Assembly (NCBI GenBank): GCA_945883495.1
Contig: CAMCXS010000038.1
Location: forward strand, 1-55,274
Source of the DNA: Akkermansia muciniphila
GTDB taxonomy: Bacteria; Verrucomicrobiota; Verrucomicrobiia; Verrucomicrobiales; DEV007
DNA: 55,274 nt
Direction of reading: 5' to 3'
Shown: positions 1-55,274 of the stretch, one piece after another
Numbering within the stretch: the stretch's first letter is position 1
How the letters are laid out: every line of letters begins with the position of its first letter
The notes under the pieces: generated by a model
What the model saw: only the letters and a program-made list of their open reading frames with translations
Database searches by the model: none
Told to the model about the DNA's origin: nothing
Position numbers and translations under genes: made by a program

Positions 1-825
1 ATCGACGGGGCGAAACCGTCCGTGGTGGCTGAGAGCGAGATGCCGACTTTGAAACGGCTCGCGGCGGAAGGAGCGGTGACCTGGGCGGCGAGCACCATTT
101 TTCCTTCGCTAACGCTGCCCGCGCACACCTCGATGCTCACGGGGGTGGGGCCGGACAAGCACGAGATCCTCTGGAACGGCTACACGCCGATCCGTGGATT
201 GGTCAAAGTCCCGACGGTGTTCACGATGTTGCGGGTGGCGCAGCCGGAGTCGGTGACGGCGATGTTTGTGGGGAAGGTGAAGTTCCGCCATCTCTGGCTG
301 GAAGATAGCCTGACGATCTTCGATTTCGGCGGTCCGCAAAGCTCTGCTCCGGTCGCGGCGACCCCTGAGCTGGAGCAAATCAAGATTCCCTCGCAAAAAG
401 TGGCAGCAAATGCCGCGGCCTGGATCAAGGAACACAAGCCGAGGTTGGCGTTCGTCCATTTTGCCGATCCGGACACCGCCGGGCACGCGAGTGGCTGGGG
501 ATCTCCCGAACAGAAAGAAGCGCTCAAAGTCACCGACCAAGCGCTCTGGCAAATCTGGCGGGCGGTGGAGGAGGCGGGAATCGCGGAGTCCAGCGTCCTC
601 CTCATCAGCGCGGATCACGGCGGGCACGATCTGACGCACGGACTCAACATTCCCGACGATATGCTGATTCCCTGGGTGGCTTGGGGCCACGGCGTAAAAA
701 AAGGGAGCGCCATCACCCAGCCCGTCACCACCTACGATACCGCCGCCACCGCGCTCTGGTTGTTGGGCGTGCCGCTTCCGGCCGGTCTCGATGGAAAGCC
801 GGTGACTTCCGCATTCACGGAATGA
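1..825 (+). CDS. Alkaline phosphatase family protein / type I phosphodiesterase (5' truncated by window edge)
   Basis: The reading frame is open from base 1 and already encodes the family core (IDGAKPS, then PTLKRLAAEG), so the true start lies outside the window. The fold is the nucleotide pyrophosphatase/phosphodiesterase branch of the alkaline phosphatase superfamily. FPSLTLPAHTSMLTG carries the expected Thr nucleophile region. DPDTAGHASG and SADHGGHD supply Asp and His ligands of the two metal ions. Such enzymes hydrolyse phosphodiesters or phosphomonoesters, often outside the cytoplasm; any signal peptide would be in the missing part. It ends 10 bp before the convergent SDR gene. The family call is secure, the substrate unknown. 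Confidence 0.88.
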   Translation: MDGAKPSVVAESEMPTLKRLAAEGAVTWAASTIFPSLTLPAHTSMLTGVGPDKHEILWNGYTPIRGLVKVPTVFTMLRVAQPESVTAMFVGKVKFRHLWLEDSLTIFDFGGPQSSAPVAATPELEQIKIPSQKVAANAAAWIKEHKPRLAFVHFADPDTAGHASGWGSPEQKEALKVTDQALWQIWRAVEEAGIAESSVLLISADHGGHDLTHGLNIPDDMLIPWVAWGHGVKKGSAITQPVTTYDTAATALWLLGVPLPAGLDGKPVTSAFTE

Positions 826-835
826 GGCGCAATGG

Positions 836-1588
836 TCAGTAGGTCGCGCGCCCTCCGGAAAGATCGAACACGGCTCCGGTGGTAAACGAGCAATCCTCAG
901 AGCAGAGCCAGGCGGCCAGGGCAGCTGCTTCCTCCTTTTTCCCGAAACGATTCATGGGAATCTTGGAGAGCATGTAGTCGATATGCGCTTGCGTGAGCTG
1001 TTGCAAGATATCGGTTTCGATGACCGCCGGGGTGATGCAGTTCACCGCGATATTGGTGGCCGCTAATTCTTTCCCGAGAGACTTGGTCAGCGCCACCACC
1101 GCAGCTTTCGCGGCGCTGTAATGTGACGCATTGGGATTCCCTTCCTTAGCGGCGATGGAGGCGATGTTCACAATGCGGCCATAGCCGTTGTGCAGGAGGT
1201 GCGGCACGATGGCGCGGCAGCAATAGAAGACGCCGTTCAGGTTGATATCCACGACGCGGAGCCAGTCCGCGGGATCCATTTCCCAAAGCTTGGCGTTGGC
1301 CCCAGCGATCCCGGCGTTGTTCACCAGGATGTCGATCTTGCCGAAGGCAGCGAGCGTCAGTTCGGTGGCGGTCTCGATGGAGCTCAGATCGGTCAAATCG
1401 ACCAACGCCGTGTGAACGGTTTCTGGCGAGCCAATCTCCGCGGCGGTGGCGGCCAAGGCCACGGCATCGCGATCCCAAAGGGAGACCCGGGCTCCGGAGG
1501 CAAGCAGGCGTTCCGCGATGGCGCGGCCGATCCCGCGCGCGCCGCCCGTGACGATCGCGTGACGTTGGTTGAGATCGATCTGATTCAT
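836..1588 (-). CDS. SDR family NAD(P)-dependent oxidoreductase (FabG-like)
   Basis: A classical short-chain dehydrogenase/reductase of 250 residues, the usual length. The cofactor motif TGGARGIG is at residues 14-21, NNAG at 90-93, and the catalytic set is Asn116, Ser144, Tyr157 and Lys161. The C-terminal FTTGAVFDLSGG matches the FabG/3-hydroxyacyl reductase type. It would reduce a ketone or oxidise an alcohol in the cytosol. It is the last gene of a leftward run (leuB, Sco-like, DUF420, tspO, SDR), separated from tspO by 93 bp, so it may or may not share their transcript. Nothing in the sequence fixes the substrate. Confidence 0.9.
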   Translation of the reverse strand: MNQIDLNQRHAIVTGGARGIGRAIAERLLASGARVSLWDRDAVALAATAAEIGSPETVHTALVDLTDLSSIETATELTLAAFGKIDILVNNAGIAGANAKLWEMDPADWLRVVDINLNGVFYCCRAIVPHLLHNGYGRIVNIASIAAKEGNPNASHYSAAKAAVVALTKSLGKELAATNIAVNCITPAVIETDILQQLTQAHIDYMLSKIPMNRFGKKEEAAALAAWLCSEDCSFTTGAVFDLSGGRATY

Positions 1589-1681
1589 GTCAACTCACCT
1601 TGAAGCGGCGCAATGGCATTGAGTCAATCGCCGATGCAGGGAAGCCTGCGCCCGCCTGCATTCCGGCCCCGCCATGAGCGC

Positions 1682-2161
1682 TCACGGATTCAACCGGTAA
1701 ATCGCAAAGTTGAGCACCGCCGCAAAGCTCACCCATGCGACATACGGCACCAGGAGCAGTCCCGCCGGTCGTGACACCTTCCAAAATAGCGCGAGCGTCA
1801 CAACGATGGCGAACCAAAGGGCGACGATGTCCGCGAACGCGAGGTCCGGCCGTTGCATGCCAAAAAAGAGCGGAGTCCAGAGCGCGTTGAGGAACCATTG
1901 GGCCATGAAGGCGCCGAGCGGTTTGGCTTGGGCCCTCCAGCCTCCTTGCCTCCAAACCAACCACGCCGACACGGCCATCATCACGTAGAGCGTCGTCCAC
2001 ACCGGGCCAAACACCCACGAGGGCGGATTCCACGATGGTTTGGCCAGGTTCGCATACCATTCACCTTTGGTGACAAACGCGCCGGTGGCCGCCGCGCCGA
2101 AGCAGAGGAGAATCCATCCGGCCAAGGCGAGGCACTGCTGAAATTTGGAGGGGGCACTCAT
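1682..2161 (-). CDS. tspO: TspO/MBR family protein (tryptophan-rich sensory protein)
   Basis: A 159-residue membrane protein with five predicted helices, the standard TspO size. Recognisable family sequence includes LAKPSWNPPSWVFGPVWT near the first loop and WFLNALWTPLFFG in the third helix. Bacterial TspO binds porphyrins and has been linked to tetrapyrrole turnover and to oxygen or redox regulation. The frame stays open upstream, but this ATG is chosen because it gives the family N-terminus. It lies 14 bp downstream of the DUF420 gene on the same strand, behind a Sco-like gene, so the context is respiratory or heme-related. Confidence 0.93.
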   Translation of the reverse strand: MSAPSKFQQCLALAGWILLCFGAAATGAFVTKGEWYANLAKPSWNPPSWVFGPVWTTLYVMMAVSAWLVWRQGGWRAQAKPLGAFMAQWFLNALWTPLFFGMQRPDLAFADIVALWFAIVVTLALFWKVSRPAGLLLVPYVAWVSFAAVLNFAIYRLNP

Positions 2162-2175
2162 TCTCCGACGTTCCC

Positions 2176-2604
2176 TCAATGCGGCGCCGGATACCAGACG
2201 TAAAGAATGAAATAGACCAGAACGCCGGTCACCGACACATACAGCCAAACCGGCCACGTGAACCGCGCCCAACGCTTGTGCCGCTCAAAATTCCCCCGGA
2301 TCGCCGCCAGAACAGTCACGATGATCAGAGGCAGGTTCACGATCGCCAAAATCGTGTGGGAAGTCAGCAGCGTCAGGTAATACACGCGGAAGGATCCCAT
2401 GTGCTCCGACGTCGTGGTGCCGTGAAATGCCTTGTGCACCAAATACCCGATCAGGAAGAGCGTCGAGGAGACCAACGCCGCCATCATCAACTTGGCGTGG
2501 AGCCGCTTGTTGCCCCCCTTGATCGCCACCAAGGCACCGACGATCAGCACGGTGGAGGTGGAATTGAGAACGGCGTTGATGGCCGGCAGGTCGGCGGTGC
2601 TCAT
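2176..2604 (-). CDS. DUF420 family membrane protein (CtaM/YozB-like)
   Basis: A 142-residue integral membrane protein with four predicted helices and conserved histidines (HAKLMM, HKAFHG, SHTILA, HKRWARFTWPVW), matching DUF420. The Firmicute member CtaM is needed for maturation of heme aa3-type oxidase, so a role in terminal oxidase assembly is a reasonable transfer but is not shown here. Its ATG overlaps the stop of the upstream Sco-like gene in an ATGA arrangement, implying translational coupling. tspO follows after 14 bp. No oxidase subunit gene is in the window. Confidence 0.88.
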   Translation of the reverse strand: MSTADLPAINAVLNSTSTVLIVGALVAIKGGNKRLHAKLMMAALVSSTLFLIGYLVHKAFHGTTTSEHMGSFRVYYLTLLTSHTILAIVNLPLIIVTVLAAIRGNFERHKRWARFTWPVWLYVSVTGVLVYFILYVWYPAPH

Positions 2605-3269
2605 GGATTTTCGAGGACGTAGGCGAGGTGGGTGCGGAGGGTAGCAATGTATTCCCCTCCCTTTTCAGGATCGAGCACCCGGTAGTAGCCCCGGATGTTC
2701 GCCTTTCGATCCACCAGCACCACCCTGGTATCGTGCCGGACCGCGCTCGGGGCGGCCGCTTCCGTGGGCATTTCCGGATAGAGCCGCAGGAAACGCTTCA
2801 CGTACTTTGTCAGCGGCTCTGGCTGTCCGGCCAGAAATCGCCAGCCGCTCTCGGTGAGTCCGTTCCGAGCCAGAAACGCCTGCATCATCTCCGGTTTATC
2901 CTGCTCCGGGGTGGCGCTGAAGAGCACGACACCAAAATCATCCCGGCTGCCATAGTCCTTGGCCACCTCCTCGATCGCCGCCGGGAAAGCCGCCGGGGTC
3001 CCGCCATCTTGAGCCGAGACCAGCGCCGCCAGGTAGACCTTGCCCTTCATGCTCGACAACCGGAACGGCTTCCCGTCCGCCCCCGTGCCCTCGAAGTCGC
3101 GCTCGATTTTGGTGATGAACGGCGGCCGAGGGCTGTTCGCCTCGTAGCGATTCCGTTGCATGTAGGAAATGCCGACCACGACGCCACCGAGCATCAACCC
3201 CACGATGAGCCGGAGAGTCCAGGCCTGGACTCTCGGCGAAGCTTCGGTCGGTGATTCTAGCTGTGGCAT
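2601..3269 (-). CDS. Sco1/SenC-like thioredoxin-fold protein lacking the CxxxC copper motif
   Basis: A 222-residue membrane-anchored protein: a short N-terminus, a single helix (LIVGLMLGGVVVGIS), then a periplasmic thioredoxin-like domain. The pattern DFEGTGADGKPFRLSSMKGKV followed by YLAAL is typical of SCO1/SenC proteins, which deliver copper to the CuA site of cytochrome oxidase. The two copper-binding cysteines should follow YLAAL, but the sequence reads VSAQDGGTPAAFP with no cysteine. The distal His (VRHDTRVVLVD) is kept. A TTG five codons upstream is possible; the ATG at 3269 is preferred. It is coupled to DUF420 by a 4-bp overlap and lies 46 bp downstream of leuB. It may be a non-copper chaperone or a sensor. 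Confidence 0.8.
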   Translation of the reverse strand: MPQLESPTEASPRVQAWTLRLIVGLMLGGVVVGISYMQRNRYEANSPRPPFITKIERDFEGTGADGKPFRLSSMKGKVYLAALVSAQDGGTPAAFPAAIEEVAKDYGSRDDFGVVLFSATPEQDKPEMMQAFLARNGLTESGWRFLAGQPEPLTKYVKRFLRLYPEMPTEAAAPSAVRHDTRVVLVDRKANIRGYYRVLDPEKGGEYIATLRTHLAYVLENP

Positions 3270-3315
3270 CGTCTCTGCGCCCAAACCTTACGATCCAGGC
3301 TCCGCAACGGTTACG

Positions 3316-4892
<1,577 letters not shown>

Positions 4893-7178
4893 ATGTCCGA
4901 TGGATCAGATCAAGCCACTTGTTGGATAGCCCCGGCACCGGAATGGGCGGTGATGCATGAGGTGGAGGCGATCAAATCTGATGGGGAGCCCATCAGCGTC
5001 CTGATGGAAGATCAGCAAATCGATCTAGCCTCGGGACAACGATTCTTCCGGTCAGTCAAAACCCTGCACAATGCCGAGGCGGTCCGCGTCTGCTCGAAGT
5101 TTGAAGCAACCTTCGATCCCGTCACTGACTATTTAGCTGTTCATCATCTAATCATCCACCGGAATGGCCAAACCATTTCGCTTCTGGAAAATGGCGGGGA
5201 ATTCCAATTGCTTCAGCGGGAGACAAACCTCGAACTGCAGGTTTTTGACGGTTCACTCTCCGCTGTCATGCTCATTCATGATGTTCGCATCGGAGATACG
5301 CTCGATTTTTGCTTCAGCAGGATTTCCCGGTGGGAGCTGATCCCCGGCAAACACTCGTTGAGACTCGATCTGGCCCGCTCTTACAAAGTGGCTAGGTTTT
5401 ACCTCACGGTTCTTACACAGCCAGGCAACAGCCTCCAATGGAAGGCGCTGGGAGGCGCCAAGGCATTGAGTTCTCGGGTCACTGAAAGCGCAATTTGCTA
5501 CGAGTGCGCGATTCGCAACTTGGCGCCATTCGAGATCGAACCTGTGACGCATCCCTGGCACGTGCAATCTCCGGAACTGCAATGCAGCAACTTCTCCTCT
5601 TGGGAGGAAGTTGGACAGTCATTGCATCAGCTTTGGGAGCACGCTACGGCCATGGAATCGGAATCCCCCGCACTGACCGAGGCAGTGGAATCGATCCGTG
5701 TGCCCGAGCACTCGCTGGAGGTTCAGGTGGACTCGGCCATCTGGTTTGTCCAGAACGAGATTCGCTATCAGGCGATCAGCATTGGGAACGGCCGGATGAT
5801 TCCTTCCAACCCTGCGGTAGTGTTGCAGAGACGATTCGGCGACTGTAAGGACAAGACCGTCCTGCTCAACTATCTTCTCCATGCGCTCGGCGTGCCGGCG
5901 GTGCCCGTCTTGGTCGACTCTACAAAGGGCCCGGCCCTTTCTCAGTTTTTGCCCTCCTTCGCGGCGTTTGATCATGTAATCTGCTCGTACTGGCTGGAGA
6001 ATCAAAGATACTATGTGGATCCAACGGTGACCGGTCAGGGAGGGAGAGCTAAGACCCGCTACCTACCCGACTACGGCCATGCACTGGAGGTCAGCGCCAC
6101 ATCCCAGGGACTTATGCCACTCGGCCCCAGCGGATACGACGCAGCGCGGGTGGAGATCAGCCAAAAGGTCAAGATTCATGGCAGCGGTGCCGCTGACCTG
6201 GAAGTCATTACCGCGGCGCATGGACTTGAGGCGGATCAAATTCGCTCCCAGCTGAATATTCAGGGAAAGGAAGGGGTGATCCAGGAACTGCGCAGCCAAG
6301 TCGATAACCGCTATGACAACGTCAAGCCTCTGGGGACGCCAACAATTTCAGACAACCTGCCACAGAATGTTTTGACCATCTCCGCAACCTACCGGATCGA
6401 AGATATTACTTTCAAACCCAAGCCCGGAGTCCGGATGTTTGCCGTTAGCACGCTCGATATTCTACCCAGGCTGTTGCCAATCCCACCGGATGTCGAGCGG
6501 AAGAGTCCGATCGCTCTGATCCATCCGACTCACGTAATTGAGCGCATCGCCATCACCACTCCCTGGGCGGTGGCGCGGCGCGAGGAGGTGAAGGTACGGG
6601 GCCCCGGCTTTGAGTTCGACTACACCTGCGCGCCCCAAGGCAAACTGGCAAATCTATCCTTTGAATACCGGACAACGCGAGATCACCTGAGTCCCTGGCA
6701 GATTCCCGAATACGTCCGGAAAATGGAGCAGCTTATCACGGCTTACGTGATCGATCCAAGCAACCTGGTTTCGCCCGATGCCGATTCGACCTCAAAAGGA
6801 TCGAACGCTGGCCCATTCTTGCTTTTCGCCGCAGTGGGCCTGTTGACGGCAGGGTTCTACCTCAAGGATGCGGCTTTTCTGAAGAAGATCCCGATCAATG
6901 CACCGCAAGCGCAGGAGACAACCGCTCCACAGGCGCAAAAGCAACTACTTGCCGAGAAGACTAAGCCCCTTGTTCCGATGCGTTGGTGGACGGACGCCAG
7001 GGGCAACCGGATTGAAGCGGAGTTGACCTTGGTAAGGCTCAATGCGGACAAGCGCTATGAGGGAACGTTCGTGTCCAAGGATGGAACGTCCCGCGTCGTT
7101 ATCATTGGATCCCTTTGCCGCGAGGACGTTGAGCTGGTCCGGGAAACGATGAAGTCCAAGAATCTGCTCTCACCCTGA
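4893..7178 (+). CDS. Transglutaminase-like (DUF3857-type) membrane-anchored protein
   Basis: A 761-residue protein. The N-terminal half is a beta-rich DUF3857-like domain. The middle is a transglutaminase/protease-like core with an intact triad: Cys318 in RRFGDCKDK, His361 in FDHVI and Asp376 in YYVDPT. There is a second beta-rich region, then one membrane helix near residues 636-652 (LLFAAVGLLTAGFY) and a roughly 110-residue C-terminal tail. Bacterial relatives are putative cysteine proteases or amidases of unknown substrate. The first helix being near the C-terminus is unusual; no N-terminal signal peptide is evident. The frame is open further upstream, but the ATG at 4893 begins the family-like sequence and has GAGGA upstream. 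It stands alone between two long gene-free stretches. Confidence 0.82.
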   Translation: MSDGSDQATCWIAPAPEWAVMHEVEAIKSDGEPISVLMEDQQIDLASGQRFFRSVKTLHNAEAVRVCSKFEATFDPVTDYLAVHHLIIHRNGQTISLLENGGEFQLLQRETNLELQVFDGSLSAVMLIHDVRIGDTLDFCFSRISRWELIPGKHSLRLDLARSYKVARFYLTVLTQPGNSLQWKALGGAKALSSRVTESAICYECAIRNLAPFEIEPVTHPWHVQSPELQCSNFSSWEEVGQSLHQLWEHATAMESESPALTEAVESIRVPEHSLEVQVDSAIWFVQNEIRYQAISIGNGRMIPSNPAVVLQRRFGDCKDKTVLLNYLLHALGVPAVPVLVDSTKGPALSQFLPSFAAFDHVICSYWLENQRYYVDPTVTGQGGRAKTRYLPDYGHALEVSATSQGLMPLGPSGYDAARVEISQKVKIHGSGAADLEVITAAHGLEADQIRSQLNIQGKEGVIQELRSQVDNRYDNVKPLGTPTISDNLPQNVLTISATYRIEDITFKPKPGVRMFAVSTLDILPRLLPIPPDVERKSPIALIHPTHVIERIAITTPWAVARREEVKVRGPGFEFDYTCAPQGKLANLSFEYRTTRDHLSPWQIPEYVRKMEQLITAYVIDPSNLVSPDADSTSKGSNAGPFLLFAAVGLLTAGFYLKDAAFLKKIPINAPQAQETTAPQAQKQLLAEKTKPLVPMRWWTDARGNRIEAELTLVRLNADKRYEGTFVSKDGTSRVVIIGSLCREDVELVRETMKSKNLLSP

Positions 7179-7951
7179 AGCCGCGGGTGGGCCTGGAGGA
7201 CGAGCCCCGAACCTGAAGAGGGCCTTGACCGGGCAGGGAAGCAAGGATCGCGTTTGCAACCAAACGCGAATCGGTGACACATGGGCTGGTGGATTGAATC
7301 AGCCAATCCGGGGCACAACCCGCGCCATTCTCATCCTCCGAGAGTCCAACATCGGCGCCATCCGGCTTACTTTGCACGCCATCCCCGACCGCCGATCATT
7401 TCCGCGAAACCGCAGCTCTGTTAGTCGTCATATTCCCAAGAACACCTCAGCCACCCTCTCGCTTCTGAGATTTCGTGGCGGTGTGAGGCGGCAACCAATT
7501 CCGTGCCCCCATCCACACTCTCGCGCATGAGAACACCATTCTCGCGCACGCGAACCAGAAACCGGAGCACCCACGCGCATTCTCGCGCCTGCGAGCGAGC
7601 CTCTCGCGGACGCGAAAGATAAGTTCGCGGAACCCATCGAGATTTGCGCGCGCGAGAACGGGTTCGCGCGACTGAGAAAAAGAGTTTGGCGGAACCATTG
7701 CGAAACCCGCGAAGCCCATCCGCTTTCTCGCGCATGCGAACGGAAAGGTGGAATCCCTCATCCACGGCCCCGCGAAGCGCGAACCGCAGAACGGACGGAG
7801 CTCAGGAAAGGAGGCATCCCCGAATTGTCGCTTCCCATCCCTGGCTTTGGTGACGGAGTCACCCGGCCTTGACCTGGGGCGAGACGCTCACCTTTCCGAA
7901 GGATTCAGCATGTCTACGGGGAGCGATGCATTCGCAATCCGCAACCGCCCC
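7179..7951. other. Gene-free region carrying a degenerate repeat array
   Basis: 773 bp between the transglutaminase gene and the convergent lipoprotein gene. Open frames occur on both strands but are arginine-rich, low in complexity and follow the repeat period, so I do not call them genes. The central part, 7492-7741, is a tandem repeat array annotated separately. The flanks show nothing recognisable. Confidence 0.6.
7492..7741. repeat. Degenerate 63-bp tandem repeat (about four units) with 17-bp palindrome-like cores
   Basis: Read on the minus strand, units begin near 7740, 7678, 7617 and 7554, a period of 62-63 bp. Each opens with a core like TTCGCGTGCGCGAGA and ends with a tail like GATGGGTTCCGCGAACTT. 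On the plus strand the core reads TTCTCGCGCRYGCGAAC, with copies at 7518-7534, 7539-7555, 7580-7596, 7601-7617, 7643-7659, about 7661-7678 (diverged) and 7725-7741. Several core-to-core distances are near multiples of 21 bp. The units are too diverged and too closely spaced to be CRISPR. Confidence 0.7.
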
Positions 7952-8299
7952 TCACCGGGGGCTTTCGTAGAAAATGTAGTTGGTAGAGAAATCACTGAAC
8001 TCGAAGTAGACCCGTTTCTCGGCACCATCCTTGGCGGCGTTGAGGTTCTCGTCGAGAACACCATAGCCAAATCGGTAGGGACGGGACGTGCCGCCGCCCG
8101 TCGCCGTCGCGGTGGTGAGCTTATCGACGCTGATGAAACGCTTCACCAGTTTGTCCCCCGCATAGATTTCCAGGACGCCATTCACGCCAGTCCAATTCTG
8201 GATGGATCGGCCGATCTCATTTTGAGTTTCCTGGGTGCACCCCGAAAGCAGCAGCAAGCTCATCGGCACCACCAGCACAAAGAGACGAAGGGGAATCAT
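7952..8299 (-). CDS. Small putative lipoprotein, function unknown
   Basis: A 115-residue protein with a lipoprotein signal: hydrophobic LRLFVLVVPMSLLLLSGC with the lipobox Cys at about residue 21, followed by TQETQNEI. The mature part, about 95 residues, has IQNWTGVNGVLEIYAGDKLVKRFISVDKLTT and YRFGYGVLDENLN, suggesting a small beta-rich domain. I do not recognise a family. It is expected to be exported and anchored to a membrane, possibly the outer one because Thr rather than Asp follows the Cys. It lies 128 bp downstream of the flavoprotein gene on the same strand. Confidence 0.7.
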   Translation of the reverse strand: MIPLRLFVLVVPMSLLLLSGCTQETQNEIGRSIQNWTGVNGVLEIYAGDKLVKRFISVDKLTTATATGGGTSRPYRFGYGVLDENLNAAKDGAEKRVYFEFSDFSTNYIFYESPR

Positions 8300-8427
8300 G
8301 GTAGGAGATTACGCGAAGTCCGGCAATTTTCGAGCCGTTTCGCTCTCTGGCTCGCAGGCTCGACCTTGATTCACAGCGGACGCCTCCGGAGGGCGCGCTT
8401 CGAGACCGCCCCCCGTTGACCGCGGAA

Positions 8428-10035
8428 TCACACCGGGCGCGCGGCTCCCAATGCGCACCTCATCCCATCCAAGGCAGCGCTGACAATCCCCCCTGCGTAG
8501 CCCGCGCCTTCCGCGCAGGGATACAGACCCGCGACCTCCGGATGTTCCAACGTCTCCGGGTCCCGGGGAATCCGCACCGGAGAGCTGGTCCGTGTTTCAA
8601 AGCCAATCAAGAGCGCATCCGGGTCCAGATAGCCCCGCATCTGCTGCCCGAACAATGTCAACCCCTCCCGCATCCGGTTGGCCATCCAGCCTGGCAGGAG
8701 TTCATCGATCCGCGCCGCGTTCACCCCTGGAAAATAACTCGTCGCCGGCAGGCTTGAGGACTCGCGGCGTTGCAGAAAGTCCACCACGCGCTGTGCCGGA
8801 GCCACTTGGCCTCCGCCGCCCGCGCGTTTCGCGGTATGCTCCAGCGCCTCCTGAAACGCAATCCCCGCCAGGATCCCATGTTCCTTGCGAAAGGGCGCCG
8901 TATCCTCGGGCTCCACGGAAACCACCATCCCGCTGTTCGCGAAAGGCGAATCCCGACGGGACAAACTCATCCCGTTGACCACCACTTGGTCGTTGGCCGT
9001 CGATGCTGGAACAATAAAGCCGCCAGGACACATACAAAATGAATGCACCCCGCGCCCCCGGATCTTCGTCGCCAAACCATACCGCGCCGCTGGCAGCAAA
9101 ACCGGCCGCTCCGTGCCGCGTGGATAATGATATTGCACGCTATCGATCAGCTCCTGCGCATGCTCGATGCGCACGCCCATGGCGAACGGTTTCTGTTCCA
9201 GCCGCACCCCGCGCGCATGGAGCAATCGGTAGATGTCCCGGGCGGAGTGTCCCGTCGCCAAGATCACCGAGTCTCCAGAAATCTCCGCGCCCCCGGCGAG
9301 AACCACACCGTGGATGCGCCCGCCCGCGAGCAGCAAATCCGTCACTTTGGCGCCGAAATGCACCTCCCCGCCTGCGCTCCGGATGCTCTCCCGAAGCGCC
9401 TTGACTACGTTCGGCAGCAGGTTGGAGCCGATGTGCGGGTGCGCATCAATGAGGATCCGCTCCGGCGCTCCGTGTGCCACCAAGGTCTCATAGACTTCCC
9501 GCACCGGTCCGCGCTTCGTCGCCCGCGTATACAGCTTGCCATCGGAAAACGTCCCCGCGCCGCCCTCGCCAAAGCAGTAATTTGATTCCTCATCCACGAT
9601 CCCGCGTCGCAAAATGGGCGCCAAGTCGAAGCGGCGGCTGGAGGCGTCTTTGCCGCGCTCCAGGACGATCGGCTTGCAGCCCATCTCCAAACAGCGCAAC
9701 GCCGCGAACAATCCACCCGGCCCAGCCCCGACGATGACGACACGCCGCGCGCCCTCCGCCACCGGCGGATACGTCCGGCGCGGCGGTTCCTCGGGCGCCA
9801 ACGGGGCGTCGATCCCCACCTCCACGCGGAGCTGCACCTTGATGTCCCGCTTCCGGGCGTCGAGCGAGTGCTTTCTGAGCCGGATCCCCGTGATCCGCCG
9901 CGGCGCAATGCCCAATTGAACGGCGGCGGCCTCCCGGATCGCGTCATCGTTCTCTGAAACCGCAAGCGGCAAAATGATATCGATCACCGGCACGGCCGGC
10001 ACGCTGGAAGTCTCGGGCACCCGGCAAGGAATCAC
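8428..10035 (-). CDS. NAD(P)/FAD-dependent oxidoreductase, COG2509 family
   Basis: An up-to-535-residue flavoprotein. An N-terminal domain of about 95 residues (IREAAAVQLGIAPRRITGIRL) precedes a Rossmann FAD site, VVIVGAGPGGLFAALRCLEMG, near residues 99-119. It also has NYCFGEGGAGTFSDGKLYTR, typical of COG2509, a second nucleotide motif (VILATGHSARDIY), and a C-terminal ending in PCAEGAGYAGGIVSAALDG. The family is widespread and conserved but its reaction is unknown. The annotated start is a GTG; another GTG 16 codons downstream begins VIDIILPLAV, which resembles the family N-terminus better, so the start is uncertain. Confidence 0.88.
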   Translation of the reverse strand: MIPCRVPETSSVPAVPVIDIILPLAVSENDDAIREAAAVQLGIAPRRITGIRLRKHSLDARKRDIKVQLRVEVGIDAPLAPEEPPRRTYPPVAEGARRVVIVGAGPGGLFAALRCLEMGCKPIVLERGKDASSRRFDLAPILRRGIVDEESNYCFGEGGAGTFSDGKLYTRATKRGPVREVYETLVAHGAPERILIDAHPHIGSNLLPNVVKALRESIRSAGGEVHFGAKVTDLLLAGGRIHGVVLAGGAEISGDSVILATGHSARDIYRLLHARGVRLEQKPFAMGVRIEHAQELIDSVQYHYPRGTERPVLLPAARYGLATKIRGRGVHSFCMCPGGFIVPASTANDQVVVNGMSLSRRDSPFANSGMVVSVEPEDTAPFRKEHGILAGIAFQEALEHTAKRAGGGGQVAPAQRVVDFLQRRESSSLPATSYFPGVNAARIDELLPGWMANRMREGLTLFGQQMRGYLDPDALLIGFETRTSSPVRIPRDPETLEHPEVAGLYPCAEGAGYAGGIVSAALDGMRCALGAARPV

Positions 10036-10194
10036 AGGGCAACGGCGGGTTCAAGGACCACCTCATCCGCAACCCGTACGCTCATCCGGGCCATTCCCAT
10101 CCTCACCGGTCACCCCGAAATCCCACCCCCAGCCTAGGTTTGCGCCGCGCCGTTCCTCATCGATATAAGACACACCCAATCAACCGATTCACCC

Positions 10195-10503
10195 ATGAAC
10201 AAAAAACTACTATTCGCCCAGGTTCTCTTTCTCGGTCTCACTTGTAGCGCCCTCCAAGCTCACGACGACTACCGGACGTGGACAACGGGCACCGGCACCG
10301 CGGCCGTCACTTCTCCCAAATGCCGCAGTGTCGAGAAATATAAATTCGTGGAGAAACCTCGGCAACAGGCCGTGAAAGAAAAGACCGTGATGAAGAACTG
10401 CTGCCAGGTGGAGAAATATATCCGCAAAGTGAAGAACGGAGTCGTGGTCAAAGATCGTCCCGTCTCCAGAAATCGTCACTGCTGGAAGTGTCACCGCTCG
10501 TAA
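10195..10503 (+). CDS. Small secreted basic protein with C-terminal CxxCH
   Basis: A 102-residue protein with a clear signal peptide (NKKLLFAQVLFLGLTCSALQA, cleavage probably after Ala22). The mature part is about 80 residues, rich in Lys and Val (KYKFVEKPRQQAVKEK), with cysteines at 43, 69, 70, 96 and 99. The last residues read RHCWKCHRS, so a CxxCH pair sits at 96-100. CxxCH is the heme c attachment motif, but the chain lacks the rest of a cytochrome fold, so metal binding or disulfides are equally possible. It is divergent from the flavoprotein gene and convergent with the GH25 gene. No family recognised. Confidence 0.65.
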   Translation: MNKKLLFAQVLFLGLTCSALQAHDDYRTWTTGTGTAAVTSPKCRSVEKYKFVEKPRQQAVKEKTVMKNCCQVEKYIRKVKNGVVVKDRPVSRNRHCWKCHRS

Positions 10504-10553
10504 GCCGGGGAGCTAGACGGCGGCGTGGAACACACAGGCGGCCCCGGTTGTAT

Positions 10554-11333
10554 TCAAAGCACCGCCGGTACGCTATGCCGCGCCAGAAAGGTCCGGAGTT
10601 CCTCCACGCCGCCAGGATAAAAGTTCATCTCCAGCTTATCCCCCACCCCACGGATGCCGCGAGGATATTGGAAGCGATAGAGCGGATTGCGGTCACGGAA
10701 CCCTCTCTCCCCGGCATCCCCCGAATATTGCCAGAGGTCCCACGGATCCCAGGCCGGAACACCTGGGATCTTCTTGGTGCGGGGATGATAGGTCCAGGAT
10801 GAGGTCCACAATGGGCACTGCGACAAGGTCTCGATGTCCCGGCGCGAATGCTCTTCCGTTCGCAAACGGCGATTGGCTTGATACGGGTTCACGTAAATCA
10901 TGGGATAAACACCCGTGCGTTCGTGAAGCAGGCGCGCCAGGGAAGCGAGATCGGGAATGGTGATATCCCCCCGCCTGGGGCCGCAGGCTTCCAAATCCAG
11001 CACCACTACGGTCCGGTAGGATCCATCGGGATGGTAGCCAATGCTTTTGAGAAAAGTGTTCAATTGGGACTTGATGCCATCCCCGGTGCAAAGGTGATAC
11101 GCTCCCCACACCAAATCGGGATTGAGACGCGCCTCCCGAGCCCGGGCCCCGTACCGGGAATCCGTATCGAGTCCGATGGAACCACGGTGGATGACGACCG
11201 GCGCCTTATCGAGGGGGAACTCGTTGATCGGAGGCAAATGCTCGTCCCATGCGGAAAAGTTTGGGAACGTGGTCCCACAAGCGGCTAGGCCAGCGGCACA
11301 AGCGCTTACGAGGGCAAGAAAGAGTGGCTTCAT
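10554..11333 (-). CDS. GH25-like lysozyme lipoprotein
   Basis: A 259-residue protein that begins with a lipoprotein signal (LFLALVSACAAGLAAC, lipobox LAAC). It then shows the glycoside hydrolase family 25 pattern: VIHRGSIGLDTDSRYGARA, GAYHLC, the DxE catalytic motif in VVVLDLEACGP, YPMIYVNPYQANRR and CPLWTSSWTYHP followed by WDLWQYSGDAG. GH25 enzymes cleave the MurNAc-GlcNAc bond of peptidoglycan, and a lipid anchor fits cell-wall remodelling in the periplasm. The Asp-x-Glu pair is present, so activity is plausible. It is convergent with the small CxxCH protein gene and has a long gene-poor region upstream. Confidence 0.85.
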   Translation of the reverse strand: MKPLFLALVSACAAGLAACGTTFPNFSAWDEHLPPINEFPLDKAPVVIHRGSIGLDTDSRYGARAREARLNPDLVWGAYHLCTGDGIKSQLNTFLKSIGYHPDGSYRTVVVLDLEACGPRRGDITIPDLASLARLLHERTGVYPMIYVNPYQANRRLRTEEHSRRDIETLSQCPLWTSSWTYHPRTKKIPGVPAWDPWDLWQYSGDAGERGFRDRNPLYRFQYPRGIRGVGDKLEMNFYPGGVEELRTFLARHSVPAVL

Positions 11334-11497
11334 CAGTCGGCGTTGTGGCTTTGGACTAGGCGCCTTTACGTGCAGTTACTAGGCCAAGTTTGCAACGAAA
11401 TCGTCTTCAAACCGGCCTCAAAGGAACCAAATCCGGCCTCAGCCCAATCCTGTGCCAATGCTCGGTTCGAACGAGAGCTAGTGCCGTTCTCTGGCTT

Positions 11498-11809
11498 TCA
11501 GGAGCAAAGCGATGTCGCTTGATCGTCCTCTCTGTCCCCTTCGCCGAGGAGCAAATCTAGCTCAAACCCGGGAGCAGCCCAGAACGTTCTGGTAGGCCGC
11601 AACGTGCCTTGATCAAACGAGCCCGTGGTACAACCCAGCCAAACCGTTGACTCATTGATCCGCACCTCCGTCCGGGCCTCCGCTCTGCCGAGAGGTTTCA
11701 ACCATAGAGAAATGAATGCAGCGAGCTCGCCCCCAGGCTCTGGGATATCCCGCGAAACAGCCGCTCCGGTGCGCCATACCCGAATCACTTTTCGTTCCCG
11801 CAAACTCAT
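11498..11809 (-). CDS. Doubtful small hypothetical protein
   Basis: An open frame of about 103 residues from an internal ATG (MSLRERKVIRVWRTG) to FELDLLLGEGDREDDQATSLCS. The composition is ordinary for a soluble protein, with no low-complexity runs, and it does not mirror a better gene on the other strand; that is the only reason to list it. No family, signal peptide or membrane segment is seen. It may be spurious or a remnant. Confidence 0.25.
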   Translation of the reverse strand: MSLRERKVIRVWRTGAAVSRDIPEPGGELAAFISLWLKPLGRAEARTEVRINESTVWLGCTTGSFDQGTLRPTRTFWAAPGFELDLLLGEGDREDDQATSLCS

Positions 11810-11883
11810 AATGCCAAGAAATGAAATGGTCCCAGCCCCACCTTCACGCAACCTAAATTTGATCCAATATCTTCTGTTCTTAT

Positions 11884-11891
11884 GCTATACT
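11884..11891 (+). promoter_or_regulatory. Candidate extended -10 promoter element
   Basis: TGC-TATACT forms an extended -10 (TGn plus a hexamer with five matches to TATAAT) within an AT-rich patch. No good -35 lies 17 bp upstream, which extended -10 promoters can tolerate. It would drive the cNMP-binding gene with a leader of about 215 nt. Pattern-based only. Confidence 0.3.
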
Positions 11892-12114
11892 GAAACTATT
11901 CACGACGACGTAACACAATTACTCAACCGGTCTTGTGCACTACGTCTCAAAAGCCTGAATAGCTCCTGCATAAGATGCGCACCGCCCCAGGTGTCTCCAG
12001 CCGGCTTTTGCAACGAAGTCGCCGCTAAAATTACGCCCGCGCCAGATCTAGAAGCCACACCGGTGACTTCGGCGAGCGCAAGTTTGACTCTTCCACCGTC
12101 GGACCTAGGCTGGG

Positions 12115-12615
12115 ATGGATCTCATGAAAGAATACCGTCCCGACATCCGGCCAGGCACCATTCCAGAGCCGGTCACTCAAATCCCGTTTTTCCAGTCGCT
12201 CAGCCAAAGCACCGTCCAACACATCTTGGCGCACACCACGATTCTCGATTGCGAGCCAGGAGATCACATCGTGGAGGAGGGCGACACCGATTCGACGCTG
12301 CTCTTCCTCCTGAAAGGGAAGGTGCGCGTGGTCAAGGACGGGACCCTCATCGGAGCCACTTGGGGCGCCGGACAGCTGCTTGGAGAAGTCGCCCTGCTCA
12401 CGGACGGCATTCGCTCCGCATCGCTGGTGGCGGAGAATCACGTCTACTGCCTGCGGATGCAGTCCGGCTTCCTCGATGAGCTATCCGACGTCGAGCGCAG
12501 CGCGTACTACGCTTCTCTCTACTGCTTCCTGGCCAAGCTCTTAGCGGAACGGCTTGACGAGACCACCGTGAAGCTGGCCAAGGCGGAGCAAATGCTCGGG
12601 CACACCATTCACTGA
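12115..12615 (+). CDS. Cyclic nucleotide-binding domain protein (Crp-type sensor domain without HTH)
   Basis: A 166-residue protein that is almost entirely one cyclic-nucleotide-binding beta-barrel: FFQSLSQSTVQHILAHTTI, then LDCEPGDHIVEEGDTDSTLLFLLKGKVRVVKDG, then the phosphate-binding cassette GEVALLTDGIRSASLVA. The cassette keeps Glu and Arg, so ligand binding is possible. After the barrel comes only a C-terminal helix region (LLAERLDETTVKLAKAEQM), with no helix-turn-helix, so it is not a Crp/Fnr activator. Stand-alone domains of this kind often regulate a partner protein. A second ATG three codons in is possible. It is convergent with the cytochrome c gene. Confidence 0.85.
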   Translation: MDLMKEYRPDIRPGTIPEPVTQIPFFQSLSQSTVQHILAHTTILDCEPGDHIVEEGDTDSTLLFLLKGKVRVVKDGTLIGATWGAGQLLGEVALLTDGIRSASLVAENHVYCLRMQSGFLDELSDVERSAYYASLYCFLAKLLAERLDETTVKLAKAEQMLGHTIH

Positions 12616-12662
12616 ATTTCCGCCCTGTGGCCCGTCGGCCTCCTCAAACGCCAGCGCGCGCG

Positions 12663-13340
12663 TCACGGCTCCGCATCTGGTTCACCCGGCAGATAAGAGT
12701 TGATGTAGAGGGCGATCTCCCGCGCCTCATCCAAGGATGGGAAACGCAATGCCATGGCATGCATTTGCAACGATTCTCCATGCCCAGCGTCGGGCTTGCG
12801 CAACCCCACTCGGAAACGGCGGATCTGCTCCACCAAATACCAGTCTTGGAAGGCATGCAGCGGCGGCGTCCGCTTCACCGGATCGCCTTGCGCTTCGGCC
12901 CCGTGACAGCTCGCGCACAGTTCTTGGTACGGTTGACTCCCCGCTTCCGGATCCCCCGCCACGGTCCGCTTGGGACGTTTCACCGGCAGGGAGGCGATGT
13001 GGATGGCGAGTTGCTGAAAGAGGGCGTCCTCCAGTTCCACCGCTTCCCGGTGCATCTCCGCCACGAATCCAGAACCGGTATCGTCCTCTCCCTTGCGCAG
13101 GCCCTGGCGGAATTTTGCGATCTGGTCCAACAGATAGTAATCCGGCAAACCCGCGATGGCAGGCGCCTTGGCCTCTTCGATCCCCTCCCCGGTCTGCCCA
13201 TGGCACGTCGCGCATTCATTGTTCCAAAAGTGGACGATCTCTTGGCTCACCTGCACCTGGGGAGCTGGGGCGTCGTTCTCCTGGGCAAACGCCGTCCCCA
13301 GAAGCCCCAGCCAGGCCACTGCCAGTATTCGAAGTCGCAT
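12663..13340 (-). CDS. Diheme cytochrome c (c4-like), periplasmic
   Basis: A 225-residue exported protein with signal peptide MRLRILAVAWLGLLGTAFA. It has two cytochrome c domains with CATCH and CASCH heme-attachment motifs. Each is followed by a matching layout (GLPDYYLLDQIAKFRQGLRK and FQDWYLVEQIRRFRVGLRK) and a distal Met-containing helix, so the protein arose by internal duplication, as in cytochrome c4. It would carry electrons in the periplasm, for example to a terminal oxidase. The start used is the ATG beginning the signal peptide; the frame is open further upstream. It is divergent from the adjacent kinase-like gene with 107 bp between starts. Confidence 0.9.
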   Translation of the reverse strand: MRLRILAVAWLGLLGTAFAQENDAPAPQVQVSQEIVHFWNNECATCHGQTGEGIEEAKAPAIAGLPDYYLLDQIAKFRQGLRKGEDDTGSGFVAEMHREAVELEDALFQQLAIHIASLPVKRPKRTVAGDPEAGSQPYQELCASCHGAEAQGDPVKRTPPLHAFQDWYLVEQIRRFRVGLRKPDAGHGESLQMHAMALRFPSLDEAREIALYINSYLPGEPDAEP

Positions 13341-13447
13341 CCCCACAGTTTGCCGGTTCCGGCTCCTGATGACCAGCCATTGTTTGTCATCAAACCCGCA
13401 TTGGCTGCGTAGCGAAATCGCGTAGCGTATAGGCTCACTTTGACACG

Positions 13448-15025
13448 ATGTCCCCGGACCTGCTCGCACGCCTCCACGATCCAGTCTGCTTTCCGGGCTC
13501 GCCGCCGTCGGTCGAAGTCCGGCAAACGCATCTCTCCGTGGTCTGCCTGGCCGGGGATGATGTCTACAAACTCAAGAAGCCAGTCCGTTTCTCGTTTGTC
13601 GACTTCACGACGCCGGAGTTGCGCCGCCATTACTGCGAGGAGGAGGTCCGCCTCAACCGCCGCCTCTGCCCAGAAATTTATCTCGGCGTGATCCCGCTCT
13701 ACCAAGATCCGCACGGCAGTTGGTCATTCCTCCCCTCTGATGGCGCAGTGATCGTGGACTTTGCGGTCCACATGCGGCGCCTGCCCGAAGACCGGCTGCT
13801 CAGCGCGCTGCTGGATCGTGGAGAAGTGGACCGCGCGGACGTCGTCCGGCTGGCGGAAATCGTGGCCGCCTTTCATGAGCATTCTCCACGCGACGCCGCC
13901 ACCTTGGCCGCGGGCGGACCTGACGCGAAAATCAACGCCATCCTGGGCAACTTCGAAGCCACGGAAAGCTTGACGGAAACCGTCTTCCCAGGCCCGCTCT
14001 ATCCGGCGTTGGAGCGGCGCGTCCGGCGCGATGTGGAAACCTTGCGGCCGATCCTAGAACGCCGCATGGAAGCTGGCTACGTGGTCGATGGCCACGGGGA
14101 TCTGCACGCCCGCAACATCTTCCTGACCGATCCGCCAGCCATCTTCGACTGCATCGAATTCCGGACGCAATTTCGCTGTGGAGATGTGGCGTTTGAGAAT
14201 GCGTTTTTGGTGATGGATCTGATTCATCGGGGCCGGCCGGACTTGGCGGAGGCGTATCTGAGCACCTACATCGAACGCACCGGCGACTCCGCGCAACGCG
14301 CGTTGATGCCCGCTCTGGTTTCTTACCGGGCCATGGTCCGCGCCAAAGTCGGCGCCTTGGCCGCCGGGAGTGGAGATCTTCCTGAGGCCGAACGCGACTC
14401 CGAAGCCCGGGAAGCGCGCCGCTACCTGCAACTCGCCGCCGCGTCCGCCGCCGTGGTGGGTTCGCCGCCATTTCTGGTCGCCGCCTGCGGTCTTCCAGGC
14501 GCGGGGAAATCATGGCTCTTGCAAACCTTGGCGGAACGCACCGGTTGGACTTGCCTGGCCACTGACCGGCTCCGCAAAGAGCTCGCCGGCGTGCCCCCAG
14601 AAGCAGTACTGGCACCGGAGTTCTACACGCCCGAGGCCAACGAGCGGACTTACGCGGAACTCCTCCGCCGCGCCCAAACCGCGCTCGAAGCAAACACCAG
14701 CGTGCTCCTGGACGCAAACTTCCGGACCAAGCCCTCCCGCGCCCAAGCGCGCGATCTGGCCTTGGCTGTTGGAGCCACGCCGATCCTCGTCTGGGTGCGC
14801 ACCGAGGAAGCCACCACCCGCGCCCGCCTCGCCCTGCGCGACGAGGATCCAAAGGTATCCGTTAGCGACGCTGGAACCAGAGTCTACGAGCAGCTGCGCG
14901 ATTCGTTTGAAAGCCCGACGGTGGAAGAAGAACTGCAGCTCCTGGAAATCGACGGCGCCGCGGAGGTGGAGGGGAACGTGGATCGCCTTTTGGTCTTCGC
15001 GCTGGTCACGGGGGAGGCTCGTTGA
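13448..15025 (+). CDS. Two-domain kinase: APH-like domain fused to P-loop kinase
   Basis: A 525-residue fusion. Residues 1-330 resemble aminoglycoside phosphotransferase-type kinases (COG2187), with VYKLKKPVRFSFVDF near the N-terminus and the catalytic loop DGHGDLHARNIFL followed by FDCIEF. Residues 340-525 are a P-loop kinase of the COG0645/zeta-toxin-like group, with Walker A GLPGAGKS, LATDRLRKEL and DANFRTKPSRAQARDLA. This combination is known in many bacteria, usually as an uncharacterised AAA family ATPase. The substrates of both domains are unknown. The gene is intact, and an outer-membrane barrel gene follows after 113 bp. Confidence 0.87.
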   Translation: MSPDLLARLHDPVCFPGSPPSVEVRQTHLSVVCLAGDDVYKLKKPVRFSFVDFTTPELRRHYCEEEVRLNRRLCPEIYLGVIPLYQDPHGSWSFLPSDGAVIVDFAVHMRRLPEDRLLSALLDRGEVDRADVVRLAEIVAAFHEHSPRDAATLAAGGPDAKINAILGNFEATESLTETVFPGPLYPALERRVRRDVETLRPILERRMEAGYVVDGHGDLHARNIFLTDPPAIFDCIEFRTQFRCGDVAFENAFLVMDLIHRGRPDLAEAYLSTYIERTGDSAQRALMPALVSYRAMVRAKVGALAAGSGDLPEAERDSEAREARRYLQLAAASAAVVGSPPFLVAACGLPGAGKSWLLQTLAERTGWTCLATDRLRKELAGVPPEAVLAPEFYTPEANERTYAELLRRAQTALEANTSVLLDANFRTKPSRAQARDLALAVGATPILVWVRTEEATTRARLALRDEDPKVSVSDAGTRVYEQLRDSFESPTVEEELQLLEIDGAAEVEGNVDRLLVFALVTGEAR

Positions 15026-15138
15026 GGGATGATAGGCGGGAACATTACTCCATCCGGGCGCAACAGAGCCAAATATTAGGGAAAATCCATATATCAGCAC
15101 AAGTTAACCTTACGTTTTTCTTTCACGATTTTGGCGGC

Positions 15139-15852
15139 ATGATCAGTCGCATGAAAGCAACCGCAATTCATACACAACTCACCTTCATCGCCATCCTGGC
15201 TTCCACCATCGGCTTCGCCCCTTCATTGTGGGCTGGGCCCGTCGTCCAACCACCGGCAGAACAATACAACTTCTACCTCTTCGGCTTCGGCGGCGCCAAC
15301 TGGCTGGAGGATGCCGACGGCTCCTTCAACGGCACCTCCGTCGATCTCAACTCTGACACCGGCTGGACCGGCGGCGCCGGTTTCGGTTGGCGCTCCGATT
15401 TCCTAGGCGGCACCCGGGCGGAGATCGAAGGCGCGTACCGCAGCAACCAGCTCGACGAGGCGCGCTTCGACGGGCTCAGTATTGGACTGGGCGATGGCGA
15501 TAACGCGGAGATCAACTCCACCAGCATTATGCTAAATCTCGTCAAAGAGTTCCCCCTCTTCAACGGTGGCCTCGTTGCGTATGCCGGTGGCGGCGCAGGC
15601 TGGTCCTCGGTGCAAGCCCGGGTCAACTTTGCAGGAGATGACTTCGAGGACAGCTCCGAGGTCTTCATCTGGCAAGTGATCGCCGGTCTGGAACTGCCCA
15701 TCACCCCGCGCTTCGGCCTTTACACGGAGTACCGTCTCACCCCATTCACCGATTTTACCTGGCAGGCGGACACAGCCATCGGGGATGTCGATCTCGGGTT
15801 CGACCAACTCTACAACCACGGAGTCGTCGGCGGATTCCGCTTCTACTTCTGA
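15139..15852 (+). CDS. Outer-membrane beta-barrel protein
   Basis: About 237 residues. A signal peptide (LTFIAILASTIGFAPSLWA) leads into alternating hydrophobic/polar strands: FYLFGFGGANWL, GWTGGAGFGWRSDFLGGTRAEIEGAYRS, LVAYAGGGAGWSSVQARV, PRFGLYTEYRLTPF. The chain ends in GVVGGFRFYF, whose terminal Phe is the usual barrel assembly signal. It resembles small 8-stranded porin-like or opacity-type proteins; the function is unknown. The start could be the ATG at 15139 or at 15151; both give a working signal peptide. A strong terminator follows. Confidence 0.85.
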   Translation: MISRMKATAIHTQLTFIAILASTIGFAPSLWAGPVVQPPAEQYNFYLFGFGGANWLEDADGSFNGTSVDLNSDTGWTGGAGFGWRSDFLGGTRAEIEGAYRSNQLDEARFDGLSIGLGDGDNAEINSTSIMLNLVKEFPLFNGGLVAYAGGGAGWSSVQARVNFAGDDFEDSSEVFIWQVIAGLELPITPRFGLYTEYRLTPFTDFTWQADTAIGDVDLGFDQLYNHGVVGGFRFYF

Positions 15853-15885
15853 TCAAACCAGCAGTAACGCTAGTTTCAACCTCTT

Positions 15886-15922
15886 CCCAGGCGGCCCATC
15901 AAGCCGTCTGGGATTTTTTTTT
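15886..15922 (+). terminator. Rho-independent terminator after the outer-membrane barrel gene
   Basis: A 10-bp stem, CCCAGGCGGC with GCCGTCTGGG (one G-T pair), a 7-nt loop at 15896-15902, then a run of nine T at 15914-15922. It lies 33 bp beyond the stop codon. This is the clearest terminator in the window. Confidence 0.92.
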
Positions 15923-16023
15923 GCCTGAAAGCCCGAGTGAATGGTTGACCGTCGGGCGAAGTGCTCCTCGCGCTTGCCGCCTCCCCGCGAGGGAGCACGT
16001 CCAAAACCCCGGCAAGCCTGGAT

Positions 16024-16052
16024 TTGGCAAACGTCAAAAGCTTTGCTACGAT
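16024..16052 (+). promoter_or_regulatory. Sigma-70-like promoter for the OmpA/MotB-type gene
   Basis: TTGGCA at 16024-16029 and TACGAT at 16047-16052 are separated by exactly 17 bp, and TGC immediately precedes the -10, making it an extended -10. Transcription would begin near 16059, about 20 nt before the start codon. The upstream terminator supports a new transcription unit here. Confidence 0.6.
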
Positions 16053-16079
16053 GCGTCCAAGGTCCCGAGCATCGGCATC

Positions 16080-17192
16080 ATGGAAACGGAATACAGTTGG
16101 CAATCAGCCAAATCGAGCGGCTACAGCCGGGCCTCCACCGGGAACAATTACGGCTGGTGGGTCTCCCTCGCCATGCTTCTATCGATCCTAGTCCACCTAG
16201 GCCTCTATATGGTCTTTGAGAACATCCAGGTGAAACAGATCGTCCCCGGCTTCCAACAGGTCATCCAACTCCCCGTCGAACGCACCGAGACCGTTGTCGA
16301 CGAGCAAACCACCAAGCGTCTCACCGAGGAGGCGCGCCCCGCTCCGCAACCCTTGGAGCCGCTCAAGGAAGAGACCAAAATCCAAGAACCCGCCGCGGAG
16401 ATGCCGGAGATTACGGAGACGATCAAGCTGACTCCAGCCACCGACGTCGTCACCAATCTGTTCACCACGACGGAAGCCCCCGCGATGCCGGCCGCCATCA
16501 GCATGCCCGATCTTTCGAAGTCAATGGACTTTGAATTGCCGAAAGGCACCTCGGCCTCCGACGTGAAAGCACAACTCGCCAAGGCATCACAAACCGCTTC
16601 CGCCAATCAACCCACGATTTATGTCGATGAAACCCTTCAGGTCGGAGTCGATACTGATGAGCTGGTCAAGCAAATGTCTAAGCAAGCGGGTGGAGATGTC
16701 GGCAAAGCCATCAGCTCAAAATTTTCCTCGCTCGATACGCTCTTGGGCGAGGGCATCCAAACCCCATCCGCCGAGGTTCTGATCCCGACCGACCTGCTCT
16801 TTGAGTTCGCTTCCTACGAAATCAAGGAGGAGGCTAAATTGAGCCTCATGAAGCTGGGGATGCTGATTTTGGCAAACAAGGACGCGACCTTCATCTTTAA
16901 GGGGTTCACCGATTCCATTCCCTTCGGCACCGCCACCGGCCCCGGCCCACGGAGCAACGAAGAATTAAGCCGCCTCCGCGCGGAAGCGGTCCGCAACTGG
17001 CTTGTCTCCCAGCTCGGCCTCGAAGGCTTCGATTTGCAGGCCGTCGGCTATGGCCCCGCCAATCCCCTCGTCCAGCCCACCGGCAAGATCGAGATCGACA
17101 AAGTCCGGGAAGCGATCAATCGACGCGTTGAGGTGGAGATCATCATGCGCGTCCCGGGATCTCCGGTCCGAGCCAAGCCGATCAGTCGTTGA
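16080..17192 (+). CDS. OmpA/MotB-type peptidoglycan-binding protein with N-terminal membrane anchor
   Basis: About 370 residues. A short cytoplasmic N-terminus is followed by a membrane helix (WWVSLAMLLSILVHLGLYMVF), a Pro/Glu-rich linker (ARPAPQPLEPLKEETKIQEP) like that of TonB, a middle region of unknown fold, and a C-terminal OmpA domain. The last includes LLFEFASYEIKEEAKLSL, FKGFTDSIPFG, LSRLRAEAVRNWL and INRRVEVEI. The Asp in FTDS and the Arg in NRRV correspond to the residues that bind diaminopimelate in OmpA. It would link the inner membrane to the wall. The start is set by the promoter at 16024-16052 and by the anchor. The sigma-factor operon follows after 207 bp. Confidence 0.82.
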   Translation: METEYSWQSAKSSGYSRASTGNNYGWWVSLAMLLSILVHLGLYMVFENIQVKQIVPGFQQVIQLPVERTETVVDEQTTKRLTEEARPAPQPLEPLKEETKIQEPAAEMPEITETIKLTPATDVVTNLFTTTEAPAMPAAISMPDLSKSMDFELPKGTSASDVKAQLAKASQTASANQPTIYVDETLQVGVDTDELVKQMSKQAGGDVGKAISSKFSSLDTLLGEGIQTPSAEVLIPTDLLFEFASYEIKEEAKLSLMKLGMLILANKDATFIFKGFTDSIPFGTATGPGPRSNEELSRLRAEAVRNWLVSQLGLEGFDLQAVGYGPANPLVQPTGKIEIDKVREAINRRVEVEIIMRVPGSPVRAKPISR

Positions 17193-17399
17193 TTCCGCAA
17201 GAAATATTCAATCTGACGCTAGCAGAGGAAGATTTCTCGTCTGTTGGCTCATATGACAGACTGCATCGCGCAAACCCTCAGCGGGATAATCCCCCCTGAA
17301 GAAACGAGAAATTCTAAAAAGGGATGTGATCTCTTGAGTCGCCGTGATAGCCTAAACCAGGACCATCGCGCGCTGTCTCCCCAAAATTCCCGCAGCCAC

Positions 17400-18023
17400 A
17401 TGAATAGCGCTGAAGCCAAGGCGTCCAATGGGACGGTTGAACTCTCCGACGCGGAGCTGGTAATCCAAAGCCAGTCCGGCGATATGGGAGCGTTCGACCA
17501 GTTGGTTACCCGTTACCGGGGAAAAGTCTACGCCATGATCGTCAACATGATCCATAACGAAGCCGATGCCTGGGACCTCGCCCAGGACACCTTCGTGAAG
17601 GCGTGGAAAGCTCTCCCCCGCTTCGAAGCCCGGTCGAACTTCTACACCTGGCTCTACCGGATCGCCCACAACGTCACCTACGACTGGCTGCGCAAGCGCC
17701 GCGTCCGTGGTGACGGCACCGAATTCGACGACACGATCCGAATCGAAGCGATCGAATCCGCCGCCCCCACCGCGCCCAAGCCGATCTCCCGGCCGGACGA
17801 AAGCGCCGAGAAATCGGAACTCCGCCTTCGCATCGAGAGCGCTATCGCCAAACTCTCGCCAGATCATCGCGACGTGATTCTTCTCAAAGAAATCGATGGC
17901 CTGAAATATCAGGAGATCGCTGACCGCGTTGGCTGCTCGATCGGCACGGTCATGTCCCGCCTTTTCTACGCACGCAAGAAACTTCAAACACTCTTAAAAG
18001 ACGCACACCCGACAGCAACATGA
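17400..18023 (+). CDS. ECF-type RNA polymerase sigma factor
   Basis: A 207-residue sigma-70 family protein with only regions 2 and 4. Region 2 runs from FDQLVTRYRGKVYAMIVNMI through DAWDLAQDTFVKAWKALPRF and FYTWLYRIAHNVTYDWLRKRR. Region 4 is LSPDHRDVILLKEIDGLKYQEIADRVGCSIGTVMSRLFYARKKL. It directs RNA polymerase to a dedicated promoter set. The ATG was chosen to give the usual ECF length; the frame is open upstream. The stop overlaps the start of the anti-sigma gene by 4 bp, which fits a regulated pair. No obvious GAAC-type autoregulated promoter is visible upstream. Confidence 0.94.
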   Translation: MNSAEAKASNGTVELSDAELVIQSQSGDMGAFDQLVTRYRGKVYAMIVNMIHNEADAWDLAQDTFVKAWKALPRFEARSNFYTWLYRIAHNVTYDWLRKRRVRGDGTEFDDTIRIEAIESAAPTAPKPISRPDESAEKSELRLRIESAIAKLSPDHRDVILLKEIDGLKYQEIADRVGCSIGTVMSRLFYARKKLQTLLKDAHPTAT

Positions 18024-18676
18024 TGGAACAACTCACGGATGACGAGATTAGACTAACGAAATGGTTCGATGGTGAACTGAGCAGCGAAGAGATCTCCGAT
18101 CTTTTGGAAGAGGCCCCAGAGCTTTTTGACCAGAGGATGGAACTCGAAGAAATCGGCGAAATGATCCGCCTCCACGCCCAACCCAGCACGGAGTCCTGTG
18201 AACCTCCCTTCCCCGAGCTGTTCAATCGACAGATTCTGCGCAAGATCTCGGAAACCCCAGCCACCCGGATTCAGGCCTGGTTGGAAATGGCGCGAGACTG
18301 GTTTGAGGGCTCTCAGTGGGCCGTGCCTGCTACCGCCGTTCTCGCCCTGAGCGGGATCCTCATCAGTGGCACTGGAATTATCAAACCAGGACCGTCCCAC
18401 TCCGAGGTCCTTCACACCTTCGCTCCCCACCCAGAGCATGAAGCCTCCGCCCTCTACCTGCCACTGGCGGAAGCAACCATCATCCGGCTGGAAGGGTTGC
18501 AAGAAATCTCGCCATCCAAACAAATCATCGGATACTTCCGCCCCCAGGGCACTTCTCCTGATCGTTTAGCCTCGGCGGTGGCATACCCGCTCCACGGCGA
18601 GCCCACCGTTAGAACCGGATCTCCCTCCAGCTCCGTCGCTCGCATCCAATTGGCTTCCTCGACCACGACGCGATGA
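18020..18676 (+). CDS. Putative anti-sigma factor (membrane-anchored)
   Basis: A 218-residue protein with the layout of ECF anti-sigma factors. A cytoplasmic acidic N-terminus (TDDEIRLTKWFDGELSSEEISDLLEE) is followed by one membrane helix (WAVPATAVLALSGILISGTGII, about residues 94-115) and a periplasmic domain of about 100 residues. No HxxxCxxC zinc motif is seen, so it is not a ZAS-type redox sensor. It overlaps the sigma gene and the next gene by 4 bp each. The function is inferred mainly from gene order and topology. Confidence 0.75.
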   Translation: MMEQLTDDEIRLTKWFDGELSSEEISDLLEEAPELFDQRMELEEIGEMIRLHAQPSTESCEPPFPELFNRQILRKISETPATRIQAWLEMARDWFEGSQWAVPATAVLALSGILISGTGIIKPGPSHSEVLHTFAPHPEHEASALYLPLAEATIIRLEGLQEISPSKQIIGYFRPQGTSPDRLASAVAYPLHGEPTVRTGSPSSSVARIQLASSTTTR

Positions 18677-19230
18677 CTCTCCTGCTTTGGCGGACATCGT
18701 CCGCTTCCTGGCTCAGCCTGGGATGCGTCGCACTCCTCGGCATGCCCTGTTGGACCCTGCCCGTCACCGGGCAGGAAGCCCCCGCCGTGGAGAAGTTTCA
18801 GCCAGGCGCAAAGCTTGAGCTTGAAGACTGCCTAGTCTGGGGCGCTCTGATTCGCGGCTCGAGTTCCCCAATCCAGGGCGAAACCTTGCCACTCCCTCCC
18901 GGGCTGGCGGATCGTCTCCAAGCCGCCTTCGGTTTCTCGCACCACCAACTCATGGGAGAACATACCCAACCGGTTCTAGCCGAGTTCGCCTCCTATGTGG
19001 TTCCCTCCGAAGAGCTCTACATGAAGATAGACTGCGAAGGTCCCGTAGAAGATGGCCTCGGTCTTCAACTCCAGCTTTGGCGCGAAGAAAGCGTGATCGT
19101 CAAAACCGACGTCATTCTCCGCGACCACAGCCCAGTGCTGATTGCGGGACCGAAGTGGGGCGAAGATCAATTGTTTTTCGTCGTTGAACTGCAACTCAAG
19201 GATTCCCAGCCAGTCGCCTCGGCCCCCTAA
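18673..19230 (+). CDS. Exported protein of unknown function in the sigma-factor operon
   Basis: A 185-residue protein with an N-terminal signal (SWLSLGCVALLGMPCWTLPVTGQEA). The mature part has GAKLELEDCLVWGALIRG, LPPGLADRLQAAFGFSHHQL and a beta-rich C-terminus (YMKIDCEGPVEDGLGLQLQLWREESVIVKTDVILRDHSPVLIAGPKW). I do not recognise a family. The start overlaps the anti-sigma stop in an ATGA arrangement, so the protein is probably made in step with it and may act in the same periplasmic sensing pathway. It is the last gene of the three-gene operon. Confidence 0.75.
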   Translation: MTLLLWRTSSASWLSLGCVALLGMPCWTLPVTGQEAPAVEKFQPGAKLELEDCLVWGALIRGSSSPIQGETLPLPPGLADRLQAAFGFSHHQLMGEHTQPVLAEFASYVVPSEELYMKIDCEGPVEDGLGLQLQLWREESVIVKTDVILRDHSPVLIAGPKWGEDQLFFVVELQLKDSQPVASAP

Positions 19231-19424
19231 GCCTGTTGAAATACTCCTAGCGTTAATTATCAGACACGGATGCCGGTGAGCGTGAGCAAAGCCTGACCGG
19301 CTTGGCCCGAATCGGAAATGATCCGTGATCAAGTAGCGCGGGCTCAAAACTGCCAGCCTTACTACTGAACGCCTGTTCCCCAAACCTGACCGGCGGAGCC
19401 CTGTCCTTCATCTCTTCTCCGCCC

Positions 19425-19769
19425 TCAATCGTCGACGCCTAGCCCTCCCCAAACCAGATCCCAAGGCTCACTCCCGAATTCCAGCACCTCTCCTGCGGCG
19501 TTCCACACCTCCTCTCCAAAGTCCAGGACTTCACCATTGGGTTCTCCACCCCAGGCTTCAAGCTCCCAGTCGAGTGGATCCGCTTCGTAGCCAGTCGAGA
19601 GCCCCTGTTCATGCTCGTATTCTGACGGCCGACGAGCGCGATCGAACAGCACCTCCGCATCGTGCGCCGCCCACCTCTCCTCCTGCTCTGGAACATCGTA
19701 TGGGATGACACAGTCTTCATTCGGCTCCGCCTCCAGCAACTCCGCACTCCATGGTTCTTCTTCGTTCAT
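19425..19769 (-). CDS. Highly acidic small protein downstream of the SNF2 helicase
   Basis: A 114-residue protein dominated by Glu, Asp and Trp (EEEPWSAELLEAEPNEDCVIPYDVPEQEE at the start; LDWELEAWGGEPNGEVLDFGEEVWNAAGEVLEFG near the end). It has few basic residues, so its pI must be very low. AAAGGAG at 19780-19786 (minus strand) lies 10 nt from this ATG; an ATG three codons earlier is only 1 nt from it. It follows the helicase gene by 26 bp on the same strand and is probably co-transcribed. It contains near-repeats (GEVLDFGEEVW and GEVLEFGSEPW). No family recognised. The charge invites comparison with DNA-mimic proteins, which is speculation. Confidence 0.65.
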   Translation of the reverse strand: MNEEEPWSAELLEAEPNEDCVIPYDVPEQEERWAAHDAEVLFDRARRPSEYEHEQGLSTGYEADPLDWELEAWGGEPNGEVLDFGEEVWNAAGEVLEFGSEPWDLVWGGLGVDD

Positions 19770-19795
19770 CTCGTCCATTCTCCTTTCTGTATCGA

Positions 19796-22567
19796 TCAAT
19801 CCGCCAAAACCACTCCGCCCTTCCGCGCGCCGGGCATCGACCACCGGCTGAGCACGTCCGCCAAGCGATCCACCGCTGCGGCGTCTGCCAGCGTAAACGA
19901 GAGCCGAAGTCTTCCATCCTCGCCAGTCTCCAAGCACTCACCGAGACTGGCCCGCACCCGCTTGGCGATGGCTTCCCGTGCCGCTGCTTCCACCGGTGAA
20001 TCTGGGAGGACTTCCGCAAGAAACGCCAGGGCCGCCCCAAGCAATTCGCCTCCAGCGGCCTCCACTTTTTGCCGGCGCACCGCCAAAGACCGGCTCTCCG
20101 TCTCGACCGCTTCCCTCGCGACCTCGTCGATCGCCTGCTCCGGCGGCTTGCCCAGCAGAATTTCCAACCGCCGCTTCAAATCCTCGAGCCCCGAAGTCAG
20201 GTCCACCGCGTCCAACTCCGAATCGAAATCCAGCGCCGCTCGGGCCAACTCGTGCTTTGCGGAGAGCGTGTGCAGCAGATTTTCTTCGATCGTTCCCTCC
20301 GTCACTAGAAGGTAAACCTGAACCGGCCGCTGCTGCCCCATCCGGTGTGCCCGGGCAATCCGTTGCTCAAGAATTGCTGGATTCCACGGAAGGTCGATGT
20401 TGATCACGGTATTGGCCGCCTGGAGGTTCAACCCAGTCGATCCAGCATTCGTCGTCAAAAAGACACGGCAGTCCGGATCCGTCTGAAACCGGGCGACCAG
20501 CGCTTGCCGATCCTTTTGCGGCACGGAGCCTTGCAGCCGGACATGCCCCAGTCTAAGTCCATCGAGCAACGGCTCCACTAAGTCGAGCATGGTCGTCCAT
20601 TCGGAAAACATCACGATTTTGCGATCCTCCTCCATCGCGAGGCCAGTCAACAGCTCCGTCAGCGTCTCCAACTTGCTAGAATATCCCGGCGGCTGGTGGT
20701 GGATGAGAAAGGTGCTGTCCGCCGCCAGACGCGCCACCAGCAACGCCCGGCGCAACCGGAAGAGGTCCATTTCATTAAGATGCTTCTTCCGCGTGATCGA
20801 GCTCACGATCCGCATCTGCTCCGCAGAAATCTCCGCCTGCTCATCAGTGGGACGGATCCGCACAACCTCGGTGGTCCGAGGCGGCAAATCCCCCAGAACC
20901 GACGCCCGGGTCCGACGAAGCAGAAACGGCCGCAAGCGATCACGAATTTCCCCAAGATTTCGGTAGCCCAGCACCTTTCCCTTCTCATCGACCACCCGAT
21001 GGCGGTTGAAGAAGCGAAACGCTGGGCCGAGCTGCCGGTCGTCAATGAACTCCATCACCGAGAACAGATCATCCAACCGGTTCTCCAACGGCGTGCCGGA
21101 CAGCACGAGGGCAAACGGTGAACGGAGCGACTTGATAGCCTGACTCGTCTTGGCTTCCCAATTCTTGATGCGCTGCCCCTCGTCCAGAATGATCAGATCC
21201 CAGGGGACAGCTCCTACGGTGTCCCGGTCCCGGGTCACTTGTTCGTAATTGCAAATCGTGAAAAAGGCGTCGCCGCGATACTGCTCTACCCGGCTCTGGC
21301 TCGATCCGAGAACCAAATGGAAGCTGCGACCGGAGAATCGGTCGATTTCCGCCGCCCATTGCGACTTCAACGAAGCCGGACAAACCACCAGCACCCGCGA
21401 AATCCCGGCTTCGCGCCCCAACAGCTCCGCCAGCCCGATCGCCTGAATGGTTTTTCCCAGGCCCATCTCATCCGCCAAAATGGCCCTGCCTGCGCCCGCC
21501 GCAAAGGCGATCCCGTCCAATTGATACGGGAGCAACGGCACCCGCAAGAGACTCTCTCGCAATGGGTGATGCGCCGCATTCCGCCGTAATTCCGCCATCC
21601 GGCGCACCAATGCCTGCCGATCCAAATGACGCCCCAGATAATCCTCCGCGTCTGGAAAAATGACCACGTCTTCCCCCATCCGCGCCAGGGTCCGCACCAG
21701 GCCGACCACCCGCTCCATTTCGTCGGGTCTCTCCCATTCTTTGCCGACGAAATCGCGCACGACTTCGGAAATCTCGGAACAGCGGCACGTCTCTGGGCCC
21801 TCGAACCGCAGTTTGAGCACCTCGCCGTAGGTCAGCGACAGCGTAAACCGATCCGGAGTCCACGCCTTGCGCCGAACCTTCGCCGGGAACTTCCGCTGCG
21901 CCCAAGCGACCACGCGCAACGTGTGCTTGCAGACCCCGAGCGTATTCTTGCGGAAGTCCGGGCAGGTGCAATAAGCGCGCCCCCTCTCCCACCCACGCAA
22001 CGCCACCCGGTAGGATCTCCCGGACTTCCGGTTCGTCACCGTGTAGTCCGTCCAGGGCGTCGCAGGATCCAGCGGAATCACCCGCATCGGCTCCGCTGCC
22101 GCTCTCGCCTCCCGCTCCGCCAAAGCCAACCCTACCAATTCCGGTTCGCTCAGCGACTCGATCGAGACCTTGTCTTCGGGCAGCGCAGCCAATCCTAGCG
22201 CCACCTTCCCTTCGAGAACAAACGCCAATGCGCTGCCCTGGTGGACACAAGGCCCCGAACCGCATTGTGAGCACCGCAGCTGCAACACCTGGCGCCGGTG
22301 CCCCTTCAGCCACATCTCCACCGAAACGCCCCGGCGTCCCTCGACCTCTTCGGTAAGCACAAGCTCGGAGGCCCCTTCCTGCAAAGTGCCTACGAATGTC
22401 TGACCAAACCCTCGTCCGCTCGAAAGCCGTCGCCGCCCTTCGGCCAGCAACCTGCGCCCGTCCGGTCCGAGCAACGCTTCCGCCGCGCGCAAGCCCAGAT
22501 GCGAGAGATGATCAGCCAACGATCTTCCCGATTCCGCTTCCCGCGGGATAATTAATTCATCCCGCAT
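19796..22567 (-). CDS. SNF2-family DEAD/DEAH helicase with SWIM zinc finger
   Basis: About 923 residues. A SWIM-type zinc finger near residue 200 (YCTCPDFRKNTLGVCKH, the CxCxnCxH pattern) precedes an SNF2 ATPase: Walker A in LADEMGLGKTIQAIGLAELLG, the DExx box as LIILDEGQRIKNWEAKTSQAIKSL, LSGTPLENRLDDL, and the C-terminal helicase lobe with FLTTNAGSTGLNLQAANTVINIDLPWNPA and QRIARAHRMGQQRPV. Such proteins translocate on double-stranded DNA and can remodel nucleoprotein complexes, often with RNA polymerase or in defence. The start is the ATG at 22567, 7 nt after GGGAGGT. Co-directional with the acidic protein downstream. Confidence 0.93.
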   Translation of the reverse strand: MRDELIIPREAESGRSLADHLSHLGLRAAEALLGPDGRRLLAEGRRRLSSGRGFGQTFVGTLQEGASELVLTEEVEGRRGVSVEMWLKGHRRQVLQLRCSQCGSGPCVHQGSALAFVLEGKVALGLAALPEDKVSIESLSEPELVGLALAEREARAAAEPMRVIPLDPATPWTDYTVTNRKSGRSYRVALRGWERGRAYCTCPDFRKNTLGVCKHTLRVVAWAQRKFPAKVRRKAWTPDRFTLSLTYGEVLKLRFEGPETCRCSEISEVVRDFVGKEWERPDEMERVVGLVRTLARMGEDVVIFPDAEDYLGRHLDRQALVRRMAELRRNAAHHPLRESLLRVPLLPYQLDGIAFAAGAGRAILADEMGLGKTIQAIGLAELLGREAGISRVLVVCPASLKSQWAAEIDRFSGRSFHLVLGSSQSRVEQYRGDAFFTICNYEQVTRDRDTVGAVPWDLIILDEGQRIKNWEAKTSQAIKSLRSPFALVLSGTPLENRLDDLFSVMEFIDDRQLGPAFRFFNRHRVVDEKGKVLGYRNLGEIRDRLRPFLLRRTRASVLGDLPPRTTEVVRIRPTDEQAEISAEQMRIVSSITRKKHLNEMDLFRLRRALLVARLAADSTFLIHHQPPGYSSKLETLTELLTGLAMEEDRKIVMFSEWTTMLDLVEPLLDGLRLGHVRLQGSVPQKDRQALVARFQTDPDCRVFLTTNAGSTGLNLQAANTVINIDLPWNPAILEQRIARAHRMGQQRPVQVYLLVTEGTIEENLLHTLSAKHELARAALDFDSELDAVDLTSGLEDLKRRLEILLGKPPEQAIDEVAREAVETESRSLAVRRQKVEAAGGELLGAALAFLAEVLPDSPVEAAAREAIAKRVRASLGECLETGEDGRLRLSFTLADAAAVDRLADVLSRWSMPGARKGGVVLAD

Positions 22568-22623
22568 GATATTTACCTCCCGTGTAGCTTTCGCGGGCTG
22601 GAGAGGCACAGCCGAACAATGTC

Positions 22624-22650
22624 ATCATATGCACACCTATTGCATATGAT
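22624..22650. promoter_or_regulatory. Perfect 10-bp inverted repeat upstream of the SNF2 helicase (candidate operator)
   Basis: ATCATATGCA at 22624-22633 and TGCATATGAT at 22641-22650 are exact inverted copies separated by 7 bp. The element is about 57 bp upstream of the helicase start in an AT-rich intergenic patch. A second palindrome, GTTCGAAC, lies at 22652-22659. On the minus strand the proximal arm contains TATGAT, usable as a -10, so a bound regulator would cover the promoter. Confidence 0.55.
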
Positions 22651-22722
22651 CGTTCGAACAATCAAGCGAAAATGTTCATTTGTGCTATTTTCGCTGATTT
22701 TTATGCAGCCCGCGCCGACTAT

Positions 22723-24240
22723 CTACGGGTTCGTCAAGTTCGGCGTCCAAGGCCCAGGGCTGATCTCGCGCTCCTTACCGTCCGGAGGCCAGGTTGCTTT
22801 CACGGCATCTTGCAACTGCGCGGAAAGTGCCGCCACGGTCTCCGCCTGCGCCGGAGCGTCCGCCAGATTCGTGAGCTCCCGCGGATCGGCCTCGTGATCG
22901 TATAACTCACGCCCATCTTTGCCTTCGTTCCACTCGGTATAGCGCCACCGCGGTGTACGCATGGTATATCCTAGAATGCGATTTCCCTTGTCTCCAACGG
23001 CGGGCGCAGCCCCCATCCGGTTGAAGCCGCCTCCGCGCACCACTTGGCTCAAGGCCCAACCACGTCCCTGCACCCCGGGATCTTTGAGCATCGGCACCAA
23101 ACTCTGCCCTTGCAGATTGGCGGGCGCGTTGACTCCAGACAATTCCGCTAAGGTCGGATACAAGTCCACAAGCCCAACCGGCGCCGCCACTACCCCCCCC
23201 ACTTTGGAGGCTCCAGGAGCAGCAATGATGAGGGGCACCCGGGCGCTTTCCTCGAATAAGCTTTGCTTTTGCCACAATCCATGCTCGCCCAAATGATAGC
23301 CGTGATCACTGGTGAACACGACGATGGTATTCTCTTCCAAACCCAGGCGTTTCAAAGCGTCCAGCACCCGCCCGACTTGGGCATCCATAAACGTAATGCT
23401 CGCAAAATAAGCCTGAATCGCTTGCCGCCGCAGCGGGTCGGTGAGCTTGTCTTGCTCCTTTTTGTAGCTGCCCAACGCATGCTTCGGCAGATCTTTCTGA
23501 TCCTCGGCCACGCCTTCCACCAAAGGGATGTCCGCTTCTGGATAGAGGTCAAAATACGCCTTCGGAGAAACATACGGCGTGTGCGGCCGGAAGAAGCCGA
23601 GTGCTAGAAAGAACGGCCGATCCTTCTTTGCGGCACAACGCTCCAACACCCACTCCGCGTTCTCCGCCTGCAAACCGTCGGTGTGATACGCATCTTCTTT
23701 TGGCGAAGCATACCAACTCAAGGTGCCGCCGAACTGCCCCGGAGTCAGAGTAAAGATATGTGGCTGTTCCTCCATCCGGTCGCACCCCGCCGGATTCAGC
23801 TCCATTTCCCATGAGGCAGGATCATCATGTCCATTCGTTCCCATGGAGTTCGGAACGTTGTAGTGATAGAGCTTCCCAATGCGCGCCGCAAAATAGCCTT
23901 CGAGCCGGAACGCTTGCGGCAAGCTGATTTGCGCCGGGATACTTTGCCGGAAAATTTGCGCATTCGCCTGAATCCCGGTGCTATTTGGATACAGGCCCGT
24001 CAGCACGGAATTCCGGCTTGGCCCGCAGAGGGGAAACTGACAGTACGCCCGGTCAAACCGCACGCCACGCGACGCCAAGCGATCCAGATTCGGCGATTTC
24101 ACCATCGGGTGCCCGTAACAGCCCAAACTATTGTTCAGGTCATCGGCGATGAGAAAAAGCACATTGGGCCGTTTGGCCGGCTCCGCAGCTGGTACGGCCA
24201 ACGGAAGGAGAACGAGTAAGGCGATGATGCGGGAAAACAT
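22723..24240 (-). CDS. Sulfatase (iduronate-2-sulfatase-like), exported
   Basis: A 505-residue exported sulfatase. A signal peptide (FSRIIALLVLLPLAVPAA) precedes PNVLFLIADDLNNSLGCYG, whose two Asp bind calcium. The activation motif LCGPSRNSVLTG places the formylglycine precursor at Cys72 in Cys-x-Pro-Ser-Arg context. Further along are GKLYHY, FFLALGFFRPHTPY, VVFTSDHGYHLGEHGLWQKQSLFEESARVPLI and the C-terminal ELYDHEADPRELTNLA. It should remove sulfate esters from a polysaccharide in the periplasm or outside. An ATG 7 codons upstream is possible. No sulfatase-maturing enzyme gene is in the window. It is divergent from the MDR gene. Confidence 0.93.
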   Translation of the reverse strand: MFSRIIALLVLLPLAVPAAEPAKRPNVLFLIADDLNNSLGCYGHPMVKSPNLDRLASRGVRFDRAYCQFPLCGPSRNSVLTGLYPNSTGIQANAQIFRQSIPAQISLPQAFRLEGYFAARIGKLYHYNVPNSMGTNGHDDPASWEMELNPAGCDRMEEQPHIFTLTPGQFGGTLSWYASPKEDAYHTDGLQAENAEWVLERCAAKKDRPFFLALGFFRPHTPYVSPKAYFDLYPEADIPLVEGVAEDQKDLPKHALGSYKKEQDKLTDPLRRQAIQAYFASITFMDAQVGRVLDALKRLGLEENTIVVFTSDHGYHLGEHGLWQKQSLFEESARVPLIIAAPGASKVGGVVAAPVGLVDLYPTLAELSGVNAPANLQGQSLVPMLKDPGVQGRGWALSQVVRGGGFNRMGAAPAVGDKGNRILGYTMRTPRWRYTEWNEGKDGRELYDHEADPRELTNLADAPAQAETVAALSAQLQDAVKATWPPDGKEREISPGPWTPNLTNP

Positions 24241-24344
24241 GGGATTTCCCACATGCTGCATGGCGGCGCCCCTCCCCGTCAACACCCAGTTCCTACGGCG
24301 AGAAACTCTGGATTCCCTCGCGATGCTGCGCGAAAGCTCTCCCA

Positions 24345-25340
24345 ATGCCCACCACCCACGCGGTTCGCTTTCACGAGTTCGGTCCTCCCGAGGAAGTCGC
24401 CTGCTTTGAGCCCATCGAAATCGGCGATCCCGAGCCCGGCGAAGTCATCGTTCGCATGGAAGCCGCGCCCATTCACCCGGCCGACTTGAACCGCCTGGAA
24501 GGGCGTTACGGAGAAAGGCCCGAATTGCCATCCATTGGCGGCATCGAAGGTTGTGGCCTGATCGAGTCCATCGGCCCCGGTGTTGCGGATCTCGCCCCCG
24601 GGATGCGGGTCGCCCTCGCCCATGTTACCGGCACTTGGTGCGAACGCGTCCGCGTCCCTGCCGACCGGCTTGCGATCCTCCCGCCGAACCTCGATCCGGG
24701 CCTCGCCGCGAGCCTGATTATCAACCCCTCCACCGCCTGGCGAATGTTGCACGACTTCATCTCGCTTGCTCCGGGCGAATGGGTGCTCCTCAATGCCGCC
24801 AACTCCTCAGTCGGCCGCGCCGTCATCGAAATCGCCCACCACAAAGGTTGGCGAACCGCGGCCATTGTCCGTCGGCCGGAACTCATTCCCGAACTCAAGC
24901 AACTCGGCGCCACCGCCGTGCTCCTGGACGACGACCAGTTGCGCGGCGCAATCCCGGAAATCACCGGCGGAGAGCCCTTGCGTCTCGCCCTCAATGCCGT
25001 CGGTGGCGCCAGCGCGCTTCGTCTGGCAAACGCGTTGACTCCGTGTGGCACTCTTGTGACCTATGGCGCCATGGGCCGGCGCCCATTGGAGCTGCCCAAC
25101 GGTTTGCTCATCTTCAAAGACCTTCGCGTTCGTGGCTTTTGGCTCACCCGCTGGTTCCGGCAAGCTGGCGCCGAGGAACGCTCCGCGATGCTCCGGGAAA
25201 TCACCCGCTTGGCCGCGACAGGAGTGCTCCGAAGCCAAGTCGCCGCCACGTTCCCCTTGCGCGAGGCCGCGACCGCACTCTCCGCCGCTGCTTCTGATCG
25301 CCGACCCGGCAAAGTGTTGTTCCACATGGCTTCAGAATAG
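24345..25340 (+). CDS. Zinc-independent MDR oxidoreductase (2-enoyl thioester reductase-like)
   Basis: A 331-residue medium-chain dehydrogenase/reductase. HAVRFHEFGPPEEVACFEPIEI and EVIVRMEAAPIHPADLNRLEGRYG resemble the MECR/ETR1 enoyl reductase branch more than alcohol dehydrogenases, and no zinc-ligand cysteine set is present. The cofactor site is LLNAANSSVGRAVIEIAHHKGW, with RR after the second strand favouring NADPH. Then come LNAVGGASALRLANALTPCGTLVTYGAMG and the family C-terminus AATALSAAASDRRPGKVLF. It would reduce enoyl thioesters or quinone-like substrates in the cytosol. The BNR gene follows 47 bp later in the same direction. Confidence 0.87.
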   Translation: MPTTHAVRFHEFGPPEEVACFEPIEIGDPEPGEVIVRMEAAPIHPADLNRLEGRYGERPELPSIGGIEGCGLIESIGPGVADLAPGMRVALAHVTGTWCERVRVPADRLAILPPNLDPGLAASLIINPSTAWRMLHDFISLAPGEWVLLNAANSSVGRAVIEIAHHKGWRTAAIVRRPELIPELKQLGATAVLLDDDQLRGAIPEITGGEPLRLALNAVGGASALRLANALTPCGTLVTYGAMGRRPLELPNGLLIFKDLRVRGFWLTRWFRQAGAEERSAMLREITRLAATGVLRSQVAATFPLREAATALSAAASDRRPGKVLFHMASE

Positions 25341-25387
25341 TCGATTCCGGTCTGGACGCGGCTCCGCGATCGCCTCCATATTGAGTC

Positions 25388-26500
25388 ATGAGCAGCGTGC
25401 GACTCCTCGTCGGAACGCGCAAAGGCGCTTTCATCATCACCTCCGACGGCAAACGGGAGGATTGGAAAATCGACGGCCCTCACTTCGGTGGGTGGGAGAT
25501 GTATCACCTGAAGGGATCGCCGGCTGATCCCGATCGCATTTACGCATCCCAATCTTCCAGCTGGTTTGGTCAACTTGTGCAACGCTCCAACGACGGCGGC
25601 CGGACCTGGGAGACCATGGACAATCACTTTGTCTACGACGGGGAAACCGGCACCCATCTTTATTACGACAACACGCCCCACCCCTGGGAGTTCAAGCGAA
25701 TCTGGCACTTTGAGCCCTCGCTCCGCGATCCCGATGTCGTTTACGCTGGCGCCGAAGATGCCGCTCTCTTCCGGTCCTCGGACGGCGGCAAAAGTTGGCA
25801 GGAGATCCCCGCTCTACGGGCAGCCCAGGGCGAAAAATGGCAGCCGGGCGCCGGCGGCATGGGCTTGCACACCATCGTCCTCGACCCCTCGAACCCAAAT
25901 CGACTGTTCGTCGCGATTTCCGCCGCTGGGGTTTTCCGCACCGATGACGCGGGCGGCACTTGGAGGCCGGTGAACCGAGGATTGAAATCGGACTATCTGC
26001 CCGACCCGGAAGTGGAAGTCGGCTTTTGCGTTCACCGCATCGCCATGCATCCCTCCCGGCCCGGCACCTTGTTCATGCAGCTGCATTGGGACGTGAATCG
26101 GAGCGACGACGGCGGGGAGCATTGGCACGAGGTCAGCGGGAATCTGCCAAGCGACTTCGGTTTTCCAATCGACGTCCACGCCCACGAACCGGATACGATC
26201 TACGTCGTCCCGATTCTCAGCGATTCCGAGCACTACCCTCCCGAAGGCAAACTCCGCGTCTATCGCAGCCGGACCGGAGGAAACGAATGGGAGCCGCTGA
26301 CGAACGGCCTGCCCCAGAGCCACTGTTACGTCAACGTGCTCCGCGATGCCATGTCCGTCGATTCCCTGGATCCCGGAGGCGTCTACTTCGGCACCACAGG
26401 CGGACAAGTGTACGGATCTCCCAATGGCGGAGATCGATGGGTGACGATTGCCCGCGACCTGCCACCGGTGCTTTCCGTGGAGGCGCAAACGCTGCCATGA
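25388..26500 (+). CDS. BNR/Asp-box beta-propeller protein, cytosolic type
   Basis: A 370-residue protein made of repeated beta-propeller blades. Asp boxes occur as [36 protein letters not shown] and GSPNGGDRW. It starts directly with [23 protein letters not shown] and has no signal peptide, unlike most sialidases. The catalytic Arg triad and Tyr/Glu pair of sialidases are not evident. This type is usually annotated as exo-alpha-sialidase or glycosyl hydrolase without proof. The stop overlaps the start of the MoaD/ThiS-like gene by 4 bp, so the two are translationally coupled. The role is unknown. Confidence 0.85.
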
Positions 26501-26793
26501 TCCGGGTGATTCTGCCGTATCATCTGCGCAACTTGGCGCAAGTCAGCGGCGAGGTGACCGTGCACGTGCGTCCTCCAGCCACCTTGGGCGCCGTGGTCGA
26601 TGCCCTGGAAACAAGCTTTCCCGCCCTTCGCGGGACAATCCGGGATCGCACCACCGGCAAACGCCGCCCGTTCGTGCGCTTCTACGCCTGTGCGGAGGAT
26701 TTTTCCAACGAGTCACCGGAAACGCAATTGCCACCAGAGGTCGAAAGTGGCCGCGAGCCGCTGCTCATTATCGGAGCGATCGCGGGAGGATGA
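26497..26793 (+). CDS. MoaD/ThiS-like ubiquitin-fold sulfur carrier protein
   Basis: A 98-residue beta-grasp protein ending in IIGAIAGG. The C-terminal Gly-Gly is what an E1-like enzyme would adenylate and thiocarboxylate in MoaD, ThiS and related carriers. The body has [44 protein letters not shown] and [11 protein letters not shown], all consistent with the fold. The ATG overlaps the TGA of the BNR protein gene. No moeB/thiF, moaE or thiG is in the window, so the activating enzyme and the sulfur acceptor are unknown. It is easily missed because another frame hides it. Confidence 0.83.
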
Positions 26794-26883
26794 GGAGCGC
26801 ATGCTCGCCGCCATGACGCCCGGAACGCCCGGAAAATCACCTCCCTTGCAAGCCCCAGCCGTGAAGCAGGTGCCTTCCAAGTC

Positions 26884-27777
26884 ATGCAAGTGATCTTCAC
26901 CGCGCTCTTCCTCGTCCTCGCCAGCCTCGCCACCGCCGAGCCGTTTCTTGAAAAGCAGAATCTCTTCAGCGCCGGAGACGATCCCGCTTTCAACATTTAC
27001 CACATCCCCGGCGTCGTCGTCACCGCCAAGGGCACCGTCCTGGCTTGGTGCGAGGCCCGCAAGCGTCCCGCCGGGGTCAGCGATTGGGATGACATCCGCA
27101 TTCTCCTGCGTCGCAGCACCGACGATGGCAAAACCTGGAGCCCGCCCGCCAGCATTGCGAACGTCGAGGGCCCAAAACAGAAAAACCCGTTCGCCCTTCG
27201 GATGAAGAACGTCGATCCCAACGACATTACCTACAACAATCCCGTTCTCATCGCGGATCGCGACGGCACGGTGCATATGCTCTTCTGCTTGGAATATATG
27301 TCGGCGTTTTATTAGCGGAGCCAAGATGATGGGTTGAGCTGGAGCCAGCCGGTTGAAATCACCAATACATTCGCCGCATTCAAGCCGGGTTATGAATGGA
27401 AGGTGATCGCCACCGGCCCTAACCACTCCATCCAACTGAAGAACGGCCGTCTCATCGTGCCCGTCTGGCTATCCACGGGAGAGGGCGGAAACGCCATTCT
27501 CTTTTCCAATCCACATAACCTCTCCCGGGCGCATGGAAAAGAGGCGCCTGGACGAAGCCGCGACCGGAAGAATCTGAGCATCAAGCTGAGCCGGGACGAC
27601 GGCCAAACCTGGCCCGTCAACAAGCCGCTTGAGCCCGGCCCCAGCATGTATTCGGACCTCGCGGTCACGCCGACTGGAACCATCCTCTGCTTCTACGGCC
27701 GCAGCGGCCAACCCGGCTTTGCGGGCGCCTCATTGACCTTGGCGCGGTTCAATTTGGACTGGTTGCTGAACCCGTGA
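26884..27777 (+). pseudogene. Exported sialidase-family gene, broken by an amber codon and an internal deletion
   Basis: The first part has a signal peptide (MQVIFTALFLVLASLATA) and a sialidase N-terminus: NIYHIPGVVVTAKGTVLAWCEARKR, then RRSTDDGKTW, then ITYNNPVLIADRDG. It stops at a TAG at 27313-27315. The same frame resumes at once as RSQDDGLSWSQPVEITNTF and runs to NLDWLLNP, so one substitution interrupts the gene. Around 27484-27500 PVWLSTGEGGN joins directly to ILFSNPHNLSRA; from knowledge of the family roughly 110-130 residues should lie between. The loss is in frame and removes central propeller blades with catalytic residues. The last 48 bp overlap the convergent LysR gene. Confidence 0.85.
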
Positions 27778-28659
27778 CGCTTTCCGGGCGTCGTAGGGCC
27801 GCAGCAAGTCCCGCAGCACCGGATTCGGGAACCGTCGGGTAATGGTGATGGCGTGGAAGGTCTCGCGGATCTCCGTAATCCGGTGCCGTTCCACCAGCAG
27901 CCCGCTCTCCAACTCGCGTCGCACCACCACCGGGGGCACCAAGGCAAGTCCGGCGCCTTCGGACGCCAAGAGCCGCAGCATCGCCATGTCATCCACCTCA
28001 GCGGCAATGACCGGCCGGACGCCCATCCGCTCCATCAATCCGTCAAAGGCCGCTCGCAAGTTGCTATCGTGGCCCGGGAGCACCAAGGGAGTGCTGGCCA
28101 GGTCCAGAGGGAAGCGAAATTGCTCCCGCTGACGGGAGGCTAATTCCACGAGGCTCACCGGCTGCTCGTCGAGGAGACGAGAATGCCAAGGGGTTTCGCC
28201 ATCCCGCTGCACCGGCAAATTGGAAAGGACCACATCCAAAAGGTGCGCCTTGAGCATGGCCAAAAGCTCCCGCAGGTTCCCCGATCGCAATACCAACTCG
28301 ACGTCGTCCCGGCCCAGCAGCGGACGGAGCAAGCCGGCCTGAAAGTTCCGCGACAAGGTGGCCACGGCGCCCACCCGGAGAATCGTCCTCCTTCCGCTTC
28401 CTTGATGCCGCAGGACGTCAATCATTTCCTCGCCAGTTTGGAAAATTGTCTCCGCGTAGTCCAAGGCGATCCGGCCCGCCTCGGTCAAGACGAGCGACTT
28501 GTTTTCCCGGCTGAAGAGTGGCTGGCCAAGACTCTCCTCCAGTTGCCGCAACTGAATGCTCAAGGAGGACTGGGAGAGATTCAGCGCCTTGGCCGCTGCC
28601 GTCAAGCTTCCCTCTTTCGCGATGGCCCTGAAGTAGCGGAGATGATGGTAATTCAGCAT
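27730..28659 (-). CDS. LysR-family regulator, NhaR-like, divergent from dabBA
   Basis: A 309-residue LysR-type regulator. The winged helix-turn-helix is at the N-terminus (MLNYHHLRYFRAIAKEGSLTAAAKALNLSQSSLSIQLRQLEESLGQPLF), and the effector-binding domain fills the rest (ILRVGAVATLSRNFQAGLLRPLL; LVLPGHDSNLRAAFDGLM; DMAMLRLLASEGAGLALVPPVVV). LNYHHLRYF is typical of NhaR-type members. It is 88 bp from dabB on the other strand, the usual layout for a regulator of its neighbour, so it probably controls inorganic-carbon uptake. The last roughly 15 codons overlap the sialidase remnant in antisense. Confidence 0.93.
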   Translation of the reverse strand: MLNYHHLRYFRAIAKEGSLTAAAKALNLSQSSLSIQLRQLEESLGQPLFSRENKSLVLTEAGRIALDYAETIFQTGEEMIDVLRHQGSGRRTILRVGAVATLSRNFQAGLLRPLLGRDDVELVLRSGNLRELLAMLKAHLLDVVLSNLPVQRDGETPWHSRLLDEQPVSLVELASRQREQFRFPLDLASTPLVLPGHDSNLRAAFDGLMERMGVRPVIAAEVDDMAMLRLLASEGAGLALVPPVVVRRELESGLLVERHRITEIRETFHAITITRRFPNPVLRDLLRPYDARKASRVQQPVQIEPRQGQ

Positions 28660-28747
28660 AAATTCAACCTGAAGGCTGCGTCATGGATTGATAAAAGCGA
28701 ACGATATTTAACAGAACATATATTGGAAGAAAAGATCGATTGGATGG
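28660..28747. promoter_or_regulatory. Divergent LysR-dabB control region
   Basis: 88 bp, AT-rich compared with its flanks. It contains the near-symmetric element ATATTTAACAGAACATAT at 28704-28721 (ATAT arms, 10 bp apart), a plausible LysR-type site, and TTGATA at 28688-28693 as a possible -35. The exact promoters cannot be assigned from sequence alone. Confidence 0.4.
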
Positions 28748-30340
28748 ATGTGTGGACCGATGACCGCGCCAGCCCTTTATCATTCGTTACCTCCAAGCGC
28801 AGCTTGCCTTCCCACGGTGATCCTGGCGCTTCTGGCTCCCTTGCTCCCGCTGCTCGCCGCTCTCGCGCCCAGGGTGGAGTCTGGCCCAAGCCGCGCCAAG
28901 CTGGTTCATGGGTCCTTACTTGGATCTCTGGCCGCTGCGGTGGTAACGGCGCTGCTTGTGGGCCTGCATGGGGAAGCACACTCCCTCTGCTTTCAGGTGG
29001 ATTCCCTGACCGCCGTGATGCTCCTGCTCGTCTCATTCCTCGGCGCCGTGGTCACCCGCTACGGCTGCCACTATCTCGCTGGAGATCCCGGACAGAGCCG
29101 CTTCGCCAAGTGGCTCGCGCTCACGCTGACGTCCGTTCTCACGCTGATTGTCTCGGGGAATCTCTTGCTCTTTGCCGTCGCCTGGGCCGCCACCAGCCTG
29201 ACGCTGCACAAGCTCCTCACCTTCTACCCCGCCCGGCCCGCCGCCCTGCTCGCCGCGAACAAGAAGTTTCTCTTCAGCCGGGTGGGAGATCTCTGCCTGA
29301 TCGCCGGGTTGGCTTTGGCTTGGCGCTGCTTTGGGACCTGGGATTTTCAAGAAATGTTCTCCGCCTCGGCCAACCTGAGCTCGGGTTGCGTCGTTCCCCT
29401 CGCGTTCCTCCTCGTGCTCGCCGCGCTGCTCAAGTCCGCCCAGTTCCCGTTCCACAGCTGGCTGCCCGACACCATGGAAACCCCCACCCCGGTTTCCGCC
29501 CTGATGCACGCGGGCATCATCAACGCCGGTGGCTTTTTGGTGGTTCGCCTCAGCCCGATTCTGGTCAACGTCCCCGCAGCGCTCAATGCCCTGGCCATTA
29601 CTGGCGCGTTCACCGCGCTGTTTGCCTCGGTGGTGATGCTGACGCAAACCAGCATCAAGCGCTCCCTGGCCTACTCAACCATCGCCCAGATGGGTTTCAT
29701 GATGCTGCAATGTGGACTCGGCGCCTTCTCGCTGGCCGTGCTGCACATCGTGGCTCACTCGCTCTACAAAGCGCACGCCTTCCTCTCCTCGGGCAGCGTC
29801 GTGGCGCTGAAAAAGGCGGCCTGGTCTCCAACGGAACGTCCTGCCGCCCACCCGGGAATTCTCGTCGGAACACTGATCGCGGCCATCGCCCTGACGGCGG
29901 GAATGGGCGCTTTGTTCGGACTCCGCTGGGATGCCGATCCCGGCGTCCTCCTGCTGGGCACGATCTTCCTCATGGCACTGGCCTACCTCTTCTGGAGCCT
30001 CTGGGCCACCACCCACGAACCGGCACTTTTGGTGAAGGGTCTGCTGGCGGGAGCGGGCGCCTCCGGGGCTTACTTCGGTCTCCATGCCGGTTTCGAAAGA
30101 CTACTCGCCGGCTCCATCCCGCACTATGCCCCGGAGCGTTCTCCGATGGAAGCCGCCGTTATGATCGGCGTCGCCGCTCTTTTCATGGCGGTGACGATTT
30201 TACAAGCCCAGCTCCCCTGTTGGTCCACCAGCCGCCGCATGCGCGCCCTCTACGTGCACATCAGCAATGGTGCTTACCTCGGCACCTGGGCCAATCTGCT
30301 CACCGCACGGATTTTCAAGAACGCCAGCACCACCATCTAA
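28748..30340 (+). CDS. dabB: DabB: proton-conducting subunit of the DAB inorganic-carbon uptake system
   Basis: A 530-residue membrane protein of the NuoL/MrpA family (NADH dehydrogenase subunit 5-like) with about a dozen or more helices. Family landmarks are FQVDSLTAVMLLLVSFLGAVVTRY, LLKSAQFPFHSWLPDTMETPTPVSALMHAGIINAGGFLVVR and TQTSIKRSLAYSTIAQMGFMMLQCGLGAFSLAVLHIVAHSLYKAHAFLSSG. The Lys and His in the last two segments are the conserved proton-path residues. No complex I genes are nearby and a DabA gene follows 3 bp later, so this is DabB. It is thought to couple cation flow to CO2 hydration by DabA. The start could be 28748 or 28760. Confidence 0.93.
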   Translation: MCGPMTAPALYHSLPPSAACLPTVILALLAPLLPLLAALAPRVESGPSRAKLVHGSLLGSLAAAVVTALLVGLHGEAHSLCFQVDSLTAVMLLLVSFLGAVVTRYGCHYLAGDPGQSRFAKWLALTLTSVLTLIVSGNLLLFAVAWAATSLTLHKLLTFYPARPAALLAANKKFLFSRVGDLCLIAGLALAWRCFGTWDFQEMFSASANLSSGCVVPLAFLLVLAALLKSAQFPFHSWLPDTMETPTPVSALMHAGIINAGGFLVVRLSPILVNVPAALNALAITGAFTALFASVVMLTQTSIKRSLAYSTIAQMGFMMLQCGLGAFSLAVLHIVAHSLYKAHAFLSSGSVVALKKAAWSPTERPAAHPGILVGTLIAAIALTAGMGALFGLRWDADPGVLLLGTIFLMALAYLFWSLWATTHEPALLVKGLLAGAGASGAYFGLHAGFERLLAGSIPHYAPERSPMEAAVMIGVAALFMAVTILQAQLPCWSTSRRMRALYVHISNGAYLGTWANLLTARIFKNASTTI

Positions 30341-30343
30341 ACC

Positions 30344-32863
30344 ATGAGCCAATCGATGACTTCCCACGACACCCTTCGCTCCGGGCAAACGTCCCCGGCC
30401 AAGTCTCGCCTCAACGCGAATTGGCAGGCGGTCTCTGCCTCCGCCGTGGCTCAGGAAGCTTGCCGCCGCATCGCTCCGCTTTGGCCATTGCGTCACTTTG
30501 TAGCCACCAACCCGTTTCTTGGACTGACGGGGGATCACTTCATCACCGCAACCGAACGCCTCGGTCGCGTCGCCCCAGGCGGACTTCGCATGGATCTGGC
30601 GTTCTACCGGGATAAGGCTTTGTCCGGCGAGATCACCGAACATGACCTTGAGGTGGCCCGCCTCCGCGCAAAGTCGACCCCCGGCGTCGATCCCGCGTAC
30701 TGGGATAGTCTGAATCTCACGCGATTGCGTTTGGCCCTCTTCCAACCCTCAGGTGACGAACGCATCCCTCAGGAAACCTTGACCTTGGCGGAGACTTTCG
30801 ACAGGATTCATGGCTCCGCTTGGCACGCCGCCCTCACGGAATCCGTCGCGGACTTTTGCGCGGCGTACTTCGATCAGGGCCAAAGCGCCTGGCGCATGCC
30901 TTGGCAGGGCGAATCCCTTTATGCCGCCTGGAAGGAGGCCGGATCGATCGACCGGAAGCCGGAAATGCTCGGCCTCAAACGCTTCCGTGCCCGCGTCCGC
31001 GAGCTGCCGGCTGATCCCGCCGACTCCATCGCCGCTTCGCTGAATGCTTTGCGGATCGACCCGTTTACGGCGCCAGATTATCTGCACCGCCTCCTCCTCT
31101 CGATTCGTGGGTGGGCCGGATATGTCCAATACTTGGTCCGCGAAACGACGATGCGGGGCGGCCAGGACGATCGCCTCCTGGAACTTCTTGCGATCCGCAT
31201 CTCGCTCGACGCCGCGCTCTTGGAGCTGGCCACCATCCCGGACCTGATCGAATTTTGGCCCCCGGCGCACCAACTCGATGACCGGCTGTCGGACTCCACC
31301 TGCGTCCGCCACGTCTTGCAGGTGGCGCTGGAGCATTCTTGGGAGCGCAGAGTCCGCAACGCGATCGACACCAGCCGCGCGGCTGAGCGACTGGCCACCT
31401 TGGAACGCCCGGACGTCCAGGCCGTGTTTTGCATCGACGTCCGTTCGGAAATCCTGCGCCGTTTTCTGGAAGCATCCTCCGCGGGCATTCAGACTCGCGG
31501 GTTTGCCGGATTCTTCGGGCTTCCGATCGAGTACCGTCCCTTGGACATGGAAAAAGGGCAAGCTCAATGCCCGGTGCTCCTGCTGCCACAAGTGGTGATC
31601 CACGAGTGCCACCACGATCCAGCGGAAGACGCCGCTGCTCGTCGCAAATTGGGCATCGGCAAACGCTTCGTCCACGGCTGGAGTGCCTTCAAACATTCCG
31701 CGATCTCCTGCTTCTCCTTCGTGGAAACCGCTGGCTTGCTGTTTGGCGGTTCCCTGTTGCGGGACGGACTCCTGCCCGGCCGTGCCAAGCCGAAAGCCAA
31801 GCACCAGCATTGCGGACCGTCGCTCGATCACGGCGGTGGCATCCCACTAGAAGCCCGTCCCGGCATCGCCTTCGGGATTCTCAAGAACATGGGTCTTACC
31901 GGCGGTTTCGCCCGGCTGGTGCTCCTCTGCGGACACGGCAGCGAAACCAAAAACAATCCCTACGCCTCCGGCCTCGATTGCGGGGCTTGCGGAGGTCACG
32001 CGGGCGATGCCAACGCCCGGGTCGGTGCTCTCCTCCTCAACGACCCGGGCGTGCGCACCGTGTTGGCCAGAGAGCATGGCATCGAAATCCCGCGGGATAC
32101 TTGGTTCCTCGCCGGGCTGCACAACACCACAACCGACGACGTCACCCTCTTCGACCTTCACCAAGTGCCGTCCTCCCACTCGTTGGATGTCGATGCCCTC
32201 CGTGCGCACCTCGACCAGGCCAGCGCCGCCAGCCGCCGGGAACGCGCTCACCTCTTGGGACTTTCCCCGGCTGATCCGGAAATCGACGACCGCATTCGCT
32301 CCCGGGCGTCCGACTGGTCGCAGGTCCGGCCGGAATGGGGCTTGGCCGGGAACGCCGCCTTCATCGCCGCGCCTCGCGCCCGGACAGCTGGGGCCAGCCT
32401 CGGAGGCCGCGTCTTTCTGCACGAATACAATCACCAGGCAGACACCGATAACTCCATTTTGGAGCTGATCATGACCGCTCCCATGGTGGTGGCGAACTGG
32501 ATCAATCTTCAGTATTACGCATCCACCGTAAATAACTCCGTATTCGGCAGTGGAAACAAGGTCCTGCATAATGTCGTCGGCACCCTGGGTGTCTGCCTTG
32601 GCAATGGTGGCGATCTTGAGACCGGCCTCCCCTTTCAATCCGTCCACGACGGCATTCGATTCATCCACGAACCGATCCGATTGCATGTCTTCCTGGAAGC
32701 GCCGACGGACCGGATTGACGCAGTGCTCGCGAAGCACGCCAATGTCCGTGAATTGGTGGAGAACGGTTGGCTCCTGCTCTTCGCCATCGCGGATGATTGT
32801 CAGGTAAAGCGCTACATAGGCAATTGCATTTGGGAAGCACATCCCACACCGATTGCGTCTTGA
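30344..32863 (+). CDS. dabA: DabA: zinc carbonic-anhydrase-like subunit of the DAB uptake system (DUF2309)
   Basis: An 839-residue soluble protein of the DUF2309/UPF0753 family. The four zinc-site residues are present: Cys363 and Asp365 in VFCIDVRSE, His531 in LCGHGSE and Cys546 in GLDCGACGG. The 15-residue gap between His and the second Cys equals that in the Halothiobacillus protein. Family sequence includes WPLRHFVATNPFLGL near the N-terminus and HEYNHQADTDNSILELIMTAPMVVANWINLQYYASTVNN near the C-terminus. With DabB it is believed to turn CO2 into bicarbonate in one direction, driven by ion flow. It is cotranscribed with dabB, with 3 bp between the genes. Confidence 0.96.
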   Translation: MSQSMTSHDTLRSGQTSPAKSRLNANWQAVSASAVAQEACRRIAPLWPLRHFVATNPFLGLTGDHFITATERLGRVAPGGLRMDLAFYRDKALSGEITEHDLEVARLRAKSTPGVDPAYWDSLNLTRLRLALFQPSGDERIPQETLTLAETFDRIHGSAWHAALTESVADFCAAYFDQGQSAWRMPWQGESLYAAWKEAGSIDRKPEMLGLKRFRARVRELPADPADSIAASLNALRIDPFTAPDYLHRLLLSIRGWAGYVQYLVRETTMRGGQDDRLLELLAIRISLDAALLELATIPDLIEFWPPAHQLDDRLSDSTCVRHVLQVALEHSWERRVRNAIDTSRAAERLATLERPDVQAVFCIDVRSEILRRFLEASSAGIQTRGFAGFFGLPIEYRPLDMEKGQAQCPVLLLPQVVIHECHHDPAEDAAARRKLGIGKRFVHGWSAFKHSAISCFSFVETAGLLFGGSLLRDGLLPGRAKPKAKHQHCGPSLDHGGGIPLEARPGIAFGILKNMGLTGGFARLVLLCGHGSETKNNPYASGLDCGACGGHAGDANARVGALLLNDPGVRTVLAREHGIEIPRDTWFLAGLHNTTTDDVTLFDLHQVPSSHSLDVDALRAHLDQASAASRRERAHLLGLSPADPEIDDRIRSRASDWSQVRPEWGLAGNAAFIAAPRARTAGASLGGRVFLHEYNHQADTDNSILELIMTAPMVVANWINLQYYASTVNNSVFGSGNKVLHNVVGTLGVCLGNGGDLETGLPFQSVHDGIRFIHEPIRLHVFLEAPTDRIDAVLAKHANVRELVENGWLLLFAIADDCQVKRYIGNCIWEAHPTPIAS

Positions 32864-32970
32864 TCCAGCTGCGGAGGGGTTCTAGGCAAGTTGCCCAAAC
32901 TTCGTGCCACACCGCATTCGTTGTGTCTTGGCGCCTTTGCCCGAGCCCGAGCATTCCTGATTCTAGGTTG

Positions 32971-33003
32971 AGCGCTCTCTAGAGGGCGCTGCGGTGTCGC
33001 CGC
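32971..33003. repeat. Pair of short palindromic elements downstream of dabA
   Basis: AGCGCTCTCTAGAGGGCGCT (32971-32990) is a 20-bp palindrome with one mismatch. It is immediately followed by GCGGTGTCGCCGC (32991-33003), a hairpin with a 4-bp stem and 5-nt loop. No T-run follows, so this is not an ordinary terminator. The look is that of a repetitive extragenic element. Confidence 0.5.
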
Positions 33004-33033
33004 ACAAACCAGCAGACGGCGGGAGCGCGTCCA

Positions 33034-33300
33034 GTCCATGGAAACCACCTCACGCCGCTGCGGGGCAAGGCCCCAGGCGTGTCCAACGGACTCCCGTCCC
33101 TGCGGAAAACCGCACCGGACGCCGGAAACGTCCTCCCGCCCACGCGGGAGCTGCAACGGACGGCGGTTACACGTTCCCACCGCGGCGGGAGGATCCACCG
33201 GAAGTCGGCAACGCCCTCCCGCCAGCTTGGGGAGCTGCATCCGGCGCAGGGACCGAGGTTGCGCCGGCGCGGGAACGCAAACGGAAGAGGGGAAGACGAT
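33034..33300. repeat. Degenerate tandem repeat of about 42 bp (six to seven units)
   Basis: Units begin near 33035, 33076, 33117, 33158, 33200, 33243 and 33283, a period of 40-43 bp. A typical unit reads GGACGCCGGAAACGTCCTCC, then CGCCCACGCGGGAGCTGCAAC. Several units contain a CTCCCGC/GCGGGAG inverted pair able to form a hairpin. Copies are only partly alike, so the array is old. In one minus-strand frame it yields a 14-residue repeating peptide, a by-product rather than evidence for a gene. Confidence 0.7.
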
Positions 33301-33598
33301 TCCGGCGCGATTTCACGTTGGCTGCCTTGGGGAACCACGGAATACACTGAAGAACGCCAACTCGCGTTCGCGAACTTTGCCCGTTGTGTTGCTTTGGGCT
33401 GTTGCGCGTTCAAGAAGGCGCCGTGTGCATGGGGCCGTCCCGGGAGTTTCCGCCACTTGAATCAGGGCCGGCCAGCCGGAACGTCCCCTTGATTTCATGC
33501 AGGCCAGCATGAGGAACCAGTGGCCACTAAGAGGAGAAACAAGGGCCCATGGACGCGTTGCCCGTCGATAGAACTTGGCGAGCGGGCTGTTTTCGCTC

Positions 33599-33616
33599 AA
33601 TGATTCTGGAATCATT
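33599..33616. promoter_or_regulatory. 8-bp inverted repeat upstream of the kinase gene
   Basis: AATGATTC-TG-GAATCATT, exact 8-bp arms with a 2-bp centre, about 77 bp before the kinase start codon. The symmetry and position suit a dimeric regulator binding at or near the promoter. No strong -10/-35 pair could be fixed next to it. Confidence 0.4.
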
Positions 33617-33693
33617 TCAAGATCCAACTAGAATGCGGACGTCGAAAAGGGCGTGACAACGTCAGGAAGGATCGGACCCAGCAGAGTTTATCG

Positions 33694-36189
33694 ATGAGCG
33701 ACCGCTACCAGATCGTAAAGAAAATTGGCCAAGGAGGAATTGGGGCGGTTTACGAAGCCTTCGATACCCAACTCAAGCGCCAAGTCGCGCTGAAGCGGGT
33801 CCTTACGCCAGATCAGGCCAGCCCGGAAGCAGTCGCCGAAGCGGCGGAAAGCCTGATGCAGGAAGCGACCACGATGTCGACCTTGAACCATCCAAACATC
33901 GTCAGCGTTTACGATGTCGGACGGGATGAGCTCGGAGGCTTTGTGGTGATGGAGTTGCTTCGCGGGGAAACGTTGGACCAGACGATCTCGGAATCGCTTC
34001 TGACCTTGGACGATTTCCGGGAAATCGTAAACCAGACGTTGGAGGCGCTGATCGCCGCGCAAGCCGCGGACATGCTGCATCGTGACCTCAAGCCTGGAAA
34101 CGTGATGGTGATCTGGCGCCCAAGCGGCAAGTTTCAGGTCAAAATCCTCGACTTCGGCCTGGCCAAAGTCAGCCATAGCCCTTCCAAGCAGACGATCGAC
34201 CAGGGCGACGCCATCCTCGGCTCCATATTCTTCATGGCGCCAGAGCAATTCGAGCGAGCGCCACTCACCTTCGCGGCGGATTTATACGCCATGGGGGCCA
34301 TTTACTACTTCACGCTGACCGGAAAATACCCCTTCAACGGACCTTCGGCCGCAGCTGTCATGGCCGCTCACCTGCGTCACGACGTGCCTCCGCTCCAGGA
34401 GTTACGCCCCGATCTTCCTCCAGAAATCTGCCAGTGGGTGATGTGGCTGATCAATCGCAATCCGGAGGATCGTCCCCAGTCAGCCCGTGAGGCGTTGGAT
34501 CTGTTCCCCGCCCCGCAACCGACCGGTGAAGTCGTCATGATGGCGGCCATGGTGGCCGACACGGTGCCCGTGGCCCGGGCGCTCCCCGCCGAAGCCACCC
34601 ACTCCCCAGCTCCCAAGCGGAAAGTTCCTGCCCCTCCGCCAGCCGTGGTGACACCGGCCAAATCGACCGGCCCTGTTTCCACCGTCCGCAAACAGACCGA
34701 AAGCTACTCGATTCGCGCGGACGACGATGACGACGAAGAGGAAGGGAACAGCAAACTCAAGCTTCTGCTGATCGTCGGAGTCTCCGTCGGCGCGCTGATC
34801 ATTTTGGCAGCGGCCGGGATGCATCTCGCCAAAGAGGCTAGCCTTGCGAGCTTCCGCAAACGAATTGACACCTTGGCGGCACCGAATCCAGAAGGCACAC
34901 CCAAAGACGTCCACCTTTTGGCCCCGTATCTATCCACCGACCCAAAACGGTCCGACGATCGCGTCCTGAAGATTCTCTCTACAATCACGGGGCCCGGGAT
35001 CGATGAAGCGATCGTCAGCGAACTCAAAAGCGCCCCAGCTGGCCCCATCCGGATTGGCTTGATGCGGGCCCTTGGAAGTCGTGGGGTTACGGCCGCGTTT
35101 GATCCCGTCCTTTCCATCTACCGCTCCACGCAAGGCGAGGAGCGGGCGGTCGCGGGAGAAACGATCCAGCACATCGCGAAACCGGGTCAAGAAGGCACCC
35201 TTTTGAGCTTCCTCAAAGACAACGTGCCCAACCGCGCCGACCTCGAAAGCGCTGTCGTCAACCTCATCCGGCAGAGCAAGGACGTCAACGGCCGCTCTCT
35301 CGGCCTGGTCGAGGACTTGACCGTCAGCAGCGGCGACTACCGGAAAAGCCTTTTCCGTATCGCCGGGCGGGTCGGGGGGACAAAAGCGCTTGAGCGTATT
35401 GGCCGTTCGATGGAGGACAAGGCAGGAGATTATTCGTTTCAATCGGATGCCATGCTTGCCCTTGCCCTCTGGCCAGATCGTTCTGCGGGCAATCTGTTGC
35501 GGCAATTGATGAACAGCGATAATGCCTCGATCGCCTCTGAGGCCTCCCGCGCCTACATCCGGCTGCTTTCAATGCCGGGAGGCGGAGACGATTCTGCCAA
35601 CTGGAAGTTTGTTCTCGAGAAAGCTGCTCGCGGCGATGCCCTGACGGTCTTCGAAAGCATGGCGGACAATCCCACCGCCACCACACTGGCATTCCTGACC
35701 AAAGGAGATCTCCCGGGCTGGGAGCGGACCTTTCAACAAGCGCAAAAAACCGTCGAAGATGCAGCGGCTTCGGCTCATCCGGTGCAATCGGGCAAAATGA
35801 TTTCGGCCAGTCTGGCCAAGCCACGGGGCGCCCCCGAGGGCGCTTCCTTCGTCGAGGAGGGCGCCTATTGGTCATGGACGACGCCGTCGGCTTGGTTCAT
35901 CTGGGTTCTCAACTTCTCCAAGGCGGGCACCTACAAACTAGAGATCATGTGCTCCGCGGAGCATGGCGGCGATAGCGAATTCATCGCTTCCATGGCAGGC
36001 CAGACCCGGAAGGGCACCACCGTGACCACAAGTTCAAAAACCGCCTTCGCCCCGGCGAAGATGGAAGGCGACGGCACCTTCCAAATTAAAGACAACCAAG
36101 TCGGCATCCAAGTGCTTGGCCTGCAAGCCGGCGACGTGACCAAGCCGCGGATCATGAACTTCAACGGCATCAAGCTGACCGCGAAGTAA
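33694..36189 (+). CDS. Membrane Ser/Thr protein kinase with large extracytoplasmic region
   Basis: An 831-residue Hanks-type kinase. Residues 1-275 are the kinase: glycine loop IGQGGIGAVYEAFD, ATP-anchoring Lys34 in VALKR, catalytic HRDLKPGN at 129-136 (Asp131), DFG at 153-155, and GSIFFMAPEQF. A Pro/Ala-rich linker precedes one membrane helix near 355-373 (LLLIVGVSVGALIILAAAGM). Outside lie about 330 residues of helical HEAT-like repeats (for example GPIRIGLMRALGSRGVTAAFDPVLSIY) and a terminal roughly 110-residue beta domain (YWSWTTPSAWFIWVLNFSKAGTYKLEI). The last resembles carbohydrate-binding modules. It probably senses an envelope signal; ligand and substrates are unknown. Confidence 0.9.
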   Translation: MSDRYQIVKKIGQGGIGAVYEAFDTQLKRQVALKRVLTPDQASPEAVAEAAESLMQEATTMSTLNHPNIVSVYDVGRDELGGFVVMELLRGETLDQTISESLLTLDDFREIVNQTLEALIAAQAADMLHRDLKPGNVMVIWRPSGKFQVKILDFGLAKVSHSPSKQTIDQGDAILGSIFFMAPEQFERAPLTFAADLYAMGAIYYFTLTGKYPFNGPSAAAVMAAHLRHDVPPLQELRPDLPPEICQWVMWLINRNPEDRPQSAREALDLFPAPQPTGEVVMMAAMVADTVPVARALPAEATHSPAPKRKVPAPPPAVVTPAKSTGPVSTVRKQTESYSIRADDDDDEEEGNSKLKLLLIVGVSVGALIILAAAGMHLAKEASLASFRKRIDTLAAPNPEGTPKDVHLLAPYLSTDPKRSDDRVLKILSTITGPGIDEAIVSELKSAPAGPIRIGLMRALGSRGVTAAFDPVLSIYRSTQGEERAVAGETIQHIAKPGQEGTLLSFLKDNVPNRADLESAVVNLIRQSKDVNGRSLGLVEDLTVSSGDYRKSLFRIAGRVGGTKALERIGRSMEDKAGDYSFQSDAMLALALWPDRSAGNLLRQLMNSDNASIASEASRAYIRLLSMPGGGDDSANWKFVLEKAARGDALTVFESMADNPTATTLAFLTKGDLPGWERTFQQAQKTVEDAAASAHPVQSGKMISASLAKPRGAPEGASFVEEGAYWSWTTPSAWFIWVLNFSKAGTYKLEIMCSAEHGGDSEFIASMAGQTRKGTTVTTSSKTAFAPAKMEGDGTFQIKDNQVGIQVLGLQAGDVTKPRIMNFNGIKLTAK

Positions 36190-36209
36190 GACCGCGCTTC
36201 CAGCTCCCC

Positions 36210-36854
36210 TCAAAACCGGACCCGCCAATAGGTCCCCACCACGGATTCATGTTTCCAGTGGGCCGGGCCGCCGGTGGTGAGAATCATCCCAAAGACATCC
36301 AAGTCCGAGCGAGGGCCGGCCTTGAACGTCGTTCCCAACGGGACAAACCGGTTTTCGGTCCATTCTCCCCGGTGCAAGTCGATCAGAACCTCGTTGTTCG
36401 CGAACACCCTCGTCATCGGCCCGATCGGCTCCGGCAGCACCCAGCTGAGCTGAAATCGGTGGCGTGAGCGATGCACCGTGAATTCATCGCCTTCGTTCCA
36501 ACGCCACTCCATCCGGTTGCGCCATTCCAACTCCAATCCCTCCGCCACTTCGAAGTGCGGGTTGATCTCCAACTCCGGCCGGAACTGCTCGAAGCGGACA
36601 TTGGTGCCGGTATTCTCGATACTGAGGAATGAGAGCCCAAGGCCGGCATCCAGCCACGGCAGAACCGCGTGCCGGAAGCGCGGGCTGATGATCTGGACGT
36701 AGGCGCCGTCCTCGGGATCCAGGCGATTCCCCAGGAAGATCCAAGCCTTGCTGTCCTCATTGCGCCAGAACTCCAACGCAGACCAAGCCCACCACTCTCC
36801 CCCCTGCACGGGAATGGCGGGGAGGAACAAGATCAGTAGCAGCGGAAGACGCAT
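36210..36854 (-). CDS. DUF2490 family outer-membrane protein
   Basis: A 214-residue exported protein with signal peptide MRLPLLLILFLPAIPVQGG. The mature chain has alternating beta strands and the DUF2490 pattern: WWAWSALEFWRNEDSKAWIFLGNRL, AYVQIISPRFRHAVLPWLDAGLGLSFL, FRPELEINPHFEVAEGLELEWRNRMEWRW, RSRHRFQLSWVLPEP and FANNEVLIDLHRGEWTENRFVPLG. It ends in TYWRVRF with a terminal aromatic residue, as expected of an outer-membrane barrel. The function of the family is unknown. It is convergent with the kinase gene, 20 bp apart, and downstream of fusA on the same strand. Confidence 0.83.
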   Translation of the reverse strand: MRLPLLLILFLPAIPVQGGEWWAWSALEFWRNEDSKAWIFLGNRLDPEDGAYVQIISPRFRHAVLPWLDAGLGLSFLSIENTGTNVRFEQFRPELEINPHFEVAEGLELEWRNRMEWRWNEGDEFTVHRSRHRFQLSWVLPEPIGPMTRVFANNEVLIDLHRGEWTENRFVPLGTTFKAGPRSDLDVFGMILTTGGPAHWKHESVVGTYWRVRF

Positions 36855-36939
36855 CGCCCGCTGAACAAGCCGGAACCATGCCGGGAGGGAAACGGATCGG
36901 TCAGATCTGGCGAATCTGACCGATCTCTCGAAGAATGAC

Positions 36940-39024
36940 TTACTTCTTCTCCTTGGCCTTGGCGGCCTCGGCGATCACGGCTTCCGAGACGTTCCGTGGG
37001 CAAGGCGCATAGTGCGAGAACTCCATGGAGAACTGGCCGCGGCCGGAGGTCATGGAACGCAGGTCCCCGATGTAACCAAACATATCGCTGAGCGGAGCCT
37101 CGGCCTTCACGCGAATCCCGGTCGGACCGGATTCTTGGGACTGAATCATCCCGCGGCGGCGGTTGAGGTCACCGATGACGTCACCCACGTGGTTGTCCGG
37201 AGTGAAGACGTCCACCTTCATGATCGGCTCAAGCAGCTGCGGAGCGGCCTTCGGCACAGTTTGGCGATAGGCGGCCTTGGCGGCGATTTCGAACGCGATG
37301 GCCGAGGAGTCAACCGCGTGGAAGCCACCATCAGTCAGCGTGACCTTGAGGTCGACCAACGGATAACCCGCGAGCGTGCCCTTCACGACGGAGAGGCGGA
37401 AGCCTTTTTCCACCGCCGGCCAGAATTCCCGGGGGACGTTCCCGCCGACGACGGCGGACTCGAATGTGTATCCAGTCCCAGCTTCGCCAGGCTCGATCAC
37501 ATATTCAATTTTCGCATACTGACCGGAACCACCGCTCTGTTTCTTGTGAGTGTAAGAATCCTCAATCTTCTTGGTGATCGTCTCACGATACGCCACCTGC
37601 GGCTTGCCGATTTCGACCTCGACCTTGTGGGTCCGCTTTAAGATATCGACTTTGATGTCGAGGTGAAGTTCACCCATCCCCTTGAGAATGGTTTCCCCGC
37701 TCTCCTGATCGGTTTCGACCCGGAACGAAGGATCTTCCTGGACCATCTTGCCGAGGGCGATGCTGAGCTTTTCCGCGTTTGCCTTGTCCTTGGCGGCGAC
37801 CGCGAGAGAAATCACCGGATCCGGGAACACCATCGGCTCCAGGGTGGCGGGATTCTTCGGATCGCAAAGGGTGTGACCGGTCTGAATGTTTTTCAGGCCG
37901 ACCAAGGCGATGATGTCGCCGGCTTGGGCGCTGTCCAACTCGTTCCGGGAATTGGCGTGCATTTCCACGAGACGGCCAACCCGCTCGGTCTTGCCGGTGG
38001 CGGTGTTGAGGATGGTGTCGCCCTTGCTGAGCTTGCCGGAATAGAGGCGGGTGAAGGTCAGGGCGCCGTATTGGTCGTCCATGATCTTGAACGCGAGCGC
38101 GCGCAACGGAGCGTCCGGCGTCACCGTGGCCACCTCACCGGTGTCGGTCCCTTCCAGGTCGACAATCGGCTGCGGCTTGACTTCGGTGGGAGACGGAAGG
38201 TAATCGACCACTCCGTCGAGCACCAACTGGACACCCTTGTTCTTGAACGAAGAACCGCAGAACGTCGGGAAGAAGTTCAGCGCGATGGTGCCCTTGCGGA
38301 TGCAACGCTTCAGGGTCGCGATGTCCGGGATTTGCCCTTCGAGGTATTTCTCCATGACTTCGTCGTCCTGCTCCACGGCGGCTTCGACGAGCTTTTCACG
38401 CCATTCCTTGGCCTTGGCCACCATGTCCGCCGGGATGTCGGTCACCTGGTAGTTTTCGGGCAAACCGGAATCGTCCCAGATGTAGGCTTTCTCGGTCAAG
38501 AGGTCGACGACCCCTTTGAATTGGTCTTCAATGCCGATCGGGAGCACCATCACCACGGGACGGGCCGCGAGGATGTCATTGACCTGCTTCACGACGCGGT
38601 AGAAATCCGCACCGATCCGGTCCAGCTTGTTGACGTAAATGATCCGGGCGACTTCGGAGTCGTTCGCGTAGCGCCAGTTCGTCTCCGACTGCGGTTCCAC
38701 GCCGCCAGAGCCGCAGAAAACGCCGATCCCGCCGTCGAGCACCTTAAGGGAGCGATACACCTCGATGGTGAAGTCAACGTGCCCGGGGGTATCGATGATA
38801 TTGAAGCGGTAGTCCTTCCAGAAACAGGTGGTGGCGGCGGATTGAATCGTGATCCCGCGCTCTTGCTCCTGCACCATGAAGTCGGTGGTCGCCGCGCCGT
38901 CGTGCACTTCTCCGAGCTTGTGAATTTTCCCGGTGAGCTTGAGGATCCGCTCGGTCGTGGTGGTCTTGCCCGCGTCCACGTGCGCGAAGATCCCAATGTT
39001 ACGGTATTTTGAAAGATCAGTCAT
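36940..39024 (-). CDS. fusA: Translation elongation factor G
   Basis: A 694-residue GTPase that drives translocation on the ribosome. All G motifs are present: [15 protein letters not shown] (G1), RGITI (G2), DTPGHVDF (G3), and NKLD (G4). Domain II, domain IV ([25 protein letters not shown], then [16 protein letters not shown]) and domain V ([31 protein letters not shown]) are complete. The start [20 protein letters not shown] is canonical; the frame is open upstream. It is not in a str operon here: no rpsL, rpsG or tuf is adjacent, and the downstream gene is a DUF2490 protein. Confidence 0.97.
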
Positions 39025-39154
39025 TCCAGGTAGTCTACAAGTTAAGGAGTTTGCGCGGGCCGCGCGCGCTACATGTAGTTCATCGCGCAAATTTGGCAAC
39101 TGCGTGCTGCGCTTTCACGCAACTCCATACCTATGGTCCATCCCAAAGCGGGAA

Positions 39155-39589
39155 TCAACATGCCAAATCCGACCGCAACCGATGCACCGCTTCCTCAATC
39201 TTGGCCAGCGCGGAATCCACGCTCTCTAGCGGAATGTCACCCACCTCCCACCACTGAATCCGGTCCAGCCACTCCGGGAATGCCTCGGTCAGGAGCGGCC
39301 GATGTTCCAACTCACTGAGCGCGACGATCACCGAGGCCGTTTCCAGATCTTCCGTCTGCACCCGGCACGGCTCGCGATCCGCCTCCAGCGCGCAAGCTCC
39401 CCGCGTTTGCAAGGCGTCAAGCACGTAGGTCGAGATCGTCCCGGGATTGCGCGGCCGCGGGAAACTGGCGGCCAATCCCCGCGAACTCGCCCGCCACGGA
39501 GAACCGCTGCTGGCCGAGAGGTGGTTGAAATATTCTTCGGCGAACCGGCTCCGGTAATAGTTTCCGGTGCAGAGAAAGAGAACCTTCAT
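39155..39589 (-). CDS. Low-molecular-weight protein tyrosine phosphatase-like protein
   Basis: A 144-residue protein starting [15 protein letters not shown]. The signature Cys-X5-Arg (Cys7, Arg13) followed by Ser14 is that of low-molecular-weight phosphatases and arsenate reductases of the same fold. Further on are [21 protein letters not shown] and a C-terminal [13 protein letters not shown], where Asp could be the general acid. The usual DPYG motif of tyrosine phosphatases is not clear, so the substrate is open. The start overlaps the stop of the DUF255 gene by 4 bp, so the two are translationally coupled. Confidence 0.85.
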
Positions 39590-41772
39590 GGTTTGGAATC
39601 AGTTCCGTGGAGCAAAGCTTCCAGCTCGGACACGGTTTGCACGGGCAACTTGCAGGCAAAATTCTCGCAGACATAGGCCGTCGCCTTGCCCCCGATCGCT
39701 TCTTGGGCGGCGGTGAACGGCGCAAGACGGGCGATCTCCGGATTCTCCCCGTTCGGCCGGAAGAGCACAACTTGGTCCGGCCGGAAATCCTTCCGCGCCG
39801 CGGCCAACAAATCTTTCACCGCCGGATCCCCGCGTTCTCCGGCAATGACGATTTCCCGGCCCGGCCCCGCCAAAAAATCGATCGTCTGCAACACGACCGG
39901 GAAGGAGTACGGAGCGTCCATGATGGATTGGCCAAACGCCCGCAGCAGTTCCCCCACCCGTTCGCCCAACTCCGCCCGGCCCGTCATCCGGTGGAGTCGC
40001 GCCAAATTCAACGAGGCCACCGCGTTTCCGGACGGGATGGCCCCGCCATATAGCGTTTTGGACCGCACCAGCAGCTCCTCGCTGTCATCCGCCGTCATAA
40101 AATAGCCGCCGTCTTTGGAGTCCCAGAAGTGGGCATTCATGACCTCCGTAAGTTCCAGAGCCGCCGCCAGATACTTCGGCTCAAAACTCGCCTGATACAG
40201 CTCGATCAATCCCCAGACGAGGAACGCGTAATCCTCCAAATGCGCCGAAAGTCCGGCCTGCCCCGCGCGATACCGCTTCAGCAAACGCCCGTCGTCCCGC
40301 CGCAATCTCGTCAACGCAAAGTCCGCCGCCCGGGTCGCTGCTTCCTCGTAGTCCTTTGAGTCAAACACCACTGCCGCTCGCGCCAAGGCGGCGATCATCA
40401 GCCCGTTCCAATCCGTCAAAATCTTGTCGTCCTTCTGCGGGTGCACTCGCGTTTCACGATGCTCGAACAGCTTGCGACGCGCTGCTTCTACCCGTTCGCG
40501 CAAATTCGCCGGGACCGGCTCCCGGAGGTGCGGGATGCTTTCCCCGGTCTGCGCGCGGGTAGCCTCTTCCAAGAAATTCCCCTCCGGCACGATCTGGAAG
40601 AGCTGGTTGAACCAAGCGCCCTCGCTCTCGCCGAGCACCTCGATCACTTCCCGCGACGTCCAGAGGTAAAACGTCCCCTCCTTCCCCTCGCTGTCCGCAT
40701 CCTCCGCGCTGTAGAATCCACCCTCTGGCGCGGTCAAATCCCGCAACACGTAACGAAGCACCTCGCGCGCCGTCTCCGCATGCGACGGATTCCCGCCCGC
40801 CTGATACGCATCCGTCAGTGCCATGACGAAGAGCGCCTGATCGTAGAGCATCTTCTCAAAGTGCGGCACCAGCCAGACTCGGTCCGTGGAATACCGATGC
40901 ACACCAAACCCGATTTGGTCGTAAATCCCGCCCAGCCGCATCGCCGTCAACGTCCGGTCCACCATGTCCATGGCCGGGGCTTCTCCACTCCGACGGTGAT
41001 ACCGCACCAGAAACGAAAGATTGGGCGGCACGGGAAATTTCGGGGCTCCACCAAACCCGGCGTTCTTGGGATCGAACGTCTGCAGAAAATGGCCATACGC
41101 CTGCTCAAGCATCGCCGCACCCGGCAGCTCTCCCGCAGTCGCCGTGGCTCTCGACTGCAAAAACGCCACCACCCGGTCGCTTTCCGTCAGCAATTTTTCC
41201 CGTTGTTCCGTCCAGAGCTGCTGGAAGACCCCAAGAATCGTCAACAACCCGCTCCGTCCCGGCCGGTCCGTTTTCGGAAAGTAGGTTCCCGCGAAGAACG
41301 GCTTTTTATCCGGGGACATGATCACCGTCATCGGCCATCCGCCGCTTCCCGTCATCGCCTGCGTCACCGTCATGTAGACCTCGTCGATGTCCGGCCGCTC
41401 CTCGCGATCGACCTTAATGGGCACAAATCCGGCGTTGATCGCCCGAGCCACTTCCTCGTCCTCGAACGATTCGTGCTCCATGACGTGGCACCAGTGGCAC
41501 GTGGTGTAACCGATTGAGAGAAAGATCGGCTTGTTCTCCGCCCTGGCTTTGGCGAACGCCTCTTCCCCCCAAGGGTGCCAATCCACGGGATTCCGGGCGT
41601 GCTGGAGCAGGTAGGGGCTCTGCTCGAAGATGAGCCGGTTGAACTCCTCTCCCCCATCCGGCGGCAGCGTGGAGATTTCTTCCGGCGAGGGCAACGGGGC
41701 GCGGACCGGGCCAGTGGCGGCATCACTGCTCATGGAAACGACCAGAAGGAGAAAGAGAATGGCACGGCACAT
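39586..41772 (-). CDS. DUF255 thioredoxin-domain protein (YyaL/SPATA20 type), exported form
   Basis: A 728-residue protein. The N-terminus has a signal-like segment ([17 protein letters not shown]). It then shows the DUF255 thioredoxin domain: [70 protein letters not shown] and [23 protein letters not shown]. The remainder is an alpha/alpha toroid ([66 protein letters not shown]), as in N-acylglucosamine epimerase-like proteins. The CxxC pair is intact. The physiological reaction is unknown. A TTG four codons upstream is an alternative start. Confidence 0.9.
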
Positions 41773-41889
41773 GGCGGGGGGCAACGTTCACCCTTTGTCA
41801 GATTCCGTTCCAGTCAACCCGGGGAAGTTACGAAGCGCTTTCCCGGCCCGGATTGACTTCCTTATTTCGCCGCATTAGTCTGTTTCCCC

Positions 41890-42705
41890 ATGAGTGTGAG
41901 CCTCCTCGGTATTCGCGCCAGTTCTCCCTTGATACAGTTCATGGGCTGGGATGGGGAATTGCACTATCCCTCCGACGACGGCGAGCTGATGAGCGATGAC
42001 ACCCTCCATTTCGAGTGGATTCTCTTCGTCTACGACGCCATCCGCGAGACATTCCAAGACCGCACGGACGTCTTCACCGCCTGCAACCTGCTCTGGTATC
42101 CCGTGGAAGGCCGTCCCGATATCCGCCGCGCCCCGGATACCCTGGTCGTCCTCGGCCGCCCCAAGGGACCACGTTCCTGTTGGAAGCAATGGGAAGAGGA
42201 AGACCAGCCACCGCATTTCGCCGTCGAGGTCGCTTCCAAATCGAACACCGAGGACGAATTCCGCGAGAAGCTGGCCTTTTACGACCGCTACGGCGTGAAG
42301 GAATACCTGGTCTACGACTTCACCAGGAAGAAACTCGCCATTTGGTCTCGAGAAGTGGATCCAACCACCGGCAAACCTCTGGAATTGAAGCTCGTCTCCA
42401 GCGGTGAGCCCTGGACCAGTCCGCTCCTCAACATCACCTTCTGGATGAGCGATGACGGTGCCCTCGGCATCCGCCTCCCCGATGGTCGCCTCGCCCGTTC
42501 CCACGAAGACGTTCTCCGTGACTGGCAACACGAACGCGCTCGCGCCGAAGCGGAGAAAGAACGTGCTGAGGCTGAAAAAGTTCGAGCTGAAATCGCAAGG
42601 ACAACGGCCGAAGCCGAATCACAACGCGCAGCTGCCGAGAAAGCACGCGCGGAACGCCTCGCCGCCAAGTTACGGGAGCTCGGCCTGGACCCGGACTCAA
42701 TCTAG
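41890..42705 (+). CDS. Uma2 family (DUF820) putative endonuclease with coiled-coil tail
   Basis: A 271-residue protein. Residues 1-200 match the Uma2 PD-(D/E)xK fold: MSDDTLHFEWILFVYDAI, then RPDIRRAPDTLVVL with the catalytic-type Asp, then PHFAVEVASKSNTEDEFREKLAFYDRYGVKEYLVYDF with the Glu-x-(S) pair and Lys. Residues 205-262 are a highly charged Ala/Glu/Arg coiled coil (ERARAEAEKERAEAEKVRAE). Uma2 families are expanded in cyanobacteria and some Verrucomicrobia and are of unknown function, perhaps restriction-like nucleases. It is divergent from the DUF255 gene and convergent with corA. Confidence 0.88.
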   Translation: MSVSLLGIRASSPLIQFMGWDGELHYPSDDGELMSDDTLHFEWILFVYDAIRETFQDRTDVFTACNLLWYPVEGRPDIRRAPDTLVVLGRPKGPRSCWKQWEEEDQPPHFAVEVASKSNTEDEFREKLAFYDRYGVKEYLVYDFTRKKLAIWSREVDPTTGKPLELKLVSSGEPWTSPLLNITFWMSDDGALGIRLPDGRLARSHEDVLRDWQHERARAEAEKERAEAEKVRAEIARTTAEAESQRAAAEKARAERLAAKLRELGLDPDSI

Positions 42706-42734
42706 CCCAGCACTCGCAAAAGCCACCTTTCCGG

Positions 42735-43865
42735 CTACAACCACCGGTTCCGGCGGAAGATCACCAGCATCCCGCTTACGATCACCAAGACAATGCCCCA
42801 GAATCCGAGCGGGTAAAACCAGCTCTGCCTCATCTCCGGCATATTCTCAAAGTTCATCCCGTAGACCCCCGCCAGGAAGGAAAGCGGCATGAACAGCGTA
42901 CTGATGATCGTCAGCACCTTCATCACCTGCGTCAGCCGGAAGTTGATCGCGTTCAAGTAGGTCTCCGACAACCCCGCCGCCTGGTCCCGGTACGTTTCCA
43001 GCAACTCGATCACCTGGATACAGTGATCATGAACATCCCGGAGGAACAGACGAGCCGCCTCGGAAATGTTGTTGTCGTCCGACCGTAAGAGACTGGCCAC
43101 CACCTCGCGCATCGGCCCCATCTCCCGACGCAAAACCAAGATCTCATGTTTCAAGCGGCGAGCCTTATGCATCACCTTTGGATTGGGGCGCTGCAAAACC
43201 TCCACCTCCATCTCCTCCAACCGCTCCGCCAGGTGATCCATCACCGGAAAGCAGCTATCCACGATCGCGTCCAGCAGCGCATACATGAGGAAGCTGGCGT
43301 CATGCTCCCGCAGCGCCGAACCGTCCCGGGAAATCCGGTCCCGGACCAAATCCCAGACATCGCCGCGGTCCTCTTGCAACGTCAGGAGCGTGTGCCGGCC
43401 CAGGAAAAAGCTGATCTGCTCACAATGGACCTTGCCCTCCCGCAAGGAAATCATCCTCGCCGCAATAAAGAGCCGCGGCAGATGACTGGAATCCCCCGGA
43501 TAAAACTCCGCCTTGGGCCGGGCGCCGGACCGCAGCGTGTCCTCCACCGCCAGCGGGTGCAGCTCATACTTGTGAGCCAACGCTGCCAGCGTCCGCAAAT
43601 CCGACAGCCCATCCACGTTGATCCAGCGCACCCGCGACCAATCCGGACGGTGTTCCGCCAGAAACGCATTCACATCGATCACGTCCACAGATCGGCATTC
43701 CTCCTCGGAATAATCCGTGCACGTCACAAACGTGCTGCCCGGCCCGCACGGCAGCAACATCAACTCCTCCGGCCGGATCCCAGCCGAACTTCCCGGACGA
43801 TCCGGCGGCATCAACCCGGCACCCGGCGAGGAAGCAGAAGAAGCAGGGGCATTGGCAGCATCCAT
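42735..43865 (-). CDS. corA: CorA family magnesium/cobalt transporter
   Basis: A 376-residue CorA. A large cytoplasmic N-domain (VRWINVDGLSDLRTLAALAHKYELHPLAVEDTL) leads through a long helix (RRLKHEILVLRREMGPMREVVASLLR) to two C-terminal membrane helices. The first ends in the selectivity motif YGMNFENMPE (GMN at 336-338). The chain ends in the basic FRRNRWL, as usual for CorA. It forms a pentameric channel for Mg2+ and Co2+ in the inner membrane. The N-terminal 30 residues are a Pro/Ala/Ser-rich extension. No magnesium riboswitch is evident upstream. Confidence 0.95.
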   Translation of the reverse strand: MDAANAPASSASSPGAGLMPPDRPGSSAGIRPEELMLLPCGPGSTFVTCTDYSEEECRSVDVIDVNAFLAEHRPDWSRVRWINVDGLSDLRTLAALAHKYELHPLAVEDTLRSGARPKAEFYPGDSSHLPRLFIAARMISLREGKVHCEQISFFLGRHTLLTLQEDRGDVWDLVRDRISRDGSALREHDASFLMYALLDAIVDSCFPVMDHLAERLEEMEVEVLQRPNPKVMHKARRLKHEILVLRREMGPMREVVASLLRSDDNNISEAARLFLRDVHDHCIQVIELLETYRDQAAGLSETYLNAINFRLTQVMKVLTIISTLFMPLSFLAGVYGMNFENMPEMRQSWFYPLGFWGIVLVIVSGMLVIFRRNRWL

Positions 43866-43988
43866 GCCCTACCAAGCCAAAACTCCACCACTTTGCACGC
43901 GCGTTTCGAAGATTCTTATGCACTGACGCGCGGTTAAGGGTGGATGGGCGGGAAAACGTTTTGCCCGGGCGCAGAGCCAATTTGGCCG

Positions 43989-44036
43989 AAAGCGATGCGC
44001 TGAGCCGGCGGACTCTGGCTCAGGTGGCATCGCTTT
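43989..44036. terminator. Strong hairpin between the M3 peptidase gene and corA, probable bidirectional terminator
   Basis: AAAGCGATGC (43989-43998) pairs exactly with GCATCGCTTT (44027-44036). A second stem, TGAGCC (44001-44006) with GGCTCA (44017-44022), lies inside it. The outer arms give A- and T-rich ends on both strands, typical of a two-way terminator. For the leftward peptidase gene it lies about 80 bp past the stop codon. Confidence 0.65.
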
Positions 44037-44115
44037 TGGCGAGGATCGCGGTGAGCTCGGAAACTCTTTGTGCGTCCAGGATCAATTCCCGCCCAATGCT
44101 CTCGTCTCGCACAGC

Positions 44116-46149
44116 TCAAAACAGCCCACTCCGCACCAAAAGCGCTTCGGGGTCCGGGTCGCGACCCATGAAGTCGCGGAAGAGTTCGGCGGGTTCGCGA
44201 GAGTTGCCTTGGCTGAGGATTTTATCGCGGAAATCCCGGCCGGTTTGGGGGTTGAGGACGCCCTCTTTCTGGAAACGGGTGAAGGCATCGGCATCGAGGA
44301 CTTCGGCCCATTTGTAGGAGTAATAGCCGCACGCATAACCGGTCGAATCCGAGAACAAGTGCGTGAAGCGGCGTGCCATCGTCGGCGCTTTGGTCGCCAG
44401 CGGGGTTAGATAACCTTCCAGGATCTTCTCGGCCACGGCATCCAGGTTGCGGTCATCGCCGGTATAGCGATGCAGTTCGAAGTCGAGTTTCCCAAACGCA
44501 AGTTGGCGCATCATGAACGACGCAGAACGGAAATTGCGCGCCGCGATCATTTTCTGGAAGAGCTCTTCCGGGATGGGATCGCCCGTTTCGTGATGGCGGG
44601 CGAAGAAGTCGAGGCATTGCCGGTCCCAGCAGAAGTTCTCCATGATTTGGGAAGGGAGTTCCACGAAGTCCCACGGCACGTGGATGCCATTGAGTGATTT
44701 CACCGGCACCTCACCGAAAAGATGGTGAATCAGGTGGCCGAACTCGTGGAAAATCGTTTCCACCTCGCTGTGCCGGAGCAGGGCGGGGCGGCCACCGAGG
44801 GCGGGGCTGAGGTTGCCGCAAATCAATCCTAGGTGCGGCGTGCGGGCCCTGCCGGGAGAGGGTGGCGTGCCGGTCTTGAGATAATTCATCCAGGCGCCCT
44901 GGCGCTTGTCTTCGCGGGGATGCCAATCGGCATAAAACGAGCCGAGATGTTCCCCGGTGGCGTCCCACAAATCATAGTATTTCACGTCCGGGTGCCAGAC
45001 CTCTCCGGAGCGTTCCGTGATGTTGACCGCGAAGATGCGTTGCGCGATTTCGAACATCCCCGCAAGCACTCGATCGATCGGGAAATAGGGGCGAAGTTGT
45101 TCGTCGTCGAACACATAACGCTCCTGGCGCATCCGCTCGGCCCAGAACGCGACGTCCCAAGGCTGCATCGGTTCTGGAACAACCCCGAGTTTGGCGGCGC
45201 GATACTCCATGAGCTCGGTGCATTCGCGGTCGAAGGATTCCTTGGAGCGTGCGTGGAGATCCACAATGAAGCGGAGCGCGGTGGCTTCGTTGCGGGCCAT
45301 GCGGCGTTCCAGGACGTAATCGGCAAAGCCGGCCTTGCCGAGGAGTTGAGCCATTTCGCGGCGCAGGTCGATGATTTCCCAGATGAGCGAGGTGTTGTCC
45401 CAAGCGTCCGTGAAGCCGATGGTGGTGCTTGCTTCCCAAACAGTGCGGCGGGTTTGCTCCACAGTGACGTGCTCCAGGACGGGGATCATGGAGGGAGCGT
45501 GCAGGGTGATGCGCCAAGCGTTGTCATGACCCTTGGATTGGGCACTGGCCCGAGCGGTTTCCAGATTGCTGGGCGGCAGACCATCGAGAAGAGCCGGGTC
45601 CGTGATAACCCATTCCCAGGCGTTCGTGGAATCGAGGACGTTCTCGCCGTATTTCTCGGTGACCTCGGCGAGCCGGGCTTTGACCTGGACGAGGCGCGCT
45701 TTTTGGTCGGCCGGGAGATCGATCCCGCTTTGGCAGAAGTCGGCCACGGTTTCGTCGAGGAGACGCTTTTTCACGCCGGTGAGCGCGGCGGCTTCGGCGG
45801 ATTGGGAGAAGGCTTTGATCGACTGCCAGACCGGCTCGTTGAGGTAGATGCTGGAGGTAAAGTCAGTGACTTCAGGAAGGACGGCGTTGTAGGCTTCCCG
45901 GAGCGGGGCGGATTCGCGGACCGATTTGAGGTGGGAAACCAAGCCCCAAGCGGAGTTCAAGGTTTCCGTGGAGGCCTCGAAGGCGAGGAGCGTATTCTCT
46001 AGGGTGACCTCGGCGGGCGGGACGGCGGCGATGGCGTCGAGATTGGCCTTGGCTTCCGCGATCGCCGTCTGGACATCGGCGACGACGTGTTCCGGAGTGA
46101 GGGCGGACCAGGGGATTTCGAAGGCGGTCGTGAGGAAGGGCTGGGTCAT
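44116..46149 (-). CDS. prlC: M3 family oligopeptidase (oligopeptidase A-like)
   Basis: A 677-residue zinc metallopeptidase. The HExxH motif is HEFGH at 468-472, in [19 protein letters not shown]. Downstream come [16 protein letters not shown], where the Glu is the third ligand, and [28 protein letters not shown], the characteristic M3 C-terminal sequence with Tyr. It degrades short peptides in the cytosol, including cleaved signal peptides in E. coli. The start [22 protein letters not shown] is the family N-terminus; the frame is open 80 codons upstream, but that part is not protein-like. It is divergent from the MFS gene. Confidence 0.94.
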
Positions 46150-46329
46150 GATCGGGTTGGGGGTCGGAACAAGTCGAAGCGAATCGAATCGATTCAAAAG
46201 GGCGGTCACCGAACCACGGATTTGGGCGGTTGCAATGGCTGGTCGCGAAGGGTGAAAGGGGAAAAAGCGGCTTGGGCGAAACTTTGGCGTTGTCCGGGGC
46301 GGGTGAATCACGCAGGGTGGCGACCCGGT

Positions 46330-47718
46330 ATGCACGATCAGCAACAATCCTCGTCCCAAGCGTGGTGGAAGGAATTGACTCCTTACCACTGGTTCGTATT
46401 CGCGATGGCCTCGGCCGCGTGGTTGTTCGACTGCTTGGACCAGCAGATTTTCCTATTGTTCCGGAATTCCGCCTTGGAGCAACTGATGCCGGACGGGACG
46501 GATGCGACGGTGATCAAGAAGTTTGGAGGTTACGCGACTTCGATCTTCGTCATGGGATGGGCGACCGGGGGTCTGATTTTCGGGTCGTTGGGCGACCGGT
46601 TTGGACGGGCGCGGATGCTGACGGTGACGGTGTTGCTTTACTCGCTCTTCACGGGGTTGTCGGCGCTTTCGGTGGGCTGGCTGGACTTTGCGATTTACCG
46701 CTTCATCACCGGGCTTGGGGTGGGCGGCGTCTTTGGCTTGGCGGTGGCCCTAGTGGCGGACACATTGCCCGACAAGGCGCGTCCGGGCGCGCTGGGATTG
46801 CTCCAAGCGCTCTCGGCGGTGGGGAACATCACGGCTGGCCTCATTAGCATGTGGATGGGCGGGATGATCAAGGCGGGGAGCATCAGCCCGGATCATGCCT
46901 GGAAGATCGCGTTTTTGATCGGCGCCGTCCCGGCATTCCTCTGCGTGTTCATCCAGGTCCGCCTGAAGGAGCCGGAGAAGTGGGTCAAAGCGCGGGCCGC
47001 TAGTGCGACCTCCGGCAGCGCGACGAAGCTTGGATCCTACTCCAGCTTGCTCGGGATGGAGCGGTGGCGCCGTCCGGCGTTGCTGGGGATGATGCTCTGT
47101 ATCTCGGGCGTTATCGGGCTTTGGGGGATTGGTTTCTTCGCTCCGGAACTGGTGGGTGACGTGATCACGGCGTCCCTCAAGGAAAAAGGCTTGGCCGAGC
47201 AGCAGGTTCAGGCGGCGGCAACCCAGTGGAAAGGCATCAACAGCATCGTGCAAAACCTCGGCGCCTTCTTCGGGATGATGGCGTTCACCGCGCTGGCCCA
47301 GAAGATCGGACGGAAGCCGGCGTTCGCGATCGGATTCATCGGCGCGCTGATCACGACCTACGGCTACTTCATGTTCTTCAACGGCGTTGGCCACATTTGG
47401 ATGAGTGCGGTCATGGGCTTCTTCCAATTGGCTTTGTTCGCCGGATTCGCGATTTATCTGCCTGAATTGTTCCCGACGCAGCTGCGCAGCACGGGAACGA
47501 GCTTTTGTTACAACGTGGGCCGGTTCATCGCGGCGAGCGGCCCGTTCACTTTAGGCCTCTTGCAACAACAGCTCGCTAAGGGCGCGACCAACGCGGCCGA
47601 GAAACTGGTGGCCTTCCGCTCCGCCTGCCAATGGATGAGTTTGGTCTTCCTCCTCGGCCTCGTGGCATTGGCGTTTTTGCCTGAGACGAAGGGGCGGCCG
47701 TTGCCGGAGGATGCTTGA
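46330..47718 (+). CDS. MFS transporter
   Basis: A 462-residue transporter with 12 predicted helices. The MFS A-motif is [13 protein letters not shown] in loop 2-3, and its second-half echo is [32 protein letters not shown] in helix 1 and [26 protein letters not shown] near helix 10-11 resemble the sugar and aromatic-acid/H+ symporter branches. The substrate cannot be told. The ATG at 46330 is chosen because helix 1 begins soon after; the frame is open upstream through the divergent peptidase region. A hairpin follows the stop. Confidence 0.9.
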
Positions 47719-47729
47719 CGTTGCGGCAA

Positions 47730-47756
47730 GCGCAAGTCCAGCCGCGGGACTTGTGC
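47730..47756. other. Hairpin just downstream of the MFS gene
   Basis: GCGCAAGTCC pairs with GGACTTGTGC (one G-T pair), loop AGCCGCG, 11 bp after the stop codon. No T-run follows, so it may be an mRNA 3' stabiliser or a weak terminator rather than a classical one. Confidence 0.4.
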
Positions 47757-47791
47757 GCGCAAAGCAGCACATCCCCGTGTAGGTTTTCCCG

Positions 47792-48280
47792 ATGAGACCC
47801 AAACACAGGATCTGCCTCTGGTTTGACAAAGAGGCGCTGGAAGGGGCCAACTTCTACGCAGAAACCTTCCCAGACAGCGCGGTGACCGGCATGCATTGGG
47901 CTCCGAGCGATTACCCGAGCGGTAGGGAGGGCGATCTGCTGACTGTGGAGTTCACCGTTCTGGGTATCCCTTGCCTCGGTCTGAACGGAGGGCCCGCCTT
48001 CCCGCATACCGAGGCGTTTTCGTTCCAGATTGTAACCGCCGATCAGGACGAAACGGACCGCTACTGGAATGCCATTGTCGGGAGCGGCGGGCAAGAAAGC
48101 GCTTGTGGCTGGTGCCGGGACCGTTGGGGTATCTCGTGGCAAGTCACGCCGCGGATTCTCATCGAAAGCCTCGCCGCCGGGGGACAGACGGCGAAGGCCG
48201 CTTTCGGAGCGATGATGACGATGGGAAAAATCGACATCGCAGGGATCGAAGCGGCGTTGCGCCAAGCTCAGACGTCCTGA
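47792..48280 (+). CDS. VOC family protein (PhnB/3-demethylubiquinone methyltransferase-like fold)
   Basis: A 162-residue protein with the PhnB-like VOC pattern: RICLWFDKEALEGANFYAETFPDSAVTGMHW at the start, LLTVEFTVLGIPCLGLNGGPAFPHTEAFSFQI in the middle, and CGWCRDRWGISWQVTPRIL near the end. The C-terminus AAFGAMMTMGKIDIAGIEAA is common in this group. Members are often annotated as methyltransferases without evidence; the actual ligand is unknown. It may follow the MFS gene on one transcript, with 73 bp between. Confidence 0.9.
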   Translation: MRPKHRICLWFDKEALEGANFYAETFPDSAVTGMHWAPSDYPSGREGDLLTVEFTVLGIPCLGLNGGPAFPHTEAFSFQIVTADQDETDRYWNAIVGSGGQESACGWCRDRWGISWQVTPRILIESLAAGGQTAKAAFGAMMTMGKIDIAGIEAALRQAQTS

Positions 48281-48655
48281 TTCGCCTGGGTGCACTATCT
48301 TGAAACGGGTCGCACGGAGAAGGTGCCGGATCGGCGGACGTTTGTACCTCTTCACCTTCGTAGCGGCTGCGCTTTCGCGGCCGACTTCCATCGTGGATTT
48401 TTCAAACACAACGGTGGAAACTGGCAGGGGAAGCCCCGCCGCTACGAGGGAAATGGATAGCGAGCACGATCATGGGTCACGGATCCTCCCGACTCACTCC
48501 GCGACTCCGCGTGAGCACAGGTCATTTCGGTTTTTTTTGTTTATCACCACGACGCACGAAGGGCTCGGGTAGGGTAAGCTTCTTCGGGACTTAGTGGATC
48601 TCCCGCTCGACTTGGCCATCTAGACAGACTCAAGCGAAGAACCTCCACCCTGCGC
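48281..48655. other. Gene-free region with a 96-bp hairpin element
   Basis: 375 bp between the convergent VOC and MBOAT genes. It contains the inverted-repeat element at 48355-48450, then decayed low-complexity sequence with a run of eight T near 48530. No gene is supported. Confidence 0.6.
48355..48450. repeat. 96-bp nested inverted-repeat element (REP/MITE-like)
   Basis: The ends are 13-bp inverted copies: CCTTCGTAGCGGC (48355-48367) and GCCGCTACGAGGG (48438-48450), one mismatch. Inside, TTCCATCGT (48386-48394) pairs with ACGGTGGAA (48411-48419), again with one mismatch. The whole can fold as one long cruciform. It is non-coding, and the size and terminal arms suit a non-autonomous mobile or REP-type element. 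Confidence 0.65.
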
Positions 48656-50128
48656 TCAGAACTGGAAGTAGATAAATGGCTTGGTCCCCAGATACATCAG
48701 CATCAGGGCCAGGAAAAATCCGGCGATGAGGACCGCGTGCAGCAGCCAGGTGCGCTCTTGCGTCAAGCGCTCAAAGAACGCCTTTTGCCCAATAATGAAC
48801 GTGTCCACGAGCAAGGGCAGCAGGATCAGCAACCAAGGCACCTCAACGCTGGTGCTCCCGGCGGCCCCCCATCCCAACAGCCCTTGGACCACCGTCGTGG
48901 TGTCGGCAAGGCTGGTGCAGCGAAACGGAATCCAGCAGAGCAGGACGAACGACTGGGTGAACAGCCAAGCAAAGGCGATTTGAAGCGGACCGGCTTGACG
49001 GCCCGGTTCCCGCCGGTCGCTCCATTGCCGCCAAAGACGCTCTACACAGAGCCCCGATCCATGCAGGGCTCCCCACAGGACGAAATTCCAGCTCGCGCCG
49101 TGCCAAAGCCCTCCCAGCAGCATGGCAAGCATCAGGTTGCGGAGGACAAACATCATCGGGCCGCGATTTCCCCCCAGACCAATATACAAATAGTCACGTA
49201 GCCAACAGGAAAGCGAGACGTGCCAACGGCGCCAGAAATCCCCAATGCTTGCCGCTCCATAGGGGTGAAGAAAGTTGGGAGGAAACCAGTAACCCAGTGT
49301 TTTCGCCACACCAATAGCCATGAGCGAGTACCCATGAAAATCAAAATAGATCTGCCCATAGTAGGCGCTCACGGCTCCGAAGAGCGAGAGCCGGTCGTAG
49401 TCTGCCGGGGCTCGGAACACGACGTCAGCAAATTCGGCAAGGTGATCGGCAAACACGCACTTGGCCACGAACCCGGCAAGCACCCACCGCAAGCCGTTCA
49501 GCATGTCATTGGCATCCAGCCGTTTGGGACGCTCCAGCTGCGGCACGAAGTCCGTGGCTCTCACAATTGGACCGGCTACGAGGTGCGGGAAAAAACCGAT
49601 GTAGAGAGAGACTTGGCGGAAATTTCGTGCCTGGGGCAAGGTGCGCCGGTAGAGATCGACAATATAACAGACGGCGTGGAAGGCGAAAAAGCTAATGCCA
49701 ACAGGCAACTCCGGCTGCCACCCCGGTAAATTGACCGGCAAGGCACAGGCCGTCAGTAGGGCTTGCAGCGTGGCCAACAGGAATCCGGTGTATTTGAAAG
49801 TACCCAAGAGGAGCAGGCATGCAGCCACTCCCCCGGCCATCCAGCGCTTGGCCCGTGGCGCGTCCTCTGCTTCCCGCGCGCGAGCCGTCATCAGCCCGCA
49901 GCCCCACCCGATGACCATGAATCCCAGAAGCAGGCTTACATGCAGGAGCGCGCGCTGCATACCGGCTGGACCGGCAAAACCGCCATCGGCAACGAGGTCG
50001 CTGCAAGCATAAAAAAGGAAGCTCGCGCCAAGCAGCAGCCAGTGGCGCCGCCGCTCAGTCGGCAACAGCCAGTGAGCGGACCAGACGAGAAACCAGAAAC
50101 ACAGAAATAGAAGCGAATTGAACGTCAC
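48656..50128 (-). CDS. MBOAT family O-acyltransferase (AlgI-like)
   Basis: A 490-residue membrane protein with about a dozen helices. The MBOAT signature region is YFDFHGYSLMAIGVAKTLGYWFPPNFLHPYGAASIGDFWRRWHVSLSCWLRDYLYIGLGGNR, and the catalytic His is in LGGLWHGASWNF. It begins with FNSLLFLCFWFLVWSAHWLLP from a GTG start, as in many AlgI-type proteins. Members move acyl groups across the inner membrane onto exopolysaccharide or wall polymers. The SGNH-like gene lies 15 bp upstream on the same strand, forming the usual two-protein acylation unit. Confidence 0.93.
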   Translation of the reverse strand: MTFNSLLFLCFWFLVWSAHWLLPTERRRHWLLLGASFLFYACSDLVADGGFAGPAGMQRALLHVSLLLGFMVIGWGCGLMTARAREAEDAPRAKRWMAGGVAACLLLLGTFKYTGFLLATLQALLTACALPVNLPGWQPELPVGISFFAFHAVCYIVDLYRRTLPQARNFRQVSLYIGFFPHLVAGPIVRATDFVPQLERPKRLDANDMLNGLRWVLAGFVAKCVFADHLAEFADVVFRAPADYDRLSLFGAVSAYYGQIYFDFHGYSLMAIGVAKTLGYWFPPNFLHPYGAASIGDFWRRWHVSLSCWLRDYLYIGLGGNRGPMMFVLRNLMLAMLLGGLWHGASWNFVLWGALHGSGLCVERLWRQWSDRREPGRQAGPLQIAFAWLFTQSFVLLCWIPFRCTSLADTTTVVQGLLGWGAAGSTSVEVPWLLILLPLLVDTFIIGQKAFFERLTQERTWLLHAVLIAGFFLALMLMYLGTKPFIYFQF

Positions 50129-50143
50129 GAAGGTCTGCTGTGT

Positions 50144-51244
50144 TCACGGATGCCTGGGCGCCAGTTTGGCCGAAATCTGACTGGCGAGCCAGCGAGTGTA
50201 GCGCTTGGCGCCCTCTCCACTCAGGTGGCCAGCATCGTTCCACAACTCCGGTTTCAACAGCTCGGGGAGGATGTGAAACCCGCGAATCACCATGTTTTCG
50301 GGGTTTTGCCGAGCCATCGAACTTTCGTAGCTCCACATGTGGGGCTGGAGAGTTGGAGGAGCCTGAAACCACTCCTCATCCGCCATTCCATCCAAGGCAT
50401 CGTGCCGCATCCACTGGTTCCGCCAACGCACCCACTCCGGAACATCGATCCGCGACGGCGGTTTGCTGATGGCCAGGGCGGCCGTCCCTAGGTCCGCCTG
50501 CATCTCGCGAAGCGGCTTGCCCGGCTTGGGAGTATGGCCAGCCAACTCGCGTTGCTCGCTCCAAAACTCTTCCTGCCCGAGGACACCGAGCCGGAAATTG
50601 TGCGCGTTCAGATGCTGCAGAAGGCGGATCAGCGCCTGCATGTTGTCTTGATCACGCTCGCGCAAGGCCTGCCAAGCACGGACGGTTTGCTCCAGAGAAA
50701 ACGTTGAGGTGTCTTGCTCGTTCCCCTCCCCGGTCATGGCCACCCGGTAGAGCGGAAACTCGTCGTAATTGAGGTGAACTTCGTGCAGCAGAATCAGTCG
50801 TGAGCGATTGAGAAACGCCTCCTCGGCCTCGCTCAGGCGGTTGAGGAAGGCCTCCATGACAGCAATGCGGCTAAACACATTTGCGCCGCCGAACGACAGC
50901 TGCAAGACCCCGGCGGACACTCCACGTTGTTCCAACTCGGCTTCGAGAAGGTTGCCATCGACGCCGTAGGCGGTGTGGCTTCCGCCCTCCAGCAGCAGAA
51001 TGGTCGATGGGCGTGCCGCCATGATTTCCTTGAGCTCCCGATGGAGCGACACCGAGAGTCGCGCTGTGCGGCTGGCGGGCCACGAACGCTCCACGGGCAG
51101 CACGACGTTTAGGGCGAAGGAGCCGATGAGCAGCGAGGCCCCAAAGATCAACCCAGTCACGCGCAGGCGGAGTGGCTTTCCCGGCTGGATGAGGTGGAGG
51201 AGGAGGAATAGCAGAACTCCAAGGATGACGGCGCAGTTACCCAT
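50144..51244 (-). CDS. SGNH-hydrolase-like protein paired with the MBOAT acyltransferase
   Basis: A 366-residue protein with an N-terminal helix (CAVILGVLLFLLLHLI) and a second one (VTGLIFGASLLIGSFALNVVLP), then a periplasmic domain. LLLEGGSHTAYGVDG looks like SGNH block I with Ser as nucleophile. WNDAGHLSGEGAKRYTRWLASQ near the end supplies the block V Asp-x-x-His. This matches the role of AlgJ/AlgX or DltD, which take the acyl group from the MBOAT and attach it to a polymer. The family match is by motif only. It is the first gene of the leftward pair. Confidence 0.75.
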   Translation of the reverse strand: MGNCAVILGVLLFLLLHLIQPGKPLRLRVTGLIFGASLLIGSFALNVVLPVERSWPASRTARLSVSLHRELKEIMAARPSTILLLEGGSHTAYGVDGNLLEAELEQRGVSAGVLQLSFGGANVFSRIAVMEAFLNRLSEAEEAFLNRSRLILLHEVHLNYDEFPLYRVAMTGEGNEQDTSTFSLEQTVRAWQALRERDQDNMQALIRLLQHLNAHNFRLGVLGQEEFWSEQRELAGHTPKPGKPLREMQADLGTAALAISKPPSRIDVPEWVRWRNQWMRHDALDGMADEEWFQAPPTLQPHMWSYESSMARQNPENMVIRGFHILPELLKPELWNDAGHLSGEGAKRYTRWLASQISAKLAPRHP

Positions 51245-51560
51245 GAACCAGACGTGACTTCCCGGGACCGGCAGCGCCGATCCGCAGATACCTCATCTTG
51301 GTGGCGATGTGAGCATTCCGTGAAGCCGCTGTCAAGCATTTCAGAGCCATTCGACCAAGGGGCGCTCGTGCCTGTGGACCGTAGAGGGCTGGGTGGCGCG
51401 TTGCTTGGGGTGATCGGCTTCAAAAGCTCCCCCCCGCTGCGTGGAACGCCATTGCGGACCTCGCTGCCATGAGTCCCATGCCACTTCCACGTCTCATCCC
51501 GCCTGCCTCCCTAGAGAGCTCTGGAGTTTGTGCGGTCTCCAGATTGTGCGGTCTCCAGAA
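51245..51560. other. Intergenic region upstream of the acylation pair
   Basis: 316 bp between the GYF_2 gene and the SGNH-like gene. A short direct repeat of GTGCGGTCTCCAGA occurs near 51532-51560. No gene, strong promoter or terminator could be identified. Confidence 0.5.
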
Positions 51561-52139
51561 TCAGCGCGCAAAGAGCAGCGCCGCGGCTCCTCCACCGAGG
51601 GCTGAGAGGGTGAGGAGGAGGGCGCAGATCGCGGTCAGCTTTAAGAGGGTACTGACGGATTCCATGGCCTCGGTGAAGCCGGTGCTGCTGCCGCTGCCTT
51701 GTACTTCGCCGGAGAGGCGGGCTGTTCGCAGGAGGAGACGGCCTTGCCAGATGGGCAGCCAGCCGATCACCGCTCCACCGAGCGTGAGGCACAGCAGCAC
51801 GCCCAGCACGATCAGAAGGCCACCCAGAAATCGGGTCCAGCCGGAGTTCGCGGCAAGGATCGCGGCGAAGGCGCGCACTCCGGCCGCGGAACCCGTGACG
51901 GGCAACGCGGGCGCGGCCACGGTGGACGCGGGACGTTGATCGGCGAGATCGGTTTTGACCAATATGTGGGATCCATCGGTGAGCGCGGGGAGTGCTTTGG
52001 AGATCGGCAGCCACTCGGTCATGGTCTCATTCCAAACGAGGGTCGTGGCCTTGACGCTCCCTTCCGTGAGGAGCTGGCGGAGGGCAGCCTCGTCGGTTTG
52101 GTTCTGCTGACGCTGGGCGTCCAGATAGTACCAATGCAT
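51561..52139 (-). CDS. GYF_2 (DUF4339) domain membrane protein
   Basis: About 192 residues. The N-terminal 50 form a GYF_2 domain: WYYLDAQRQQNQTDEAALRQLLTEGSVKATTLVWNETMTEWLPIS, with the paired Trp/Tyr and Trp residues of the family. A linker follows, then two membrane helices (FLGGLLIVLGVLLCLTLGGAVIGWLPI and LLKLTAICALLLTLSALGGGAAALLF). GYF_2 domains bind proline-rich or other peptides and are often joined to membrane segments in Verrucomicrobia; the role is unknown. The start is placed at the Met before the domain. The gene lies 49 bp downstream of hpt on the same strand. Confidence 0.8.
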   Translation of the reverse strand: MHWYYLDAQRQQNQTDEAALRQLLTEGSVKATTLVWNETMTEWLPISKALPALTDGSHILVKTDLADQRPASTVAAPALPVTGSAAGVRAFAAILAANSGWTRFLGGLLIVLGVLLCLTLGGAVIGWLPIWQGRLLLRTARLSGEVQGSGSSTGFTEAMESVSTLLKLTAICALLLTLSALGGGAAALLFAR

Positions 52140-52188
52140 GGAAACCGCTACCACAATGTCAGGAACCCGGGAAGCGACAAAATCGCCA

Positions 52189-52779
52189 TCATTCTCCGCC
52201 GCCAATCGCCTCCGGCTTCAGCGTCGCGATGTAGGGGAGGTTGCGGTAGCGGCCGTCGTAGTCGAGTCCGTAACCCACCACAAAGGCGTCACCGATGGGA
52301 AAGCCGACGTAATCCGCCTCGAATTCCACGGCCCGGGCGACGCGTTTGTCGAGGAGGACGCACGAGGTGACGGAGGCCGCGCCCGCTTCCTCGCGGAGCA
52401 CGCGGGTGACCGCCGCCAGGGTCCGGCCGGTGTCGAGAATGTCATCGACAACCAAGACATGCCGGCCACGCAGGGCGGAGAGGGATTGGGGATCCATGGT
52501 CAATTCCCCGCTGCTGCTGGTGCCGCCGTGGTAGCTGGCGACGCGGAAGGACTCCAGATAAAGTGGCAAGCTGAGGGCGCGCATCAGATCGGCCGCGAAG
52601 AGCAGGCTGCCGTGGAGCAGCACGAGCAGAGTGAGGTCTGGGCGGGTCGATTCGTTCGCCTCAATCTCCGCGGCCAGTTCCGCAATCCGCGCGCGGATCT
52701 GTCCCTCGCTCAAGAGGATGCTCTCCAGGTGATCGGCCAATTGATGTTCTCGCGGATGAGGTTGCGGTTGCGGTTGCAT
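52189..52779 (-). CDS. hpt: Hypoxanthine phosphoribosyltransferase
   Basis: A 196-residue type I phosphoribosyltransferase for purine salvage, turning hypoxanthine or guanine and PRPP into the nucleotide. It has IRARIAELAAEIEANE, LLVLLHGSLLFAADLMRAL, the flexible loop region ASYHGGTSSSGE, the PRPP motif VVDDILDTGRTL, and LLDKRVARAVEFEADYVGFPIGDAFVVGYGLDYDGRYRNLPYIATL, which binds the base. The start is the ATG at 52779; a short Gln/Pro stretch follows it (QPQPQPHP). It is divergent from pdxH, with 58 bp between starts. Confidence 0.95.
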   Translation of the reverse strand: MQPQPQPHPREHQLADHLESILLSEGQIRARIAELAAEIEANESTRPDLTLLVLLHGSLLFAADLMRALSLPLYLESFRVASYHGGTSSSGELTMDPQSLSALRGRHVLVVDDILDTGRTLAAVTRVLREEAGAASVTSCVLLDKRVARAVEFEADYVGFPIGDAFVVGYGLDYDGRYRNLPYIATLKPEAIGGGE

Positions 52780-52837
52780 GATCCCGGTGGGGTGGGCAAA
52801 CGTAGCACCCGGAAAGGTTGATGCACGTACGATTCCC

Positions 52838-53503
52838 ATGAGCGACCCCTCACCCTCGTCTTCGTTGGCCACGATGCGCATCGATTACACGCGGCATCAG
52901 CTCGTGGAATCGGAAATCTCCCGTGATCCATTGGCACAGTTTCAGTCCTGGTTCGACGAAGCGCGCCGCCATGGACTCCGGGAGCCAAACGCCATGGTGC
53001 TCTCCACGGTGAATCCCAGTGGCGGGGTTTCTTCCCGGGTGCTGCTCCTCAAAGGGCTGGACGAGCGCGGATTTCAGTTTTTCACCAACCGGGAGAGCCG
53101 CAAAGGCGAGCAACTGCGGGCCGAGCCCCGGGCCGGGATGACGTTTCTTTGGGCGGAGCTGGAGCGCCAGGTGAACATCGAGGGAACGGTGGAATGGGTA
53201 TCGGACGCTGAATCTGATGCCTACTTCGCGGTGCGGCCGCATGCCGCGCAAATTGGGGCATGGGTCTCTTCGCAAAGCCAAGTCATCCCAGGCCGGGACT
53301 GGCTGGAGCGCCGGGAGGAAGAGTTTCGGGCGAAATTCGCCGAACCAGGATCCGTGCCGCGTCCTCCACAATGGGGCGGTTACCGGCTGGTGCCGGCGCG
53401 GATTGAATTCTGGCAGGGCCGTCCGAGCCGGTTGCACGACCGGCTGGTATTTGCGCGAGACGGAGAAGGGTCGCCGTGGCGGCTGGAACGGCTCAGTCCC
53501 TAA
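52838..53503 (+). CDS. pdxH: Pyridoxamine 5'-phosphate oxidase
   Basis: A 221-residue FMN enzyme that oxidises pyridoxine or pyridoxamine 5'-phosphate to pyridoxal 5'-phosphate. Motifs include DPLAQFQSWFDEARRHGLREPNAMVLSTVNPSGGVSSRVLLLKG, GFQFFTNRESRKGEQL, AQIGAWVSSQSQVI, PPQWGGYRLVPARIEFWQGRPSRLHDRLVF and the canonical C-terminus WRLERLSP. The ATG at 52838 is used; another ATG lies 12 codons later, just before RIDYTRHQL, which is the usual N-terminus. No other vitamin B6 gene is near. Confidence 0.96.
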   Translation: MSDPSPSSSLATMRIDYTRHQLVESEISRDPLAQFQSWFDEARRHGLREPNAMVLSTVNPSGGVSSRVLLLKGLDERGFQFFTNRESRKGEQLRAEPRAGMTFLWAELERQVNIEGTVEWVSDAESDAYFAVRPHAAQIGAWVSSQSQVIPGRDWLERREEEFRAKFAEPGSVPRPPQWGGYRLVPARIEFWQGRPSRLHDRLVFARDGEGSPWRLERLSP

Positions 53504-53558
53504 ACCGGCGAGAGATCGTTGAACGAGAGAGCCCCTGGTGGTGTCCGAACCTATCAAG

Positions 53559-54167
53559 ATGCATGAGAATTCTCCCTTTCTCTTGTCGAAGATTCACCAT
53601 CTTGCACTGCGCAACCGTCGAAGTTCGACTTGGCTGAGCCTCGTTGTGGCGATGACACTTGTGCCGGTAACGGTGCCCAGTGCCTTGGCGAGGGAAGCCA
53701 AGAGAATCTACCTCCCTGCCGAGGCGACTGAGGTGACCATCGCACGGATCTACTCATCCGTCGCGGAGTCCACCAATCCGGCGGATCAGCGAACCGAACT
53801 AAGGCTGGAGGAGTACGGGCGCGCCTCACGCCGCATCTCGCCCAAGAGGATCCCAAGCGTCGCCGTCGTGATCCAGTTCCGTGCGCCCAGCCAGACCATC
53901 ACCCGTCCCCTGATGCGTGGCGGGCTCGAAGAGAGTGTAACGAGCGCCGTCCTCCACCGCACGGTCCATTTCACTACGGACCTGAAAAGCCGCTCCTTTC
54001 AATTGGTGCCCAAAGGCCGAATCACATCGACGACGGTGACTGAAGATGCTTCGCAGTGTTGGCAGCGTTCGCCAAGTTGGATGGATTCGCAATACAGCTA
54101 CGGTTGTCGCGGCCCTTCCGTCAGAAGCAAGGTTGAGATGCTGGTGTTCGATGTCCTCCAGAACTGA
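53559..54167 (+). CDS. Exported protein of unknown function
   Basis: About 202 residues. An N-terminal basic stretch and hydrophobic segment (STWLSLVVAMTLVPVTVPSALA) form a likely signal peptide, with cleavage before REAKR. The mature chain has YLPAEATEVTIARIYSSVAES, VAVVIQFRAPSQTITRPLMRGG and two cysteines near the end (SQCWQRS, YGCRG). I recognise no family. A GTG seven codons upstream is an alternative start. It is 55 bp downstream of pdxH on the same strand. The composition is ordinary, and no better gene opposes it. Confidence 0.55.
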   Translation: MHENSPFLLSKIHHLALRNRRSSTWLSLVVAMTLVPVTVPSALAREAKRIYLPAEATEVTIARIYSSVAESTNPADQRTELRLEEYGRASRRISPKRIPSVAVVIQFRAPSQTITRPLMRGGLEESVTSAVLHRTVHFTTDLKSRSFQLVPKGRITSTTVTEDASQCWQRSPSWMDSQYSYGCRGPSVRSKVEMLVFDVLQN

Positions 54168-54428
54168 TTCCCGAACCCGACCAAGCCGGAACCCAAGCGG
54201 CGAACCTAAATCCGGCGATGGAATCATCTCGTAGAGGCGAAGAGAATCGTGGACGAGGGAGCGGACCCGCTCCCCTAGAGATTTTAACGCGCTGTCCTGG
54301 GTTCGACGCAGATGAACTCCCCACCCAGAACGTCATCTTCGCGGCACGAAAGGGGTAGTCAAATCTTGGGCGCGTCACGCCGCACTGGAGCGGTTCGCTG
54401 CGGCGCTCCGCCCCCTCCGCGCAATCCG

Positions 54429-55274
54429 TCACTTCAACGTGAGCACCGGCTTTCCGCCTCTGACTTGATGCTTCACGGTAGCGGTCATGTTGCGACCGTC
54501 CTTGTCGATGCCAATGTCGAACCAACCATAGAACGCGTCGAGCGGTGCCTCTCCGTTGGCATCGGTCACCAGATCCGCATTCGTCCACCATTTACCCTTT
54601 ACCAAATCCCGCCACACCTGGACTGCTGGCCGTTCGGTCCAATCCGCCTTGAATAGCGCCGCCGTTGGCTTCCAATGCCGGTTCTCCCAGAATCCCCAGA
54701 TGACAAAGCCCGTCATTTGCGGGTGACTGAATCCGAGGGTCAGCATGTCCCGCAGGTGATCGGCATGCAACTGGTCATCCAGGGTCTGGAAATCATACTC
54801 GGTTACAGTAAGATACTTCACCATTTTGGCGAACTTTTCCCAATCATTCCATTCTTCCTCAATCGAGGGGATGGCGTAGTCGCTGAAGTGGCTCTGGAAA
54901 CCGCAGCCCTCTGGCGTCACGCCCTTCTCGATCATGTGCTTGATGTGCTGCTCGAAGCCGTCGGTGCGCGCCGGGTTAAAGGTGTCTTCGTTCACAAACA
55001 GAACCTTCTGAGTGAGCGGCCGGATCTTGCGGTAGATATCCGCATAAAAGTCGGGCCCGATCACGTTGTAGAGCGCATCTGACTCCACGAACGGAACCGG
55101 GTGATTCAGTGCGTCCCATTCATCGACGTACGGCTCGCAGAACGGGATCACAAAGCGGAAATGCCGGTCGTAGGTATCCAGCAAACCGACCTGTCCCCCC
55201 TTTTGCAAAGCCGCAGTCGCCCAAGGCTCCAAATAGCACCAGACCAAGTAATGTCCCCGGCTCGTCATTTTGTG
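54429..55274 (-). CDS. GH10 endo-1,4-beta-xylanase-like protein (5' part beyond window)
   Basis: The C-terminal 280 or so residues of a glycoside hydrolase family 10 protein. The frame is still open at the window edge, where RGHYLVW corresponds to an internal GH10 motif (RGHxLVW), so the N-terminus is missing. The nucleophile region LTVTEYDF is present, as are CGFQSHFSDY and MTGFVIWGFWENRHWKP, standard for the barrel. The acid/base motif, normally W-D-V-x-N-E, reads YVDEWDALNHPVPF, with His at the Glu position. A small beta domain closes the chain (DAFYGWFDIGIDKDGRNMTATVKHQV). It is either an altered or a non-catalytic GH10 protein. Confidence 0.85.
   Translation of the reverse strand, partial: HKMTSRGHYLVWCYLEPWATAALQKGGQVGLLDTYDRHFRFVIPFCEPYVDEWDALNHPVPFVESDALYNVIGPDFYADIYRKIRPLTQKVLFVNEDTFNPARTDGFEQHIKHMIEKGVTPEGCGFQSHFSDYAIPSIEEEWNDWEKFAKMVKYLTVTEYDFQTLDDQLHADHLRDMLTLGFSHPQMTGFVIWGFWENRHWKPTAALFKADWTERPAVQVWRDLVKGKWWTNADLVTDANGEAPLDAFYGWFDIGIDKDGRNMTATVKHQVRGGKPVLTLK

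What the first reader, a model, noticed from the sequence alone, without database searches (positions are those of the whole stretch)
33694..36189. Ser/Thr kinase with HEAT-like and lectin-like extracytoplasmic domains
After one membrane helix the protein has about 330 residues of helical repeats and a C-terminal beta domain like those on fucosidases and other carbohydrate-active enzymes. A kinase with a possible glycan-binding sensor, in a genome with polysaccharide-degrading enzymes, would be an unusual nutrient or wall sensor.
Basis: partly seen in the sequence, partly recalled or inferred. Interest (0 to 1): 0.5.

Follow-up and report, generated by a model that had tools for sequence, protein, structure and literature searches.

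The report
Kinase with HEAT and CBM-like sensor
This gene encodes a membrane-spanning bacterial signalling kinase whose outer part is a helical-repeat rod capped by a domain shaped like those that let enzymes grip sugars; related bacteria of the same order carry relatives of it, but nobody has shown yet that it binds sugar.

Summary
Window 33694-36189 (+) encodes an 831-residue Hanks-type Ser/Thr kinase: kinase domain 5-267, linker, one membrane helix (357-375), HEAT-repeat solenoid (about 381-692) and C-terminal beta-sandwich (697-831). AlphaFold2 models from three sequences of one genus, fold searches and family profiles place the outer parts among alphaRep/HEAT proteins and the CBM6/CBM35/CBM36/DUF5077 fold, including the N-terminal domain of a GH29-like fucosidase. 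It is not an oddity of one genome: the outer region is detected in 44 of 57 genomes of the same order (own genome included), and the kinase domains form one supported clade. The kinase half is strongly conserved, the outer half diverges quickly. Glycan sensing is not shown: the position aligned with a Trp of an agarase CBM6 is Trp in 7 of 39 members and Lys here; some members keep HEAT but lack the beta domain; no recurrent neighbour was recognised as a glycan gene. A paralogue in this genome shares kinase, linker and helix but has a different outer domain. Best reading: a receptor kinase with a HEAT-centred periplasmic sensor and an accessory CBM-like cap of undetermined ligand. New variant of a known kind, moderate interest.

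The parts
33694..36189 (+). whole gene, 831-aa transmembrane Ser/Thr kinase
33706..34494 (+). Hanks-type kinase domain, residues 5-267; catalytic Lys34, HRDLKPGN, DFG and APE present
34495..34761 (+). juxtamembrane linker, residues 268-356, Pro/Ala-rich then acidic (DDDDDEEE); poorly conserved
34762..34818 (+). single membrane helix, residues 357-375
34834..35769 (+). HEAT-repeat alpha-solenoid, residues about 381-692, 19 predicted helices, inferred periplasmic
35782..36186 (+). C-terminal beta-sandwich of the CBM6/35/DUF5077 type, residues 697-831

Best explanation
A transmembrane receptor kinase. The N-terminal kinase is in the cytoplasm, one helix crosses the inner membrane, and a HEAT solenoid plus a CBM6/35-like cap lie in the periplasm. 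A periplasmic partner (a protein on the HEAT surface, or an envelope polymer) changes clustering or dimerisation of the outer part, and that turns kinase activity up or down on cytoplasmic substrates, as proposed for PASTA kinases. The HEAT solenoid is the constant sensing element; the beta domain is an accessory that adds affinity, reach or localisation and has diverged, and is missing in some members. Shown here: domains, their order, predicted folds, kinase motifs, spread in the order. Inferred: cellular side, ligand class, dimerisation, substrates.
For: Kinase with intact motifs: catalytic Lys in 38 of 38 members that have the kinase part, HRD in 36 of 38 (HLD in 2), DFG in 37 of 38 (DFS in 1) (3 of 41 rows are fragments without it). 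A hydrophobic segment between kinase and HEAT in 38 of 41 rows at the cut-off used (L067 has a second, weak one at 281); two more have weaker segments (1.30 and 1.22), one is a fragment. Kinase domains of 38 members (window included) plus the paralogue form one clade, support 100/99. Kinase conserved (mean column entropy 1.17), outer part fast-evolving (HEAT 2.51, beta domain 2.38), as expected for one signalling core with varied inputs. HEAT kept where the beta domain is missing. HEAT and CBM-like folds in models. The paralogue shares kinase to membrane helix (201 of 415 identical) but has an outer domain with no confident match, as if the outer domain were an exchangeable input.
Against: No ligand, partner, substrate or expression data. 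Models rest on three sequences of one genus (74-77% identical to the window in the HEAT part); the best of five models is used, the others are lower (mean pLDDT 68.8 to 51.2 for the outer region; 76.1 to 59.1 for the beta domain). Charge around the helix does not settle orientation. A whole-genome search with PP2C_2 gave two matches, both on other contigs, so no such phosphatase gene was found beside the kinase.
Confidence: 0.55

Rival explanations
1. True glycan receptor kinase: the beta domain binds a specific poly- or oligosaccharide (food glycan, own exopolysaccharide or peptidoglycan) and this binding gates the kinase.
For: CBM6/35/36 chains at Z 12.6-14.1 over 112-125 residues; profile matches to CBM6 of beta-agarase (0.0041), CBM35 of exo-glucosaminidase (0.0066) and most strongly to 8zvk AaBgIC (3.5e-8); in this genome the profile also finds the domain on an MGH1/GH63/trehalase-like hydrolase (7.5e-18), on a small protein with CBM_35_2 and CBM_6 matches (4.5e-13) and, partly and weakly, on a sulfatase (1.2e-6, no CBM-type Pfam match there).
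Against: The column aligned with a Trp of the agarase CBM6 is Trp in 7 of 39 members and Lys in the window (that this Trp contacts ligand is recalled; CBM6 has a second cleft that was not tested). The most conserved positions look like core (W728, W737, G745, Y747, T779, F785). Domain absent in at least five members. No recurrent neighbour recognised as a glycan gene. Cry-toxin domains share the fold with Z up to 14.4.
Confidence: 0.27
2. The beta domain only caps or anchors the solenoid (protein-protein contact or stability), with no ligand; all sensing is by HEAT binding of an envelope protein.
For: Beta domain missing in L103, L105 and, by eye on the sequence ends, in L134, L137, L138 while kinase and HEAT stay; the one ligand-site position tested is not conserved.
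Against: Domain present in 39 of 41 aligned members over large divergence, which suggests a kept job.
Confidence: 0.3
3. The outer region only fixes the place of a constitutive kinase; activity is set by cytoplasmic phosphatase or substrate supply.
For: Outer region diverges fast; two PP2C-type matches exist elsewhere in the genome.
Against: Retention of a large outer region in the family.
Confidence: 0.1

Closest known systems
PASTA receptor kinases (PknB, PrkC, StkP, Stk1)
   Same: cytoplasmic Hanks kinase, one membrane helix, extracytoplasmic modular sensor; the best NCBIfam match is PknB_PASTA_kin and the best PDB chains are PknA, StkP/Stk-type and PknB kinase domains
   Different: 257.7 bits against a cut-off of 450; outer part is HEAT plus CBM-like, not PASTA
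Mycobacterium PknD (extracellular beta-propeller) and other STKs with non-PASTA sensors
   Same: kinase, membrane helix and a distinct folded sensor (passages of PMC6213207)
   Different: solenoid plus beta-sandwich rather than propeller
CBM6/CBM35/CBM36 modules and DUF5077 of carbohydrate-active enzymes
   Same: fold and profile similarity of residues 697-831
   Different: attached to a kinase, not an enzyme; the cleft Trp position tested is not conserved
alphaRep / HEAT_2 proteins
   Same: profile and fold of residues 381-692
   Different: part of a natural membrane kinase, not a designed binder
Plant malectin/lectin receptor-like kinases (recalled, no call)
   Same: general plan: sugar-binding-type domain outside, kinase inside
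   Different: different domain order (kinase is N-terminal here); an analogy only

Membership tests
Hanks-type Ser/Thr kinase | kinase domain with catalytic Lys, HRD, DFG | tested here: met
PASTA kinase (PknB/Stk1 type) | score above the NCBIfam PknB_PASTA_kin cut-off and PASTA repeats | tested here: not met
   257.7 of 450 bits, match ends at residue 379; no PASTA family in the Pfam list
Transmembrane receptor kinase | one membrane helix between kinase and a folded outer region | tested here: met
   hydropathy, predicted fold; the side of the membrane is inferred
Transmembrane receptor kinase | ligand binding outside changes kinase activity | not testable with these tools
   none
HEAT-repeat proteins | HEAT profile match and alpha-solenoid fold | tested here: met
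   37 of 41 members match HEAT_2, profile against PDB, model; the window protein alone is below the Pfam cut-off
DUF5077 (Pfam PF16871) | match over the curated cut-off | tested here: inconclusive
   window protein E 0.24, 12 of 24.6 bits, not found; 29 of 41 members match at E<=0.01
Carbohydrate-binding module CBM6/CBM35 | beta-sandwich fold of the family | tested here: met
   on predicted models; Cry-toxin domains share the fold and score alike
Carbohydrate-binding module CBM6/CBM35 | Trp at the ligand-cleft position aligned with agarase CBM6 (role recalled) | tested here: not met
   Lys782 here, Trp in 7 of 39; other possible sites not tested
Carbohydrate-binding module CBM6/CBM35 | measured glycan binding | not testable with these tools
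   none

The most novel reading that the evidence does not exclude
An order-wide family of bacterial lectin-type receptor kinases: a HEAT rod presents a CBM6/35-like domain to glycans at the cell envelope and passes binding to a cytoplasmic kinase, with the outer domain swapped after gene duplication (as in the paralogue of this genome) to read other ligands.
Probability: 0.22. Interest if true: 0.65.

Novelty: new variant of a known kind. Interest (0 to 1): 0.4.

Why it matters
Bacterial receptor Ser/Thr kinases are known mainly through PASTA and a few other sensors (passages of PMC6213207). A conserved kinase family with a HEAT rod and a CBM-type cap, in a phylum whose freshwater genomes have been described as potential polysaccharide degraders (passages of PMC5615132), gives one defined protein in which to test whether bacteria gate phosphorylation by glycan or envelope-protein binding. 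The paralogue with a different outer domain offers a natural swap experiment.

Tried and rejected
Rejected: chance or frame artefact (long ORF with relatives in 43 other genomes); PASTA membership; an operon with polysaccharide genes (in the window the flanks are a DabB/DabA pair ending 830 bases upstream and a convergent DUF2490 gene). Neighbours: one search printed only clusters in four or more of 41 loci; the largest besides the kinase has 10; I named some by eye, several stayed unnamed, and many loci are short contigs, so a weak link to glycan genes is not excluded. Phmmer of the C-terminal domain alone against PDB gave only an antibody chain (E 0.79); the domain needed a profile. PHROGs gave nothing for it. 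The paralogue's outer domain has no confident Pfam or PDB match (Sialidase N-terminal domain E 0.27; a Brix-domain chain E 0.6); its relatives in two same-genus genomes were not checked for a kinase part. In the class search only up to 8 candidates a genome were scored and the match list was cut, so absence outside the order is provisional; of its 30 loci, which reach about 1500 bases to either side, the 9 with a kinase match were all of the same order.

Literature: eight answered searches; none of the papers listed bears on this architecture by title or start of abstract. One search found 239 papers and listed 12; two searches listed 7 of 8 and 9 of 10. Passages were seen of PMC6213207 and PMC5615132. 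The library lacks most subscription papers, so this is weak evidence of novelty.

Rows dropped before counts: L104 (G050) was missed by the ORF search at E 1e-3 and is not in the 41-row alignment though it has a kinase start and a CBM-like tail; three fragments (L081, L084, L095) lack the kinase part; L103 and L105 lack the beta domain, hence 39. Of the 43 other genomes with a hit, regions of 40 were fetched; G005, G021 and G028 were not. Of 13 kinase matches in this genome, one weak one (L153) gave no hit to the kinase query and is not in the tree. The tree's bootstrap had not settled and long branches were flagged.

Full report
What is there. Window 33694-36189 (+) is one open frame of 831 codons. 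Pfam finds a protein kinase at residues 5-267 with 146.4 bits. The catalytic motifs are intact (VALK, HRDLKPGN, DFG, APE). A proline/alanine-rich then acidic linker leads to one hydrophobic helix at 357-375, the only segment above the cut-off in the protein. The rest, about 450 residues, is the outer region.

The helical part. On its own the window protein matches HEAT_2 only weakly (E 0.0064), but 37 of 41 aligned members match HEAT_2 at E<=0.01. The family profile hits a synthetic fusion protein (9sah) at 1.9e-50 and chains named alphaRep, which are designed HEAT-type proteins, from 1.2e-35. The AlphaFold2 model of 380-831 (three sequences, mean pLDDT 77.8, pTM 0.71) has 19 consecutive helices and then a beta domain, and Foldseek's best solved matches are alphaRep proteins (E 9.1e-5).

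The C-terminal part. The window sequence alone is almost silent (DUF5077 E 0.24; PDB phmmer nothing useful; not found by the DUF5077 model in its own genome). The 39-row profile finds AaBgIC (8zvk, 3.5e-8), 4qhw (2.8e-4, titled uncharacterized protein; that it is a DUF5077 structure is recalled), the agarase CBM6 (0.0041) and a CBM35 (0.0066). Of 41 members 29 match DUF5077, 4 CBM_6, 1 CBM_35. Modelled alone (mean pLDDT 84.0) it matches CBM6 2cdp (Foldseek 3.2e-5) and the GH29-like fucosidase FucWf4 (7.1e-5), and with VIA-align CBM6, CBM35 and CBM36 chains at Z 12.6-14.1 over 112-125 residues. Regions of Cry toxins (domain III by recall) score as high (Z up to 14.4), so the fold alone does not tell a sugar binder. 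In the same genome the profile finds the domain on an MGH1/GH63/trehalase-like hydrolase (7.5e-18), on a small protein with CBM_35_2 and CBM_6 matches (4.5e-13) and, over about half its length, on a sulfatase (1.2e-6; Pfam sees no such domain there).

How widespread. The outer region is detected in 44 of 57 genomes, own genome included, all of the same order; 40 of the 44 have one match. Some of these matches are partial. Forty loci were fetched; 39 of them gave 40 ORFs, 37 of 738-951 aa and three fragments. In a class-wide sample of 188 genomes the listed matches that cover the whole outer profile (six) are all in the same order; elsewhere the listed matches cover HEAT or the beta domain alone (list cut). 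Of 30 loci kept from it, the 9 that hold a related kinase are all of the same order. Three of those nine (L134, L137, L138) end with HEAT and, by eye, have no beta domain, as do L103 and L105. A tree of 58 kinase domains puts 38 members and the paralogue in one clade (100/99) apart from the ten other kinases of this genome that were included and nine from elsewhere (bootstrap not settled).

Rates. Outside the genus, members keep 43-68% identity to the window in the kinase but 18-31% in HEAT and 14-37% in the beta domain. In the beta domain the near-invariant positions are W728, W737, G745, Y747, T779 and F785, which look like core (my reading). The position aligned with a Trp of the agarase CBM6 (alignment; that it contacts ligand is recalled) is Trp in 7 of 39 and Lys782 here.

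Paralogue. Contig C47 of the same genome carries a 678-aa kinase (L147), 201 of 415 residues identical over kinase, linker and helix, sister to the three genus copies in the tree (96/89). Its outer domain of about 240 residues is found in 3 of 57 genomes, all of this genus (whether the other two carry the kinase part was not checked) and has no confident family. The simplest account is duplication in the genus lineage followed by exchange of the outer domain (inference).

Surroundings. In the window the gene stands alone: DabB/DabA upstream on the same strand with an 830-base gap, a convergent DUF2490 gene downstream. Two PP2C_2 matches in the genome lie on other contigs.

Mechanism. The kinase must be cytoplasmic to use ATP, so a single helix puts HEAT and the beta domain outside the inner membrane (established reasoning, not measured). 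By analogy with PASTA kinases, where ligand binding has been reported to promote dimerisation (passages of PMC6213207), I take the outer part to bind an envelope partner and tune the kinase. Because HEAT is kept where the beta domain is not, and because the CBM cleft position tested is not conserved, I give HEAT the main role and the beta domain an accessory one. Glycan gating remains possible.

Verdict. The sugar-sensing interpretation is open. The new points are that this is an order-level receptor-kinase family with a fast-evolving, sometimes shorter, and apparently once exchanged outer region.

Noticed in passing
L147:1287-3320 (-), same genome contig C47: Paralogous kinase with the same kinase, linker and membrane helix but a different outer domain of about 240 residues; that outer domain is found in 3 of 57 genomes, all of the genus.
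   Followed up: partly
window 27730-32863: LysR-type regulator divergent from a DabB/DabA-type inorganic carbon transporter pair (Proton_antipo_M, DabA 867 bits).
   Followed up: no
L109:904-1890 (+): Small protein with a C-terminal CBM_35_2/CBM_6/DUF5077-type domain; open frames of about 350-450 aa with a strong beta-domain match also appear in same-order genomes.
   Followed up: no
L076:139-2607 and 2790-5342 (-): Two tandem copies of the kinase gene in one relative (G022).
   Followed up: no
L096:10196-10630 (-), L098:10713-11165 (-), L069:10600-11151 (-), L078:8692-9186 (+): Short lipoprotein-like gene convergent with the kinase in 10 of 41 loci; the window's copy has a DUF2490 gene there instead.
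   Followed up: partly
L142, L143, L151: Other kinases of the same genome carry FGE-sulfatase domains, with RCC1-like repeats in L143 and a PEGA domain in L151.
   Followed up: no
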